Assembly: GCA_947311255.1 (NCBI GenBank)
Contig: CAMZKL010000032.1
Coordinates: forward strand, 1-64,000
Length of the DNA: 64,000 nt
Reading direction: 5' to 3'
From: an uncultured Chlorobiota bacterium
GTDB lineage: Bacteria; Bacteroidota; Bacteroidia; Bacteroidales; JAADGE01
This document shows, piece after piece, positions 1-64,000 of the stretch. Below the pieces are notes generated by a model. That model searched no databases and was not told the DNA's origin. It saw nothing but the letters and a program-made list of their open reading frames with translations. A program made the translations under genes and the position numbers. Each line of letters begins with the position of its first letter. The stretch's first letter is position 1.

Positions 1-2
1 TG

Positions 3-128
3 GAACGACTTAATAAAGAAGAAAACATAACTTTCATATTTTCAACTCACGATAGCCGTGTTGTTGCAAAAGCTAGAAGAATAATTACAGTTGAAGATGG
101 AAAAGTTGTTAGTGATATTACAAAGTAA
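3..128 (+). CDS. C-terminal end of ABC transporter ATP-binding protein (5' truncated by window edge)
   Basis: Open frame from the window start ...ERLNKEENITFIFSTHDSRVVAKARRIITVEDGKVVSDITK*; H-loop 'STHD' followed by the typical LolD/MacB-like C-terminal 'xxDGKVV'. Confidence 0.75.
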   Translation, partial: ERLNKEENITFIFSTHDSRVVAKARRIITVEDGKVVSDITK

Positions 129-143
129 ACTTAAAAGTGATAA

Positions 144-225
144 GAACGCATAGAACACGGATTTTTTTAGATAATCACGGATAAAAATCAGTGTAAATCC
201 GTTTTAATCCGTATCATCAACGTTC
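144..225. repeat. Imperfect inverted repeat with two ACGGAT boxes in the left half and two ATCCGT boxes in the right half
   Basis: GAACGcatagaacACGGATttttttagataatcACGGATaaaaatcagtgtaaATCCGTtttaATCCGTatcatcaaCGTTC; the ends GAACG/CGTTC are also complementary. Confidence 0.6.
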
Positions 226-272
226 CATTTCAACAATTAAGCAATATGGCTATGTAACAATAAAACAACGCA

Positions 273-1445
273 ATGAAAAAGACAATACCAATAATAATAT
301 TATTATTAGCAATTTTTATTAACTCTTTCTCTCAGCAAGAAAAACAAAAAAAATATGCAATAGACGGCTACATTACAAATATGCAATCAGTAATGTTTAC
401 AGACAGTATTTCAGGCAACTGGACAAATGACAATCTTATTCACAACAGGCTGAATTTCAGATGGTTTCCTTCTCAAAACTTTACATTAAAAATAGGATTG
501 AGAACAAGATTCTTTTCAGGTGAAACTGTAAAATATAGTCCAAATTATGCTAATAATATTGAAAAAGACAATGGGATTTTTAATTTGAATTGGAATGTAT
601 TTTCAGAACAATCTTTTTTATTAAACTCACAAATTGACAGGGCAAATATTTCTTATGAGAAAGAAAAACTAAACATTACACTTGGCAGGCAAAGAATAAA
701 TTGGGGCAGAAGTTTTGTGTGGAATCCTAATGACATTTTTAACAGCTATTCTATTTTTGATTTTGATTATCTGGAAAAACCTGGCTCAGATGCTTTGCGA
801 ATTCAATATTACACAGGAGCAACTTCTTCAGCTGAACTTGTTGTTAAAGCAGATAGTTCAAAAAATATTTCGAGTGCTATTCTATATAAATTTCCAATAA
901 AAAACTATGACGTACAAATTATGGGTGGAATTATTAATGAACAAGATTATGTTATAGGAACAGGTTGGGAAGGAGAAATAAAGTCAGTTTCTTTTAAAGG
1001 TGAAGCAACATATTTGCATCCAAAAAATAATTTTAATGACACAACCGGTTTGTTTGTTGCAAGTGCATCAATTAGTTACGGATTTTCAAATTCTGCATTT
1101 TTGCAATTTGAGTTTTTGTACAATCAACAATCTAAAATCTCAGATTTAACATCATATATAAACCAAACTTTAACAATTAAAAATCTTTCCTTTACAGAAT
1201 ATAATCTTTTTGGAAGCATAACATACCCCATAACATCACTTTTAAATGCAACACTTTCAGCAATGTATTATCCACAAGTTTATGGTTTTTATATTGGTCC
1301 AAGTTTTACATATTCTTTATCTGACAATTTTGACTTTTCGTTAATTACACAAACGTTTAAAATAAATAATTTTATAAATCCTCAAACTCAAAAAAAAGGT
1401 TTGAATATGGCATTTGGCTTTTTACAATTAAAATTTAATTTTTAA
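273..1445 (+). CDS. Predicted outer-membrane beta-barrel protein, unknown function
   Basis: 390 aa ORF with N-terminal signal peptide, alternating amphipathic strands and a terminal aromatic residue (LQLKFNF). Confidence 0.7.
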   Translation: MKKTIPIIILLLAIFINSFSQQEKQKKYAIDGYITNMQSVMFTDSISGNWTNDNLIHNRLNFRWFPSQNFTLKIGLRTRFFSGETVKYSPNYANNIEKDNGIFNLNWNVFSEQSFLLNSQIDRANISYEKEKLNITLGRQRINWGRSFVWNPNDIFNSYSIFDFDYLEKPGSDALRIQYYTGATSSAELVVKADSSKNISSAILYKFPIKNYDVQIMGGIINEQDYVIGTGWEGEIKSVSFKGEATYLHPKNNFNDTTGLFVASASISYGFSNSAFLQFEFLYNQQSKISDLTSYINQTLTIKNLSFTEYNLFGSITYPITSLLNATLSAMYYPQVYGFYIGPSFTYSLSDNFDFSLITQTFKINNFINPQTQKKGLNMAFGFLQLKFNF

Positions 1446-1553
1446 AACACTTGCCTTTTTAAATATAAAACATAATTTTGCAATAAAACAAGAAACTACA
1501 AAATATAATGATTATTTGTATTTTTGTTTTTTGCAATTTGCAATTTTAAAAAA

Positions 1554-2786
1554 ATGGTTTTAAACTACATTTGGATTGCTTTTTTCCTTATTGCCTTTGT
1601 TGTGGGTTTAATAAAACTCATTTTTTTAGGAGATATTGGAGTCTTTCCTGCAATGGTATCCAGCACATTTGATATGGCAAAAACAGGATTTGACATTTCT
1701 TTGGGACTAACAGGAGTTCTTACTTTATGGCTTGGAATTATGCGGATAGGAGAAAAAGGTGGGATTATTAAGCTATTATCCAAGATTATAAATCCTTTTT
1801 TCAGAAAAATATTTCCGGATTTAGACAAAGACCATCCAGCATACGGATCAATAATGATGAACATTGCTGCAAATATGCTGGGACTTGATAATGCTGCAAC
1901 TCCCATGGGATTAAAAGCAATGGACCAACTCCAAGAAACCAACAAGAAAAAAGATACTGCTTCTAATTCTCAAATAATGTTTCTGGTTTTAAACACTTCC
2001 GGTTTAACAATTATTCCCATAAGTGTTATGGTTTACAGGGCTCAACTTGGTGCTGCCGACCCTTCGGATATTTTTATTCCGATATTGCTTGCAACTTTTT
2101 TTTCAACACTTGCAGGTTTAATAGTTGTTTCAATATATCAAAAAATTAATCTATTTAACAAAACAATTTTATTGTATCTCGGAAGTGTTACTGCACTAAT
2201 AATTGGCTTAATTGCATATTTGCAACAGCTTCCAAAAGAACAAGTTGCAGAAATCTCATCTGTTGCAAGCAATCTTATTTTATTTAGTATTATTGCTCTA
2301 TTTATTGGACTTGCAGCTTATAAAAAAATAAATGTTTACGAGGCATTTATTGAAGGAGCAAAAGACGGTTTTAAAATTGCCATAAAAATCATTCCATATC
2401 TTGTTGCAATACTTGTTGCAATTGGTGTATTTAGAGCTTCAGGTGCAATGGATTATTTGATTGACGGATTTGCCTTCATTTTTAAGACTCTCGGAGTTAA
2501 TACGGACTTTATCGAAGCATTACCTACTGCATTAATGAAACCTTTGAGTGGTAGCGGAGCAAGAGGAATGATGGTAGATACTTTAAAAGCTCATGGTGCA
2601 GATTCATTTGTAGGCAGGGTAGCATCAACTGTGCAAGGTGCAACCGACACAACTTTTTATATTATTGCTGTATATTTCGGCTCGGTAGGAATTAAAAATA
2701 CAAGATACGCAGTTACAGCAGGTTTAATTGCTGATTTTGTAGGAATTATTTCAGCAATTCTTATTGCCTATTTATTCTTTCATTAA
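1554..2786 (+). CDS. Fused SpmA/SpmB-like nucleoside-recognition (Gate) domain membrane protein
   Basis: Motifs 'NMLGLDNAATPMGLKAM', 'MFLVLNTSGLTIIP', 'ALMKPLSGSGARGMM', 'GATDTTFYIIAVYFGSVGIKNTRYA' match spore maturation A and B proteins in one polypeptide; the ORF start at 1524 is replaced by ATG 1554. Confidence 0.8.
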   Translation: MVLNYIWIAFFLIAFVVGLIKLIFLGDIGVFPAMVSSTFDMAKTGFDISLGLTGVLTLWLGIMRIGEKGGIIKLLSKIINPFFRKIFPDLDKDHPAYGSIMMNIAANMLGLDNAATPMGLKAMDQLQETNKKKDTASNSQIMFLVLNTSGLTIIPISVMVYRAQLGAADPSDIFIPILLATFFSTLAGLIVVSIYQKINLFNKTILLYLGSVTALIIGLIAYLQQLPKEQVAEISSVASNLILFSIIALFIGLAAYKKINVYEAFIEGAKDGFKIAIKIIPYLVAILVAIGVFRASGAMDYLIDGFAFIFKTLGVNTDFIEALPTALMKPLSGSGARGMMVDTLKAHGADSFVGRVASTVQGATDTTFYIIAVYFGSVGIKNTRYAVTAGLIADFVGIISAILIAYLFFH

Positions 2787-3615
2787 GTTTTCTTGAAGAA
2801 ATATATACATTTTTTTCATCAAAAAAGAAAATTTTAGATTTCCCGATAACAGCATTTTTTATAATAATATTCATTGGAAGTTTTATATATTTTAAATCAA
2901 ACGTATCAATATTATAAAAAGTTAAGCAATGAAGATTATCATTGTAATAAACTATTTCATTATTTATCAGCCCAATATTTTTAGAGGTGTTGTTACATTC
3001 CAAATTAAAAATATTTCCTTCATTATAATTATATAAAAAAATATTTTTTGATTTTCTTTTAAAAAAAATAAATGATGAATTATCTGTTATTGAAGTTATT
3101 TCTTCTGAAAAATTAAGATTTCTTTTATATTCTAATTTAAATTGCGAATCTAACTTAATTATCTTAAAATTAACATTATCATAAACCCAAAACCCTCCAT
3201 TTGTTGCTCCACAAACCAATGCACTTCCATATATATCGAACTTTTCCAAGAAAATATCTTCACTTATCATACTTAATTTATTATCTAATAAAACAATCTT
3301 ATTTTGATTACTAAAAAAAAGTAAAATTTTAAAATTATTTCTTACATCAACACCTGTTATCTCATTTCCTATTTCAGGATAATACGAAAACAATTTATTT
3401 CCTTTAATATTATATTTTGAAAAAGTGTTGTCTGATAGAATATAAAAATTATCAAAATCATCAGCAAATACATTCTCAACTTTTAAATTTATTTTTTTTT
3501 CAATAACAACTTGGCTGTTTGCAGAAATAAAAGGAAAAAACAGCACGAAAAAAAATATGATTTTTCTAAAAAAAATTAAAAAAAATATTGCTAAATGTTT
3601 TTTGTTATTCTCCAT
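2761..3615 (-). CDS. Hypothetical exported protein, beta-propeller-like
   Basis: 284 aa ORF with signal-like N-terminus; repeated 'FxxFYILSDN...' blade-like segments; overlaps the GH3 stop by 11 nt (translational coupling). Confidence 0.55.
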   Translation of the reverse strand: MENNKKHLAIFFLIFFRKIIFFFVLFFPFISANSQVVIEKKINLKVENVFADDFDNFYILSDNTFSKYNIKGNKLFSYYPEIGNEITGVDVRNNFKILLFFSNQNKIVLLDNKLSMISEDIFLEKFDIYGSALVCGATNGGFWVYDNVNFKIIKLDSQFKLEYKRNLNFSEEITSITDNSSFIFFKRKSKNIFLYNYNEGNIFNLECNNTSKNIGLINNEIVYYNDNLHCLTFYNIDTFDLKYIKLPMNIIIKNAVIGKSKIFFFDEKNVYISSRKLNERINRQ

Positions 3616-5131
3616 TGCTATTTATTTTAAGCAACTCATCAATATAATCTCTATTATTTGACAAACGAGGCACTTTATTTTGCCCTCCAAGTTTTCCTTT
3701 TTGTTTTAACCATTTTATAAAAACATCTTCTTTTGCAATGTGTACAACTGGTTTTTTTAATGTGAGATCTTTATAACGTTTTGCAGCATAATCAGAATTT
3801 GCATTTTTCAGTGCAATATCAAGTTCATTAATAAAAACTTCAAGATTATCTGGTTTCTTTGAAAAATCAATCAACCATTCATGTCCTCCTGTATCTTTTT
3901 CAGACATATAAATTGGTGCTGCCGTATAATCTTTTATATGAGAATTTGTTTTCTGTGTAGCAACAAACAGTGCTCTTTCTGCATTATCAATAATTAATTC
4001 TTCGCCAAAAGCATTTATAAAATGTTTTATTCTTCCTGTTATTTTAATTTTATGGGGTTTTAATGAAGTAAACACAACAGTATCACCAATTAAGTACCTC
4101 CACAACCCACTATTTGTAGTTATTATCATTGCATAATTTCTTCCTATTTCAACATCTTTTACTGTATATACTTTTAGATTTTCTTCAAACATATTTTCAA
4201 CAGGAATAAACTCATAAAAAATACCTAAATCTAGCATTAAAAGCATATCATCTTTTTCTAAATCATCTTGAATTCCGAAAAAACCTTCCGTTGCATTATA
4301 AGTTTCAACATACCTTGTTCCTATGGGTAAAATTTTTTCAAATTCTTGTTTATAAGGAGTAAAACTTACTCCTCCGTGAATAAATAACTCAAAATTTGGC
4401 CAAACATCAACAATCTTTTTTTTGCCTGTAGCTTCCAAAACTTTTTTTAATAAAACCAAAGTCCATGAAGGCACTCCAGTAATACTTGTAACATTCTTTT
4501 TGATAGTATCTTCCACCATCTTCTCCAATTTATCCTCCCACTTTGGCAATAAAGCAATATTTTTCTTTGGTGTTCTTAATAAATGAGACCACATTGGTAA
4601 ATTGTCAATTATTACGGCCGATAAATCACCAAAATAATGCTCATTATCAAATGTGCTTATTTGTTGACTCCCACCTATAACTAAGGATTTACTTTTTACA
4701 AGTCTAGTATCATCAAACTGATTTGCATATAAAATAACAATATCTTTTCCACCTCTAAAGTGACATAATTCAAGAGTTTCTTTGCTAACGGGAATAATTT
4801 TACTTTTAGAGTTTGTAGTTCCGGATGATACTGCAAACCATTTTATTGCTGTATTCCAAAGTACATTTTTATCACCATTTCTTATTTTTTTAATATATGG
4901 CAAAAACTCTTCATAATCTCTAATAGGTATTTTATTTTGAAAATCTTCAATTAAATTTTCTTTTGATAAATTTTTAAAACCATGTTCTTTTCCAAAAACA
5001 GTATCTTCTCCTGACAAAATTAATCTATGTAACAAAGCACATTGTGTTTTTTCAGGATATTTTCTAAAAAAATCAATTTGCTGCAGGCGTTTTTGACTAA
5101 CCCTTGAAACTATTTTATTAATTATTTTCAC
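3605..5131 (-). CDS. GH3 auxin-responsive promoter family protein (acyl-adenylate-forming)
   Basis: 508 aa; 'WFAVSSGTTNSKSKIIPVS', 'YNATEGFFGIQDD', 'YLIGDTVVFTS', 'GRIKHFINAFGEEL' are hallmark GH3-family segments. Confidence 0.88.
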   Translation of the reverse strand: MKIINKIVSRVSQKRLQQIDFFRKYPEKTQCALLHRLILSGEDTVFGKEHGFKNLSKENLIEDFQNKIPIRDYEEFLPYIKKIRNGDKNVLWNTAIKWFAVSSGTTNSKSKIIPVSKETLELCHFRGGKDIVILYANQFDDTRLVKSKSLVIGGSQQISTFDNEHYFGDLSAVIIDNLPMWSHLLRTPKKNIALLPKWEDKLEKMVEDTIKKNVTSITGVPSWTLVLLKKVLEATGKKKIVDVWPNFELFIHGGVSFTPYKQEFEKILPIGTRYVETYNATEGFFGIQDDLEKDDMLLMLDLGIFYEFIPVENMFEENLKVYTVKDVEIGRNYAMIITTNSGLWRYLIGDTVVFTSLKPHKIKITGRIKHFINAFGEELIIDNAERALFVATQKTNSHIKDYTAAPIYMSEKDTGGHEWLIDFSKKPDNLEVFINELDIALKNANSDYAAKRYKDLTLKKPVVHIAKEDVFIKWLKQKGKLGGQNKVPRLSNNRDYIDELLKINSNGE

Positions 5132-5195
5132 AGTTTTTTGATGTTCTGTTAAATAAAAAACTATTTTTGTATGTTTTAAAATATAAATATTTGGT

Positions 5196-5203
5196 CAAAT
5201 ATA
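5196..5203 (-). promoter_or_regulatory. Putative Bacteroidota -7 promoter element (TATATTTG on minus strand) for the GH3 gene
   Basis: CAAATATA on + strand, upstream of the minus-strand start at 5131; consensus TAnnTTTG. Confidence 0.45.
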
Positions 5204-5235
5204 ACAATTTTGATTTACTGCTATATTAAAATTCA

Positions 5236-5940
5236 ATGAAAATTTTTAAGTTTTTTATTTTAAGCCTGTTATCGTTCACTATTGTTTCATCTTTTTCTCA
5301 GGATCTAATATTTGGGATAAAAGGTAGCGGAAACCTTTGTGGATTATACGGACCAGATGAACCTTCATCATATAAAATGCAAACTGGTTTTTCAGGAGGT
5401 TTATTTTTAGATTCACGTTTTGCTGAACATATGTCATCCCAAGTAGAATTAAATTTTACAAGGTATAATTTTCAGTTTTCAGAACATATTGATTATATTG
5501 AAGACGCATACTTTAATGTAGTTGAAAGAAACGATTACATAAGTTTGCCTGTTGTATTAAAATACAAAAGAGGTTACGAAATTTTATTTTGGTATTTTTC
5601 TTTTGGAGGACAAGTTTCCGTTCTTACAAAACACAAGAGAGATGTTTCAGCATATTCAAAAAAACAAATTATCGACTCAAAAACATATTATAATTTTAAA
5701 ACTAATTGGTATGACTACGGATTAAACATAAGTGCTGGTTTTCAATTTAAGCCTATAACTATAGGTTTGTCTTATTATATAAGTATGAGAAGTTTATACA
5801 AAGAGATGAATTCTAGAGAAATGAGATATAAAGTTTTAAATTTAAATATTTCATATCAATTTAATTATAGAAATCCTCATCCTTATGACCGAAAAAAAGG
5901 GATGAAAGGTTTAAAATACAAGCTAAAAAACCTGTTTTAA
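5236..5940 (+). CDS. Outer-membrane beta-barrel protein (PorT-like)
   Basis: Signal peptide then 'LIFGIKGSGNLCGLYG...' and 'LPVVLKYKR' typical of Bacteroidota OMP_b-brl proteins. Confidence 0.7.
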   Translation: MKIFKFFILSLLSFTIVSSFSQDLIFGIKGSGNLCGLYGPDEPSSYKMQTGFSGGLFLDSRFAEHMSSQVELNFTRYNFQFSEHIDYIEDAYFNVVERNDYISLPVVLKYKRGYEILFWYFSFGGQVSVLTKHKRDVSAYSKKQIIDSKTYYNFKTNWYDYGLNISAGFQFKPITIGLSYYISMRSLYKEMNSREMRYKVLNLNISYQFNYRNPHPYDRKKGMKGLKYKLKNLF

Positions 5941-6072
5941 CAACACTATAAATATAAATGAACATATTTTCTAATATGCTGTAAAACAACTTCTAACAAA
6001 AAGATACAAGCATAATATGATATATTATAAACATCATAAATAACAAAACAATCAATACCGTCTTTAATATTA

Positions 6073-6106
6073 TTTTCAAAAACAATTGTATTATTGTTTT
6101 TGAAAA
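6073..6106. repeat. Perfect 14-bp inverted repeat with 6-nt loop (stem-loop)
   Basis: TTTTCAAAAACAAT-tgtatt-ATTGTTTTTGAAAA in the 286-bp gap between 5940 and 6227. Confidence 0.7.
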
Positions 6107-6226
6107 GTAAAATTTATATTTTTACTATTAAATATTTTCACCAAAAAATAAAATACAAAGCAACCTTTTTTGCTTTTTAATATCATATTATAATAAACAA
6201 ACAAATTCATTTTAAAAACGTTAATC

Positions 6227-8758
6227 ATGAAAAAATTATTATCTTTAAGTTTAGTTTTGTTCTTTTCTGTTTTTGCTTTTGGGCAGATTAACCAAAGCTC
6301 AAAGCTAGATTGGATAGATCTTCAAAAAGAAGTTAAAAATCCAGAACTTTCAAAAGTAGTTACCGACTGGATCTTCTATTGTGGAGACCCAAATACAAGT
6401 ATCGGAGTAAATGGAGCAGCAGATTTTGGTTGCTTTATTCATATTCCTACAAGTCTTTTAACTGCTCATGACGGAAGACAAATTCAAGAAATGCAAGTTT
6501 TTTTACCACAACCAGACAATATTAGTGCAATAGAACTTAGGATATACGAAGAAGCTGGAAATGGAACTCCTGGCACTCCTGTCTATAGTCAAAGTTTCAC
6601 TCCAAATACTGATGAAACAGAATGGACTACTGTTCTTTTAAACACTCCTTACACTATTGATGGAAGTCAAGAAGTTATAATTGGATATTTTTTTTCTGTA
6701 ACTGCTGGGTTTCCTGCAGGATGTGATGGCGGCCCAACAAATTCAGATGGTGATTTAATGATTTGGAATGGAAGCTGGACACACCTTGTTAATTTAAGTT
6801 CATCCTTGGCATATAATTGGAATATAAAAGCAGGCATTGGTGATGCAGTTGATAATGATGCAATTATGTCTTCTGTAACTGTAAACAACATTGTTGTCGA
6901 GGGGAATATTGATATTACTGGCACTATTACAAATGGAGGAAGCAACCAAATTACTTCTTTTGATTTATCTTGGCAAATTGATGGCGGCACGGTACATACA
7001 GAAACTATTTCTGGCTTATCTCTCGACTATTCTAATTCTTATAATTTTTCACATACAAACCTATGGAATGCAACTGTTGGGGCATATAACTTAACTGTTT
7101 CAGTTTCAAATATAAACGGTGCTGGAGATGATGACATAACAACAAACAATAGTATTGCAAAAGAAATATTAGTTGCAACTCAAAGTGTACAAAATATGCC
7201 ATTATTTGAGGAGTTCACAAGCTCCACATGCCCCCCTTGTGCAGGATTTAACACCAATACAATGACACCTTTCATGGAAAATCACCCAATTGATATTGCT
7301 GTTATAAAATACCAAATGAGTTGGCCTAGCCCTGGAGATCCATATTATACTGAAGAAGGAGGAACTAGAAGATCTTACTATGGCGTTAGTAGTGTTCCAT
7401 CATTATTTACAGGAGGAGTAGGAACGGGAACTAACACAAGTGCTGTAAACAATGCATATACAACAGAAATGGCAAAACCTGCATATTTTAACATTTCATC
7501 AACATTTGAAATTACAGGAACAAATATAACAGTAAATGTTGATATTATGCCTTACATTACAACAAATTTCAATGTGCAAATAGCGGTGGTAGAACAAACG
7601 ACTACTGAAAATGCCTCGAGTAATGGCGAAACTAAATTTGAGCATGTTATGATGAAGATGTTACCCGATGCTAACGGAACTTCTGTAAATTTCATAGCAG
7701 GGACTAATTCCTCGCTTTCTGAAACTTTTGATTTGGCTTCGACAAATGTAGAAGAGATAGAAGATATAGCTGTTGTTGTTTTTATTCAAAATAATGACAC
7801 CAAGGAAGTTTTTCAATCCTGTTTTGTTCTCCCATCACCTTACGTAACTTATAATATTGAAGATGAAGCTACAAATATTGATGCTTTTTCTGATGTTATT
7901 CTAACATTTAATCAAACAATGAGATTAGTAAATGATAGCCCGATTACTGATTTAAATATTTCAGATTTTGTGCATTTGACTGACCCATCAAAAGGAGTTT
8001 TGCCATATACAGCAACGATAAATCAAGAATTAAACCAAATAACAATTACTCCTGATATACTTTTTCCAGAGTCAACTGAAATAACTGTAACAATAGATGA
8101 TAATGAAATTGAAAACTTACAAAATCAAGCTATGGTAGGACAAGTTGTAACGTTTACCACAGCGGCATATCCTAATGCAAATGTTACTTTTAATCCAGTA
8201 GATGGTGCTACAGATATTGCACTAACAACAAATATCTCTTTAACATTTGACAATGCAATGAGAAAATTTGATGATTCTGATATTACAAACGGAGATATAA
8301 GTTCTATTGTTACTTTGACCGACCCATCAAAAGGAAGCATTGCGTATACAGGAACAATAAATTCTGCAAAAACTATAATTACACTTAACCCAAACGAAGA
8401 ACTTCCTGAACTAACTAATATTACTGCGACAATTGCAAATAATGTTATTGAAAATTTTTACGGCAATGCTTTAGCTGAAAATTCAACAACATTTACAACA
8501 AAACAGGCTGTTAATATTACAAATATTTTTGCAGGTATAAACATTTATCCTAATCCAGCAAAGAGTGCTATATTGATTTCAAATGCAGAAAATTTAGATA
8601 TAGAAATAATTGATATTAAAGGTAAAATACTAATCTCAAAAAATAATATTTCTGCAAATCAAGCAATAGAGACTTCTATACTTGAAAATGGAATATATTT
8701 TATTAAATTATATAACGATACAACTTATAAGATACAAAAAATTGTTATTTCAAGATAA
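6227..8758 (+). CDS. Secreted Omp28/thioredoxin-like protein with SbsA-type Ig-like repeats and T9SS type A sorting domain
   Basis: Signal peptide; 'LFEEFTSSTCPPCAGFNTNTMTPFMENHP' (CPPC); two Ig_5-like repeats ending in 'LTDPSKG...ITITP'; C-terminal 'INIYPNPAKSAILISNAENLDIEIIDIKGKIL...GIYFIKLYNDTTYKIQKIVISR'. Confidence 0.85.
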   Translation: MKKLLSLSLVLFFSVFAFGQINQSSKLDWIDLQKEVKNPELSKVVTDWIFYCGDPNTSIGVNGAADFGCFIHIPTSLLTAHDGRQIQEMQVFLPQPDNISAIELRIYEEAGNGTPGTPVYSQSFTPNTDETEWTTVLLNTPYTIDGSQEVIIGYFFSVTAGFPAGCDGGPTNSDGDLMIWNGSWTHLVNLSSSLAYNWNIKAGIGDAVDNDAIMSSVTVNNIVVEGNIDITGTITNGGSNQITSFDLSWQIDGGTVHTETISGLSLDYSNSYNFSHTNLWNATVGAYNLTVSVSNINGAGDDDITTNNSIAKEILVATQSVQNMPLFEEFTSSTCPPCAGFNTNTMTPFMENHPIDIAVIKYQMSWPSPGDPYYTEEGGTRRSYYGVSSVPSLFTGGVGTGTNTSAVNNAYTTEMAKPAYFNISSTFEITGTNITVNVDIMPYITTNFNVQIAVVEQTTTENASSNGETKFEHVMMKMLPDANGTSVNFIAGTNSSLSETFDLASTNVEEIEDIAVVVFIQNNDTKEVFQSCFVLPSPYVTYNIEDEATNIDAFSDVILTFNQTMRLVNDSPITDLNISDFVHLTDPSKGVLPYTATINQELNQITITPDILFPESTEITVTIDDNEIENLQNQAMVGQVVTFTTAAYPNANVTFNPVDGATDIALTTNISLTFDNAMRKFDDSDITNGDISSIVTLTDPSKGSIAYTGTINSAKTIITLNPNEELPELTNITATIANNVIENFYGNALAENSTTFTTKQAVNITNIFAGINIYPNPAKSAILISNAENLDIEIIDIKGKILISKNNISANQAIETSILENGIYFIKLYNDTTYKIQKIVISR

Positions 8759-8774
8759 AATAAACACATTTAAA

Positions 8775-8815
8775 AGGCAAAAAATTGCTTACAATCTTGT
8801 AAGTACTTTTTTGTC
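8775..8815 (+). terminator. Putative intrinsic terminator
   Basis: Imperfect hairpin ggcaaaaaattgCTTACAAtcTTGTAAGtacttttttgtc directly after the stop at 8758. Confidence 0.55.
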
Positions 8816-8848
8816 TTAAACTATTATAAATTTATAATAAAAATAATC

Positions 8849-11638
8849 ATGAAAAAATATTTATTTTTATTCTTCGGATTGCTTTTAAGCACTTCTTTTT
8901 TTGCACAAAAAAGCACAATATTATTAAGTGAAGACTTCTCTGAAAGCGTTCCTCCCACAGGATGGACTATTGATGATGTAGCTAACAAGTGGTCTCAATC
9001 ATCAAGTTCAAAAGCTGGCGGCATAGCTCCAGAAGCTAAGTTCTCTTGGGTGTCAGGAACACATACTACAAGATTAATATCTCCAGAAATAAACTTAACC
9101 GGACAAAACTCTGTTATTTTTTCTTTCAAACATTTTTTAGATGATTATTCAGGTTCAGGTTATTCAATTGGAGTTTCTACTCGTTCCGGAGGAGGAGCTT
9201 GGACGGATGTTTGGTCTGTAAATCCAACAGGAGACATTGGCCCATTAACCAAAAGCATTGTAATTTCAAACTCAGATGTTGGAGCTTCTGATTTTCAAAT
9301 TTGTGTGTTTTTAAGTGGAAATATGTATAACTTTAACTATTGGTATCTTGATGATTTTACGCTTGCTTTACCTGACAACAATGATGTTGCACTACAATCA
9401 ATTAACACTTCTCCGTATCTTGCTGCCACAAATATTGACATTGAATGTACATATGAAAATCTTGGCATTAATAATATTACATCTTTAGATATAAACTATC
9501 AAATTAATGATGGTGCAGTTATAACAGAAAACATAACTGGAATAAATCTTGCCACAACAGAGACTTTAGACTACACATTTGCAACACAATGGAATGCTAC
9601 ACCCGGAAATTACACATTAAAAGTTTGGACATCAAACATGAATGGTTCAGGAGATGATGATGACACAAGTAATGATATGACAACAGAAACAATAAGCATT
9701 GCAACCCAATCCGTACAAAACACACCTTTATTTGAAGAGTTCACAAGTTCAACTTGTGGTCCTTGTGCCTCGTTCAATGCAAACTCAATGACTCCTTTTA
9801 TGAATAGTCATCCAAACGACATAACAGTTATTAAATATCAAATGAGTTGGCCTAGTCCGGGAGACCCATATTATACAGAAGAAGGCGGAACAAGAAGGGT
9901 ATATTATGGAGTTAGTGCAGTCCCTGACTTGCTTAGCGGAGGAAACAGTACTACAACAAGTTCTTCAGGTTTAAATAATGCTTACAGCACTCTTATGGCA
10001 AAACCTTCTTTTTTTGAAATAGATGCTACTCATCAAATTGATGGTAATAACATTTCAGTTCAAGTAGATATTATGCCATATATTACTGCTAATAATTTTT
10101 CAGTTCATATAGTTGTTATTGAAACCCAAACAACAGGAAATGTTGGCAATAATGGGGAAACTGAATTTAAAAATGTTATGATGAAAATGTTACCTGATGC
10201 AAACGGAACATCGGTTAATTTTTCTTCGGAAGTTAACTCATTTATTAGCGAATCATTTGACCTATCATCTACACATGTTGAGGAAATGAACGACCTCAAA
10301 GTAGTAGTTTTCATTCAAAATAATGTTACAAAAGAAATTTTCCAATCTTCTTATTCAGCTGAAGCAAGTTTACCTGCTCCAAATGTAGCTTTTTCACCTG
10401 AAAACAATGCTACCGACGTTGATTTCAATACTGACATTACACTTTCTTTTAATCAATCAATGAGATTTGTTGATGATTCTGAAATAACAAATGAAAACAT
10501 ATCCAATTTTGTATCAATTTCTGACCCATCAAAAGGAAATGTACCTTTTACAGCAACAATTAATGACAGTAAATCAGTTATTACTTTAAACCCGGATAGC
10601 TTTCTACCAGAAACATCGCTTATAACAATTAGTATCAATGATGCAGAAATAGAAGGTGTAAATAATGTTACCCTAGGAGGAATAACTTCTTCATTTACAA
10701 CAAATCTGCACCCATTAGCTGAGATGAGTTTTAATATATCAAACGGTGATGTAAATGTTGATGTAGATTCTGATATTGTTTTAAGTTTTAATTCTCCTAT
10801 GATAAACATTGACGATTCTGAAATAGTTGATGGAGATATAAACTCATTTATAACATTAACAGACCCTTCAAAAGGAAATATTGCTTATATCGGAACGATA
10901 AATGCTGAAAAAACACAAATAACAATAGCTGCCGACCCGTATCTGCCTGAACTCAGTGCTATAACTGTTACTGTTTTAGATAATATGATTAAAAACATTT
11001 ACGGTAAAACACTGACTTCTAGCTCAATAACATTTAACACCGAAGGATACCCTAATGCAAATGTTACTTTCAATCCTGCTAATGGGGAACAAGGGGTTGA
11101 TGTTTCTACAAACATTCTTTTAACATTTGATGATGCAATAAGAAAAATTAATGATTCTGAAATACTTGATGGAGATATAAGTTCTTTTGTTACTTTAACC
11201 GACCCGTCAAAAGGGAATATTGCTTATACAGGAACAATAAATACAGAAAAAACAATAATTACTATTAACCCTGACGATGATTTAAATGAGCTAACAGATA
11301 TTACTTTAACAATTGCAGGTAATATTATAGAAAATGGATACAATCAAATTCTTAATGAAAATTCTATAACATTTACAACGGGAGAAGTAAACGACATTTC
11401 AGACATTGAATCTATAATCAAAATGTTTCCAAATCCTGCAAATAATATTATAACAATTAGTAATGCACTTGGTTCTTATGTTGAAATATTTGAAATGTCT
11501 GGGAAATTATTATTTACTAAAAAAATTACTTCTACAAATCAACAGATTAATATTTCCAGCATTGATGAAGGAACTTATTTTATTAAAATAAAAAACAATA
11601 ATTATACAATCACTAAAAAAATAGTTGTTATAAAATAA
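8849..11638 (+). CDS. Secreted Omp28/thioredoxin-like protein with N-terminal cleaved-adhesin domain, three Ig-like repeats and T9SS type A sorting domain
   Basis: 'LLSEDFSESVPPTGWTIDD...WYLDDFTLAL' (cleaved adhesin/choice-of-anchor J); 'LFEEFTSSTCGPCASFNANSMTPFMNSHP' (CGPC); three Ig_5-like repeats; C-terminal 'IKMFPNPANNIITISN...GTYFIKIKNNNYTITKKIVVIK'. Confidence 0.87.
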   Translation: MKKYLFLFFGLLLSTSFFAQKSTILLSEDFSESVPPTGWTIDDVANKWSQSSSSKAGGIAPEAKFSWVSGTHTTRLISPEINLTGQNSVIFSFKHFLDDYSGSGYSIGVSTRSGGGAWTDVWSVNPTGDIGPLTKSIVISNSDVGASDFQICVFLSGNMYNFNYWYLDDFTLALPDNNDVALQSINTSPYLAATNIDIECTYENLGINNITSLDINYQINDGAVITENITGINLATTETLDYTFATQWNATPGNYTLKVWTSNMNGSGDDDDTSNDMTTETISIATQSVQNTPLFEEFTSSTCGPCASFNANSMTPFMNSHPNDITVIKYQMSWPSPGDPYYTEEGGTRRVYYGVSAVPDLLSGGNSTTTSSSGLNNAYSTLMAKPSFFEIDATHQIDGNNISVQVDIMPYITANNFSVHIVVIETQTTGNVGNNGETEFKNVMMKMLPDANGTSVNFSSEVNSFISESFDLSSTHVEEMNDLKVVVFIQNNVTKEIFQSSYSAEASLPAPNVAFSPENNATDVDFNTDITLSFNQSMRFVDDSEITNENISNFVSISDPSKGNVPFTATINDSKSVITLNPDSFLPETSLITISINDAEIEGVNNVTLGGITSSFTTNLHPLAEMSFNISNGDVNVDVDSDIVLSFNSPMINIDDSEIVDGDINSFITLTDPSKGNIAYIGTINAEKTQITIAADPYLPELSAITVTVLDNMIKNIYGKTLTSSSITFNTEGYPNANVTFNPANGEQGVDVSTNILLTFDDAIRKINDSEILDGDISSFVTLTDPSKGNIAYTGTINTEKTIITINPDDDLNELTDITLTIAGNIIENGYNQILNENSITFTTGEVNDISDIESIIKMFPNPANNIITISNALGSYVEIFEMSGKLLFTKKITSTNQQINISSIDEGTYFIKIKNNNYTITKKIVVIK

Positions 11639-11646
11639 ACAAAACA

Positions 11647-11683
11647 AAAAGTTGTTGACCCATTAATAGGTTGACAACTTTTA
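11647..11683 (+). terminator. Putative intrinsic terminator
   Basis: Hairpin aaaAGTTGTtgacccattaataggttgACAACTtttatattt downstream of the stop at 11638. Confidence 0.55.
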
Positions 11684-11709
11684 TATTTATTCATTTTAAA
11701 AAAAAATTT

Positions 11710-12417
11710 ATGAAAAAAATAATATTCTTTATAATTGCAATAGTTATTCTAATTTCTTCAGGTTTTGCACAAATTACAATAACAAAACTAGATGGAACCC
11801 CTATTAATGATGGAGACATTATAACATTTAATAATGTTGGGGATGATGCTAACTTAACAACACTTATAACTAATAATGCAGGAACTGCTATCGACTTGAA
11901 TTTAGTTGCAGAAGATATAATAGGAACTAATGGCTCTCAAATGGAATTCTGTTTTAGTAGTTGTTTATGGGGCATTGTTCAAGGAACAATTTATGGTCCC
12001 TTATCTCTTGATGCAGGAGCAACAACAACTGAACTCCAAGTCCATTTTCATAACCACAGTACCGAAAATGATGTTATAACTTATACATTCAGAATTTATG
12101 AAGAAGGGAATTCTTCAAATGTGGTTCATTTTACGTATAAATATGACGTTAACTATGTTGGAATAGATGATATAAAATCTTATGACATTTCCGTTTATCC
12201 AAACCCCACTACAGAATATTTCAAAATTAGACTCCCCGAAGAATTGGAAGGGTCAAATATAACATTAACAAATATTTTGGGAGAAATAATTCTTGAAAAA
12301 GAAATAAATAACTCAAATGAAAAAGTTTATGTTAACAATCTTGCAAAAGGTATTTATTTTTATTCAATAATAAATGCAAACAAATTAATTGAAACTAAAA
12401 AACTAATAATTAAATAA
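11710..12417 (+). CDS. Small secreted protein with T9SS type A sorting domain
   Basis: Signal peptide MKKIIFFIIAIVILISSGFAQ; 'MEFCFSSCLWG'; C-terminal 'ISVYPNPTTEYFKIRLP...GIYFYSIINANKLIETKKLIIK'. ATG 11710 preferred over ORF start 11671. Confidence 0.8.
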   Translation: MKKIIFFIIAIVILISSGFAQITITKLDGTPINDGDIITFNNVGDDANLTTLITNNAGTAIDLNLVAEDIIGTNGSQMEFCFSSCLWGIVQGTIYGPLSLDAGATTTELQVHFHNHSTENDVITYTFRIYEEGNSSNVVHFTYKYDVNYVGIDDIKSYDISVYPNPTTEYFKIRLPEELEGSNITLTNILGEIILEKEINNSNEKVYVNNLAKGIYFYSIINANKLIETKKLIIK

Positions 12418-12484
12418 TATTTCCGGAATATATTTTGCAAATATTATATATTGATAAAAAGTATCGATAATAAAATTTAAATTT

Positions 12485-13003
12485 ATGAAACGAATTAGCT
12501 TTATATTATTATTCAGCATTTTTTTTAGCGGAATAGTTTTTTCTCAAGAAACATCAAATAAATTACCTTCTGTTGATATAAAAACATTAACGGGAGAAAC
12601 TTTTAACACTTCTAAAATTTCAAATGACGGTCCAATATTTATCAGTTTTTGGGCAACATGGTGTAAGCCCTGTATTAAGGAGCTTATAGCCATTGATGAA
12701 AACTATGTTGATTGGCAAGAAGAAACAAACCTTAAAGTTTATGCAATATCAATTGATGACACAAAAAGCATGAGTAGAGTTGCCCCATTTGTAAATGGAA
12801 GAGCATGGGAATTTGAAGTCCTTTTAGATGCAAACAGCGATTTTAAAAGAGCAATGAATGTTATTAATGTACCTCATTCATTTATTTTAGACAAAAACGG
12901 AAAAATTGTTTGGCAACATAGTTCTTATTCTCCTGGCGATGAAGAAGAAATTTATGAAATAATTAAAAAACTTGCTGTAGGAGAAGAAATAAAGCACAAA
13001 TAA
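12485..13003 (+). CDS. TlpA-family thioredoxin-like protein
   Basis: Signal peptide; 'FISFWATWCKPCIKELIAIDENY' (WCKPC active site), 'VINVPHSFILDKNGKIVW' with cis-Pro. Confidence 0.92.
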   Translation: MKRISFILLFSIFFSGIVFSQETSNKLPSVDIKTLTGETFNTSKISNDGPIFISFWATWCKPCIKELIAIDENYVDWQEETNLKVYAISIDDTKSMSRVAPFVNGRAWEFEVLLDANSDFKRAMNVINVPHSFILDKNGKIVWQHSSYSPGDEEEIYEIIKKLAVGEEIKHK

Positions 13004-13016
13004 AATTTATAAAATT

Positions 13017-13039
13017 AAGCCGACTTTTCCGGCTTTTTT
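13017..13039 (+). terminator. Intrinsic terminator
   Basis: AAGCCG-acttttc-CGGCTT followed by TTTT, 14 nt after the TlpA stop. Confidence 0.75.
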
Positions 13040-13064
13040 CTTTTAACTTTTGACATTTATAATT

Positions 13065-14753
13065 ATGACAAAAAAAATCATAATATTTTTATTATACCTT
13101 TCTCCAATAATTTCATTTGCACAAGAGGAAGGAAAAAAAAATTACGGACAAATCCACGGTAATTTTGAAACAATTATTCAAACATATCAAATTGATACAA
13201 TAATTGGTGTAGATAGTGCTGATGTACCAAATGAAAAAGCCCTTTCAAATTCATATTTGAATTTAACATATACAAAAGGAAAGTTTTCTGCCGGAATCCG
13301 TTATGAGGTTTATATGAACACTCTCGAAGGATACGATAAAAGATATAACGGACATGGAATAGCAAACAGATACGCATCTTATACTTCTAATGAACTTGAA
13401 ATAACTGTAGGTAATTTTTATGAGCAATTCGGAAACGGACTTATTCTTAGAACATACGAAGAAAAAACTCTTGGCATTGATAATTCTTTGGATGGCATTA
13501 GATTGAAATATAAACCAATTAAAGGAATTAAACTTACAGGACTCATAGGAAAACAACGATTATATTGGACACATGGCCCTGGTATTATTAGAGGAATTGA
13601 TGGAGAGATTTCTTTTAATGAAACATTCAAAAAACTGGAAAATAGTAAAACACGTTTTTTAATAGGTGGGAGTTTTGTAAGTAAATATCAAAAAGCTGAA
13701 AGCCCAAAATATAATTACCCTGAAAATGTTGGAACTTTTGCCGGAAGATTTAATCTTTCAAGAAATAGCTTTATTTTATCAACAGAATATGCTTACAAAA
13801 TAAATGACCCATCTTCTGATAATGCAACATTATATAATTATCCAATTTTTAAATCAGGAAATGCCCTTTTTATAAATGCATCTTGGTCTAAAAAAGGTAT
13901 TGGAATTTTACTCTCAGCATTACGCCTAGACAATATGAGTTTTAGGTCTGACAGAAACGCATCAATAAATGACCTGAGCATCAACTATTTACCTGCCATT
14001 GCTAAAACCCACACATACTCATTTCCTGCCATGTATCCATTCTCCACTCAACCAAACGGACAAATTGGATTCAATGCAGAAATATTTTATACTTTTAAAA
14101 GAAAAAGTTTGCTTGGCGGAAAATACGGAACTACAGTTAACTTAAATTTCTCTCAAGTTAATTCAATAAAAATAGAAAAAATTAAATATAATGAAGTAGA
14201 TACTTTAGCACATTACAACGGATACACAACCGACTTGTTTGGTGTTGGAAAAGAACTATATTTTAGAGATTTTAATATTGAATTACACAAAAAAGTTCAT
14301 AAAAAGTTTAAATTCTCTCTAATTTATATGTATGAAGATTACAATAAAAAAATTATTCAAGGAAAAGACAGTACACTTCATGCTGACATAGGAGTTCTCG
14401 ATTTTACCTATAAAATTAGCTCTAAACATGCCATAAGAATTGAAACTCAAATTCTTTCTGTAAACAAAAATGGAAGTGGAGAAAAAAATGATTATGGAGA
14501 TTGGTACACCGGAATGTTAGAATATACATTCTCTCCTCATTGGTTTATTGCAGTTACAGACCAATACAACACAGGAAATACTCATCATAACAGTGCACAC
14601 TATTACAACTTTTCTGCTGGGTATGTTAAAGGTGCAAATAGAATTCAAGTTGGTTATGGAAGACAAAGAGAAGGAATCGTTTGTGTTGGAGGTGTTTGCA
14701 GATTTGTACCTGCTGCCAGTGGTTTCAATTTCACATTAACAAGTTCATTCTAA
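13065..14753 (+). CDS. DUF6029-like outer-membrane beta-barrel protein
   Basis: 'GKKNYGQIHGNFETIIQTYQIDT...' and 'GNFYEQFGNGLILRTYEEKTLGIDNSLDGIRLKYKP' with C-terminal 'GIVCVGGVCRFVPAASGF'; ATG 13065 preferred over TTG 13050. Confidence 0.72.
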   Translation: MTKKIIIFLLYLSPIISFAQEEGKKNYGQIHGNFETIIQTYQIDTIIGVDSADVPNEKALSNSYLNLTYTKGKFSAGIRYEVYMNTLEGYDKRYNGHGIANRYASYTSNELEITVGNFYEQFGNGLILRTYEEKTLGIDNSLDGIRLKYKPIKGIKLTGLIGKQRLYWTHGPGIIRGIDGEISFNETFKKLENSKTRFLIGGSFVSKYQKAESPKYNYPENVGTFAGRFNLSRNSFILSTEYAYKINDPSSDNATLYNYPIFKSGNALFINASWSKKGIGILLSALRLDNMSFRSDRNASINDLSINYLPAIAKTHTYSFPAMYPFSTQPNGQIGFNAEIFYTFKRKSLLGGKYGTTVNLNFSQVNSIKIEKIKYNEVDTLAHYNGYTTDLFGVGKELYFRDFNIELHKKVHKKFKFSLIYMYEDYNKKIIQGKDSTLHADIGVLDFTYKISSKHAIRIETQILSVNKNGSGEKNDYGDWYTGMLEYTFSPHWFIAVTDQYNTGNTHHNSAHYYNFSAGYVKGANRIQVGYGRQREGIVCVGGVCRFVPAASGFNFTLTSSF

Positions 14754-14781
14754 GTTTTATTATTATTTTAAATTAAAAAAA

Positions 14782-15624
14782 ATGAAAGTCTTTAAAATAT
14801 TATCAATTCTGTTCATAGCTTTTTTATTTACTTGTAACAAAATTGATATTCCTCTAAAAAAACAAAACAATACATGTGGAATTGATACAGACACTACCCA
14901 TATAAGAAAAATTTTAGTTGCAGATTATACTGGTCATAAGTGTGTAAATTGTCCGCAAGCAGCTGAAATTTTACATGAAATAAAAAATAAATATTGCGAC
15001 CATGTTATTCCAATTGCAATTCATGTAAGTAATTTTGCAAGTCCTTCAAACGAACCATTTGATAATGATTACAGAACACTTGCCGGAACAGAGCTAGATG
15101 ATTTTTTTAAAGTTTCTAATCAGGGGTTGCCTAATGGTCTTATAAACAGAAAAAATTATGGTACAAATTCAAGCCCTTCATACATAGTTAGTAAAGACAA
15201 TTGGGAAACAAAAGTTAATTTAATATTTAATATCCCACCAGATGTTGATATTTCAATTCAGAGTTCATATGATGAAAATACAAATAAAGTAACGGCAACA
15301 ATATCAGCAGAGTTTTTATATGATATTGATTATAATTTAAACATTGGTCTATATGTTACAGAAGACAGTATAATAAGTGCTCAAATGTCACTACACGGGA
15401 TTATTGAAAATTATATTCATAGGCATATGTTAAGGAAAAGCATTTCAGGAGCATTTGGAGAAAATTTTGTTTCTAATGCATCTGAGGGTGATATTATTAA
15501 CAAATCATATACTTTCCATGTAAATGAAGAATGGGACATTAACCATTGTGAACTTGTTGCATTTATTAGTAATAGAGAAACTAAAGAAATAATTCAAGCC
15601 GAATCTGAACATATAATTCATTAA
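14782..15624 (+). CDS. Omp28-related outer membrane lipoprotein
   Basis: Lipobox-like 'FLFTCNK'; 'ILVADYTGHKCVNCPQAAEILHEIK' (CVNC) and 'QGLPNGLINRKNY' typical of Omp28-related proteins. Confidence 0.82.
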   Translation: MKVFKILSILFIAFLFTCNKIDIPLKKQNNTCGIDTDTTHIRKILVADYTGHKCVNCPQAAEILHEIKNKYCDHVIPIAIHVSNFASPSNEPFDNDYRTLAGTELDDFFKVSNQGLPNGLINRKNYGTNSSPSYIVSKDNWETKVNLIFNIPPDVDISIQSSYDENTNKVTATISAEFLYDIDYNLNIGLYVTEDSIISAQMSLHGIIENYIHRHMLRKSISGAFGENFVSNASEGDIINKSYTFHVNEEWDINHCELVAFISNRETKEIIQAESEHIIH

Positions 15625-15688
15625 AAAACATACATAACTTTTTTATTTTCAATTTTCTCAAAAAAATATTCAAACTAAAAATAATTAC

Positions 15689-15696
15689 TAACTTTG
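15689..15696 (+). promoter_or_regulatory. Putative -7 promoter element TAACTTTG
   Basis: TAnnTTTG consensus 21 nt upstream of the preferred cvpA-like ATG (15718). Confidence 0.55.
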
Positions 15697-15717
15697 TTTC
15701 CTAATTATTTTTTCATT

Positions 15718-16215
15718 ATGAATATTCAATTTAGTTTTATAGATGTTTTTATAATAGTTGTATTATTATGGGCAACATACAAAGGAATTAAAAGAGGTCC
15801 TGTTGTTCACGCATTGTCCCTTCTTGTTATTATTGTTGGAATTGCATTGTTTGGATTAATGTCTGAAAGTATTGCTGATTTTATAAGAGACAGAGCAACA
15901 GTTAGACTTGAAAATTTACATCAAATCATTTTTATTATTCTGTTTTCAGCTACAATTTGGCTTTCAAATCTTATTGCCAACAAAATTGAAGCAGCTGGAA
16001 CAAACACCAAAGGTTTTGCAAACATTTCATTAGGAATATTAACTAGTATTATAAAATATATCTTCCTTTTAAGTATCTTTTTACTTTTTTTTGATAAAAT
16101 CGACACTGGTTATGACTTATTAAGTTCAACAGAAAAAAATAAAACAATAATGTATAAACCTATTAAAAATATTGCCCCTTCAACTATAAAAACTATTTCT
16201 TTCTTAAAAGATTAA
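15718..16215 (+). CDS. CvpA family membrane protein
   Basis: 'FIDVFIIVVLLWATYKGIKRGPVVHALSLLVIIVGIALF' N-terminus of CvpA proteins; ATG 15718. Confidence 0.8.
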   Translation: MNIQFSFIDVFIIVVLLWATYKGIKRGPVVHALSLLVIIVGIALFGLMSESIADFIRDRATVRLENLHQIIFIILFSATIWLSNLIANKIEAAGTNTKGFANISLGILTSIIKYIFLLSIFLLFFDKIDTGYDLLSSTEKNKTIMYKPIKNIAPSTIKTISFLKD

Positions 16216-16258
16216 ATATAAAATTTCATTTGTCCCTTTTCTGATTAAGGATATTATT

Positions 16259-16266
16259 TACCTTTG
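16259..16266 (+). promoter_or_regulatory. Putative -7 promoter element TACCTTTG
   Basis: TAnnTTTG consensus 16 nt upstream of the tyrS ATG. Confidence 0.6.
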
Positions 16267-16282
16267 CAAAAAAAATATCTAA

Positions 16283-17581
16283 ATGAACTTTGTTGAAGAA
16301 ATTACAAAAAGAGGTATGCTTCATAACATCATGCCTGGCACCGAAGAAATGCTAAAAGACGGACAAGTATCAGCCTATGTTGGTATTGACCCCACAGCAG
16401 ACTCACTTCATATCGGCCACCTGGTAAGTGTTATGCTATTAAAACATTTCCAATTGGCAGGACATAAACCAATTGCTCTTATAGGTGGAGCAACAGGAAT
16501 GATTGGAGATCCTTCGGGGAAATCACAAGAAAGAAACTTATTAGACCTGAAAACTCTAAGACACAATCAAGAAGCAATAAAAAAACAATTAAGTAAATTT
16601 TTAAATTTCTCTAATGAAATTGAAAATAATGCAATTCTTGTAAACAATTATGACTGGATGAGTAAGTTCAGTTTTTTGGATTTTATTAGAGACGTTGGAA
16701 AACATATTTCTGTAAATTACATGATTGCAAAAGATTCTGTTAAAAAACGAATGCTTGGTTCAGAAGATAAAGATGCAGAAGGATTATCATTTACAGAGTT
16801 TAGTTACCAATTAGTACAAGGATATGATTTCTTACATCTATACAAAGAACATAATTGCAAATTACAAATGGGCGGTTCAGATCAATGGGGAAATATTACC
16901 ACAGGAACTGAGCTTATTAGAAGAATTCAACAAGGCAAAGCTTATGCTCTTACAAGTCCATTAATTACAAAAGCAGATGGCGGAAAATTTGGAAAAACTG
17001 AAAGTGGAAACATATGGTTGGATCCAAAAAAAACTTCGCCATATGAGTTTTACCAATTTTGGATTAACACTTCTGATGAAGATGCTGAAAAGTATTTAAA
17101 AATATTTACCGTTATTGACACAAATGAAATTAAGGACATAATAAAAGAACACAAAGAAGCACCTTATGCAAGAATATTACAAAACAAACTTGCAGAAGAA
17201 ATAACAGTTATGGTTCATAGCAAGAAAGATTTAGATACTTCTGTTGCTGCATCTAAAATGTTATTTGGAAAAGGTACGAAAGAGCAACTCGAATCTTTAA
17301 ATGACAATACTTTTAATGCTGTTTTTTCTGGTGTACCAAAATTTAAAATAAATAAAGAAGTTATTTCAAAAGGAATAAATATTTTTGATTTACTTGCAGA
17401 AGAAACTCAAATTTTCAAATCAAAAGCAGAGGTAAGAAGGTTAGTAAAAGATAAAGGTTTGAGCTTAAATATGGAAAAATTCACAAATTCTGATACACTT
17501 ATAACTGACCAATATCTTTTAAACAATAAATACATAGTGATAAGGCAAGGGAAGAAAAAATATTCAATTATTACTACATAG
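16283..17581 (+). CDS. tyrS: Tyrosyl-tRNA synthetase
   Basis: '[17 protein letters not shown]' (HIGH), '[12 protein letters not shown]', '[13 protein letters not shown]' (KFGKT), C-terminal S4 domain. Confidence 0.97.
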
Positions 17582-17609
17582 TTATTAAAGAAACTTAAAA
17601 TAAAAAAAA

Positions 17610-18545
17610 ATGGATTCATTCTGGAATAGTTCAAATATGCTTAGAATATTTATGAAATGGAAATTTCATATTTTAATAATTACATTCTTAGGAATGATTA
17701 TTATTGGAGCTTCAACTTATTTAATAAAACCAAAATACAAGTCGAGTGCTATTGTCTATCCTATTAATTTAAGTCAATATTCCGACGAAGAATATTCTGA
17801 GCAAATGATTCAAATGTTAAACTCTAGAAATATTGCAGATAGTATTATAAAAAAATATAATCTTCCAAAACACTACGAAATTGATACTGCATATAAACAT
17901 TTTAAAACTTTAATATATGGAGAATACAGTGAAAATGTTTCAATTTCAAAAACACAATACGATGCTGTTCAAATTAAAGCACTTGATACAAGTCCGGATA
18001 CAGCAGCTTTAATTGTTAACTCTATAATATATTTCTTCAATTCTAAAGTTAGAGAATTACATAGATCAAAAGAAAAAGAAGCTATGAACATTTACCATAC
18101 TGAGATGAATAAGTGGAAAAATATGGCAGACTCAATAAATCGGGAGATTGAGAAAGTTTCAGAAAGAAATAATAAGTTTTATTCTAATGGTATTCAAAAA
18201 GTATATAACAATAATTTAAAAACCACAAGTCAGAATGCAACTTATAACAAAACAATTAAATCTCAATTGATAACTTTAAACAATAATGGAGGAAAATTAC
18301 TCAATCTAGAAATTGAATATATTGATGCTTTAGATAAATATAATAAAAATAAAGTAAAATACAATATTCATTTAAGAAAGTATTTAAAAGAAATCACATA
18401 TTCAAGTGTAGTTACAAGCCCTTATCCTGCAGATAAAAAATCTTCTCCTAAAAGAATAGTAATAACTTTAATGGGCGGTTTTTCGGTTTTTATTCTCCTA
18501 ATTTTCATAATAGGTTTTATTGAAAATAAAAAGAAAAATATTTAA
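17610..18545 (+). CDS. Wzz/chain-length determinant-like membrane protein
   Basis: N- and C-terminal TM segments flanking a coiled-coil periplasmic region; 'KPKYKSSAIVYPI', 'SSPKRIVITLMGGFSVFILLIFIIGF'. Confidence 0.75.
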   Translation: MDSFWNSSNMLRIFMKWKFHILIITFLGMIIIGASTYLIKPKYKSSAIVYPINLSQYSDEEYSEQMIQMLNSRNIADSIIKKYNLPKHYEIDTAYKHFKTLIYGEYSENVSISKTQYDAVQIKALDTSPDTAALIVNSIIYFFNSKVRELHRSKEKEAMNIYHTEMNKWKNMADSINREIEKVSERNNKFYSNGIQKVYNNNLKTTSQNATYNKTIKSQLITLNNNGGKLLNLEIEYIDALDKYNKNKVKYNIHLRKYLKEITYSSVVTSPYPADKKSSPKRIVITLMGGFSVFILLIFIIGFIENKKKNI

Positions 18546-18554
18546 TTTTTTTAA

Positions 18555-19997
18555 ATGTATAAAACCAAAACATTTCTTCTTTATATTATTGCAATAATAT
18601 ATATTATCGCAAGTGCCTATTTTATTGCAAAAGAAGATGTCTTATTTGTAACACTTATAAATATAATACCTTTTATTTTAATTTTGGTTTATATAACAGT
18701 TATTTCTTTAGACAAACTTTTATTTTTAATTATTTTTCTCACACCTATTTCTATTCCTGCAACATATTTTATTCCAGGACTTGAGAACAACATAAGTTTA
18801 CCCGTAGAACCACTACTCTTTGGTGTTTTAATTCTTTTTATTGTAAAATTATTATTTGAAAAAAAATACGACAAAAACATATTTAAACATCCTATTGCAA
18901 TTGCTATATTTATAAATATTATTTGGATGTTTGTTACATCTATAAGTAGCACAATGCCAATTGTATCCTTTAAATTTCTTCTATCCAGAATGTGGTTTTT
19001 AGCAACTTTCTTTTTTTTAGCTGCACACTTATTTAAAGACATAAAAAACATTTACACATATCTTTGGCTTTTTATAATAGGTTTTTCAATAGTTGTAATA
19101 TATGCTCTATATTCGCACAGTATTGTTGGACTATTTAATCAAAAAGCATCAAATCAAGCAGTTAGACCATTTCTTCCAGACCACACATCTTATGCTGCTA
19201 TAATTGCAATGCTTATTCCATTTGTGATTGGAATGTTTGGGATAAAAAGGTTTAATAAGTTAAAACGCTGGCTTTTTGCAATTACTTTGTTTATTTTATT
19301 TATCGGTATTATTTTTTCATATACTCGAGCTGCATGGCTAAGCTTAATTGGAGCTCTGTTTGTATATTTAATAATGCTTTTTAAAATAAAATTTAAAATC
19401 ATACTCCTAACTACAATTTCAATAATTGCAATATTTTTTACTTTTAAAACACAAATTTTTATCTCTCTTGAAAGAAACAACCAAGATTCAAACGACAATT
19501 TTACAGAACACATAGAATCTATGTCAAACATATCAACAGATGCCTCAAATTTAGAAAGAATAAACAGATGGAACTCTGCAATAAGAATGTTTAAAGATAA
19601 ACCTATTTTTGGTTTTGGTCCTGCAACATATATGTTTAAATATGCTCCTTATCAACTTGCATCAGAAAAAACAATTATAAGTACAAATTCCGGAGATGTT
19701 GGCAATGCACATAGCGAGTATTTAGGTCCTTTATCTGAATCCGGTCTATTTGGATTTTTAAGCATTATTCTAGTCTTTATTCTTACAGGATATACTGCAG
19801 TTAATTTATACAACAAAAGTACAAATACTGAAATAAAGCTACTTGTAATGGTTCTATTTTTAGGTCTTATTACATACTATATACACGGAGTTCTGAACAA
19901 TTTCTTAGATTTAGTGAAAAATTCTGCTATTTTTTGGGGGTTTACAGCTGCTATTCTAGCTTTAGATCTCTACCACAACAAAAAAAACATTTCATAA
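18555..19997 (+). CDS. O-antigen ligase/polymerase family protein
   Basis: Polytopic; 'FSYTRAAWLSLIGALFVYL', 'KPIFGFGPATYMFKYAPYQ', 'NAHSEYLGPLSESGLFGFLSII' Wzy_C motifs. Confidence 0.85.
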   Translation: MYKTKTFLLYIIAIIYIIASAYFIAKEDVLFVTLINIIPFILILVYITVISLDKLLFLIIFLTPISIPATYFIPGLENNISLPVEPLLFGVLILFIVKLLFEKKYDKNIFKHPIAIAIFINIIWMFVTSISSTMPIVSFKFLLSRMWFLATFFFLAAHLFKDIKNIYTYLWLFIIGFSIVVIYALYSHSIVGLFNQKASNQAVRPFLPDHTSYAAIIAMLIPFVIGMFGIKRFNKLKRWLFAITLFILFIGIIFSYTRAAWLSLIGALFVYLIMLFKIKFKIILLTTISIIAIFFTFKTQIFISLERNNQDSNDNFTEHIESMSNISTDASNLERINRWNSAIRMFKDKPIFGFGPATYMFKYAPYQLASEKTIISTNSGDVGNAHSEYLGPLSESGLFGFLSIILVFILTGYTAVNLYNKSTNTEIKLLVMVLFLGLITYYIHGVLNNFLDLVKNSAIFWGFTAAILALDLYHNKKNIS

Positions 19998-20110
19998 TTC
20001 CTCCTTCCCAATAAATATATTTAACAAAATCCTTGTTTAGAATCAATCTAAATTCATATATTTGCATACTATTTATAAACAGACTTATTAAACATAACAA
20101 TTTAAAAACA

Positions 20111-21241
20111 ATGAAATATAGTTTAGAACAAATACTAACAGTTCTCTCTGAAATAAAAGACCCTGATAGCGGAAAAGATTTAATTAGTTTAAATGCAATT
20201 GAATCACTAGTTTCAGAAGATAACAAAATCTCATTTTCAATTAATTTACCAAAAAATCCTTTTTTAAAATCTATTGAAAAAGCATGTATAAAAACTATTG
20301 CATCTAAACTTTCAGAAGATGTAAAAGTTGAAATTAAACCTGCAATTAAAAAAATTGACTTCAAAAAGATTTCATTTGGTAGGACTGACGAACAAAAAAT
20401 CCTTCCTGGTGTAAAGAATATTTTGGCAGTTGCCTCTGGAAAAGGAGGAGTTGGAAAATCAACAGTTTCAGTAAATCTTGCAATAGCCTTAGCTAAAACA
20501 GGAGCAAAAGTTGGTCTTTTAGATGCAGATGTTTACGGTCCTTCCATTCCAAAAATGTTAGGAGTTGAAGATGCTAGACCGGAAATTAAAAAAATAAATG
20601 GAAAAGATATTATTGTTCCTATTGAAAAACAAGGAATAAAAATGCTTTCAATAGGTTTCTTTGTAAAACCTGAAGACGCACTAATTTGGAGAGGAGCAAT
20701 GGCAACAAGTGCCATTAACCAGTTTGTTAAAGATGCTGACTGGGGAGAATTAGATTATTTTTTAATTGATTTACCACCCGGAACAGGAGATATTCATTTA
20801 ACAATAGTTCAAGCAATGCCGGTTACTGCAGCAGTTATTGTAAGCACACCTCAACAAGTTGCACTAGCAGATGCACTCAGAGGTGTTAGTATGTTTAGAG
20901 CAGAAAAAATTGAAGTCCCAATTATTGGGTTTATCGAAAATATGGCTTGGTTTACACCAGAGGAACTTCCTGAAAATAAGTATTATATATTTGGGAAAGA
21001 TGGTTTAAAAGATTTAGCTTTCAGAATGGACATTCCATTATTAGGACAAATCCCTATTGTTCAGAGCATTAGAGAAGCCGGAGATGAAGGAAAACCGGTA
21101 TCACTAGACGAAACAACCCCAATGGGCAAAGCATTTAACGATTTAGCAAAAGAAATAGCAATTAAAATTGAAGAAAGAAATGCAAATTTAGATCCAACAA
21201 AAAAAGTAGAAATTGACCCAGATGCAAGTTGTTCTGCATAA
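20111..21241 (+). CDS. mrp: Mrp/NBP35 family ATP-binding protein (Fe-S carrier)
   Basis: N-terminal MIP18-like domain plus 'VASGKGGVGKSTVSVNLA', 'DYFLIDLPPGTGDIHLT'; ATG 20111. Confidence 0.93.
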   Translation: MKYSLEQILTVLSEIKDPDSGKDLISLNAIESLVSEDNKISFSINLPKNPFLKSIEKACIKTIASKLSEDVKVEIKPAIKKIDFKKISFGRTDEQKILPGVKNILAVASGKGGVGKSTVSVNLAIALAKTGAKVGLLDADVYGPSIPKMLGVEDARPEIKKINGKDIIVPIEKQGIKMLSIGFFVKPEDALIWRGAMATSAINQFVKDADWGELDYFLIDLPPGTGDIHLTIVQAMPVTAAVIVSTPQQVALADALRGVSMFRAEKIEVPIIGFIENMAWFTPEELPENKYYIFGKDGLKDLAFRMDIPLLGQIPIVQSIREAGDEGKPVSLDETTPMGKAFNDLAKEIAIKIEERNANLDPTKKVEIDPDASCSA

Positions 21242-21284
21242 AACAAATAATTAAATATATATCTTCATCATAAAATAAGAAATA

Positions 21285-21530
21285 ATGGATGAAACAAAAA
21301 AGAAAACTTATATTAAAAGAATTCTTAAAGTTCTTGAATTAGTAAGACCTTATTTGAATTCAGATGGTGGAGATATTGAATTTGTGAGTTTACAAGAAGA
21401 CCTAACTGTTCACGTAAAACTTGTTGGTGCATGTGGAACGTGTCCTATGAGTATTCAGACACTAAAATTTGGAGTAGAGAATGCACTTCGAAATGCAATT
21501 CCTGAAATCAAAGAAGTTGTTGCAGTTTAA
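21285..21530 (+). CDS. NifU-like C-terminal domain protein
   Basis: 'VRPYLNSDGGDIEFVSL...VKLVGACGTCPMSIQTLKFGVENALR' (CGTCP motif). Confidence 0.93.
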   Translation: MDETKKKTYIKRILKVLELVRPYLNSDGGDIEFVSLQEDLTVHVKLVGACGTCPMSIQTLKFGVENALRNAIPEIKEVVAV

Positions 21531-21567
21531 AAAATTATCCTTACCTTTGGTTAAAAACAAAGAACTT

Positions 21568-22038
21568 ATGCTAAACAAAGAAGATTTTATGGCAGAAGCC
21601 ATCAAGTTATCCAGAGAAAGTGTAAAAAATGGAGGTGGTCCTTTTGGTGCTGTAATTGTAAAAAACAATAAAATAATTGCTACAGCAAGCAATCGTGTAA
21701 CTATTGACAATGACCCTACTGCTCATGCAGAAGTTTCAGCAATTAGAATAGCAGCAAAAAAACTTAATACTTTTGATTTATCTGGTTGTGAAATTTACAC
21801 TTCTTGTGAACCTTGTCCAATGTGCTTTGGTGCAGTTTACTGGGCAAGGTTAGATAAATTATACTTTGGAAACTCAAAAAATGACGCGAAAAATATTGGA
21901 TTTGACGATTCTTTTATTTATGAGGAAATTGACTTGCCATTTAACAAAAGAAAAATTCCCAACATTCAACTTATGAAGAATGAAGCAATAAAAGCATTTA
22001 AAGATTGGGAAAACAAAAAAGACAAAATTGAATATTAA
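21568..22038 (+). CDS. Nucleoside deaminase (cytidine/guanine deaminase-like)
   Basis: 'GGGPFGAVIVKNNKIIA', 'DPTAHAEVSAIR', 'YTSCEPCPMCFGAVYWAR' zinc-binding motifs; ATG 21568 preferred over 21481, which overlaps the NifU-like gene. Confidence 0.88.
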   Translation: MLNKEDFMAEAIKLSRESVKNGGGPFGAVIVKNNKIIATASNRVTIDNDPTAHAEVSAIRIAAKKLNTFDLSGCEIYTSCEPCPMCFGAVYWARLDKLYFGNSKNDAKNIGFDDSFIYEEIDLPFNKRKIPNIQLMKNEAIKAFKDWENKKDKIEY

Positions 22039-22796
22039 TGTTTTTTATACTATCTAAAACTCTATCTTTTTTATTATCACCTCTACTGTGGATAGTTTTA
22101 ATTTTATTTTTAGGCATTATAGCAAAACACAGAAAGAAGAAAAAAAAGCTACTAATAACAGCTTTGTTTCTTCTTTTCTTCTTTTCAAATAGTTTTATTT
22201 TCTCTATAATAAAATCTACAATTGACACAGAAGCAATAAAATATGAAAATCTTAAAAAACAATACGAATATGGAATTGTTCTTGGGGGATTTTCATCATA
22301 CGACAAAGACTTCAACAGATTAAACTTTCATAAAGCATCTGACAGACTCTGGCAAGCAATACTTCTTTACAAAAAGCATAAAATAAATAAATTTCTTATA
22401 AGTGGAGGTTCAGGAAAACTTTTTAATAATAAGTATAAAGAAGCAGATTTTATTAAATCTTACTTAATTTCAATTGGTGTTCCTAAAGTTGACATATTAA
22501 TTGAAAATAAATCTGAAAATACTTTTGAGAATGCTATTAATTCAGTTAAAATTTTAAAACAGGAAAAAAACTATAAATATTTACTAGTTACATCTTCTTT
22601 ACACACACTAAGAGCAAAAAAATGTTTTGAAAAAGCAGGATTAAAAGTTGATGTTTTCCCTACAAATTATATTTCATATAAAAACTTAAACTTTAATGAT
22701 TATTTAATTCCAAATTCAGCAGTATTATTTTCTTGGAACGAATTAATACATGAGATAACCGGATTGACAATATATAAGATTTCAGGAAAAATTTAA
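22038..22796 (+). CDS. YdcF/ElyC family (DUF218) membrane protein
   Basis: 'YEYGIVLGGFSS', 'FLISGGSGKLF', 'ENKSENTFENAINSVKIL', 'LLVTSSLHTLRAKKCFEKAG'; start overlaps preceding stop (TAATG). Confidence 0.85.
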   Translation: MFFILSKTLSFLLSPLLWIVLILFLGIIAKHRKKKKKLLITALFLLFFFSNSFIFSIIKSTIDTEAIKYENLKKQYEYGIVLGGFSSYDKDFNRLNFHKASDRLWQAILLYKKHKINKFLISGGSGKLFNNKYKEADFIKSYLISIGVPKVDILIENKSENTFENAINSVKILKQEKNYKYLLVTSSLHTLRAKKCFEKAGLKVDVFPTNYISYKNLNFNDYLIPNSAVLFSWNELIHEITGLTIYKISGKI

Positions 22797-22866
22797 TTGC
22801 TTTTCAATATTAATAGTTGGAGATATAATGATATTTTCATATTTTAGCAATCAGAAACAAATTCTC

Positions 22867-24351
22867 ATGACAAAAATAAACAAAATACTTATTGCTAACA
22901 GAGGAGAAATTGCTGTTAGAGTTATTCGTTCTGCAAAGGAACTTGGGATTAAAACAGTTGCTGTTTATTCAGAAGCAGATAGAAATTCTCCACACGTTAA
23001 ATATGCTGATGAAGCTGTTCTATTAGGACCTGCTGCCTCTGCTGACTCTTATCTTCTTGGAGATAAAATTATAGATTTTTGTAAAAAATTAAATGTTGAT
23101 GCTATACATCCTGGTTATGGATTTCTTTCAGAAAATGCAGATTTTGCTCAAAAAATTTCTAATGCAGGAATAATTTTCATTGGCCCGGAGCCAGAAGCTA
23201 TTCGTTTAATGGGCGATAAACTTAAGGCCAAAGAAACGGTTAAAGAATACAACATTCCAATGATTCCGGGAACTGCCAATGCAATTACGAACATTGAAGA
23301 AGCAAAGGTTATTGCAAAAAAAATAGGATATCCAATTTTAATAAAAGCCGCGGCAGGAGGTGGAGGAAAGGGGATGCGTTCAGTTTTCAACCCTGACAAT
23401 TTTGAAGAACAAATGAAACTTGCCGTGAATGAAGCAACTTCTGCTTTTGGAAATGGCTCAGTTTTTATTGAAAAGTTTTTTACTTCTCCTCGACATATTG
23501 AAATTCAAATAATGGCAGATAATTTTGGTAACACTGTATATATGTTTGAGAGAGAATGCTCTATTCAAAGAAGGCATCAAAAAGTTATTGAAGAAGCTCC
23601 TTCTGCAATTTTAACACCTGCGCTTAGAGAAAAAATGGGAAAAACGGCTGTTAATGTTGCAAAATCTTGTAATTATTCCGGAGCAGGCACAGTTGAGTTT
23701 CTTTATAATGATGGAAATTTTTACTTTCTTGAAATGAACACTCGCCTTCAAGTTGAACATCCTGTTACTGAACTAATTACAGGCATTGATTTAGTAAAAG
23801 AACAAATAAGAGTTGCCGAAGGAAAAGAACTAAGTTTTTCACAGGAAGATTTAAAAATTAACGGACATGCAATTGAGTTACGTGTGTATGCTGAAGATCC
23901 TAAAAATAATTTCATGCCTGATATTGGAAAATTAGAAACTTACCAAAAACCCGAAGGCATTGGAGTTAGGGTTGATGATGGTTTTGAAGAAGGAATGACT
24001 ATTCCTATTTATTACGATCCTATGATTTCTAAACTTTGCACCTATGGCAGAACACGTGAAGAGGCAATGCAGCGTATGATAAGAGCTATTGATGATTTTA
24101 AAATCATTGGAATTCAAACAACTCTTCCATTTGGAAAATATGTTATGCAACACGAAGTTTTTAAATCAGGAAACTATAGTACAGCATTTGTAAATGATTA
24201 TTTTTCTCCTGAAAAACTTTCTGTTTCAGAAGCATCAGACGAGGAAATAATTGCAGCAATTTTTGCTGTGAAAATAACTGATGAAAACAAACATAAAGTT
24301 ATAACACAGACATCAAACATAAAATCTAACTGGAAACTAAAGAGGACGTAA
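22867..24351 (+). CDS. accC: Biotin carboxylase subunit of an acyl-CoA carboxylase
   Basis: 'ILIANRGEIAVRVIRSAKELGIKTVAVYSEAD', 'IKAAAGGGGKGMR', 'FLEMNTRLQVEHPVTE'; ATG 22867. Confidence 0.9.
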   Translation: MTKINKILIANRGEIAVRVIRSAKELGIKTVAVYSEADRNSPHVKYADEAVLLGPAASADSYLLGDKIIDFCKKLNVDAIHPGYGFLSENADFAQKISNAGIIFIGPEPEAIRLMGDKLKAKETVKEYNIPMIPGTANAITNIEEAKVIAKKIGYPILIKAAAGGGGKGMRSVFNPDNFEEQMKLAVNEATSAFGNGSVFIEKFFTSPRHIEIQIMADNFGNTVYMFERECSIQRRHQKVIEEAPSAILTPALREKMGKTAVNVAKSCNYSGAGTVEFLYNDGNFYFLEMNTRLQVEHPVTELITGIDLVKEQIRVAEGKELSFSQEDLKINGHAIELRVYAEDPKNNFMPDIGKLETYQKPEGIGVRVDDGFEEGMTIPIYYDPMISKLCTYGRTREEAMQRMIRAIDDFKIIGIQTTLPFGKYVMQHEVFKSGNYSTAFVNDYFSPEKLSVSEASDEEIIAAIFAVKITDENKHKVITQTSNIKSNWKLKRT

Positions 24352-24353
24352 AA

Positions 24354-25664
24354 TTATTCTTCTATTTTTAATTTTATTTGCTTAATTTTTCTATTGTCTG
24401 ACGATTCAATCGTAAAGTTGTATTTGCCAATCTTTATAAGTTTGCCTTTTTTGGGTATTTCTCCTAGTTTTTCAAGTATAAGCCCTGCTAATGAATCAGA
24501 CTCTCCTCTCATTGTTTCAAAAATATCTTCTTTAATTTCTAAAACTTTATAAAAATCATTTAATAAAATTTTCCCATCAAAGATATAGTTTTTTTTATCT
24601 ATTTTTTTAAACAAATTTTCTTCTGTGTCTTTCTCATCACTAATTTCACCAACAATTTCCTCAATAATATCTTCCATTGTTGCAATTCCTAGAAATCCTC
24701 CATATTCATCAGTAACAATAGACATATGCATTTTTTTAAGTCTAAAATCTTCAAGTAAATCATTAATTTTCATTGTTTCCGGAACATATAAAGGTGAATT
24801 TATATGTTTTTGCCATTCGTAATTTTCTATATCAATGTTTGCTAATAAATCTTTTATTAAAAGAACCCCTTTAATGTTATCATGATTTTCTTCATAAATT
24901 GGAATTCTAGAAAAACCAGATTCTATAATTAACGATTTTAATTTGTTAAAACTAAAATTAATATCAGCAGCAACAACATCAACTCTTGGCTTCATAACTT
25001 CTTTAACATCAATACTTCCAAAAGTAACAATTCTTTCAAGTATGGTTTTATCTTGTTTAATATCAGCCTCTGTAAGTTCAAGGGCATCAGATAAATCCTC
25101 TACGGAAATATTCTGTTTCATTTTCAATCTTTTATTTACAAAAGATGTAGATTTTATAAGAATATTACTTACGGGAGAGAATAGTTTCATTGAAATTGAC
25201 AAAGGTATTGCAGTAAAATAGGCAAATTTAAGCGATGCTTCTGTTGCATATACTTTTGGAATTATTTCTCCAAATAACAACAGAAGAAAAGTAATTACAA
25301 CTACCTGTATTAAAAAAGTTGCCCAAGCTGGTGTTTCTGAAAAATCAAAAGCACTATTCATGACATACGCAGAAAGCATAACTATTCCGACATTTATAAA
25401 ATTATTTGCAATTAAAATTGTTGCTAAAAGTTTTTGTGGTTTTTTTAACAAATTCAAAATGTAATTACTTTTTTTAGAATCTGCTTCTTTCAAGATATTT
25501 TTATTTGAAGGAGAAAGAGAGAAAAAAGCTACTTCTGAACCTGATACTAATGCAGAAGAAAAGAGAAGAACAACAATCCCTAGTATTCCAAAATATATGG
25601 TTGAAGTTATTTCGTTTAAAACTACACTAAGATTAATAAGGTTTAATAGAGGCTCGGGGTCCAA
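24354..25664 (-). CDS. gldE: Gliding motility-associated protein GldE (CNNM/CBS/CorC_HlyC domains)
   Basis: DUF21 membrane domain 'FSSALVSGSEVAFFSL', CBS pair, 'GGFLGIATMEDIIEEIVGEISDE'; next to ssb as is common in Bacteroidota. Confidence 0.82.
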   Translation of the reverse strand: MDPEPLLNLINLSVVLNEITSTIYFGILGIVVLLFSSALVSGSEVAFFSLSPSNKNILKEADSKKSNYILNLLKKPQKLLATILIANNFINVGIVMLSAYVMNSAFDFSETPAWATFLIQVVVITFLLLLFGEIIPKVYATEASLKFAYFTAIPLSISMKLFSPVSNILIKSTSFVNKRLKMKQNISVEDLSDALELTEADIKQDKTILERIVTFGSIDVKEVMKPRVDVVAADINFSFNKLKSLIIESGFSRIPIYEENHDNIKGVLLIKDLLANIDIENYEWQKHINSPLYVPETMKINDLLEDFRLKKMHMSIVTDEYGGFLGIATMEDIIEEIVGEISDEKDTEENLFKKIDKKNYIFDGKILLNDFYKVLEIKEDIFETMRGESDSLAGLILEKLGEIPKKGKLIKIGKYNFTIESSDNRKIKQIKLKIEE

Positions 25665-25690
25665 GTTAAAAGGTTTTTAGTTATTAATAA

Positions 25691-25724
25691 AAGAAAGATA
25701 TTGTTCGGAAACAATATCTTTCTT
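25691..25724 (-). terminator. Strong hairpin, putative ssb terminator
   Basis: Perfect 15-bp stem AAGAAAGATATTGTT-cgga-AACAATATCTTTCTT; reads into TTTTATTAATAA on the minus strand just after the ssb stop. Confidence 0.75.
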
Positions 25725-25740
25725 CAAAAATTGCAATTTA

Positions 25741-26178
25741 TTAAAAGGGTAAGTCATCAACATCCTCAAAACTTTCAGTTTCAGGTTCTTGTATATTTGG
25801 TTTTGAAACATCTTTAGCGTCAGGTGCTTGGTATTTGGGTTTATCACTATCTTCTCTACTATCAAGCATTGTTAATTCTCGGCATAAAATCTCTGTAAAA
25901 TATTTAGTTTCTCCATCTTTTTCATATTTTCGGTGCGTAAGTTTTCCTTCAACATAAAGTTTAGAACCTTTTTTTACATACTTTTCTACAACTTTTGCCA
26001 GACCTCTCCACACAACAATACTGTGCCATTCCGTATTTGTTACACGTTCTCCATCTTTATTTTTGTATGTTTCATTTGTTGCAATTCTAAATTTTGCAAC
26101 TGGCACATCTTCTTTTACATAAGTTACTTCCGGGTCGTTACCCACATTTCCGATAAGAATTACTTTATTTACTGACAT
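25741..26178 (-). CDS. ssb: Single-stranded DNA-binding protein
   Basis: 'MSVNKVILIGNVGNDPEVTY', 'TEWHSIVVWRGLAKVVEKYVKKGSKLYVEGKL', acidic tail ending DVDDLPF. Confidence 0.96.
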   Translation of the reverse strand: MSVNKVILIGNVGNDPEVTYVKEDVPVAKFRIATNETYKNKDGERVTNTEWHSIVVWRGLAKVVEKYVKKGSKLYVEGKLTHRKYEKDGETKYFTEILCRELTMLDSREDSDKPKYQAPDAKDVSKPNIQEPETESFEDVDDLPF

Positions 26179-26271
26179 AATAGAATTATTTTAATTATAA
26201 ACTTGATTTCAAAATTCAAATTTATACATTTTTATTATAACTAAATAGGTTTTATGAAAAATAAAATAAAA

Positions 26272-26826
26272 TTAGTCTGTAAATACACCAATTGTATCTA
26301 ATTTTAGAAAAGGAGTTTTATCGAGATTACTTCTATTTAAGTCTCTATCAATCATAAAAAACTCAAACATAATGGAATCATACAATAAAGTATCATTTTT
26401 ATATGAAAAAGTTAAATCTATATAAACATCTGCAATTAATGTTTTATTTTGTCCGAGTGGTCTTATGTCCGGAATTATTGAATTATATCTGTCAAATGAA
26501 TCTACAATTATAGTATCTCCATTTTTAATCTCATAAAGAATTGAGAAGAAGTTATTAATATACATTGAGTCAACATCCAGCCCAATTTCTTCTTCGGGTT
26601 GAAGTCCAACATTTCCATCTCCATCAATTAGTCCGAATTTTAATTTATAGGCTTTTACTTTAAAGGTATCGCTTCCAAGTATTTCATATGCATCGAAAAG
26701 TTTAACTTCTTTAAAATCTATTTCAGGTATTTCTGAATAAGAGGGAGGTTTCGGGCATGCGAACAGAAACGATATCCCTAGTAATAGGAAGAAAATTTTT
26801 TTTATATTTTTAAAATTAAGTTTCAA
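26272..26826 (-). CDS. Hypothetical lipoprotein
   Basis: 184 aa, lipobox-like 'LLGISFLFACPKPP'. Confidence 0.65.
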   Translation of the reverse strand: MKLNFKNIKKIFFLLLGISFLFACPKPPSYSEIPEIDFKEVKLFDAYEILGSDTFKVKAYKLKFGLIDGDGNVGLQPEEEIGLDVDSMYINNFFSILYEIKNGDTIIVDSFDRYNSIIPDIRPLGQNKTLIADVYIDLTFSYKNDTLLYDSIMFEFFMIDRDLNRSNLDKTPFLKLDTIGVFTD

Positions 26827-26831
26827 AATTT

Positions 26832-28139
26832 TTATTTATTTCTAAAAAATAGTTTTAAAGGTACTCCCGTGAAATTATAATGTTCTCTTAATTTATTCTC
26901 CAAATATCTTTTGTATGAGTCTTTTATATATTTTGGAAAATTGCAAAAGAAAGCAAATGTTGGCGAATAAGTTGGTAATTGTGTAACGAATTTTATCTTA
27001 ATATATTTTCCTTTGTGTGAAGGTGGTTGAAAATTTTCTATCTCCTTAAGCATAACAGTATTAAGCTCAGGAGTTGGTATTTTTCTTTTCCTATTTTCAT
27101 TTACTTCAATTGCTGTTTCTAAGGCCTTAAAAATTCTTTGTTTTGTTAGTGCAGAAACAAAAAGTATAGGAACATCGTTAAAAGGAGCTAATTTTTGTCT
27201 AATTTCTTCTTCAATCTTTTTAATTGTATTTGTTTCTTTTTCTGCAAGATCCCATTTATTCATTAATACAACAACTCCTTTGCTGTTTTTTTGTATTAAA
27301 TTGTAAATTGCTAAATCTTGGGCTTCTACACCTCTCTGAGCATCAATCATTAACAAGCAGACATCGGAATTTTCAATTGTCCTTATTGCTCTCATAACTG
27401 AGTAAAATTCAATATTTTCTGAAACTTTTGCTTTTTTTCTTATACCTGCTGTATCAACTAGAATAAAATCATGCCCAAACTTATTATAGTGAGTATTAAT
27501 AGAATCTCTTGTTGTTCCTGAAATAGAGGTTACAATATTCCTGTCCTCTCCTATTAGTGAATTTATTAATGATGATTTTCCTGCATTTGGTCTTCCTACA
27601 ACAGCAAAACGTGGAAGTTCGCTTTCTTCTTGAAATTCTTCTCTTTCTGGAAATGCTTTTACAAGCTCATCTAACATATCGCCAGTTCCGGAACCGTTTA
27701 TTGAAGAAATATTATATAATTCAGGCAATCCTAGTTTATAAAAAATATTTGCATCATATTGCAATGCGGAATTATCAACTTTATTAACTAATAAAAATAT
27801 TGGTTTTTTAGTTTTCCTCAATATTTTTGCAACAGATTCATCTAAATCTGTAATCCCTGTCATCACATCTACAACAAACATAATAACATCTGCTTCTTCA
27901 ATTGCAATAATTACTTGTTTTCTAATTTCTTCTTCAAAAACATCATCTGAGCCTTTCACATATCCTCCTGTATCAATTAAGGAAAACTCAACTCCATTCC
28001 AAATAGACTTGCCATAATGTCTATCTCTGGTTACTCCACTTGACTCATGAATTATGGCTTTTCTTTCTTGTATTAACCGATTAAAGAGTGTCGATTTTCC
28101 AACATTTGGTCTTCCTACTATTGCTGCTATATTACTCAT
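26832..28139 (-). CDS. der: Ribosome biogenesis GTPase Der (EngA)
   Basis: Two GTPase domains: '[15 protein letters not shown]', 'DTGGYV', '[15 protein letters not shown]', '[11 protein letters not shown]', KH-like C-terminus. Confidence 0.97.
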
Positions 28140-28158
28140 CTGTTTTTAATATTTTTTG

Positions 28159-28166
28159 CAAAGGTA
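28159..28166 (-). promoter_or_regulatory. Putative -7 promoter element TACCTTTG for der
   Basis: CAAAGGTA on + strand, 19 nt upstream of the der start. Confidence 0.55.
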
Positions 28167-28202
28167 TTATTTTATATCAAGCCGTCCTTATTAATAAGAA
28201 AA

Positions 28203-29255
28203 TTACATACTTAATATTGCCCAAATAACATAAGTTAAATAAAAAAAGACTAATGCTCCTCCAAAAAGTTTACCTACTTTCCATTTGTTTAGTATGAACA
28301 AAACAAAAACAATAAAAACTGATACCAATAAAAAATAAACTGATAATTGAAGCCCTGCAACATCAATCTTCATTTCGCCGCCAGTTGAAAGTACAATAAC
28401 TAAAAACGGAAGTCCCAAACCTACAAGAATATCAAAAATATTTGAGCCAACAGCATTGCTTATTGCCATTCCTCCTCTCCCTTGCTTTGCAACAATTACT
28501 GATGAAAGTAAGTCTGGCACAGATGTTCCAATTGCTAAAACTGTAACTGCTATAATTATTTCAGGAATATGTAAGATATGTGAAATATAAACTGCACTAT
28601 CAACAAGTAGCCAACTTATTCCGGCAATTATTAAAATTGAGATAAAAAAAGTTGCCCAATAATATTTTTTTTTCGGATAAATTATTCTTAATAATAAATC
28701 AAAAGGAAACATTATTTTTTGAAAAAAATTCTTTTTGGTCTTAGTGTTTATTTTTTGATCTTCTTTTGTTTCTCCTGGATCTGAATATTTGAACATCTTT
28801 TTCCAAAAAACTACAACAAAAACATATATTCCATAAACCGCTAGAAATAGCAATGCTTCATAAATAGTTATTTTTCCATCGTATAAAGTAACTAGCAACA
28901 TTACAATTGAAATAATGTAAAAAAACAAATCTCTCACAACAGATTGCCATGCAATAACAGCCTTTCTTACAAATGCTGCGGCTCCGGTAATTGCTAAAAT
29001 ATTAAATAGTGCAGAACCAACAATATTTCCAATTCCTATTGCTTCGTGGTTTCCGTCAGGGCGAATTAAGGCAAAAATAGCAACAAATAATTCAGGTGCA
29101 CTTGACCCAACAGCCATAAGTGTTGCTCCTGCAGCATCAGATGACATCTTTAATTTACTTGCAATTTCATCTAGCGATTCTACAAAATAATCATCAACAA
29201 CTTTTGCAAGTATATAGAATGATACAAGCAAAATTAATAAATAAACTACTATCAT
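28203..29255 (-). CDS. Calcium/sodium antiporter (CaCA family, YrbG-like)
   Basis: 'ATLMAVGSSAPELFVAIFAL', 'GIGNIVGSALFNILAITG', 'VLAIGTSVPDLLSSVIVAKQGRGGMAISNAVGSNIFDILVGLGLPFL' alpha repeats. Confidence 0.93.
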   Translation of the reverse strand: MIVVYLLILLVSFYILAKVVDDYFVESLDEIASKLKMSSDAAGATLMAVGSSAPELFVAIFALIRPDGNHEAIGIGNIVGSALFNILAITGAAAFVRKAVIAWQSVVRDLFFYIISIVMLLVTLYDGKITIYEALLFLAVYGIYVFVVVFWKKMFKYSDPGETKEDQKINTKTKKNFFQKIMFPFDLLLRIIYPKKKYYWATFFISILIIAGISWLLVDSAVYISHILHIPEIIIAVTVLAIGTSVPDLLSSVIVAKQGRGGMAISNAVGSNIFDILVGLGLPFLVIVLSTGGEMKIDVAGLQLSVYFLLVSVFIVFVLFILNKWKVGKLFGGALVFFYLTYVIWAILSM

Positions 29256-29260
29256 ATTTT

Positions 29261-30592
29261 TTATTTAAAACTTTCTACAATGCCAGTAATTTCTTCAACT
29301 TTTTCAGCAAGTAAATTCTTAGATTTTGCTTCAACCAGCATTCTTAAATATGGTTCGGTGTTGGAAGGACGAATATTGAACCACCAATCTAGATATTCTA
29401 CTCTATATCCGTCAAAATCAAAAAATGCATCAGGTTTTTCTTTGTTTAAATAAAAATCTTTAACAGCATCCATTGCTTCTTTCTTTTTATCAAGCCTAAA
29501 GTTTATCTCTCCAGAGTTTTCATATGCTTCAATTTTTGATATCATTTCAGAAACACTTATTCCTTTTCTATTGTTTTCAGCAATAACATCTAAAAAAATC
29601 AAAGTTGCCAATATTCCGGAATCAGAATAATAAAAATCTCTAAAATAATAATGCCCAGCAAGTTCTCCTCCAAAAACACCATCAATTTCTCTCAATTTAA
29701 CAGCTGCATATGCCCTGCCTACTCTCCACATTTCTTTTTCAAACCTATCTCCTATATATTCTGCAACAGCTTTTGAAGTTCTGATGTCTTGCAAAAATTT
29801 CCCTTTTTCGTCTTTATAATAATCTGCCAAAACAGCAATCATTAAATCTGGTGATATAAATTTCCCTGTTTCATCAGTAAACATAACTCTGTCAGCATCT
29901 CCGTCAAAAATAATTCCAATATCTGCATTTTGTTTTTTCACAAGTTTTTGAAGATCAACAATATTTTCCGGCACTAAGGGGTTTGCTTCGTGGTTTGGAA
30001 ATGTTCCGTCAAGTTCGTCAAAAATATATTTTGGTTTATCTTCCAGCAAATCTTTAATTAGTAATGCAGCCATTCCGTTTGAACAATCAATTGCAACATT
30101 CAAATCAGAAATATCTGGGACATAACTTTTTAAAAAGTCCAAATATTTTTCTTTCTGCGGATATTCAATTATTTTCCCTTTATTTTTATTTACAATAACT
30201 TCTTCATTTTTCATCAAATCTTCTAAATCCTTTAAGCCAGAATCGTATCCAACCGGCAAAGCATCTGTTTTGGAAATTTTCATTCCATTATATTCCTTTG
30301 AATTGTGAGAAGCTGTTATCATAACAGAAGCATCAAACTTATGCTTTGCAGTTATGAAATACACCATTGGAGTTGTAGATAATCCGAGATTATAAACATC
30401 TGCTCCGGCATCATTTATTCCTTCACATAAATATTCAAAAATCTCAGGTGAAGAAGTTCGAACATCTCTTCCCACAAGTATTTTTTTTGTATCTAAAAGT
30501 TGTGGAAGAAAAAAGCCGACCTTATAAGCGTCATTTTTATTAAAGTCCTTGTTATATACTCCTCTGATATCATAGGCATGAAAAGCTTTCAT
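29261..30592 (-). CDS. Phosphomannomutase/phosphoglucomutase
   Basis: 'YDIRGVYNKDF', 'VMITASHNSKEYNGMKI', 'GIIFDGDADRVMFTDETG', 'GGELAGHYYF', 'RPSNTEPYLRMLVEAK'. Confidence 0.93.
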   Translation of the reverse strand: MKAFHAYDIRGVYNKDFNKNDAYKVGFFLPQLLDTKKILVGRDVRTSSPEIFEYLCEGINDAGADVYNLGLSTTPMVYFITAKHKFDASVMITASHNSKEYNGMKISKTDALPVGYDSGLKDLEDLMKNEEVIVNKNKGKIIEYPQKEKYLDFLKSYVPDISDLNVAIDCSNGMAALLIKDLLEDKPKYIFDELDGTFPNHEANPLVPENIVDLQKLVKKQNADIGIIFDGDADRVMFTDETGKFISPDLMIAVLADYYKDEKGKFLQDIRTSKAVAEYIGDRFEKEMWRVGRAYAAVKLREIDGVFGGELAGHYYFRDFYYSDSGILATLIFLDVIAENNRKGISVSEMISKIEAYENSGEINFRLDKKKEAMDAVKDFYLNKEKPDAFFDFDGYRVEYLDWWFNIRPSNTEPYLRMLVEAKSKNLLAEKVEEITGIVESFK

Positions 30593-30617
30593 TTTTTTAT
30601 TTTTAGAATTAAAATGC

Positions 30618-30625
30618 CAAAGTTA
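30618..30625 (-). promoter_or_regulatory. Putative -7 promoter element TAACTTTG for the phosphomannomutase gene
   Basis: CAAAGTTA on + strand, 25 nt upstream of the start at 30592. Confidence 0.5.
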
Positions 30626-30736
30626 AAAAAAAAAACAAAAGGTATCAAATATTAGAATTATTTGGTTTTTATTGGTTATTCATTTATTAATATTTACTTT
30701 TGTTATTTATTTTTAATCAAAAAAACTTTAAAAGAT

Positions 30737-31270
30737 ATGTTTAAAAAAATTATGATTTTAGTAGCAGTTGTTTTAACAACTTATTCTTTAAATGCACAAA
30801 TGTTTCAAAAAGGAGACAAAGCTCTAAATGTAGGAATTGGAATAGGTTCAAGTTATGGACACTCTCTTGCTCCCATACCTTCTTTTAATGCAAGTTTTGA
30901 AGCCGGAATAGTTGACATTCCAAATGTTGGAGTTGTTGGAGTTGGAGGTTTTGGTTCTTTCAGAACATCATGGAGCAATTACAGTTCATACAAATATACT
31001 TATACTAGAACTATTGCAGCTGCAAGAGGTGTTTTTCATCTTGGTTTCTTTGATACCGGCGATTTTGATTTATATGCAGGCTTAAATGCAGGCTTGAGAT
31101 TTTGGAGTTATTCCTACACAAATAGCTATGCAACAGGAGGATCTGGCTCAACTTTTATTCATGCTGAATTTATTGGTGCACGTTGGATACCAAATGACAA
31201 ATTTGGTTTTTTTGCTGAACTAGGATATGGAATTTCAACTCTTAAAGCAGGAGTTACATTAAAATTCTAA
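30737..31270 (+). CDS. Small outer-membrane beta-barrel protein
   Basis: Signal peptide MFKKIMILVAVVLTTYSLNAQ, glycine/aromatic strand pattern, C-terminal 'AGVTLKF'; ATG 30737. Confidence 0.65.
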   Translation: MFKKIMILVAVVLTTYSLNAQMFQKGDKALNVGIGIGSSYGHSLAPIPSFNASFEAGIVDIPNVGVVGVGGFGSFRTSWSNYSSYKYTYTRTIAAARGVFHLGFFDTGDFDLYAGLNAGLRFWSYSYTNSYATGGSGSTFIHAEFIGARWIPNDKFGFFAELGYGISTLKAGVTLKF

Positions 31271-31303
31271 ATCCTTTTTTTGCATAAAAGAACTTATTAA
31301 AAC

Positions 31304-31334
31304 AAGGCATATTATATGATAATGTGTCTTTTTT
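31304..31334 (+). terminator. Intrinsic terminator
   Basis: AAGGCATATTAT-atg-ATAATGTGTCTT (12 bp with two G-U pairs) followed by TTTT. Confidence 0.65.
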
Positions 31335-31394
31335 ATTTATATACAATTTTTTTATTTAAATTTGGCATTTAAGAATTTATTATAGTGTAAGTTT

Positions 31395-32312
31395 ATGAAA
31401 GATATTATTCCCGCAATAGAAAAAGACCTTTTGAGCTCAGAACTCACAAAAGATAAATTTATGCGTCGAACAAATTTCGGAGATAATGAAATATATATAT
31501 GCACAGCACATGATTCTCCCAATATCATGAAAGAAATTGGAAGATTACGTGAACATGCTTTTAGAATTGCCGGAGGTGGAACCGGAAAAGAAACCGATAT
31601 TGATTCTTATGATACTGCCCAAACCCCATATAAGCAACTAATTATTTGGGATAGCGAAGATAAAGAAATAACAGGCGGTTATAGATTTATAGACCTTAGT
31701 GAATTATCTGACGAAAAAAGAAAAAACATAAAACTTGCAACCCAAGGATTACTTAATTTCTCAGATGAATTTATTGATGATTATATGCCTTATATGGTTG
31801 AACTTGGGCGTTCTTTTATCCAGCCAAACTTTCAGTCAGGAAGTGCAACAAGAAAAGCACTTTTCGCATTAGACAACTTATGGGATGGCCTAGGGGCTCT
31901 TATGCACAGAAACCCAAGGTTAAAATACTTTTTTGGAAAAGTTACTATGTACACAAATTATGACAAGTTTGCTAGAGATTTGATTTTATATTTTTTAAAA
32001 CTCCATTTTGGAAAAAACAATAAACTTGTATATCCTAAAAACCCTTTGCCCTACCACCACAACGAAAAAGATTTAAAAAAATATTTTATTGATGATGATT
32101 TTGATAAAAATAAAAAAATACTCTCAAAAGAAGTAAGAGCAAGAGGAGAAAATGTACCTCCTTTAATAAATTCATACATGAGCCTATCAAGAAGTATGAA
32201 GAGTTTTGGAACGTCCATCAATACAAACTTTGGAGATGTTGAAGAAACAGGTATCTTAATAACTATGGATGATATTTATGAAAGCAAAAAAAGGCGACAT
32301 CTCGAATATTAG
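31395..32312 (+). CDS. GNAT-like N-acyltransferase (OlsB/GlsB-like, 'hemolysin' family)
   Basis: 'IGRLREHAFRIAGGGTGKETDIDSYDT...LIIWDSEDKEITGGYRFI...VELGRSFIQPNFQ' resembles acyl-amino-acid (ornithine/glycine lipid) acyltransferases. Confidence 0.7.
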   Translation: MKDIIPAIEKDLLSSELTKDKFMRRTNFGDNEIYICTAHDSPNIMKEIGRLREHAFRIAGGGTGKETDIDSYDTAQTPYKQLIIWDSEDKEITGGYRFIDLSELSDEKRKNIKLATQGLLNFSDEFIDDYMPYMVELGRSFIQPNFQSGSATRKALFALDNLWDGLGALMHRNPRLKYFFGKVTMYTNYDKFARDLILYFLKLHFGKNNKLVYPKNPLPYHHNEKDLKKYFIDDDFDKNKKILSKEVRARGENVPPLINSYMSLSRSMKSFGTSINTNFGDVEETGILITMDDIYESKKRRHLEY

Positions 32313-32370
32313 TACTTCCCTTTAATTTTAAGTTTTTAAATATTACACAATTTGTTGGTTGATTATACCA

Positions 32371-32386
32371 GTTTGTCTGGACAAAC
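32371..32386. repeat. Short perfect dyad GTTTGTC-TG-GACAAAC
   Basis: Read directly, in the 318-bp gap between the acyltransferase and the ABC transporter genes. Confidence 0.6.
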
Positions 32387-32605
32387 CATCCTTTTATTTT
32401 TCAACACAATTTATGAAATTTAATAATTCAAACTAATGTTTTTAAGAATAGAGAAACTAAAAAGTGAAAAAAATCAAAAATTAATGTTACCGTTACACGT
32501 TAAAACGTAGCACGATTCATAGCAAATTATTACTTTTAACAGATTTTAACAAAGTATGATTGCCCTAGTTCATTGGTTTTTAGTTTTTAAAATCGTGAAC
32601 TTATA

Positions 32606-32613
32606 TATCTTTG
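32606..32613 (+). promoter_or_regulatory. Putative -7 promoter element TATCTTTG
   Basis: TAnnTTTG consensus 17 nt upstream of ATG 32631. Confidence 0.55.
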
Positions 32614-32630
32614 TACGCAACAAAAAAAAC

Positions 32631-33548
32631 ATGGAAATATTAAGAACCAAAAATGTTGTAAAACAATTTGAAAACCACAGAGCTTTATCAGAAGTAAGTA
32701 TTTTGGTAGAAGAAGCTTCTGTTTTTGGATTATTAGGACCAAATGGTGCCGGAAAAACAACATTAATTAGAATAATTAATCAAATTACTGCACCAGACAG
32801 CGGAGAAATTTTTTTATTTGGTGAAAAACTAAAACCCGAACATATAAAAGACATCGGTTACCTCCCAGAAGAAAGAGGATTGTACAAAAAAATGAAAGTT
32901 GGTGAACAGGCTATGTATTTTGCACAATTAAAAGGCATGACAAGGCGTGATGCAAAATCAAATTTAAAAAAACTTTTTGAAAAATTTGAAATTAATGAAT
33001 GGTGGGATAAAAAAGTTGAAGAGCTTTCAAAAGGAATGCAACAAAAAGTCCAATTTATAACAACAATAGTTCATAAACCAAAATTACTAATTTTTGATGA
33101 ACCTTTTAGTGGTTTTGACCCAATAAATACAGATATTCTTAAAAATGAAATCCTTGCATTAAAGAAAAAAGGGTCATCAATTATTTTTTCAACCCACAAT
33201 ATGGCATCAGTTGAAGAAGTTTGTGACCATATTGCTTTAATCAATAATTCACACAAAGTTTTAGATGGAAAAGTTTCTGATATTAAAAATGATTTTAAAT
33301 CAAACATTTTTGAAATAGTTTTTGAAGGAAACTTTAATAAACTTGCTGCTAGCTTAACTGCCGACTATAAAATGGTTGAAAACAGCCAAAAAAATGGGCA
33401 ATCAACTTTGAAAGTAAAAATTTTAAATGACTTAACATCAAACGATTTACTTTCAAGAATGCTCCAATTTGGAAAAATTATTTCTTTTAATGAATATATT
33501 CCTTCAATGCATGATATTTTTATAAAAGCTGTAAGCGGTAATAATTAA
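32631..33548 (+). CDS. ABC transporter ATP-binding protein (NatA-like, DUF4162)
   Basis: 'GLLGPNGAGKTTLIRIINQI', 'LSKGMQQKVQFITTIVHKPKLLIFDEPFSGFDP'; ATG 32631. Confidence 0.93.
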   Translation: MEILRTKNVVKQFENHRALSEVSILVEEASVFGLLGPNGAGKTTLIRIINQITAPDSGEIFLFGEKLKPEHIKDIGYLPEERGLYKKMKVGEQAMYFAQLKGMTRRDAKSNLKKLFEKFEINEWWDKKVEELSKGMQQKVQFITTIVHKPKLLIFDEPFSGFDPINTDILKNEILALKKKGSSIIFSTHNMASVEEVCDHIALINNSHKVLDGKVSDIKNDFKSNIFEIVFEGNFNKLAASLTADYKMVENSQKNGQSTLKVKILNDLTSNDLLSRMLQFGKIISFNEYIPSMHDIFIKAVSGNN

Positions 33549-33599
33549 TAATTAAACCATATGGTTTTAAAAAACCACAAGGTCTTTATACCAAAAAAC

Positions 33600-34910
33600 A
33601 TGAACAAAATACCTCTAATAATAACAAGAGAATATCTGACAAGAGTTAAGAAAAAATCCTTCATTATAATGACATTTGTTGGACCAATTTTAATGGGAGC
33701 ACTATTTGCAGCTCAATTTTGGTTTATGACAATGGACGACAATTCTAAAAAAACTATTGCTATTTATGACAAAACAGGAAAATACACACAAGCCTTTGAA
33801 AATTCGGAAACTTTAACTTACAGATTTGTTAACGAGAAAAATGCTGAGAAAAGAAAAGATGAGTTTCGTAAGTCAGGAAACTATGCAATGCTATCAATAC
33901 TAGACACTTTGAGTAATGAATTTATTTTGTATTCAGAAAAAAGTCCTGATTTAGATGTTAAAATGCAACTATCAAAAAATATTGAAACATTTTTAGAAGA
34001 AAAAAACTATAAAAAACTGGGAATTAATAAGGAAGATATAGATGCAGCAAAGGTTTCTGTTAATATTGAAACAATTACATTAACAGATGACGGAGAAAAA
34101 GATAGCTCAGCAGAATTGCCAATAGGAATAGGCTTTGTTGCTGCAATAATTATTTATATGTTTATTTTCATGTACGGAGTGCAAGTTATGCGGGGGGTAA
34201 TTGAAGAAAAAGTAAACAGAGTAGTTGAAGTTTTGATTTCATCAGTAAAACCTTTTCAATTAATGGCAGGAAAAATTATTGGTATTGCCCTTGTTGCCCT
34301 AACACAATTCCTCCTGTGGGCAGTTTTAACAGGAGTTATTGTTATTGGAATTAGCCTTATTTTTAGTTCAGAAATGAATCCAGAACAGATTGACATTAGT
34401 CAAATTCAAAATATATCGTCCGAACAACTTCCTAATTTTGCAAACAATGATAAATTATCTGAAACTTTTGTTCAAATAATGAATTTCAATTGGTTAGCAA
34501 TGATTACAACATTTCTTTTCTTTTTCACAGGAGGATATTTATTATACGCATCTTTATTTGCTGCAATAGGTGCAGCTGTTGACAATGAAACAGACACACA
34601 ACAATTTATGCTCCCTGTAACAGTTCCTTTAATTATTGCATTTGTTGCAGCAATGGGTATAACAAGAAATCCTGACGGAGCATTAGCTTTTTGGATGTCA
34701 ATCATTCCTTTTACATCTCCAATTATTATGCCTGTTAAAGTTGCAATGGGAAGATATGAAATTTGGGAATTACTACTTTCAATGGGACTTCTTGTGGGAA
34801 CATTTTTGGCAACGGTTTGGCTTGCAGCAAAAATCTATAAAGTTGGCATTTTAATGTACGGAAAAAAGGTTTCTTACAAGGAGCTTTGGAAATGGTTAAG
34901 ATATAAATAA
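33600..34910 (+). CDS. ABC transporter permease (NatB/ABC-2 type)
   Basis: 'IITREYLTRVKKKSFIIMTFVGPILM', 'MRGVIEEKVNRVVEVLISSVKPFQLMAGKIIGIALV'; ATG 33600. Confidence 0.9.
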   Translation: MNKIPLIITREYLTRVKKKSFIIMTFVGPILMGALFAAQFWFMTMDDNSKKTIAIYDKTGKYTQAFENSETLTYRFVNEKNAEKRKDEFRKSGNYAMLSILDTLSNEFILYSEKSPDLDVKMQLSKNIETFLEEKNYKKLGINKEDIDAAKVSVNIETITLTDDGEKDSSAELPIGIGFVAAIIIYMFIFMYGVQVMRGVIEEKVNRVVEVLISSVKPFQLMAGKIIGIALVALTQFLLWAVLTGVIVIGISLIFSSEMNPEQIDISQIQNISSEQLPNFANNDKLSETFVQIMNFNWLAMITTFLFFFTGGYLLYASLFAAIGAAVDNETDTQQFMLPVTVPLIIAFVAAMGITRNPDGALAFWMSIIPFTSPIIMPVKVAMGRYEIWELLLSMGLLVGTFLATVWLAAKIYKVGILMYGKKVSYKELWKWLRYK

Positions 34911-35182
34911 ATATATTTGATAGTAGATACGCTTTGGTATGTAGTTTCTGATTTATCAAAATACAAAAAACATTAAAGATGGTTCTTCAAAAGAATATCT
35001 ACAAACAATACACATGAAGCATTCTTAATAAAATTTTAACACACAAGTGCAAGACTATTATTCAGCACATTAATTATTTGCAAAAAAAGCAAGTGTTGCA
35101 AGGAGCAAAGCAAAACAAATATTACAAATACGAGTATTTCAGCAACTTCTTTAATATCAACTAATTATACAATTATAGATAC

Positions 35183-37159
35183 ATGAACAAAACAGAACTT
35201 CTCCTCCCCGCAGGAAATACAGAAACATTTTATGCAGCCATTGAAGGTGGTGCAGATGCTGTTTATCTTGGTCTTAAAAATTTTAATGCAAGAGGCAGAG
35301 CATTAAATTTCTCAAATCGTCAAATTCCTGTCCTCATTGATTTGGCTCACAAAAAGAATTGTAAAGTTTTTATAACTTTAAATACTGTCATTAAAAACAA
35401 TGAATTTTTTGAACTTCTTGATGTTTTAGATTTTTTAGATAAAATAAAACCTGATGCAGTAATTATTCAAGATTGGGGAGTATATAATATTATAAAAAAA
35501 CATTTTCCAAAACTAAGCGTTCACGCCAGTACTCAAATGGCAAATCATAATAGTATTGGTGCAAATTTTTCTTTTCAAAAAAACTTTGAACGTGTAATTC
35601 TTGCTCGAGAACTTACTTTGCAAGAAGCAAAAGATGTAAATAAAAAAACAAAAATTGAAACTGAGGTTTTCATTCATGGAGCTTTATGTTACTCATTTTC
35701 AGGAATGTGCAATTTCAGTTCATATCTTGGAGGGCATGGTGCAAACCGAGGGATTTGCTCACAAGTTTGCAGAAGAACATTTGACACAAAAAAAGAGTCT
35801 AAATATTTCTACAGTTTAAAAGACAATCAGCAAATTGAGAACATCCATAATTTAATTGATGCAGGTGTTTATTCTTTAAAAATTGAAGGACGTTTAAAAT
35901 CGTCGGATTATGTATATAAAGTTGCAAGAGCATATCGTATGGTAATGGATGATAGAACAAAACTTCCTTTTGCAAAAAAAATGCTTGAAACCGAAACTGG
36001 CAGAAAAAAAACAGGGGATTTCTTAGCAAATGATTTAAGCGATGCAATAACATATAAAAGCCCAAATACAGGTTTACCTCTTGGCAAAATTGAAAAGATA
36101 ACTAAAACAGGCTTTATTTTTTATTGTAATTTTGATTTAAAAAATGATTTTAGAATCCGAATTAAACATCCAAATAAAGATGAGCAAAGAAACTTAAAAG
36201 TAAGAGAATTCTCACAAGAAGGAAAAATTGTAAAAGTAACAGCAGATGGCAGTTTCCTATTAAATAGTACAGTATATTTATCGGGAATTATTGAAAAAAA
36301 ATTCTCATCAAAACTTCCGGAAGGAAAAAAAGATGTTAGATTTGGTCTTCCATACGGAAAAAAGAAAAACATCGTAAAATCTTTTTCAAGTGTTCAAAAA
36401 AAGAAAAGTTTTACTTTATTTGTAAGAATTAATTCTGTTGCTTGGATGCGAAAAATAAGATTTGATGCAATTGATAATATTATTTTTTCTTTTTCGCAAT
36501 CAGATTTTGACAAATTAGATGCAGGAGCAAAGCTAATTCAAAAATATAAACAAAAAATATGGATTGAATTTCCTCATTTTATACCGGAAGGAAAAATTGA
36601 TTATTATAAAAACCTTGCTAAAAAATATACAGAAAAAGGGCTTAATAGATTTTTCTTAAGCCATATTTCACAAAAATTATTATTGCCCCAAAATACAATT
36701 TTTGCAGGAAACGAAAATATGTATGCCTACAACGATGCGGCAAGTGATTTTTTCTACTCAGAAGGAGCAAAACTAATTACTTATCCTGTTGAGAATGATG
36801 AAGAAAATATTTTTGCATATCAAAATAAAAAAGGAATAATGCCTATTTATTTTTATCCAAGATTATTTATTTCACGTATGCCTATAAAAATAAAAGAAGA
36901 AGAAAGTTTCAAAGATGATACAGGAAACACATATAATAAAACAATAATTGACGGGATAACATATACAATTCCGGAAATTCCTGTTTCATTTATGCAATAT
37001 GTTACAAAATTTAAGCAAAAAGGATTCAAAAATTTCCTAATTGATTTAAGTTTTGAAAAACCTTCTGGCAACAGAGTGAATACTCTTATAAAACGCTACA
37101 AAGAATCAAAACAAATACAACCTTCGGTTAATTTTAATTTTAAAAGGGTTTTGAAATAG
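35183..37159 (+). CDS. U32 family peptidase (collagenase-like)
   Basis: 'LLLPAGNTETFYAAIEGGADAVYLGLKNFNARGRA', 'EVFIHGALCYSFSGMCNFSSYLGGHGANRGICSQVCRR', 'SLKIEGRLKSSDYVYKVARAYR'. Confidence 0.93.
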   Translation: MNKTELLLPAGNTETFYAAIEGGADAVYLGLKNFNARGRALNFSNRQIPVLIDLAHKKNCKVFITLNTVIKNNEFFELLDVLDFLDKIKPDAVIIQDWGVYNIIKKHFPKLSVHASTQMANHNSIGANFSFQKNFERVILARELTLQEAKDVNKKTKIETEVFIHGALCYSFSGMCNFSSYLGGHGANRGICSQVCRRTFDTKKESKYFYSLKDNQQIENIHNLIDAGVYSLKIEGRLKSSDYVYKVARAYRMVMDDRTKLPFAKKMLETETGRKKTGDFLANDLSDAITYKSPNTGLPLGKIEKITKTGFIFYCNFDLKNDFRIRIKHPNKDEQRNLKVREFSQEGKIVKVTADGSFLLNSTVYLSGIIEKKFSSKLPEGKKDVRFGLPYGKKKNIVKSFSSVQKKKSFTLFVRINSVAWMRKIRFDAIDNIIFSFSQSDFDKLDAGAKLIQKYKQKIWIEFPHFIPEGKIDYYKNLAKKYTEKGLNRFFLSHISQKLLLPQNTIFAGNENMYAYNDAASDFFYSEGAKLITYPVENDEENIFAYQNKKGIMPIYFYPRLFISRMPIKIKEEESFKDDTGNTYNKTIIDGITYTIPEIPVSFMQYVTKFKQKGFKNFLIDLSFEKPSGNRVNTLIKRYKESKQIQPSVNFNFKRVLK

Positions 37160-37217
37160 TAATATAGCTTCAAAGATTTACAAAAAGTTTTTAATATATT
37201 TGTAGAAAAATAAAACG

Positions 37218-38390
37218 ATGGCAAAAATTCTCGTAATAGATGACGAAAAAGCAATAAGAAACTCTTTGAAAGACATATTAGAATACGAAAAGCACGAAGT
37301 TGTTCTCGCAGAAGATGGCAAACAAGGACTAAAACTTCTTGATGAAAACGACGATTTTAAAATAGCTCTTTGTGATATAAAAATGCCGGGAATGGATGGC
37401 ATTGAAGTTTTAGAAAAAGTTATTGAAAAAGGTATTGACATCCGTTTTATAATGATTTCCGGACACGGAACAGTTGACACTGCAGTAGGTGCAATTAAAA
37501 AAGGAGCATTTGATTTTATTGAAAAACCACTTGACCTAAATCGTCTTTTAATTACTGTAAAAAATGCTTTGGAAGTTGAAAAACTTGTTACAGAAACTAA
37601 AAATCTAAAAAAACGAGTAAGTAAAAAATACCAAATGGTTGGGGAATCAGAGGCTTTAGAAAAAATTAGAGAAATAGTAGATAAAGTTGCTCAAACTGAT
37701 GCTCGAATTTTAATTACTGGAGATAATGGAACAGGAAAAGAATTAGTCGCACATCGTGTTCATGAAAAAAGTAAAAGAAGCAAACAGCCCTTTATTGAAG
37801 TGAATTGTGCAGCCATTCCTTCGGAGCTCATTGAAAGTGAGCTATTTGGACATGAGAAAGGATCTTTTACATCAGCTCATAAACAAAGAACAGGCAAATT
37901 TGAACAAGCAAATGGAGGAACAATATTTTTGGATGAAATTGGAGATATGAGCCTTTCGGCACAAGCCAAAGTATTGAGAGCTTTACAAGAGAATAAAATT
38001 TCAAGAGTGGGTAGCGATAAACAAATTAAAGTTGATGTTCGCGTTATTGCTGCTACTAACAAAAATTTAAAAGAAGAAATTGAATCCAAAAGTTTTCGTG
38101 AAGATTTATATCACAGATTAAGTGTAATTTTAATTCATGTTCCATCATTAAATGAAAGGACAGAAGACATTCCTTTGTTGGCAGAACATTTCATGAAACA
38201 AATTACAAAAGAACATGGAACAGCAAAGTTAAAATATGAAAAATCTGCTATTAAAGAACTTCAAAAAATAAATTGGTCGGGAAATATTCGAGAATTTAGA
38301 AATGTAATTGAACGCTTAATTATTCTTTGTAATGATACAATAACTGCAAAAGATGTTAAAATGTTTGCTCAACCTATTAGAACTAAATAA
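37218..38390 (+). CDS. Sigma-54-dependent response regulator (NtrC family; receiver + AAA+)
   Basis: 'ILVIDDEKAIRNSL', 'LCDIKMPGMDG', 'GTGKELVAHRVHEKSKR', 'ESELFGHEKGSFTSAHKQRTGKFEQANGGTIFLDEIGDM' (GAFTGA-type loop as GSFTSA). Confidence 0.95.
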   Translation: MAKILVIDDEKAIRNSLKDILEYEKHEVVLAEDGKQGLKLLDENDDFKIALCDIKMPGMDGIEVLEKVIEKGIDIRFIMISGHGTVDTAVGAIKKGAFDFIEKPLDLNRLLITVKNALEVEKLVTETKNLKKRVSKKYQMVGESEALEKIREIVDKVAQTDARILITGDNGTGKELVAHRVHEKSKRSKQPFIEVNCAAIPSELIESELFGHEKGSFTSAHKQRTGKFEQANGGTIFLDEIGDMSLSAQAKVLRALQENKISRVGSDKQIKVDVRVIAATNKNLKEEIESKSFREDLYHRLSVILIHVPSLNERTEDIPLLAEHFMKQITKEHGTAKLKYEKSAIKELQKINWSGNIREFRNVIERLIILCNDTITAKDVKMFAQPIRTK

Positions 38391-38397
38391 TGCGGGT

Positions 38398-41025
38398 TTA
38401 ATGAATAAAACGATAAGAAAATTTAATTAAAATTACATCCAATGCCCCTACTTTAAACATATCTTTAATATTATTTCTAAAATTAAAAGTTCCGTTTGAA
38501 CTATTATTGGTTTTGTCTTGCGACCAAACAAGATATAATAATGAACCAGGTTTATATTCCCATCTTATAACTAGATTTGAACGGTATTGTTGATAATTAA
38601 AATCCAATTTACTAAAATTGTAATTATAATTCCCATCTGCGTTTTCGCTTATTTGAAATATATCATCTTGTGGTAAATAGTTTATTTCATTTTCATTAAA
38701 TGAATGAAACCGGTTCTCATAAACACCGTTTTTGGGCTCTGTAATTTTCTTATAATCAGAATATAATGCTGCACTAATAAAAGGAGCACTATAATATTGA
38801 ATCGTAAAATCCGGTGTTATGTTTAAATCAACTCTCATAGTCATTGAAAAAGTTTTTTGATTAATTTCTCCAAAGATATATCTGTCTTCATTGTTAAAAG
38901 TTATTGTAGAAATGTATTGAAGTTCAGAGTTTTTATAATTATAACTTGGAGCTAATGAAACAGATAAGATATTAATAGGGCGGTATTTAATAAATGCAAA
39001 CAAACCATAGCTTCTTCCAGAATTATTAAAGCTATAATTATCCCAAAAATGAAGATTCAATCTTATTTTTTTGGTTGAATTTGTACCAATACCGAGATTA
39101 TAATTAAACATTCCAGGAGTAATCATAGCAGGCCCACCTCTTAAAACGGAGTTGTCAATTGTTCTTCCTTCCGAAGTTATATTTAAGTTAAAAGACCAAA
39201 AGTTTTTAAATTGTAACCAAGTTCCAATATTTCCTCCATAAAAAGTATTTGTTCCACCATAGTCCCATCCTACCCATTCATTAGCATTAATTCCTCCTTC
39301 CCTGAAAACAAACACAGGTTTGGTAAAAGAATATCCTGCCCAAACATATTGAAAAACATTATTTGCTCTTCTCATATACCCCATATCATTCAAATCAAAG
39401 CCCGGTGAACGCCAAGTTAAATTTGCCATAAATCGAAATCCTTTATTAGATTGTTTTTTAAAATTTATATTTCCTCCGTATCCTAATAATGATGTTCTTG
39501 TTGAATCAAAATTCACATAATGCAAATCAGGGTTTTGAAAATATCTTTGAGAAGATGTTTGTAATTTATAAATTGCATTTTCACTTCCGTTTATTCGGCT
39601 TCCAGCAATCTTTGCAGAAATAGAGTATTTTTTATCTTTCAAATATTGTATAAAATCTAAACCTCCTGTTATTGCAGACTTATTCATCGAGTCAAAATTT
39701 TCATTATCAATAAAACGAAATACAGATGTAAGCATTCCTCCAATTATTGTATTTCCTTTATTCATATCTTTTTGCATACGTGCAGCAAAAAAATTTGTAA
39801 ATGGCTCCACGGCCTCTTTCCTTTCATCTCCTTCGAAATTAATTTTTGCAAATTCTTGACTTGTTAAACTTTCAATAATTCCAATGGAAACGCCTTTTTT
39901 TGTTTTTCCTGTTAATTTAAGAGCTCCAATAATCCTTGTATTTTCAGGCATTTTTAAATATTCATTATTTAAAACATTAGGGTAATAACGAGGAGCACTA
40001 CCTAACCTTCTGGAATAAAACAGATTATCTCGTGCCAAAGGATTTCCTCCTGGTGTAATTTGATAATCAATAATATTACTCCCTTCAACAAAAAATGGTC
40101 GTTTTTCACTAAAAAAAGTTTCATAAGCTGTTAAATTTACTTCGGAAGGGTCTGCTTCAACTTGCCCAAAATCCGGATTAATTGCAAAATCAAGAGTCAG
40201 GTCATTTGTTATCCCAATCTTTCCATCAAGCCCAGCATTTAAAAACATGTCTTTTCCATCTGCATAAGGATTTCCATCTTCTTTTTTATAAAACTCAAAT
40301 TTTGTTGAAACATAGGGTGAAATTTCAATCTGCTTTTTGGGATGCAAATCTTTCAAACCTTCTAATGATCCAAATTTGCTTACCCAACCAGATGCTTTTT
40401 GAGGAATAAATTGCCACATATCCCATTCTTTATTTCGAAATAAGAATCTTACAACTTGCAATCCCCATCTTTGATTTTTGTTGTCATTAAATCTTAACTG
40501 ACTTAAAGGTATTTTCATTTCAGCTGTCCACCCAAAATCAGTAATTAAAGTTTTTGTTGTCCAGAGCGGATCCCATGTGTCGTCGTCATCATCAACATTA
40601 TCATTACTTGTAACGGCATCAGACCTAACACCCGAAGCACTAACGGCAAAAACAAATGCAGTTTTTTTGTCGTAATAGCTATCAATTTGAACTGCAACTA
40701 AATCACCGTCCCAACTGTCTCGCCTGGACATTCTTTTTTCAATTTTTTTAGGTTCTGTATCGTAAGCCTTTATGGCAACATATATATTGTTGTTATCATA
40801 TAAAATTTTAAACTCTGTATTTTGCGATGGTTTTGTTCCTTCATTTGGTTCGTATTGTGTGTAATTACCTTCCCAAGCAATTTTTTTCCAATCTGCATCA
40901 TCTAAAAAACCATCAATTTTTATTGAATTGTTTTTAATTCTTTGAGTTGTATATGTTTTGTTTTGCCCATATGTTACAACAAATGTAAAAACAAGAAGGC
41001 AGTTAAAAAGTAAAAAGACTTTCAT
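38398..41025 (-). CDS. DUF5916 / CBM9-like outer-membrane associated protein
   Basis: 'IKIDGFLDDADWKKIAWEGNYTQYEPNEGTKPSQNTEFKILYDNNNIYVAIKAYD' (carbohydrate-binding family 9-like), 'NPDFGQVEADPSEVNLTAYETFFSEKRPFFVEGS' (DUF5916 hallmark). Confidence 0.9.
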   Translation of the reverse strand: MKVFLLFNCLLVFTFVVTYGQNKTYTTQRIKNNSIKIDGFLDDADWKKIAWEGNYTQYEPNEGTKPSQNTEFKILYDNNNIYVAIKAYDTEPKKIEKRMSRRDSWDGDLVAVQIDSYYDKKTAFVFAVSASGVRSDAVTSNDNVDDDDDTWDPLWTTKTLITDFGWTAEMKIPLSQLRFNDNKNQRWGLQVVRFLFRNKEWDMWQFIPQKASGWVSKFGSLEGLKDLHPKKQIEISPYVSTKFEFYKKEDGNPYADGKDMFLNAGLDGKIGITNDLTLDFAINPDFGQVEADPSEVNLTAYETFFSEKRPFFVEGSNIIDYQITPGGNPLARDNLFYSRRLGSAPRYYPNVLNNEYLKMPENTRIIGALKLTGKTKKGVSIGIIESLTSQEFAKINFEGDERKEAVEPFTNFFAARMQKDMNKGNTIIGGMLTSVFRFIDNENFDSMNKSAITGGLDFIQYLKDKKYSISAKIAGSRINGSENAIYKLQTSSQRYFQNPDLHYVNFDSTRTSLLGYGGNINFKKQSNKGFRFMANLTWRSPGFDLNDMGYMRRANNVFQYVWAGYSFTKPVFVFREGGINANEWVGWDYGGTNTFYGGNIGTWLQFKNFWSFNLNITSEGRTIDNSVLRGGPAMITPGMFNYNLGIGTNSTKKIRLNLHFWDNYSFNNSGRSYGLFAFIKYRPINILSVSLAPSYNYKNSELQYISTITFNNEDRYIFGEINQKTFSMTMRVDLNITPDFTIQYYSAPFISAALYSDYKKITEPKNGVYENRFHSFNENEINYLPQDDIFQISENADGNYNYNFSKLDFNYQQYRSNLVIRWEYKPGSLLYLVWSQDKTNNSSNGTFNFRNNIKDMFKVGALDVILIKFSYRFIH

Positions 41026-41254
41026 TTTGATAGTGTTTTTTATTAAAGTTTTATTACAATCTTTAGTGTTTTATTTTCTTGTTCAAATATGTATCTTTTT
41101 TTTTAATATTTAAACTAATTTATTCATATGTACAGTTTTATAATACAAACAACATTTTCACATCTATTTTTGTTGTTCATTATACAGAAAGATACATTGG
41201 TTATATTAAATATATATTTCTTATAACAATAATATTTCAATATAAATTTACAGT

Positions 41255-41262
41255 TATATTTG
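41255..41262 (+). promoter_or_regulatory. Putative -7 promoter element TATATTTG
   Basis: TAnnTTTG overlapping the nominal TTG start (41260) of the histidine kinase ORF. Confidence 0.5.
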
Positions 41263-41277
41263 CAAAAAAATATTATT

Positions 41278-42378
41278 TTGAATTTCAAAGAAAAATTAAA
41301 AGCATTAGATTACAAAAGAATAGCCTATCATTTACTATTTTGGATAGTGATAACAATCTTTTATGATGCAATTTCGGCATTTATATATGATAGACCTTTT
41401 TTTTACACACTTTTATACGACATAAAGTATTATACTCCTACCGATTTAATTGGTGTTTACTTTATGCTATACTTTTTATTACCTAAATTTCTTTTAAAAA
41501 AGAAATATCTAAAATTTGGGCTTTTTTCAATACTCTTTTTTCTAATATTAATTATTCTTGTTAGTTTGCCTTTTCAGTATTTAGGTAATTTAATTGACTA
41601 TAAATATCATTATTTAACCGAAGGGAGCTTGTTTTCTTCATATAAAGCTTTCTTTTATAAACATATTATACCAACAATTACGGTAAAATTAATGATAATT
41701 GGAATTGCAAGTTCAATAAAAATTGCAAAAATTTGGTTGAAATCTCAAAAAAGGCAACAGAAATTAATCCAAGAAAAACTGGAAATAAATCTTCAATTAA
41801 AAGATGCTGAACTGAAACATTTAAAATCTCAACTTAATCCGCACTTTTTATTTAATGCTTTAAACAATTTATATAGTTTAACTCTTGACAAGTCTCCAAA
41901 AGCACCGGAAGTTGTTCTTAAAATATCTTCTTTGTTGGATTATGTCTTGTATGAATGTAATGTGCCAAGTATTGAATTAGATACTGAAATTGAAAACTTA
42001 AAGAACTACATAGATTTGCAAAAAATAAGATACGGAGAAGATACAAATATTGAATTTAACATAAAAGGAGAAACTTCGGGAATTAAAATTGCACCATTAC
42101 TTATTCTTCCACTCGTAGAAAATGCTTTTAAACACGGTTTAGATAAAAACGTGGGTAAAGGTTTTATAAAAATTAATATTGATATTTCTAAGGATAGAAA
42201 TATCAATATTTTTGTAAAAAACAGTCTTAAAGGAGAAAACAACCATGAAGGTGAAGGCATAGGTATAAAAAACCTCAAAAAAAGGCTTTATCTTCAATAT
42301 TCCGACAAACATACTTTTTCGGTAAAATCATTTGAAGATAATTTTCAAAGTATTCTCTCTTTAAATTTGGAAAAGTAA
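41278..42378 (+). CDS. LytS/YehU-type sensor histidine kinase
   Basis: 'LKHLKSQLNPHFLFNALNNLYSLTLDKSPKAPEVVLKISSLLDYVLYE' (His_kinase), 'LPLVENAFKHGLDKN'; ORF opens at TTG 41260, downstream TTG 41278 is a plausible alternative because of the overlapping promoter. Confidence 0.82.
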   Translation: MNFKEKLKALDYKRIAYHLLFWIVITIFYDAISAFIYDRPFFYTLLYDIKYYTPTDLIGVYFMLYFLLPKFLLKKKYLKFGLFSILFFLILIILVSLPFQYLGNLIDYKYHYLTEGSLFSSYKAFFYKHIIPTITVKLMIIGIASSIKIAKIWLKSQKRQQKLIQEKLEINLQLKDAELKHLKSQLNPHFLFNALNNLYSLTLDKSPKAPEVVLKISSLLDYVLYECNVPSIELDTEIENLKNYIDLQKIRYGEDTNIEFNIKGETSGIKIAPLLILPLVENAFKHGLDKNVGKGFIKINIDISKDRNINIFVKNSLKGENNHEGEGIGIKNLKKRLYLQYSDKHTFSVKSFEDNFQSILSLNLEK

Positions 42379-42381
42379 AGT

Positions 42382-42924
42382 TTAACAGCTACACTTATGA
42401 TTAGGATCGTCATGGTCATGCCCATGATGATGCCCGTGTCCATGAACGTGTCCGTGTTGAAGTTCAATTTCTGTTGCTTCTCTTAGACCAACTATTTTGC
42501 CTGTAAAATATAAATTTTCTCCAGCAAGTGGATGGTTAAAATCCAACTTTACCATTTCATTCTCAACAGATACAACTTGACCGTTAAAATGATTACCATT
42601 TTCATCTTGCATAGGAATCACATTACCTACTGCTAATAAATCATCTTCAATTTTTCCATCTTTTTTAAAAATATCCAATGGTACATCTGAAACATAATCA
42701 TCATTTCTTGTTCCATATCCTTCTTCGCTTGTTAATTTAAATTTGAAGGTGTCATTAGTTGTTAAACCACTTAAATTATCTTCAAATTTTTGGAGCATCA
42801 TTCCACTACCGAACAAAAATTCTAATGGTTTATTTTCATTTGCTGAATCGATAATATCATTATCTTTTTCAGAAAGTTTTAGTTCATAACTTACTGATAC
42901 TACTTTATTTTTTTCTGCTTTCAT
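42382..42924 (-). CDS. slyD: FKBP-type peptidyl-prolyl isomerase, SlyD-like
   Basis: 'VSVSYELKLSEKDNDIIDSANENKPLEFLFGSGMMLQKFEDNLSGL', His-rich tail 'HGHVHGHGHHHGHDHDDPNHKCSC'. Confidence 0.92.
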   Translation of the reverse strand: MKAEKNKVVSVSYELKLSEKDNDIIDSANENKPLEFLFGSGMMLQKFEDNLSGLTTNDTFKFKLTSEEGYGTRNDDYVSDVPLDIFKKDGKIEDDLLAVGNVIPMQDENGNHFNGQVVSVENEMVKLDFNHPLAGENLYFTGKIVGLREATEIELQHGHVHGHGHHHGHDHDDPNHKCSC

Positions 42925-42983
42925 AAAATTTATTTTAAAACCACTTTTGGGGTATAAAACCTCCCAAAGGGTATATTTACCGG

Positions 42984-42991
42984 CAAAGGTA
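42984..42991 (-). promoter_or_regulatory. Putative -7 promoter element TACCTTTG for slyD
   Basis: CAAAGGTA on + strand between lpxK and slyD. Confidence 0.5.
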
Positions 42992-43016
42992 ATTTTTTAA
43001 ATTAAACGAAAAATAA

Positions 43017-44117
43017 TTAAAACTGTTTTCTTGAAATTAAGAATCTATATTGACCTTTATCTTTTTTAATATAGGAAAATATTCTTTGGTTAAGTTCATC
43101 TTGGTCGTCATTTAAAATACTAATTTCAATAGGGCAATAGAACATTTTAGTTTTTAAATTATCATCACAAATTAATCTTTTTAATTTTCCAGCATCTTTT
43201 TCTGTTGTAAGAATAAATTTATTTTCTGATTTTATATTATTAAAGATTTTAGAAATATTATTCATGTCAGACTCAGTATATTCATGATGGTCTTTATATT
43301 TTTCATGAATAATTTCTTTTGAAATTCCACTACATTGCAACAAAATTTGTTTGTGGTTTCCAATTCCTGTAACTAACAGAATAACGGCATTTTTAAGGTC
43401 TTCAATATTAATAGTTTTATTTATATCTTTATGGACAGAATAAAATTTATTATAGGAAAATGTTGAAAAGAAAAGTGTTTGATAGGCTTTTAAATTAATA
43501 TTTGTAGCTATAATCCTCATATCAATTGGTTTAATATCTTTTGGAGCTTTTGTTAATAAAATTATATCTGCTCTATGTTTTTCTTTTATACTGTCTCTTA
43601 ATCTTCCAAAGGGCAAATAATAATCATCAAAAAATGGTTGAGTAAAATCAATCAATAAAATTGACAGACCCGGTTTTACATATCTGTGCTGAAAAGCATC
43701 ATCCAAAATAATTAAATCAATTTTTTTATCAGATTCTTGAAGTTTTTTTATTCCTCTTACTCTATTTCCATCAACCGCAAGAGTTATTTGTGGGAATTTT
43801 TGTTTTATCTGATAAGGTTCGTCTCCAATAGAATTAACATCAGACTTATTCTCTGCAAGAATAAAGCCTTTAGTTTTTCTTTTGTATCCTCTGCTTAAAA
43901 CAGCAACTTTATAATTTTCTTTTAAAATTGAGATTAAATATTCAGTAACTGGTGTTTTTCCTGTGCCACCAACGGTTATATTTCCAACAGAAATTATTGG
44001 AATATCAAACTCATGAGATTTTAAGATTTTAAGGTCAAATAATGTGTTCCTCAATTTTACAACAAAACCGTAAATTAAAGAAATCGGGTACAATAATATG
44101 ACTTTAAAAATTTTCAT
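43017..44117 (-). CDS. lpxK: Tetraacyldisaccharide 4'-kinase
   Basis: 'PIISVGNITVGGTGKTPVTEYLISIL', 'AVLSRGYKRKTKGF', 'DLIILDDAFQHRYVKPGLSILLIDF'. Confidence 0.95.
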   Translation of the reverse strand: MKIFKVILLYPISLIYGFVVKLRNTLFDLKILKSHEFDIPIISVGNITVGGTGKTPVTEYLISILKENYKVAVLSRGYKRKTKGFILAENKSDVNSIGDEPYQIKQKFPQITLAVDGNRVRGIKKLQESDKKIDLIILDDAFQHRYVKPGLSILLIDFTQPFFDDYYLPFGRLRDSIKEKHRADIILLTKAPKDIKPIDMRIIATNINLKAYQTLFFSTFSYNKFYSVHKDINKTINIEDLKNAVILLVTGIGNHKQILLQCSGISKEIIHEKYKDHHEYTESDMNNISKIFNNIKSENKFILTTEKDAGKLKRLICDDNLKTKMFYCPIEISILNDDQDELNQRIFSYIKKDKGQYRFLISRKQF

Positions 44118-45877
44118 TATTCAATTTCAAGATAATAAGGCATTCGGGTTTGAATACCTTTTATTTTTGTAACATTTTTTATTCTTTTATAGTAAATATA
44201 AGACTCGCCTAGCTCCTCTTCAATAAATGAAGTTTTAACATCAGTCATCATTCCTTCTAAAATCATTGTCATTTTATCTTTTTCCGGATATGTTTTAATC
44301 CCGTATTCAGTTAATCTGGCTTTTCTTGCTGCAAAACCAATAGCTGTTTCTAGTCCTCCCATTACATCTACCAGTCCTATGTCTTTAGCATCTTCTCCGC
44401 TCCAGACTCTTCCCTGCCCTATTTCATCAATTTCAGAAACTTTCATTTTTCTACCTTCTGCAACATGGGTAATAAAAGTTGTATAAACATCTTCAACAGA
44501 CGTTTGAATTATTCCTCTTTCAAATTGTGTCATTTTTCTTGCCGGACTACCCAGATCAGAATATTTATTAGTATTTACAGCATTTATATTTACTCCTATA
44601 TTATTCATTAATTTTTTGGCATTAAACAATAGGCCGAAGACTCCTATTGAACCAGTTATTGTATTTGGTTGAGCCACAATCGTATCTGCCTGACATGCAA
44701 TATAATACCCTCCCGAAGCTGCAACATTTCCCATTGACACATAAAATGGTTTGGTTTGTTTTGCAAGAACGGTTTCCCTCCAAATAACCTCAGATGCTAA
44801 TGCACTTCCACCAGGAGAATTTATTCTTAAAACAATAGCTTTAACAGACTCATCTTCTCTTGCTTCTCTTATTGCTGCTGCTAGAGTTTCTGATCCGATT
44901 TCTTCTTCATCCCCTGTTCCATTAACAATTGTACCTTCGGCATAAACAATTGCTATATTTTCTTCTTTCGGATTTAAAATTGCGTCTAAATCTTTTTCAG
45001 AATTTATATATTGCATTAATGAAACCAATTTTATTTCTTCACCACTTCCGGATAAGTCTTTCAATTCAGCAAGAACTTCATCTTTGTATTTTAAATCATC
45101 TACAAGATTAAGTTCTTTTGCAGTTTTATCATTCCGAATTAAAACACTATCTGCATAGGTGTTTAACAAATCTATTGAAACACCTCTTTCTTCACTTATT
45201 CCTTTCAAAATAGAATTCCAAATTGAGCCTATATATTTAAGCGTTTGCTCTCTGTTGGCATCACTAATTTCATCCAACATAAAAGGTTCAACGGCACTTT
45301 TAAATTTTCCATGTCTTATAATTTCGGGTTCAAGACCAATTTTTTCAAGCATAGATTTATAAAACATAATTTGAGCAGTTAATCCCATAAATTGCACTGC
45401 TCCTTCTGGTGTTAAATACAATTTGTCTGCAACACTTGCAAGATAGTACGATTTATGAGAATAATATTCGGCATGAGCTAGAATAAATTTTCCTGATGTT
45501 TTAAAATCTTTTAGTGCATTTCTTATTTCTTCAACAGAAGCAATTCCAATTTGCAAACCAGATAAATCTAAATAAATACCTTTTATTTTTTCATCATCTT
45601 TTGCATCTTTAATAATTTCAATAACACTTCTTAAACTTAATCTTTTTTCCAATTTAAAAGAAGACATATTTGGTTTTACCAGAGATCTATCTGCAACTGC
45701 ATTTTTAAAATCAAGTTGTAAAATTGAATTATCTGAAATTTCAGCATTTTCTCCAGATAAAGAACCTAGAGAAGATATCATTCCAACTATAATAATTACA
45801 TTAATTATAACAAGAAAAACAAGAACTAAAAAAGTTCCAAGCATACTGGCCAATACATGATTAAAAAATCCTTTCAT
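44117..45877 (-). CDS. sppA: Signal peptide peptidase SppA, 67K type
   Basis: 'KGIYLDLSGLQIGIASVEEIRNAL', 'VLRINSPGGSALASEVIWRE', 'YVSMGNVAASGGYYIACQADTIVAQPNTITGSIGVF'. Confidence 0.95.
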   Translation of the reverse strand: MKGFFNHVLASMLGTFLVLVFLVIINVIIIVGMISSLGSLSGENAEISDNSILQLDFKNAVADRSLVKPNMSSFKLEKRLSLRSVIEIIKDAKDDEKIKGIYLDLSGLQIGIASVEEIRNALKDFKTSGKFILAHAEYYSHKSYYLASVADKLYLTPEGAVQFMGLTAQIMFYKSMLEKIGLEPEIIRHGKFKSAVEPFMLDEISDANREQTLKYIGSIWNSILKGISEERGVSIDLLNTYADSVLIRNDKTAKELNLVDDLKYKDEVLAELKDLSGSGEEIKLVSLMQYINSEKDLDAILNPKEENIAIVYAEGTIVNGTGDEEEIGSETLAAAIREAREDESVKAIVLRINSPGGSALASEVIWRETVLAKQTKPFYVSMGNVAASGGYYIACQADTIVAQPNTITGSIGVFGLLFNAKKLMNNIGVNINAVNTNKYSDLGSPARKMTQFERGIIQTSVEDVYTTFITHVAEGRKMKVSEIDEIGQGRVWSGEDAKDIGLVDVMGGLETAIGFAARKARLTEYGIKTYPEKDKMTMILEGMMTDVKTSFIEEELGESYIYYKRIKNVTKIKGIQTRMPYYLEIE

Positions 45878-45908
45878 TTTATTTTTTTAAATTTATATAT
45901 ATTTTATG

Positions 45909-45916
45909 CAAAGATA
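45909..45916 (-). promoter_or_regulatory. Putative -7 promoter element TATCTTTG for sppA-lpxK
   Basis: CAAAGATA on + strand, 31 nt upstream of the sppA start. Confidence 0.5.
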
Positions 45917-46056
45917 ACAGCAATATTAAATTATTAAAAAAAAGTATTGAGTTTCTCACAATTGTTACTTATTGACATACAAATAGTATAACCGAAAAAA
46001 ATTATCACTTTTTTTAATTTTAATATTTAACAAACATTAGGTTATAGATTTTGTAT

Positions 46057-46064
46057 TATATTTG
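46057..46064 (+). promoter_or_regulatory. Putative -7 promoter element TATATTTG
   Basis: TAnnTTTG consensus 29 nt upstream of ATG 46094. Confidence 0.55.
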
Positions 46065-46093
46065 CACAAATTTAAATTTTAAAATCATAGACA

Positions 46094-46342
46094 ATGAAAG
46101 ATAAGTCTCAGAATACGAGTTTTGCTCTTGGCAAACAAAATTATTATTTGCTTGCAATAGGTTTTGTTATAATTATTATTGGATTTTTATTAATGATGGG
46201 CGGAGGTTCTGATGATCCCCAAGTTTTTAATGCAGATGAACTTTTTAGTTTTAGAAGAATTACACTTGCACCATTAGTTATTCTTGCAGGTTTTATTTTT
46301 GAAATTTATGCAATTATGAAAAAACCAAAAGAAGAAGAATAA
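46094..46342 (+). CDS. DUF3098 family small membrane protein
   Basis: 82 aa 'FALGKQNYYLLAIGFVIIIIGFLLMMGGGSDDPQVFNADELFSFRRITLAPLVILAGFIFEIYAIMKKPK'. Confidence 0.88.
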   Translation: MKDKSQNTSFALGKQNYYLLAIGFVIIIIGFLLMMGGGSDDPQVFNADELFSFRRITLAPLVILAGFIFEIYAIMKKPKEEE

Positions 46343-46542
46343 TTATTTTTATCATTTATGCCTATTTTTTTGCTTTTCCTATTTTAATATTTAACTATGA
46401 CCTAAATAAGTTATTGATTATTGGTATTTTAAATATCTTGGTTAAATGTTCTTAACTAAATACTGATTTTTAAGAAAAAACTAACTAACATTTTTCTCAA
46501 AACTCTAAAATCTTCAAATCTTTTAATTTAATTTTTTTATAA

Positions 46543-47340
46543 ATGGATTGGATAGAAGCCCTAATTTTAGGAATAATTCAAGGACTTACAGAATTTTTAC
46601 CTGTAAGCAGTAGTGGACATATTGAAATAGGAAAAGTTATTTTTGGAGACAATTCTCTCCCAAAAGAAAGTTTAACTTTTACTGTTGTTCTTCATTTTGC
46701 AACTGCTTTAAGTACTATAGTAATTTTCAGGAAAGAAGTTTTTGATATTATTAAAGGATTGTTTCAATTCAAAATTAATGATGAATTTATTTTCTCGGCA
46801 AAAATTGTTCTTTCGATGATTCCTGCTGTAATTGTTGGTTTCTTTTTTGAAGAACAATTAGAGGCAATGTTTTCAGGGCGTATTATGCTTGTTGGATTTA
46901 TGTTATTAATAACTGCAGCTTTATTAATTCTTGCAGACAAAGCAAAAAACACAAATAAAAAAATATCATACACTAATGCAATAATTATTGGTATTTCACA
47001 AGCTATTGCAATGTTGCCAGGAATTTCTCGCTCTGGAGCAACCATCTCAACATCAGTGCTTTTAGGTATTGACAGAGAAAAAGCAGCTCGTTTTTCATTT
47101 TTAATGGTTGTTCCTTTAATTTTTGGAAAAGTTGCAAAAGACATTTTAGGAGGAGGAATTAGTATTGATAGTTCTCAATTAGGAACTTTAAGTATTGGTT
47201 TTGCTAGTGCATTTCTTGCAGGTTTGCTTGCCTGTAGTTGGATGATTGCTCTTGTAAAAAGAAGTAAACTTGCATATTTTGCAATATATTGCATACTTGT
47301 TGGTTTTTCTGCAATAATTTATGCTTATTTCTATTTGTAA
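46543..47340 (+). CDS. uppP: Undecaprenyl-diphosphate phosphatase
   Basis: 'ALILGIIQGLTEFLPVSSSGHIEIGK', 'IIIGISQAIAMLPGISRSGATIST'. Confidence 0.96.
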   Translation: MDWIEALILGIIQGLTEFLPVSSSGHIEIGKVIFGDNSLPKESLTFTVVLHFATALSTIVIFRKEVFDIIKGLFQFKINDEFIFSAKIVLSMIPAVIVGFFFEEQLEAMFSGRIMLVGFMLLITAALLILADKAKNTNKKISYTNAIIIGISQAIAMLPGISRSGATISTSVLLGIDREKAARFSFLMVVPLIFGKVAKDILGGGISIDSSQLGTLSIGFASAFLAGLLACSWMIALVKRSKLAYFAIYCILVGFSAIIYAYFYL

Positions 47341-47394
47341 ATTAATTAAAATCTTTTTTGAAAGATTGTATAGTTTAAAATTAAAAAAAATATT

Positions 47395-48084
47395 ATGCCC
47401 TCAGAACTAATAGATTTTCAAGAAGGAAAAGTTCTTTTAATTGACAAAGAGAAAGACTGGACTTCGTTTGATGTAGTTAATAAAATAAGAAGTTCTCTAA
47501 AATATCAATATAATATTAAAAAGATTAAAGTTGGACATGCGGGGACTTTAGACCCTTTGGCAACTGGCTTATTAATAATCTGCACAGGAAAAAAAACTAA
47601 AACTTTACAAACATATCAAGACTCTCCAAAAGAATATATAACAACAATAAAACTTGGAGAAACTACACCTTCGTTTGATTTGGAAACAGAGGTAAACAAT
47701 ATTTATTCTATAGACGAACTTACGGAGGAAGCAATAACAAATGTTGTTATGAGTTTTAAAGGAAAACAAAACCAGATACCATCGTCTTTTTCTGCTAAAA
47801 GAGTTAATGGGAATAGAGCTTATAACAGTGCTAGAAAAGGGCAACCAATAAAATTGAACCCTGTTGAAATTGAAATTTATGATATTAAAATATTAAAAAT
47901 TAACTTACCTTATGTTGAAATAAAAATTAATTGTAGCAAAGGGACTTATATAAGAGCCATAGCCAGAGATATAGGCATTGCATTAAACAATGGAGCACAT
48001 CTAACTGAGCTGCGAAGAACAAAAATTGGAAATTTTTCAGTTGAAGATGCAATTTCAGTAGATGATTTCCAGAAATTATTATAA
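47395..48084 (+). CDS. truB: tRNA pseudouridine(55) synthase
   Basis: 'VLLIDKEKDWTSFDVVNKIRS', 'VGHAGTLDPLATGLLIICTGKKTK', 'KGTYIRAIARDIG'. Confidence 0.96.
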   Translation: MPSELIDFQEGKVLLIDKEKDWTSFDVVNKIRSSLKYQYNIKKIKVGHAGTLDPLATGLLIICTGKKTKTLQTYQDSPKEYITTIKLGETTPSFDLETEVNNIYSIDELTEEAITNVVMSFKGKQNQIPSSFSAKRVNGNRAYNSARKGQPIKLNPVEIEIYDIKILKINLPYVEIKINCSKGTYIRAIARDIGIALNNGAHLTELRRTKIGNFSVEDAISVDDFQKLL

Positions 48085-48089
48085 CTTTG
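48082..48089 (+). promoter_or_regulatory. Putative -7 promoter element TAACTTTG for queA
   Basis: TAnnTTTG overlapping the truB stop, 28 nt upstream of the queA ATG. Confidence 0.5.
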
Positions 48090-48117
48090 CAAGTTCTTTG
48101 CAAAAAAAATATACTAT

Positions 48118-49167
48118 ATGAAACTATCTCAATTTGTTTACGATTTACCAAATGATAAAATTGCTAAATACCCAGCTAAAAATAGAGACGAATCTCGTTT
48201 AATGGTTTTGCATAAAAAAACCGGAAAAATTGAACATAAAGTCTTCAAAGATGTATTAAAATATTTTAATACTGATGATTTATTTGTTTTTAACAATACA
48301 AAAGTTTTTCCGGCAATGCTAAAAGGCATTAAAGAAAAAACCGGTGCAAAAATTGAGGTTTTTCTTCTGAGGGAACTTAACAAGAAACAACGTTTGTGGG
48401 ATGTTTTAGTTAGTCCTGCAAGAAAAATAAGAATTGGAAATAAACTATACTTTGGGGACTCGGAAACACTTGTTGCTGAGGTAATTGACAACACAACATC
48501 AAGAGGAAGAACACTAAGATTTTTGTATGATGGAGACTATGATGAATTTAAAAAAACATTAACTGAGCAAGGAGAAACCCCACTTCCAAAGTTCTTAAAC
48601 AGAGAGACAGAACCAGAAGACAGCGAACGCTACCAAACTGTTTATGCAAAACAAGAAGGAGCTGTTGCAGCACCAACTGCCGGGCTACATTTCAGCAAAA
48701 TACTTTTAAAAAGGTTTGAGATTAAAGGAATTAAAACTATTCCTATTACTCTACATGTCGGTTTAGGAAATTTCAGAAACATAAATGTTGAAGATTTGAC
48801 TAAACACAAAATGGACAATGAGCAAATATATGTGTCGCAAGAAACTGCAGATGTTGTTAATGATACTAAGAAAAACAAACATAAAATTTGTGCTGTTGGA
48901 ACAACAGTTGTAAGAACATTAGAAAGTGTTGTTACTGTTACCGGTTTATTAAAACCATATGAAGGATGGACTAACAAATTTATTTTCCCTCCTTACGACT
49001 TTCTTTTGCCAGATGCAATGATTACCAATTTCCATCTTCCAAAATCAATACCTTTAATGTCTGCTTGTGCTTTTGGCGGATATAAGCAAACTCTTAAAGC
49101 CTATAAAATTGCTATTAAAGAGGGCTATAAATTTGGGACTTATGGTGATGCTATGTTAATAATATAA
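48118..49167 (+). CDS. queA: S-adenosylmethionine:tRNA ribosyltransferase-isomerase
   Basis: '[26 protein letters not shown]', '[11 protein letters not shown]', '[25 protein letters not shown]', 'ITNFHLPKS'. Confidence 0.95.
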
Positions 49168-49300
49168 ATTACTTTTTAAAATAAACACATATCTATTCCT
49201 AAAAGTATCGGGGGGGAGAATCATACTTTTTTAAAACTTTCATGAAAGTCTCTACAAAGATATTAAAAGTGTAATATTGCGTTAGTGTTTTTCTGCACAA

Positions 49301-49327
49301 AAAAACGGACAATAAATGTCCGTTTTT
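49301..49327. terminator. Bidirectional intrinsic terminator
   Basis: AAAAACGGAC-aataaat-GTCCGTTTTT between convergent queA and the PLP-enzyme gene. Confidence 0.85.
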
Positions 49328-49348
49328 AAACAATATATGTTTTTTTTT

Positions 49349-50530
49349 CTAAACTTTTGCCAAAGCTTGATCTAAATCTTCAATAATATCTTCTGCATCT
49401 TCAATTCCAACAGAAAAACGGACTAATCCGTCTGAAATATCTGCTTGTTCTCTTGCTTCTTTTGTCATTCCAGCATGAGTCATTGATGCAGGATGCTGAA
49501 TAAGAGTTTCAACTCCTCCCAAAGAAACAGCTAATAAGGCTAAATGTACATTATCCATAAGAGTTCTACCTGCATCTAAGCCTCCTTTTAGGCCAAAGCT
49601 AATCATTGAACTGAAGCCACTCATTTGTTTTTTTGCAAGTTCGTGCTGTGGGTGGGATTTTAATCCGGGATATAATATCCAATCAACTTTGGGATGATTT
49701 TCAAGATATTGTGCAACTTTCATCGCACTTTCTTCGGCTTTATCCATTCTTATGCTTAAAGTTTTTAAACCTCTATGAGTGAGAAATGCTTGATGAGGAT
49801 CCATATTTCCGCCTAGATATACCATTGAAGCTCTAATCTTTTTATACATATCCTGTTCTTTTGCAATAATTACTCCACCAACAATATCGGCATGTCCATT
49901 AATATATTTTGTAACAGAATGAAGAACAACATCACAGCCCAGGTTAAGAGGTTTTTGCAAATAAGGACTTGAAAAAGTATTATCAACGACAACGGTTATG
50001 CCATGTTTGTGAGCAATTTTTGAAGCCTCAACCAAGTCGGTTAATTGCATTGTAGGATTTGTGGGAGTTTCGATATAAAGAACTGTTGTATTTTCCTGAA
50101 TTGCATTTTTAATTTGCTGTATATCAGAGGTATCAATAAAAGTCATTTCTACACCAAAGCGTGAAAAATCTCTTTCTAAAACTCCTCTTGATGGTCCGTA
50201 AACTGATGCTGAACAAACAATATGTTTTCCTGCACCCAACAAAGCCATATATACTGAACTTACAGCAGCCATTCCTGAACTTGTTGCAACTCCTCCAACA
50301 CCGTTTTCTAATTCTGCCATTGCGTCTTCAAAGGCTTTTATTGTTGGGTTTCCTATTCTAGTATATATAAACCCATCAGATTTTCCTGCAAAACAATCTG
50401 CACCATGTTGTGCATTTTGAAATGCAAAAGTTGAAGTTTGATAAATTGGAGTTACAGCACTTCCAAAAACATCTTCATATGCTCCTGCATGCACTAATTT
50501 CGTGTTAAATCCTTTATTTTTTGTATTCAT
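49349..50530 (-). CDS. Cys/Met metabolism PLP-dependent enzyme (methionine gamma-lyase / cystathionine gamma-synthase-like)
   Basis: 'GFNTKLVHAGAYEDVFGSAVTPIYQTSTFAF', 'YTRIGNPT', 'DVVLHSVTKYINGHADIVGG', 'LIQHPASMTHAGM'. Confidence 0.9.
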   Translation of the reverse strand: MNTKNKGFNTKLVHAGAYEDVFGSAVTPIYQTSTFAFQNAQHGADCFAGKSDGFIYTRIGNPTIKAFEDAMAELENGVGGVATSSGMAAVSSVYMALLGAGKHIVCSASVYGPSRGVLERDFSRFGVEMTFIDTSDIQQIKNAIQENTTVLYIETPTNPTMQLTDLVEASKIAHKHGITVVVDNTFSSPYLQKPLNLGCDVVLHSVTKYINGHADIVGGVIIAKEQDMYKKIRASMVYLGGNMDPHQAFLTHRGLKTLSIRMDKAEESAMKVAQYLENHPKVDWILYPGLKSHPQHELAKKQMSGFSSMISFGLKGGLDAGRTLMDNVHLALLAVSLGGVETLIQHPASMTHAGMTKEAREQADISDGLVRFSVGIEDAEDIIEDLDQALAKV

Positions 50531-50617
50531 TCTAATATTATTTTATTTTTATATTTAAAGAAAAGAATATTTTCTTATGTGTATTGTAGCCATATTGTTA
50601 AGCAATAGTTTTATATA

Positions 50618-50947
50618 TTATCCAGACATTAAAACATCAAACATATAACTTATAAGGTCTAATTTTTGAAATACGAAATACAATATTACTCCTAAAAAAC
50701 CAATTATTATTGCAAGTCTTACATTGGCAGATTTATTATGTTTTTTTATGACTCCTCTGTCAAATTTCCTTACAAATTTGCCTTTTATTTCGGGTTTATA
50801 TTCTCCTTTCTCTTGAAGTTCTTTTTGCTGTTTTGCTGTTTTTATTTTATTTTCTAATTCTTCTTTACGTTTATCATAATATAAAGGAGAATAATTAAAC
50901 CTATTATGCTTTGGGAGTTTAGAGAACTGAGGGATTTTCAATGCCAT
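50618..50947 (-). CDS. Conserved hypothetical small protein with C-terminal TM segment
   Basis: 109 aa; basic/coiled N-terminus and 'ANVRLAIIIGFLGVILYFVFQ'. Confidence 0.6.
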   Translation of the reverse strand: MALKIPQFSKLPKHNRFNYSPLYYDKRKEELENKIKTAKQQKELQEKGEYKPEIKGKFVRKFDRGVIKKHNKSANVRLAIIIGFLGVILYFVFQKLDLISYMFDVLMSG

Positions 50948-51024
50948 TTTTTAGAAATTGTTTATTTATTTTAACTTGAACAAAATTCAAGACTAACTAT
51001 CTATTTTAAGATGTTTGTTTAAAA

Positions 51025-52512
51025 CTATTCTAGCAAACCTCTGTCTCTATTTTTCCCGCAAAGCATGAAATTAATTCCAAAACTTAGATTTGCTCTTTTT
51101 GTATTTCTTATCCATTTGTCAGAAAAACTACTTTGATTTATTGCCCAAAATGGAACTGCAATATTATCTGTTACAAGGTACATTTGAAAAGGTCCAACTT
51201 TATATGCTATACCCATTCCTATATTGTGTTGAAAACCATCCATAATAGAGTAACTTGCTGAGTATGACCAAGCTTTAAAGAAATTCAGATTTGCAGAAGC
51301 TGTATATGAAGAATATAATTTTTTATTAACAATTGCTCCTCTGTATAGCAAACCAAAATCTAACCATTCTTTAACAGAGATGTTTGCACCTAAATAAATT
51401 TTAGTATTTAAACCTGTTGTGTATTTTGAGTTTTTAATTGTTGGGTCGTAAAATGTTAATAAAGTATCTAATATATCATTAACTACTGAATCCTGTAGTG
51501 ATGAATTGTTATTTTTAGCATCACTAAGGCTGTTTATATATTTTGTTAAATCATATCCATTATATCTAAAGGAGCCTTTTTGAGTCATAATTTTAGGGTT
51601 TGCTTTCCAACTAATAAAGCCTAAATCTATAACTGATGCAGAGAATAAGAATCTGTCGTTGATATTATATTCTGCACCAACATCTAAAGCTAATCCATGA
51701 TTTTTAGTAAAAATTAAATCTTTATAGTTTTTGCCAATATTATCTACATAAGTAGTATCATAAGAAACTCCATTAATTTTATTTGCCGAATCTCTTTTAA
51801 AATTCCAATCTACTGGTGTTGATGTTCTTATGTCAAAGTCTGATTCAAAAATCCAATCGTAAGTATCTTCTTCTTTGGTTGAAGTGTACCAATCGAATTT
51901 CATGCTTTTTGTAGAAAGATTTGCATGTCCGGTAAGATATTTAATTCTTGCTCCAAGTGTAAAACCATTATATAACTTTTTTGAAAGACCAAGATAAGTT
52001 TCTCTATATACTGTGAAATTTTGGGTAAAATTAAAAGCTAAAGGGGTTCCATTTTCTCTATAGTTTCCATGAGAAACTTCTAAAAGAGCTTTTGGATATT
52101 GAAATTGTTCTGATATTTTATAGTTTATTCCAAATGTTAAGTACAAATTATTCCTGAGAGCTAATCCAAGATTAAATATTGAAAAATTTGTTTCTAAAAA
52201 AATTGCATTTTTTTCTTTCAAAGCTTTTTCAATTGTATTTAAATCTATCATAAATGAATCTGGTGCTGTTGGATGGTTCATAATTGCATCATTAAAAGAA
52301 AATCCTTTATGATTTGCATTGAAAGAAAAATTTGGCAAAACAGGAAGTGTTATAAACAACTTACAAGATTGTTTTGCGGGATTAGTATTCATGCTTTGTG
52401 GTAAATGTTTCATCCAAAACATTGTATTGTCCTGAGAAAAGACAGTACTAGAAAAAAGCCCTAAAACAATTAGTGTAAGTATTGCTTTATTAAATTTGTA
52501 AATTTTTGTCAT
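51025..52512 (-). CDS. DUF5723-like outer-membrane protein
   Basis: Signal peptide, 'MFWMKHLPQSMNTNPAKQSCKLFITLPVLPNFSFNANHKGFSFNDA', C-terminal 'NLSFGINFMLCGKNRDRGLLE'. Confidence 0.7.
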   Translation of the reverse strand: MTKIYKFNKAILTLIVLGLFSSTVFSQDNTMFWMKHLPQSMNTNPAKQSCKLFITLPVLPNFSFNANHKGFSFNDAIMNHPTAPDSFMIDLNTIEKALKEKNAIFLETNFSIFNLGLALRNNLYLTFGINYKISEQFQYPKALLEVSHGNYRENGTPLAFNFTQNFTVYRETYLGLSKKLYNGFTLGARIKYLTGHANLSTKSMKFDWYTSTKEEDTYDWIFESDFDIRTSTPVDWNFKRDSANKINGVSYDTTYVDNIGKNYKDLIFTKNHGLALDVGAEYNINDRFLFSASVIDLGFISWKANPKIMTQKGSFRYNGYDLTKYINSLSDAKNNNSSLQDSVVNDILDTLLTFYDPTIKNSKYTTGLNTKIYLGANISVKEWLDFGLLYRGAIVNKKLYSSYTASANLNFFKAWSYSASYSIMDGFQHNIGMGIAYKVGPFQMYLVTDNIAVPFWAINQSSFSDKWIRNTKRANLSFGINFMLCGKNRDRGLLE

Positions 52513-52524
52513 CGTGTGTAGTAT

Positions 52525-53778
52525 TTATTCAATATCTGTTGTTGAGCCAGCATAATCGGCTTTAATTCCCATTTTAACTCCCATTTTATAATCTCCTAAT
52601 ATTTTTACAAAATGGCCTAAATGAGAATTAAATGAGTTTAGTTTTCCTGTAATAATTACTTTTGAGGCATGTCTTTGTCTTAAAGAAGCTATTTGTTCTT
52701 GCGTTAGAGTTACCATAATATAGCTTCGTGGACTTGTGATAATTTTTCCTTGTGCATCTGTTGTTGCTGGTTCAAGATGCCACCCTTTTTCAGAAACAGA
52801 AGCATGATTAATATCTGTAAATAAAGAATCTAAAATATTTCCGGGCTTTCCTGCATCTGTTGTATCTGCAAAATATATTTGTGCATAGGCATCAATAGGG
52901 AAACCGTTTGTAATTCTGATTTTTAGTGTTGCAGAGGTTATTTGTTCGTATGTTTCATCTTGCCAATCTAGAGCAATTGTATCTCCCATAACAACAGTAT
53001 CTAGTCTTACGTCAAGTGGTAAATCTATATCAACACTCACTCTCATTTCTTCGTCTCCGGTAACTTCAAAAGGAAGGGGTTGAATGCTTTCGCTTCCGGC
53101 AGTTAAAAAGAAAGATATGAATCTTGGAACTGGTGAAAAAATTGTATCCAATTCAGGAATTGCGACTGTATCAATTAAAATTGTAGTTGTTGCAATTTCA
53201 TTTAATGAAGAAGGAGCATTTAAAGGGTAATTTGTATGATCTGTATGAGTTATTGGTATTGTATCAAAAGAGAAGAACGTGATAGTGTCCATTTTAAAAT
53301 ATGTTACAACAGGTATTTCATTTTCAATTGTAAATGTTATTCTAGGGTCTTCAAAAAACAACTTTCCGCTTAATAACTTGTCATATGCTTTCATCTTAGA
53401 AGTATCTGTTTCAACAGTTTTTGTTAAAGCAGGAATTGGTGTTCCAGCAGGTGCAGGATAGCCGAGAGGAGGAGTTAGGGGATATATTTCATTCATCTTT
53501 AAAATAAGATAGTCAATATATTCCATCCTTAGATGAACTAAGTTTTGGCCATCTACTTCTGCCCAAAAGGATGAATCGTTTTCTCTATCTGGTATAAAAT
53601 CTATTAGGGTTAATTCTGAATTTATTATTGGGCCAGCAAAACTTCCTTCTAAAAAGAAAGAGTCAAGTTTTAAATTATCAATTTCTTTAAAACCAAAATC
53701 GGTTCTGCAAGAGTTTATGTTAAAGAGTGTAATAAATAGAACTAATATTGTTAGAAAAGTGAGAAGTTTTTTTTTCAT
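52525..53778 (-). CDS. Hypothetical lipoprotein paired with the DUF5723-like protein
   Basis: Lipobox-like 'LFNINSCRTDFGF'; 12 nt upstream of the DUF5723-like gene. Confidence 0.65.
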   Translation of the reverse strand: MKKKLLTFLTILVLFITLFNINSCRTDFGFKEIDNLKLDSFFLEGSFAGPIINSELTLIDFIPDRENDSSFWAEVDGQNLVHLRMEYIDYLILKMNEIYPLTPPLGYPAPAGTPIPALTKTVETDTSKMKAYDKLLSGKLFFEDPRITFTIENEIPVVTYFKMDTITFFSFDTIPITHTDHTNYPLNAPSSLNEIATTTILIDTVAIPELDTIFSPVPRFISFFLTAGSESIQPLPFEVTGDEEMRVSVDIDLPLDVRLDTVVMGDTIALDWQDETYEQITSATLKIRITNGFPIDAYAQIYFADTTDAGKPGNILDSLFTDINHASVSEKGWHLEPATTDAQGKIITSPRSYIMVTLTQEQIASLRQRHASKVIITGKLNSFNSHLGHFVKILGDYKMGVKMGIKADYAGSTTDIE

Positions 53779-53819
53779 AATTTAAAGATTTAATATGTAG
53801 GTTAAACACAAATTATGTG

Positions 53820-53827
53820 CAAAAATA
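53820..53827 (-). promoter_or_regulatory. Putative -7 promoter element TATTTTTG for the 53778/52512 gene pair
   Basis: CAAAAATA on + strand, 41 nt upstream of 53778. Confidence 0.4.
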
Positions 53828-53834
53828 ATAAAAT

Positions 53835-56576
53835 TTATTTAATTTGGTATTTATAAAGGTAATTATCCTTGTTTCCAACAATTAAGGAGTATTGATTGCT
53901 TTCATCAAATACGGCAATGCTGAACAAACCAGAGCCTGTTAAAGGGAATCCTTTGCAGAGTCTTCCTTTTCTGTTAATTAAATAAATTTTATTTTTTGAA
54001 CTTGTACCTAATCTTGTGTCGGTATTGCTAAATTTATAAACTGATAAATCGTTTATAAGGTTTTCATCATAGGAATAAGAATAAATTCTTTTTTTATCTT
54101 TTCCATTATATGCTTCCGTCTGGTTTTTATCTGTAAAAATATAATCCGGAATCTTATCTCCATTAACATCTACGTATTTATAAAAATGATTATTTGTAAA
54201 TTGTTTTAACTCAATTTTGGCAATTTTTCCATTCTCAAAAATAGAATAAACTGTTCCTGAGGGATTTGTTAGGGAAAAATGTGCTTTTGAGTTATTGTTT
54301 TCATCAACAAAAAAAATATCCGAGTTTTTTGACAATTGTATATTTGCCTCTGGCTTAACTCTTGTCTCGCCTCTTCTATTAAGAATATATATGTTTGATT
54401 TATCTCTAAAAACTATATAATCTTTATCTTTATTTACAAAATGATTTATTTTACCAGTAACAGTACTTTTTGTTTTATTAAAAACCCAACCATCAATTAT
54501 ATTTCCTTCTTTTCCATATAGATACACTTTTTTGTTTTTAGTTGCAACGAATATTCTATAATCTCTACTTCCGGAGTAATCAAATACAGAAAGACCGTTT
54601 GTTGCTGTAGATTTTAAAATTACCGGATAGTTTTCGAGCCAATTCCCTTTTCTATCGATACAATATATTTTATTTTTAGTATTAAAAAATAATTGAAGTT
54701 TTTTATTTTTATAAAAATCTATTTGATAAATTTCACTAATTATTTTACCATCTAGTTGCCTTGTCCAAAGAATTTTACCAGACTTATTTATTAAATATAT
54801 TTTATTTGCCACATCTTGAATAACAATTTCTTTTTCATTTGTGTTATGGTTTAAAACAATAAAAGGTTTTCCGGCGATTACGGTATCTAATCTTACTTCC
54901 CAAACAGTTTCTGAGATTAGTTGTTTTTTAGAATTTATAGTAAATTTAAGACTTGTATAAATGGGATAAGTATCTGATATAAATTGGATTGCAGGTCCTT
55001 GAATTTTCTCAAAGACATTAGCATCTTGTTCAAAACGTTTTGCTTTTTCTTCTTTAAGAATTTGTTTTACTATACTTTTTGAATGAAACAAATCTGTATA
55101 AAAAAAGATATTTGATTGGTCTGAAAAGCTTTTAATAAATGAATAGTTTTGAGATTTTCGTTTTAAAGTTCTTTCATTTTCATATGAATTAATTAGTGTT
55201 TTTAGTGTATTAATTTTCTCACTAAAAACCATAAAATCATTAATAAATGAAACATATCTTGCATTTACATCTTTAAAAATAGTTCCAAAAAACATTTCGG
55301 GCAAATTCTTCTCGGGAACTTTAAATATTTTATATTCTTGGCTGTTACTAATATATTTTTTGGCTTCTGAATTATTTCCTGCAAATTTATTTAGACTTGT
55401 AAAAAACATTTCTGCTTTTTCAACATCTTTATATTTTAGAAAAACAAAAGCATTATGTTTTTTTCCGTTTTTATTAAAATCTTCATATCCCAATGCTATT
55501 TCGTTTCCAATTATTTCGTATAAGCTATTTTTATCTTCTGTTATTCTGTATTTTTTATAAAATTCTGCGAGCCTTATTTTGTGATTATTAAGATTTCTCA
55601 TCATTCCAAGATATTCTTCATATTTATATTTAAAATCTGACCCATCACCAATATTTAGTGCTATGAACATTGATGTTTTTTCCGGCAATATTTTTAATAC
55701 TTTATTCCTTTCAGGTTTTGAATTTTTAAACATTCTTAAAAATTGCATTTCGGGTTTTAAAATAGTATGTCCTGTAAGATTAATTTCTTTCCTTTTTATA
55801 TTAAGATTAAAAACTGACCAGTCCGCAAATTTTTGCATGAGCATATTTTTATCTTTAAAAATATTGGTTGTTGTACTATTTATGAATGAAAAAAGATTGT
55901 TGTAGTTAATAAATAAAGACGCAATGCTTTTATTGGATGTGTTTTGATATAGTATCTTAAAATTATTATCTGAAAACAAAGATGCTTTGCTATTTATATT
56001 TTTTATAGATTTTTGCAATAAAACTTCTGAAAAAGACATTATAAAAAAATCTTCATAAAAAGTATAAAAAAAATCAAGTTTTTTATTTGGAATTCTTTTA
56101 TGAAAAATTTCAGCTCCTGCAAATGTTTTTTCTTCAGAAATTATATTCTTATCAATTTTTAAAATTTCCAAATTAAAAGTGTTTATTATTTTATTTCTTT
56201 CTGAAAAACTTGTTGCAAATAGAAAGTCCATATTTTCTTTCCCTAATAGGTGTGCTGAGACAATAACCGTTTTATGATTTATAAATTTTTTAAGAACTTT
56301 GTTGTTTCTTATTAAAGAATCTATAAACGAAAAGTTTTTATTAAATTTTTGAGCAAGTTTTAATTCTGAAATAATTGATTTAATATCTTTATTCTTTGAT
56401 ATTTTATTAATTAGATATGAAAAATCGTCGGTTTCTAAAATCAAAGCTACTTTGTTTGGAACAGCATTGATAACAGGAGAAAGATTTCTTTTTGTTCTAC
56501 CAAAATATATAGACAATGTAATAACTGCTATCACGGCAATTATAGATACAATTAAGAGTGTCTTATTGTTTATCAT
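53835..56576 (-). CDS. Large membrane-anchored hypothetical protein: DUF3352-like N-terminal part and PQQ/WD-like C-terminal propeller
   Basis: N-terminal TM; 'PNKVALILETDDFSYLINKISKN', 'MFIALNIGDGSDF'; C-terminal 'IYLINKSGKILWTRQLDGKI...IYCIDRKGNWLENYPVIL...VYLYGKEGNIIDGW' repeats. Confidence 0.65.
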   Translation of the reverse strand: MINNKTLLIVSIIAVIAVITLSIYFGRTKRNLSPVINAVPNKVALILETDDFSYLINKISKNKDIKSIISELKLAQKFNKNFSFIDSLIRNNKVLKKFINHKTVIVSAHLLGKENMDFLFATSFSERNKIINTFNLEILKIDKNIISEEKTFAGAEIFHKRIPNKKLDFFYTFYEDFFIMSFSEVLLQKSIKNINSKASLFSDNNFKILYQNTSNKSIASLFINYNNLFSFINSTTTNIFKDKNMLMQKFADWSVFNLNIKRKEINLTGHTILKPEMQFLRMFKNSKPERNKVLKILPEKTSMFIALNIGDGSDFKYKYEEYLGMMRNLNNHKIRLAEFYKKYRITEDKNSLYEIIGNEIALGYEDFNKNGKKHNAFVFLKYKDVEKAEMFFTSLNKFAGNNSEAKKYISNSQEYKIFKVPEKNLPEMFFGTIFKDVNARYVSFINDFMVFSEKINTLKTLINSYENERTLKRKSQNYSFIKSFSDQSNIFFYTDLFHSKSIVKQILKEEKAKRFEQDANVFEKIQGPAIQFISDTYPIYTSLKFTINSKKQLISETVWEVRLDTVIAGKPFIVLNHNTNEKEIVIQDVANKIYLINKSGKILWTRQLDGKIISEIYQIDFYKNKKLQLFFNTKNKIYCIDRKGNWLENYPVILKSTATNGLSVFDYSGSRDYRIFVATKNKKVYLYGKEGNIIDGWVFNKTKSTVTGKINHFVNKDKDYIVFRDKSNIYILNRRGETRVKPEANIQLSKNSDIFFVDENNNSKAHFSLTNPSGTVYSIFENGKIAKIELKQFTNNHFYKYVDVNGDKIPDYIFTDKNQTEAYNGKDKKRIYSYSYDENLINDLSVYKFSNTDTRLGTSSKNKIYLINRKGRLCKGFPLTGSGLFSIAVFDESNQYSLIVGNKDNYLYKYQIK

Positions 56577-56585
56577 TTTTTAATT

Positions 56586-57566
56586 TTAGTTGTTTTTATA
56601 TCTTTCTTTTATAGTGTCTAGTATTTCATTTATTTCTGTTACATCCATTGATGTTAAAAGCCTAAGTCTTAATTGTTTAAAATCTTTTAATCCTTTAAAA
56701 TAAATGGCAAAATGTCTTCGCATCTCAAAAAAACCTGTTCTTTCCCCTTTTATTTCAATTGATTTAAAAAAATGATGCCTTGCAATCTCTACTTTTTCTT
56801 CAATTGAAGGTGGAGCTAAAACTTTTCCTGTTTCTAAAAAGTGTTTTACTTCTTTAAAAATCCAAGGTTTTCCAATTGTTGCTCTTCCTATCATTATACC
56901 GTCAACTCCAAAATCATCAATTGCTTTTTGAGCCTCTTCACCAGATGTTATGTCTCCGTTTCCTATTATCGGAATTTTTATTCTAGGATTATCTTTAACT
57001 TTTTTAATTAAGCTCCAATCTGATTTTCCTTTGTACATTTGAGAACGTGTTCGTCCATGAATTGTTAATGCTTGTATTCCTGTGTCTTGTAATTCTTCGG
57101 CAATTTTATCTATAATTAAACTTTCAGAATCCCAACCTAATCGAGTTTTTACAGTTACTGGCACTTTCACAGCATTAACAATTTGCCTTGTCATTTCCAT
57201 TAATTTTGGAATATCTTTTAGCATTCCGGAACCTGCTCCTCTGTTAGCAATTTTTTTTACAGGGCATCCATAATTTATATCAATTAAATCTGGTTTTGCT
57301 TCTTCTGCAATTTTAGCAGCTTCAACCATTGCATCTATTCTATGTCCGTATATTTGAATTCCGGTTGGTCTTTCGCTTACATCAATTTTTAATTTCTTAA
57401 GAGACTTGTCAATATTTCTAATTAATGCTTCCGAAGCAACAAATTCCGTATATAAAACATCGGCACCAAAATCTTTGCACATTTGCCTAAATGAACGATC
57501 TGTAATATCTTCCATTGGGGCAAGTAGCAAAGGAAAATGCGGTATTTCTATATTTGCAATTTTCAA
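56586..57566 (-). CDS. dusB: tRNA-dihydrouridine synthase
   Basis: 'LLLAPMEDITDRSFRQMCKDFGADVLYTEF', 'DINYGCPVKKIANRGAGSGML', 'GNGDITSGEEA'. Confidence 0.93.
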   Translation of the reverse strand: MKIANIEIPHFPLLLAPMEDITDRSFRQMCKDFGADVLYTEFVASEALIRNIDKSLKKLKIDVSERPTGIQIYGHRIDAMVEAAKIAEEAKPDLIDINYGCPVKKIANRGAGSGMLKDIPKLMEMTRQIVNAVKVPVTVKTRLGWDSESLIIDKIAEELQDTGIQALTIHGRTRSQMYKGKSDWSLIKKVKDNPRIKIPIIGNGDITSGEEAQKAIDDFGVDGIMIGRATIGKPWIFKEVKHFLETGKVLAPPSIEEKVEIARHHFFKSIEIKGERTGFFEMRRHFAIYFKGLKDFKQLRLRLLTSMDVTEINEILDTIKERYKNN

Positions 57567-59120
57567 TTATCTTAATTTTTTAAATAAATTCTTAAAATTA
57601 ACTTTTCCATCAATAATTGAAGAAAGTTTTCTAATTTCTACTCTTTCTTGTTGCATTGTATCTCTTTCTCTTATTGTTACAGTTTCATCTTCAAGTGTTT
57701 GGTGGTCCACAGTTATGCAGTATGGTGTTCCTATTGCATCTTGTCTTCTGTAACGTTTTCCTATAGAATCTTTTTCTTCATATTGGCAATTAAAATCGTA
57801 TTTTAAGTCGTCTAAAATTTCTCTTGCTTTTTCTGCTAAACCATCCTTTTTCATTAACGGAAGAATTGCTGCTTTTATCGGAGCTAATGCAGGAGGGATT
57901 CTTAAAACAGTTCTTGTTTCTATTTTTCCATTTTCTTTTTTAATCTCTTCTTCTTCAAAAGAAGTTGCCAGTACGGTTAAGAACATTCTATCAACTCCAA
58001 TTGAAGTTTCTATTACATAAGGGACATAAGATTTATTAAGTTCAGGGTCAAAATATTGAAGTTTTTTACCGGAAAACTCTTGATGTTGTGATAAATCAAA
58101 ATCTGTTCTTGAATGTATTCCTTCTAATTCTTTAAACCCAAACGGAAAATCAAATTCAATATCAGTTGCTGCTTTAGCGTAGTGAGCAAGATTTTCATGG
58201 TCGTGAAATCTGTATTTTTCTTTCCCAAGCCCTAAAGCTTCGTGCCATTTCATTCTTAATGACTTCCAATATTCAAACCATTTATCTTCTTCTCCGGGGC
58301 GAATAAAAAATTGCATTTCCATTTGTTCAAATTCTCTCATTCGGAAAATAAATTGTCTTGCAACTATCTCATTTCTAAATGCTTTTCCAATCTGAGCAAT
58401 TCCAAAAGGCAGTTTCATTCTTCCGGTTTTTTGAACATTCAAGTAATTAACAAAAATACCTTGTGCTGTTTCGGGTCTTAAATAAATAACATCTGCCTCT
58501 TCACTTACAGAACCTAGTTTTGTGTCGAACATTAAATTAAATTGTCGAACATCTGTCCAATTTTTACTTCCAGAAACAGGACAAATAATACCGTTATCAA
58601 TAATTATTTGTTTAACATCTGCAAGGTCTTCTTTTTCCATCGCAGTTTTAAACCTTAAAAGTATTTCATCAATCTTTTTTTGGCGGTCTAATATTCTTCC
58701 ATTTGTTGAGCGAAATTCTTTTTCATCAAAAGCATCTCCAAAACGTTTTTTTGCTTTAGCAATATCTTTCTTAATTTTTATGTTAATCTTCTCAACAAAA
58801 TCTTCAATAAGCACATCTGCTCTGTATCTTTTTTTAGAATCTTTATTGTCAATAAGTGGGTCATTAAAAGCTCCAACATGACCGGATGCTTTCCAAACAG
58901 TTGGGTGCATAAAAATTGCAGAATCTATTCCAACAATGTTTTCATGCAACTTAACCATTGAATCTAACCAATATCTCTTAATATTGTTTTTTAGTTCTGA
59001 ACCATTTTGCCCATAGTCATATACCGCACTTAATCCATCATATATTTCGCTGGATTGAAAAACGAAACCATACTCTTTTGCGTGAGCAATTACTTTTTTA
59101 AATTTATCTGCGTTTGCCAT
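57567..59120 (-). CDS. glyS: Glycyl-tRNA synthetase (eukaryote/archaeal-type, single chain)
   Basis: 'YGFVFQSSEIYDGLSAVYDYGQNGSELKNNIKRYW', 'LRPETAQGIFVNY', 'EFEQMEMQFFI', 'PYVIETSIGVDRMFLTVL'. Confidence 0.96.
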   Translation of the reverse strand: MANADKFKKVIAHAKEYGFVFQSSEIYDGLSAVYDYGQNGSELKNNIKRYWLDSMVKLHENIVGIDSAIFMHPTVWKASGHVGAFNDPLIDNKDSKKRYRADVLIEDFVEKINIKIKKDIAKAKKRFGDAFDEKEFRSTNGRILDRQKKIDEILLRFKTAMEKEDLADVKQIIIDNGIICPVSGSKNWTDVRQFNLMFDTKLGSVSEEADVIYLRPETAQGIFVNYLNVQKTGRMKLPFGIAQIGKAFRNEIVARQFIFRMREFEQMEMQFFIRPGEEDKWFEYWKSLRMKWHEALGLGKEKYRFHDHENLAHYAKAATDIEFDFPFGFKELEGIHSRTDFDLSQHQEFSGKKLQYFDPELNKSYVPYVIETSIGVDRMFLTVLATSFEEEEIKKENGKIETRTVLRIPPALAPIKAAILPLMKKDGLAEKAREILDDLKYDFNCQYEEKDSIGKRYRRQDAIGTPYCITVDHQTLEDETVTIRERDTMQQERVEIRKLSSIIDGKVNFKNLFKKLR

Positions 59121-59134
59121 TTTATTTTTTTTTG

Positions 59135-59142
59135 CAAATTTA
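59135..59142 (-). promoter_or_regulatory. Putative -7 promoter element TAAATTTG for glyS-dusB
   Basis: CAAATTTA on + strand, 14 nt upstream of the glyS start. Confidence 0.5.
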
Positions 59143-59336
59143 AAAAAATTAACCTGTATTGTTCATACGAATTAACAAAAATATTATACGAAGATATTTA
59201 TCACTTTTTTTTACTCATGTTTTGTTCTTCTAATTTTTTTATAAACATCTAATTTATGATAAAACAATTATTATGCTGTAAATCAGTATATTACATTATT
59301 TGTTAATAAGTCAATAACTTGACCTTAAAGACTTTA

Positions 59337-59361
59337 TGGGGTAAAGTGGGTGATTGTGGGA
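59337..59361 (+). promoter_or_regulatory. Putative MraZ operator: three TGGGN direct repeats with 10-bp period
   Basis: TGGGG-taaag-TGGGT-gattg-TGGGA immediately upstream of the mraZ -7 element. Confidence 0.85.
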
Positions 59362-59371
59362 TAAAATGTTT

Positions 59372-59379
59372 TATATTTG
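59372..59379 (+). promoter_or_regulatory. Putative -7 promoter element TATATTTG for the mraZ/dcw cluster
   Basis: TAnnTTTG consensus 26 nt upstream of ATG 59406, 10 nt after the TGGGN boxes. Confidence 0.65.
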
Positions 59380-59405
59380 CACTAAATATTTTAATAAAGA
59401 ATAGA

Positions 59406-59870
59406 ATGACAAATTTTAAAGGCGACTTCACGGCAAAAATTGACTCAAAAGGAAGGGTTAGTTTTCCGTCTGCATACATAAAACAGATGCCAGATGAAAG
59501 CCCAAAGAAATTTGTTGTTAAAAAAGACATTTACGACAAGTGTTTGATAATATACACTGACAATGAGTGGAATAGACAAACTGAAATAATAAAACGTAAA
59601 ACAAATCCTTACAATAGGAAACATTCTGCTTTTTTAAGAGAATTTTACAAAGGTACTGCTGAACTAAAACTTGATTCTAATAATAGAATTTTAATTCCAT
59701 CAAGGTTAATAGATGAAATTGAAATAAAAAAAGATATTCAGTTTTTAGGACAAAACCAAAAGATTGAAATTTGGTCTGCCGAAAACTATAATACAATTGG
59801 TTTAAATCCAGATGAATTTTCAAATCTTGCTGAAGAAATAATGGGAGGCGATTTACCAGAACTAGATTAA
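59406..59870 (+). CDS. mraZ: Transcriptional regulator MraZ
   Basis: 'FKGDFTAKIDSKGRVSFPSAYIKQM', 'GTAELKLDSNNRILIPSRLIDEIEI' (two AbrB-like halves); ATG 59406 replaces ORF start 59319. Confidence 0.94.
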   Translation: MTNFKGDFTAKIDSKGRVSFPSAYIKQMPDESPKKFVVKKDIYDKCLIIYTDNEWNRQTEIIKRKTNPYNRKHSAFLREFYKGTAELKLDSNNRILIPSRLIDEIEIKKDIQFLGQNQKIEIWSAENYNTIGLNPDEFSNLAEEIMGGDLPELD

Positions 59871-59892
59871 CTCATGTTTTTCAATATTAAAA

Positions 59893-60816
59893 ATGAAAAG
59901 AGATTATCACATACCAGTTTTATTGAAAAAATCTGTTGATGGTTTGAACATTGACCCAAAAGGTATCTACGTTGACGTTACATTTGGAGGTGGCGGACAT
60001 TCAATTGAAATTTTAAAAAAATTAACAACCGGAAAACTTATAGCAATTGACCAAGATACAGATGCTGAAAAGAATACAAAAAACATAAAATCCGATAAAG
60101 AATATAAAAATAAATTTATTTTTTTTCATACAAATTTCAAATATTTAGAAAACTTCATTCAATATGCAGGCTATGAAAAAGTAGATGGAATTATTGCTGA
60201 CCTTGGTGTATCTTCTCATCAATTTGATGAACCAACAAGAGGTTTTTCATTTATGAAAAGTGATATTCCGGACATGAGAATGAATAAAGACGCAAAATAC
60301 TCATCATTAGACATTCTAAATTATTACTCCGAAGACGAATTATTTAGAATTTTAAGAACATACGGAGAGTTGAAAAGTGCAGGAAAACTTTCAACTGCAA
60401 TTACAAAATATCGAAAAGAAACTAAAATTAACGAAATAGAGCAGTTAAATAAAATAATAAGAGAAACAATAAAAACCAGCAAGGAATATAAAATTTTTGC
60501 AAAAGTATATCAAGCCCTAAGAATTGAAACAAACAAAGAGCTTGAAGTTTTAAAAGATTTGCTTAAACAAAGTTCTATATTATTAAAAAAAGGAGGAAGA
60601 CTTGTAATTATTAGTTATCACTCCTTAGAAGATCGTATTGTTAAAAATTACTTAAAATTCAATAATTTTGAAGGAATTAGAATAACAGATTTTTACGGCA
60701 AACAAGAAAAGAATTTTAAAGAAATTACAAAAAAAGCAATTATTCCTGACAATATTGAAACAGAAACAAATAGCAGGGCAAGAAGTGCAAAGCTAAGAAT
60801 AGCAGAAAGAATATAA
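59893..60816 (+). CDS. rsmH: 16S rRNA (cytosine(1402)-N(4))-methyltransferase
   Basis: 'YHIPVLLKKSVDGLNIDPKGIYVDVTFGGGGHS', 'GIIADLGVSSHQFDEPTRGFSF', 'LVIISYHSLEDRIVKNYLK'. Confidence 0.97.
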   Translation: MKRDYHIPVLLKKSVDGLNIDPKGIYVDVTFGGGGHSIEILKKLTTGKLIAIDQDTDAEKNTKNIKSDKEYKNKFIFFHTNFKYLENFIQYAGYEKVDGIIADLGVSSHQFDEPTRGFSFMKSDIPDMRMNKDAKYSSLDILNYYSEDELFRILRTYGELKSAGKLSTAITKYRKETKINEIEQLNKIIRETIKTSKEYKIFAKVYQALRIETNKELEVLKDLLKQSSILLKKGGRLVIISYHSLEDRIVKNYLKFNNFEGIRITDFYGKQEKNFKEITKKAIIPDNIETETNSRARSAKLRIAERI

Positions 60817-61146
60817 ATGGGAAGGGTAAAAACAATAATAAGAAACATTCTAACAGGAAATTGGCTGGGAAGTGAAATTAAATCAGAAAATATTTATTAT
60901 ACACTTTTTATTGTCTTACTTGTTATTTTATTAATTTATAATAAGTACAGAACAGAAGAATTAGTTGTTAAAAAAAAGACATTAAAAGAAAATGTTGAAG
61001 TTTTACATTCAAAACACACAAAGATAGAGACAAAACTTATGGAATTTGGAACTGAAAGAAAAGTAGCAAATGATAGTACAATAATTAATTTAGGCTTAAA
61101 ACTACCGGAAAAACCTCCTAAAGTAATAATAATTAAAAAAGATTGA
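60817..61146 (+). CDS. FtsL-like small division membrane protein
   Basis: 109 aa, single TM 'IYYTLFIVLLVILLIYNKYRTEELV' then coiled coil; position between rsmH and the PBP gene. Confidence 0.8.
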   Translation: MGRVKTIIRNILTGNWLGSEIKSENIYYTLFIVLLVILLIYNKYRTEELVVKKKTLKENVEVLHSKHTKIETKLMEFGTERKVANDSTIINLGLKLPEKPPKVIIIKKD

Positions 61147-61187
61147 AAATAAATAAACATCACATAAAATCAACACTTTAAAATTTA

Positions 61188-63302
61188 ATGGGAAACAGAA
61201 AACAAATAATAAGCAGAACGGCAGTAGTCTATATCGGACTGTTATTTTTTGTTATTTACATATATTCAAGCCTCATCAAAACAATGTTCTTTGAAGGAAA
61301 CAAATGGAAAATAAAAATAAATTCATATGCAGTTAATTTAAGGGAGGACAAACCAAACAGAGGAAACATTTATGATGACAAAGGCAAACTGCTTGCAACA
61401 TCAGTAAACTTCTTTGATGTTCACATGGACACTCGTGCAGGCGGATTAACCGACAAATTGTTTAATGAAAAAGTTGACAGTTTGGCAATCTGTTTATCTA
61501 ATTTTTTCAAAGACAAAACCAAAGAAGATTACAAAAAGAAATTGATAAATGCAAGAAGAAGATCCTCGCGATTTTTAAAAATTGCAGACAAATTAACTTA
61601 CGATGAGTTTGTTGAAATAAAAAAATTTCCACTTTTCAGATATAATAGTAACAAAGGAGGTTTTTTAAGTAAAAAAACAACTAAAAGAAAGCGTCCATTT
61701 GATAGATTAATGCGGAGAACAATAGGATTTTTAAGTGAACATAAGGGAACAGGATTAAAACAAGGGAAAGCAGGACTAGAATACACATACAACAGAGAAC
61801 TTGGAGGAAGATCAGGCAAATCATACATGAAAAAAATTGGAGGAGGAAACTGGATGAAAATTAAAGGAGGAGAAGTGTTAGAAAAAGAAAATGGCATGGA
61901 TTTACACACATCAATAGATATTGACCTACAAGACTATGTTGACGATATATTAAGAAAACAATTAACAAAATTAAAAGCAGATTACGGCTCAGTTGTAGTT
62001 ATGGAAGTTAAAACCGGATACATTAAGGCTATTGCAAATTTAAAAAGATATGAAAATAACACTTTTACAGAAGTTTTAAATTATGCTATAGGTGAAAACT
62101 TAGCTCCAGGTTCCACTTTTAAATTGCCTGTTTTAATGGCTGCTCTTGAAGACGGTGTTGTGGGTTTAAACGATATTATTGACACAAAAAAAGGGAACAT
62201 CCATTACAAAGGTGTGGACATAAACGATTCAGATGGTCATGCTTATGGTAAAATAACTGTGGAACAAGTCTTTGCAAAATCATCAAATGTAGGGATGGTT
62301 AAAATTATTGATGAAAATTATGTGAAAAAAGGTAAAATAAAACATTTTTTAAAACAATTGTATGCTCTCGGCATAGGAGATATTTCCGGTGTGGATATTT
62401 CCGGAGAAGACGATCCTATTATAAAATCACCAGACAATTCTTCATGGGCACCGTCAACTCCCGGTATGATAGCACATGGGTACGAAGTAAGAATTTCGCC
62501 TCTTCAACTTTTAAACTTTTATAATGCTGTTGCAAATAATGGGCAAATGGTTAAGCCTCAAATTGTTAAAAAAATTGAAAAAAACGGCATTATTTTAAAA
62601 GAATTTAAACCTCAAATAACAAATTCGCTTATTTGCTCAAAATCTACACTGAAAAAAGCACAAAAAATATTAAGAGACGTAGTTACTGATGGTACTGCTA
62701 AATTAATAAATACAAAAAAATATAAAATATCAGGAAAAACCGGAACAACAGAATATTATGACGCAGAAACAAAAACACATAACGACAAATATAGAGCATC
62801 ATTTGTAGGATATTTCCCATCTGAAAATCCAAAATATTCAATTATTGTTGTAATTAACAAACCTAAAACAGATTTTTATGGAGCATTAGCAGCTGCACCT
62901 GTTTTTAAAAAAATTGCTGATAAAATTTTTAAAGGAGATCGAGAATTAAATCCAAATACAGACACAATCTCAAACACAGAACTTCCTCTCTCAAAAAATG
63001 GAAATCAAGATGAATTATGTCATATATTAACAGCCCTTTCAATACCAATAAAAAAAAATACGAAAAAATCAAAATGGGTAACATCAGAAGTAAAAGAGAA
63101 CAAAATTTTATTTAATAATAAAAAAATAAAAGCTGAAATTCTACCGGACTTACGATATATGGGTGCAAAAGACGCAATTTATATAATTGAAAACATGGGA
63201 GCGATTCCATTAATAAAAGGAAGAGGGTTTGTAACAGCACAATCAATTGCTCCTGGTACTAAAATAAAAAAAGGGATGAAAATTAAAATTGAATTAAAAT
63301 AA
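61188..63302 (+). CDS. ftsI: Penicillin-binding protein, FtsI/SpoVD class with C-terminal PASTA domain
   Basis: 'RGNIYDDKGKLLATSVNFFDVHMD', 'GENLAPGSTFKLPVLMAAL' (STFK), 'SSNVGM', 'SGKTGTTEYYD' (KTGT), C-terminal PASTA-like 'LPDLRYMGAKDAIYIIENMG'. Confidence 0.93.
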   Translation: MGNRKQIISRTAVVYIGLLFFVIYIYSSLIKTMFFEGNKWKIKINSYAVNLREDKPNRGNIYDDKGKLLATSVNFFDVHMDTRAGGLTDKLFNEKVDSLAICLSNFFKDKTKEDYKKKLINARRRSSRFLKIADKLTYDEFVEIKKFPLFRYNSNKGGFLSKKTTKRKRPFDRLMRRTIGFLSEHKGTGLKQGKAGLEYTYNRELGGRSGKSYMKKIGGGNWMKIKGGEVLEKENGMDLHTSIDIDLQDYVDDILRKQLTKLKADYGSVVVMEVKTGYIKAIANLKRYENNTFTEVLNYAIGENLAPGSTFKLPVLMAALEDGVVGLNDIIDTKKGNIHYKGVDINDSDGHAYGKITVEQVFAKSSNVGMVKIIDENYVKKGKIKHFLKQLYALGIGDISGVDISGEDDPIIKSPDNSSWAPSTPGMIAHGYEVRISPLQLLNFYNAVANNGQMVKPQIVKKIEKNGIILKEFKPQITNSLICSKSTLKKAQKILRDVVTDGTAKLINTKKYKISGKTGTTEYYDAETKTHNDKYRASFVGYFPSENPKYSIIVVINKPKTDFYGALAAAPVFKKIADKIFKGDRELNPNTDTISNTELPLSKNGNQDELCHILTALSIPIKKNTKKSKWVTSEVKENKILFNNKKIKAEILPDLRYMGAKDAIYIIENMGAIPLIKGRGFVTAQSIAPGTKIKKGMKIKIELK

Positions 63303-63317
63303 TTCACAACCAAGATA

Positions 63318-64000
63318 ATGCAAAAGCAACTAAAAGACATAATCAAAAACATTAATTCCAAATTAATATCTGGCTCTATTGATACATTCGTTTCAGGAAT
63401 TAGTTTCGATTCTCGGAAAACAAAAAAAGGACATCTTTTTGTAGCTGTTGCAGGGGTTAATGTAGATGGTCATAATTTTATTAAAAATGCAATTAAAGCG
63501 GGTGCATCTGCAATAATTACAGAAACAAATATTCTAATTAATGAAAACATTACAATTTTAAAAGTTGAAAACAGCTCTCAAACCTTAGGCATTGTTACAT
63601 CAAACTTTTACGACAACCCTTCTTCAAAAATAAAGCTTATAGGAATAACTGGCACGAACGGAAAAACAACCACTGCAACATTATTATATAAATTATTTTT
63701 GAGTTTAGGATACAAAACAGGTTTAATTTCAACAGTAAAAAATTACATAAACAAAAACGGAATACCAACAAAATATACAACACCAGATACAATAACATTT
63801 AACAATTTACTCAACGAAATGGTTCTTGCAGGTTGTGAATACTGTTTTGCAGAAGTAAGTTCTCATGCAATACACCAAAACAGAATTGGAGGACTAACAT
63901 TTTCAGCCGCAGTTTTTACAAATATTACTCATGACCATCTAGACTATCATAAAACTTTTAAAGAATACATAAAAATCAAAAAAAGTTTTTTTGATAATTT
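63318..64000 (+). CDS. murE: UDP-N-acetylmuramoyl-tripeptide synthetase MurE (3' truncated by window edge)
   Basis: Open frame from ATG 63318: MQKQLKDIIKNINSKLISGSIDTFVSGISFDSRKTKKGHLFVAVAGVNVDGH...IGITGTNGKTTTATLLYKLF; order after ftsI. Confidence 0.92.
   Translation, partial: MQKQLKDIIKNINSKLISGSIDTFVSGISFDSRKTKKGHLFVAVAGVNVDGHNFIKNAIKAGASAIITETNILINENITILKVENSSQTLGIVTSNFYDNPSSKIKLIGITGTNGKTTTATLLYKLFLSLGYKTGLISTVKNYINKNGIPTKYTTPDTITFNNLLNEMVLAGCEYCFAEVSSHAIHQNRIGGLTFSAAVFTNITHDHLDYHKTFKEYIKIKKSFFDN

Follow-up and report, generated by a model that had tools for sequence, protein, structure and literature searches.

The 64,000-nucleotide stretch of Bacteroidota DNA analyzed here (the window) carries a block of six genes for exported proteins with close Cys pairs, which almost certainly represents a real, conserved module. 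At its core are a TlpA-type thioredoxin, an outer-membrane β-barrel of the DUF6029 family and an Omp28 lipoprotein. A thiol-redox role for this module is likely, and a trans-outer-membrane thiol-disulfide relay is offered as its best explanation, albeit one to which we would give marginally under an even chance. The constituent families are already present in Pfam and NCBIfam, while the gene set is undescribed as a module in the open-access literature: no description of a TlpA-DUF6029-Omp28 set was found there, an absence which is not proof, and DUF6029 itself is mentioned only once, as a possible polysaccharide porin.

The block spans positions 6227-15624 as six consecutive ORFs, all on the + strand, and each of the six encodes an exported protein with one close Cys pair. 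The first, g1 (6227-8758, CPPC), combines an HBP35/Omp28-type thioredoxin and Ig domain with two Big_5 domains and a type A T9SS C-terminal domain (CTD), and its paralog g2 (8849-11638, CGPC) has choice_anch_J, three Big_5 domains and a type A CTD. These are followed by g3 (11707-12417, CFSSC), a small T9SS cargo with a PorA-N-like domain and a CTD; g4 (12485-13003, WCKPC), a secreted TlpA/ResA-like thioredoxin; g5 (13065-14753, CVGGVC at Cys540/Cys545), the DUF6029 barrel with 24 predicted strands; and g6 (14782-15624, C54VNC57, with lipobox Cys18), an Omp28 lipoprotein with a predicted thioredoxin and Ig-like domain. The gene order, signal peptides, T9SS tails and motifs listed in an earlier, sequence-only reading of this DNA are thus confirmed. 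A C-x(2-4)-C pair occurs in 6/6 block genes as against 4 of the 42 other window ORFs of at least 120 aa, a concentration greater than chance. The genes flanking the block, coding for an OMP_b-brl protein upstream and for a CvpA-like protein and TyrRS downstream, have no Cys pair of this type and lie outside the conserved unit. The source genome is a 2.8-Mb Bacteroidota assembly possessing a T9SS (SprA and 71 CTD matches), with uncultured Bacteroidales MAGs as the nearest named relatives.

A search with PF19494 of 297 genomes sampled from across the phylum recovered 80 DUF6029 hits, distributed over 25 of 51 families and 56 of 141 genera. The neighborhoods of 74 of these loci, up to about 20 kb each, were inspected with profiles built in this analysis, and only thioredoxin, Omp28, CTD and PorA-like genes were assigned to neighbor classes. 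A TlpA-type thioredoxin-fold protein is encoded immediately upstream of DUF6029 in 63/72 loci (88%) and an exported thioredoxin-fold protein immediately downstream in 54/73 (74%), as compared with thioredoxin-fold rates of 0-9% at most positions more than two genes away. Two apparent absences of TlpA (L047 and L053) proved to be ORF-calling errors, and with these missed ORFs added TlpA lies within two genes of DUF6029 in 66/72 loci. Among the 80 nearest relatives in the species collection, the corresponding figures are 73/77 (95%) at position -1 and 75/80 (94%) at +1. Five loci (L109, L110, L111, L120 and L127) display an order like that of the window, namely Omp28-CTD, PorA-like-CTD, TlpA, DUF6029 and Omp28 lipoprotein. 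Among the carriers of the module is a cultured, non-pathogenic species, Hymenobacter duratus (L145). There are exceptions, which count against the relay favored here: one sampled family (f33), represented by four genomes (L038, L044, L046, L052), has DUF6029 and Omp28 with no linked TlpA, and a few loci are without Omp28.

The sequence-only reading had taken the block to be one functional unit, a view that would have been refuted by a lack of co-occurrence beyond close relatives, by non-conservation of the Cys pairs, or by structures placing them far from thioredoxin-like active sites. None of these three came true: TlpA and Omp28 neighbors are kept across the above range of families, five family alignments show the Cys pairs without variation, and the Omp28 pair is predicted to sit in the active-site position (see below). 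The functional unit is therefore well supported. The same reading had further inferred several transcripts from hairpins after g1, g2 and g4. All three are indeed present on the + strand and by far more stable than shuffled sequences: a terminator or attenuator candidate at 8774-8817 (RNA-fold z -6.15), a terminator-like hairpin at 11647-11682 (z -4.8), and, between g4 and g5, a hairpin with a T run at 13017-13035 (z -2.8), again a terminator or attenuator candidate. Scans for promoter consensus sequences gave matches at chance level only. While these hairpins fit several transcripts in this genome, the inference does not extend to other loci, where the TlpA-DUF6029-Omp28 spacing is operon-like, with median gaps in co-directional loci of 4-35 bp before DUF6029 and 10-13 bp after it.

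The barrel protein g5 matches the DUF6029 model along its full length (residues 1-562 of 562, E 7e-183, 609.6 bits, above the cut-off). Its structural model (pLDDT 89.7, pTM 0.84) comprises 24 strands; turns on the side of the N- and C-termini are short, loops on the far side are mostly longer, and Cys540 and Cys545 sit in a hairpin of the twelfth and last of these far-side loops. If both termini are periplasmic, the modeled CxGGVC loop would be extracellular. C540, G543 and C545 are invariant in 29 DUF6029 sequences sampled by HMM, with identity down to 17%, and the CxGGVC motif is found in 151 of 155 HMM hits; the exceptions include a broken ORF (L060), a truncated one (L061) and a doubtful DUF6029 that was excluded (L088, genome G227). 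It is this HMM-sampled set that provides unbiased evidence for the invariance. The presence of both Cys in 51/51 DUF6029 sequences of the family alignment, as well as the DUF6029 Cys figures from the 80 nearest loci, are biased because the scan patterns from alignment A2 contain CVGG[VI]CR; A2 was used for the collection scan, the most divergent DUF6029 alignment (A1) being too variable.

Neither Foldseek nor profile comparison found a close solved relative of DUF6029, and ushers, LptD, TonB receptors and a Mtr-complex barrel match it only generally, the Foldseek hits including one chain of the Mtr complex alongside many barrels. Some Wzi-like barrels are reported to resemble DUF6029 by HHpred, and a role as a polysaccharide porin has been raised (PMC9603273), in which case the barrel would be an OPX-type export porin with incidental thioredoxins; this is scarcely credible given that, within the neighbor classes assigned, the constant features of 153 loci are the Cys pair and the thioredoxin neighbors.

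The lipoprotein g6 exceeds the cut-offs of both NF033782, the Omp28 lipoprotein model (155.1 vs 150 bits), and PF11551 (94.5 vs 34.9), and it meets the criteria for Omp28 lipoproteins, among which the lipobox Cys18 is invariant; the CxxC pair and the lipobox Cys are both present in 52/52 of these. Pfam models only the second half of Omp28, leaving unmodeled the CxxC half, which is recognizable by profile, and the structure of Porphyromonas gingivalis Omp28 (2r2c) likewise comprises the C-terminal half alone, with the CxxC domain missing. In the predicted model (pLDDT 93.8) a strand (44-50) is followed by C54xxC57 opening a helix (57-74), the invariant P117 immediately precedes a strand (118-121), and an Ig-like sandwich comes thereafter. 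This predicts a thioredoxin layout with the CxxC in the active-site position. The best Foldseek match of the model is HBP35 of P. gingivalis (5y1a, E 2.9e-12), with Omp28 (2r2c) next. Further, HBP35 and thioredoxins are matched by the g6 and g1/g2 sequence profiles alike, and these two profiles match one another along their full length (E 6e-39).

Like g6, g1 and g2, HBP35 is composed of a thioredoxin and an Ig-like domain with a CxxC, and it shares the T9SS tail with g1 and g2, unlike g6, which is a lipoprotein and not a T9SS cargo. It is located on the cell surface, reduces insulin via its two active-site Cys and complements an E. coli dsbA mutant (PMC2907840). No other member of the surface group was found to have been studied, and HBP35 has been examined by itself as a hemin-binding protein, with no barrel or TlpA partner described. 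That it binds hemin, and that mutants lacking it grow more slowly when hemin is absent (PMC2907840), could point to reductive nutrient acquisition, with DUF6029 as a transporter or receptor for heme, a metal or a thiol-containing ligand that the surface thioredoxins free or reduce, and the DUF6029 barrel does have the size of TonB-dependent receptors. However, the hemin-binding site of HBP35 is outside its thioredoxin part, and DUF6029 has neither a plug domain nor a close solved relative, so that this reading appears distinctly unlikely, though neighbor classes limited to thioredoxin, Omp28, CTD and PorA-like genes leave room for it. Two other leads on Omp28 were set aside. Across the 297 genomes, the selenocysteine Omp28 model NF045500 had no match above its cut-off and none of the matches listed for it contained an in-frame TGA, which reduces selenoprotein support to the definition of an Omp28_seleno family by NCBI. 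A trypsin-recruitment protein of Paraprevotella (00502), annotated as Omp28-related (PMC9477747), was considered as a model; the available part of that source names no redox role.

The g1 and g2 proteins are tandem paralogs with Omp28 domains that are 70% identical. Pfam and NCBIfam identify Big_5 repeats and the T9SS tail in both and choice_anch_J additionally in g2; g1, with its CPPC at about residues 335-338, was also matched by Omp28 in a whole-genome profile search. Both meet the HBP35-like architecture of a CxxC thioredoxin domain, then an Omp28/Ig domain, then a T9SS CTD. In alignment A6, comprising T9SS Omp28 domains of the g1 type, both Cys are present in 30/30 sequences, and its profile matches HBP35 (5y1a) with E 1.4e-10. 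Their thioredoxin activity is inferred, as insulin reduction is known for HBP35 only. The CTDs of g1, g2 and g3 all exceed the cut-off, and the criteria for type A cargo of the T9SS are met.

The third protein, g3, resembles P. gingivalis PorA (6kjk) in having a signal, a domain of about 130 aa, a CTD and an aligned CxxxC. The similarity of its domain to PorA-N is modest (profile E 6e-4 over ~77 columns including the CxxxC, aligned at CFGQC), and PorA has no known link to TlpA or DUF6029. Both Cys are present in 29/29 PorA-like domains of the family alignment, and the pair is kept in 76 of 78 domain copies. The fold of PorA is Ig-like and FimH-like, and in the PorXY-SigP pathway PorA is placed upstream (PMC7712824). 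The g3 domain, PorA-like by profile, would have no thioredoxin fold, and a role as client or partner is more probable for it than one as an enzyme. The resemblance raises the possibility of redox sensing for T9SS expression, whereby the surface redox state would be conveyed via g3 to PorXY-SigP. SprA is found in 79/80 DUF6029 genomes vs 150/217 others (Fisher p 8e-10), an association that is compatible with such sensing but confounded by phylogeny. Against it stand the weakness of the PorA similarity, the absence of any reported role for the PorA cysteines in the open-access literature, and the retention of the core in a genome without a T9SS (G230); we regard it as very unlikely. The case for dependence of the module on the T9SS from the SprA association is weakened, since one SprA-less clade drives much of it and since G230 has the core without a T9SS.

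The thioredoxin g4 is an AhpC-TSA/ResA-like protein, above the cut-offs of PF00578 and PF08534 and below those of the specific ResA and DsbE models. It meets the TlpA/ResA criterion of a secreted thioredoxin fold with WCxPC and cis-Pro, both the WCxPC and P130 (the cis-Pro) being invariant in 36/36 homologs. Two locus variants bear on its role. In L042, a single ORF of 667 residues encodes TlpA and DUF6029 as a fusion, so that TlpA occupies the N-terminal, periplasmic end. In the sampled family f24, TlpA-type CPHC proteins, one bearing a lipoprotein-like signal and another a T9SS tail, take the place of the surface Omp28, a non-orthologous replacement implying that the redox function persists despite the change of protein family.

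The main rival to the relay is a disulfide-assembly unit, in which TlpA acts as an oxidase, isomerase or reductase on the Cys of the other five proteins and so matures them prior to their exit from the periplasm. On this view the barrel would serve transport or export, and its CxGGVC would be structural. All five of the other proteins bear pairs suited to a thiol chaperone, HBP35 complements dsbA, and the CxGGVC forms a tight predicted β-hairpin. However, this leaves unexplained both the surface partner with a thioredoxin fold and invariant CxxC and its exchange for other thioredoxin-fold proteins in f24, and one TlpA per barrel, fused in L042, exceeds the needs of a folding aid. Disulfide assembly is thus considered unlikely, without being negligible.

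In the preferred thiol-disulfide relay, the periplasmic TlpA (g4), probably re-reduced by inner-membrane DsbD/CcdA, would dock at the wide DUF6029 barrel (g5) or within it, and the CxGGVC pair of the barrel would hand reducing equivalents to the surface thioredoxin-fold proteins, i.e., the Omp28 lipoprotein g6 and the T9SS-exported HBP35-like g1 and g2, and onward to surface clients. The PorA-like CxxxC protein g3 would be a likely surface client, redox switch or sensor. Linkage, domain composition, invariant Cys pairs, predicted folds and topology, and fusions form the observed basis of the relay, while direct contacts, electron flow, the reductive direction and the identity of the final client are inferred. 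That reducing equivalents or disulfides travel outward from the periplasm to the cell surface, as proposed in the sequence-only reading, remains the most economical interpretation, an inference for which there are no redox or interaction data. Transfer across the outer membrane might be regarded as a possibility not quite reaching an even chance. Points weighing against it include that the CxGGVC hairpin (i/i+5) might be no more than a structural disulfide, and that Cys in an extracellular loop would require TlpA inside the barrel or an inward-folded loop, both of them conjectural.

The module resembles the DsbD/CcdA-TlpA/ResA/DsbE relays in its TlpA-type CxPC protein, its chain of Cys pairs and the DsbD adjoining two loci. 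Those relays operate across the inner membrane and terminate at periplasmic clients, whereas the chain of the module appears to continue through the outer membrane. DsbD immediately adjoins the module co-directionally only in L035 and L185; its presence in 2 of 153 loci is about the chance expectation, and only its position and strand are informative. In the genome of the window DsbD/CcdA is encoded elsewhere. A works-like analogy is furnished by MtrCAB, with its periplasmic redox protein, large outer-membrane barrel and surface redox protein; the module differs in having no heme and no sequence relation, with thiols in place of cytochromes. We know of no trans-outer-membrane thiol relay, and what holds the surface-exposed and secreted proteins of Gram-negative bacteria at a given thiol state outside the outer membrane is, to our knowledge, an open problem, for which the module supplies concrete, testable parts. 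If true, the relay would do with thiols what MtrCAB and similar conduits do with cytochromes. A new route, wide in Bacteroidota, for cytoplasmic electrons via DsbD, TlpA and the 24-strand barrel to surface thioredoxins is tentatively entertained, with doubts exceeding our confidence. This phylum is central to gut, oral and marine ecology. DUF6029, present in over a quarter of the sampled genomes (80/297), would gain a first role, and candidate partners are offered for HBP35- and PorA-type proteins, so far studied in isolation.

The genome G230, with no SprA and no CTD proteins, keeps TlpA-DUF6029 together with a lipoprotein bearing two Omp28 domains (L056), indicating that the core is not T9SS-dependent. 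A PorA-like domain suspected in the same lipoprotein fusion was dismissed as a local motif match of only about 5 bits. Finally, in L067, Omp28, a PorA-like domain and a CTD are combined in one protein, next to a gene for a protein with three tandem PorA-like domains.

The linkage between the TlpA-type thioredoxin and the DUF6029 barrel takes different forms across the compared Bacteroidota loci. At L042 the two are fused in one ORF of 667 aa (L042:7939-9942), with CVPC in the TlpA part and CVGGVC in the DUF6029 part, and this fusion is adjoined, in divergent orientation, by an Omp28 lipoprotein with CGYC. Throughout f7, and in a single genome of f4 (L062-L066), TlpA is divergent from DUF6029, with a promoter region common to both, instead of occupying its usual place upstream of DUF6029 in the same direction. 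Family f33 (L038, L044, L046, L052) keeps DUF6029 and Omp28 without a linked TlpA. Three loci of f24 (L078, L080, L084) carry, in the far flank of the module, a further secreted thioredoxin-like protein, which is DsbH-like with CTYC (e.g., L080:4472-4990).

The Omp28 and PorA-like domains also occur in multiple-domain forms. In L056, from a genome without T9SS, a 689-aa lipoprotein (L056:3390-5459) has two Omp28 domains separated by a CAGGQC-bearing segment. At L067, three PorA-like CxxxC domains follow one another in a T9SS protein that adjoins an Omp28-PorA-like-CTD fusion (L067:6863-8350 and L067:8400-9836).

The window's own genome encodes elsewhere an additional Omp28-domain T9SS protein (700-aa frame; G000:C16:25601-26122), flanked by other CTD genes. 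The window itself also contains a DUF5916 and CBM9 protein (38398-41025) and an uncharacterised DUF5723 protein (51025-52512).
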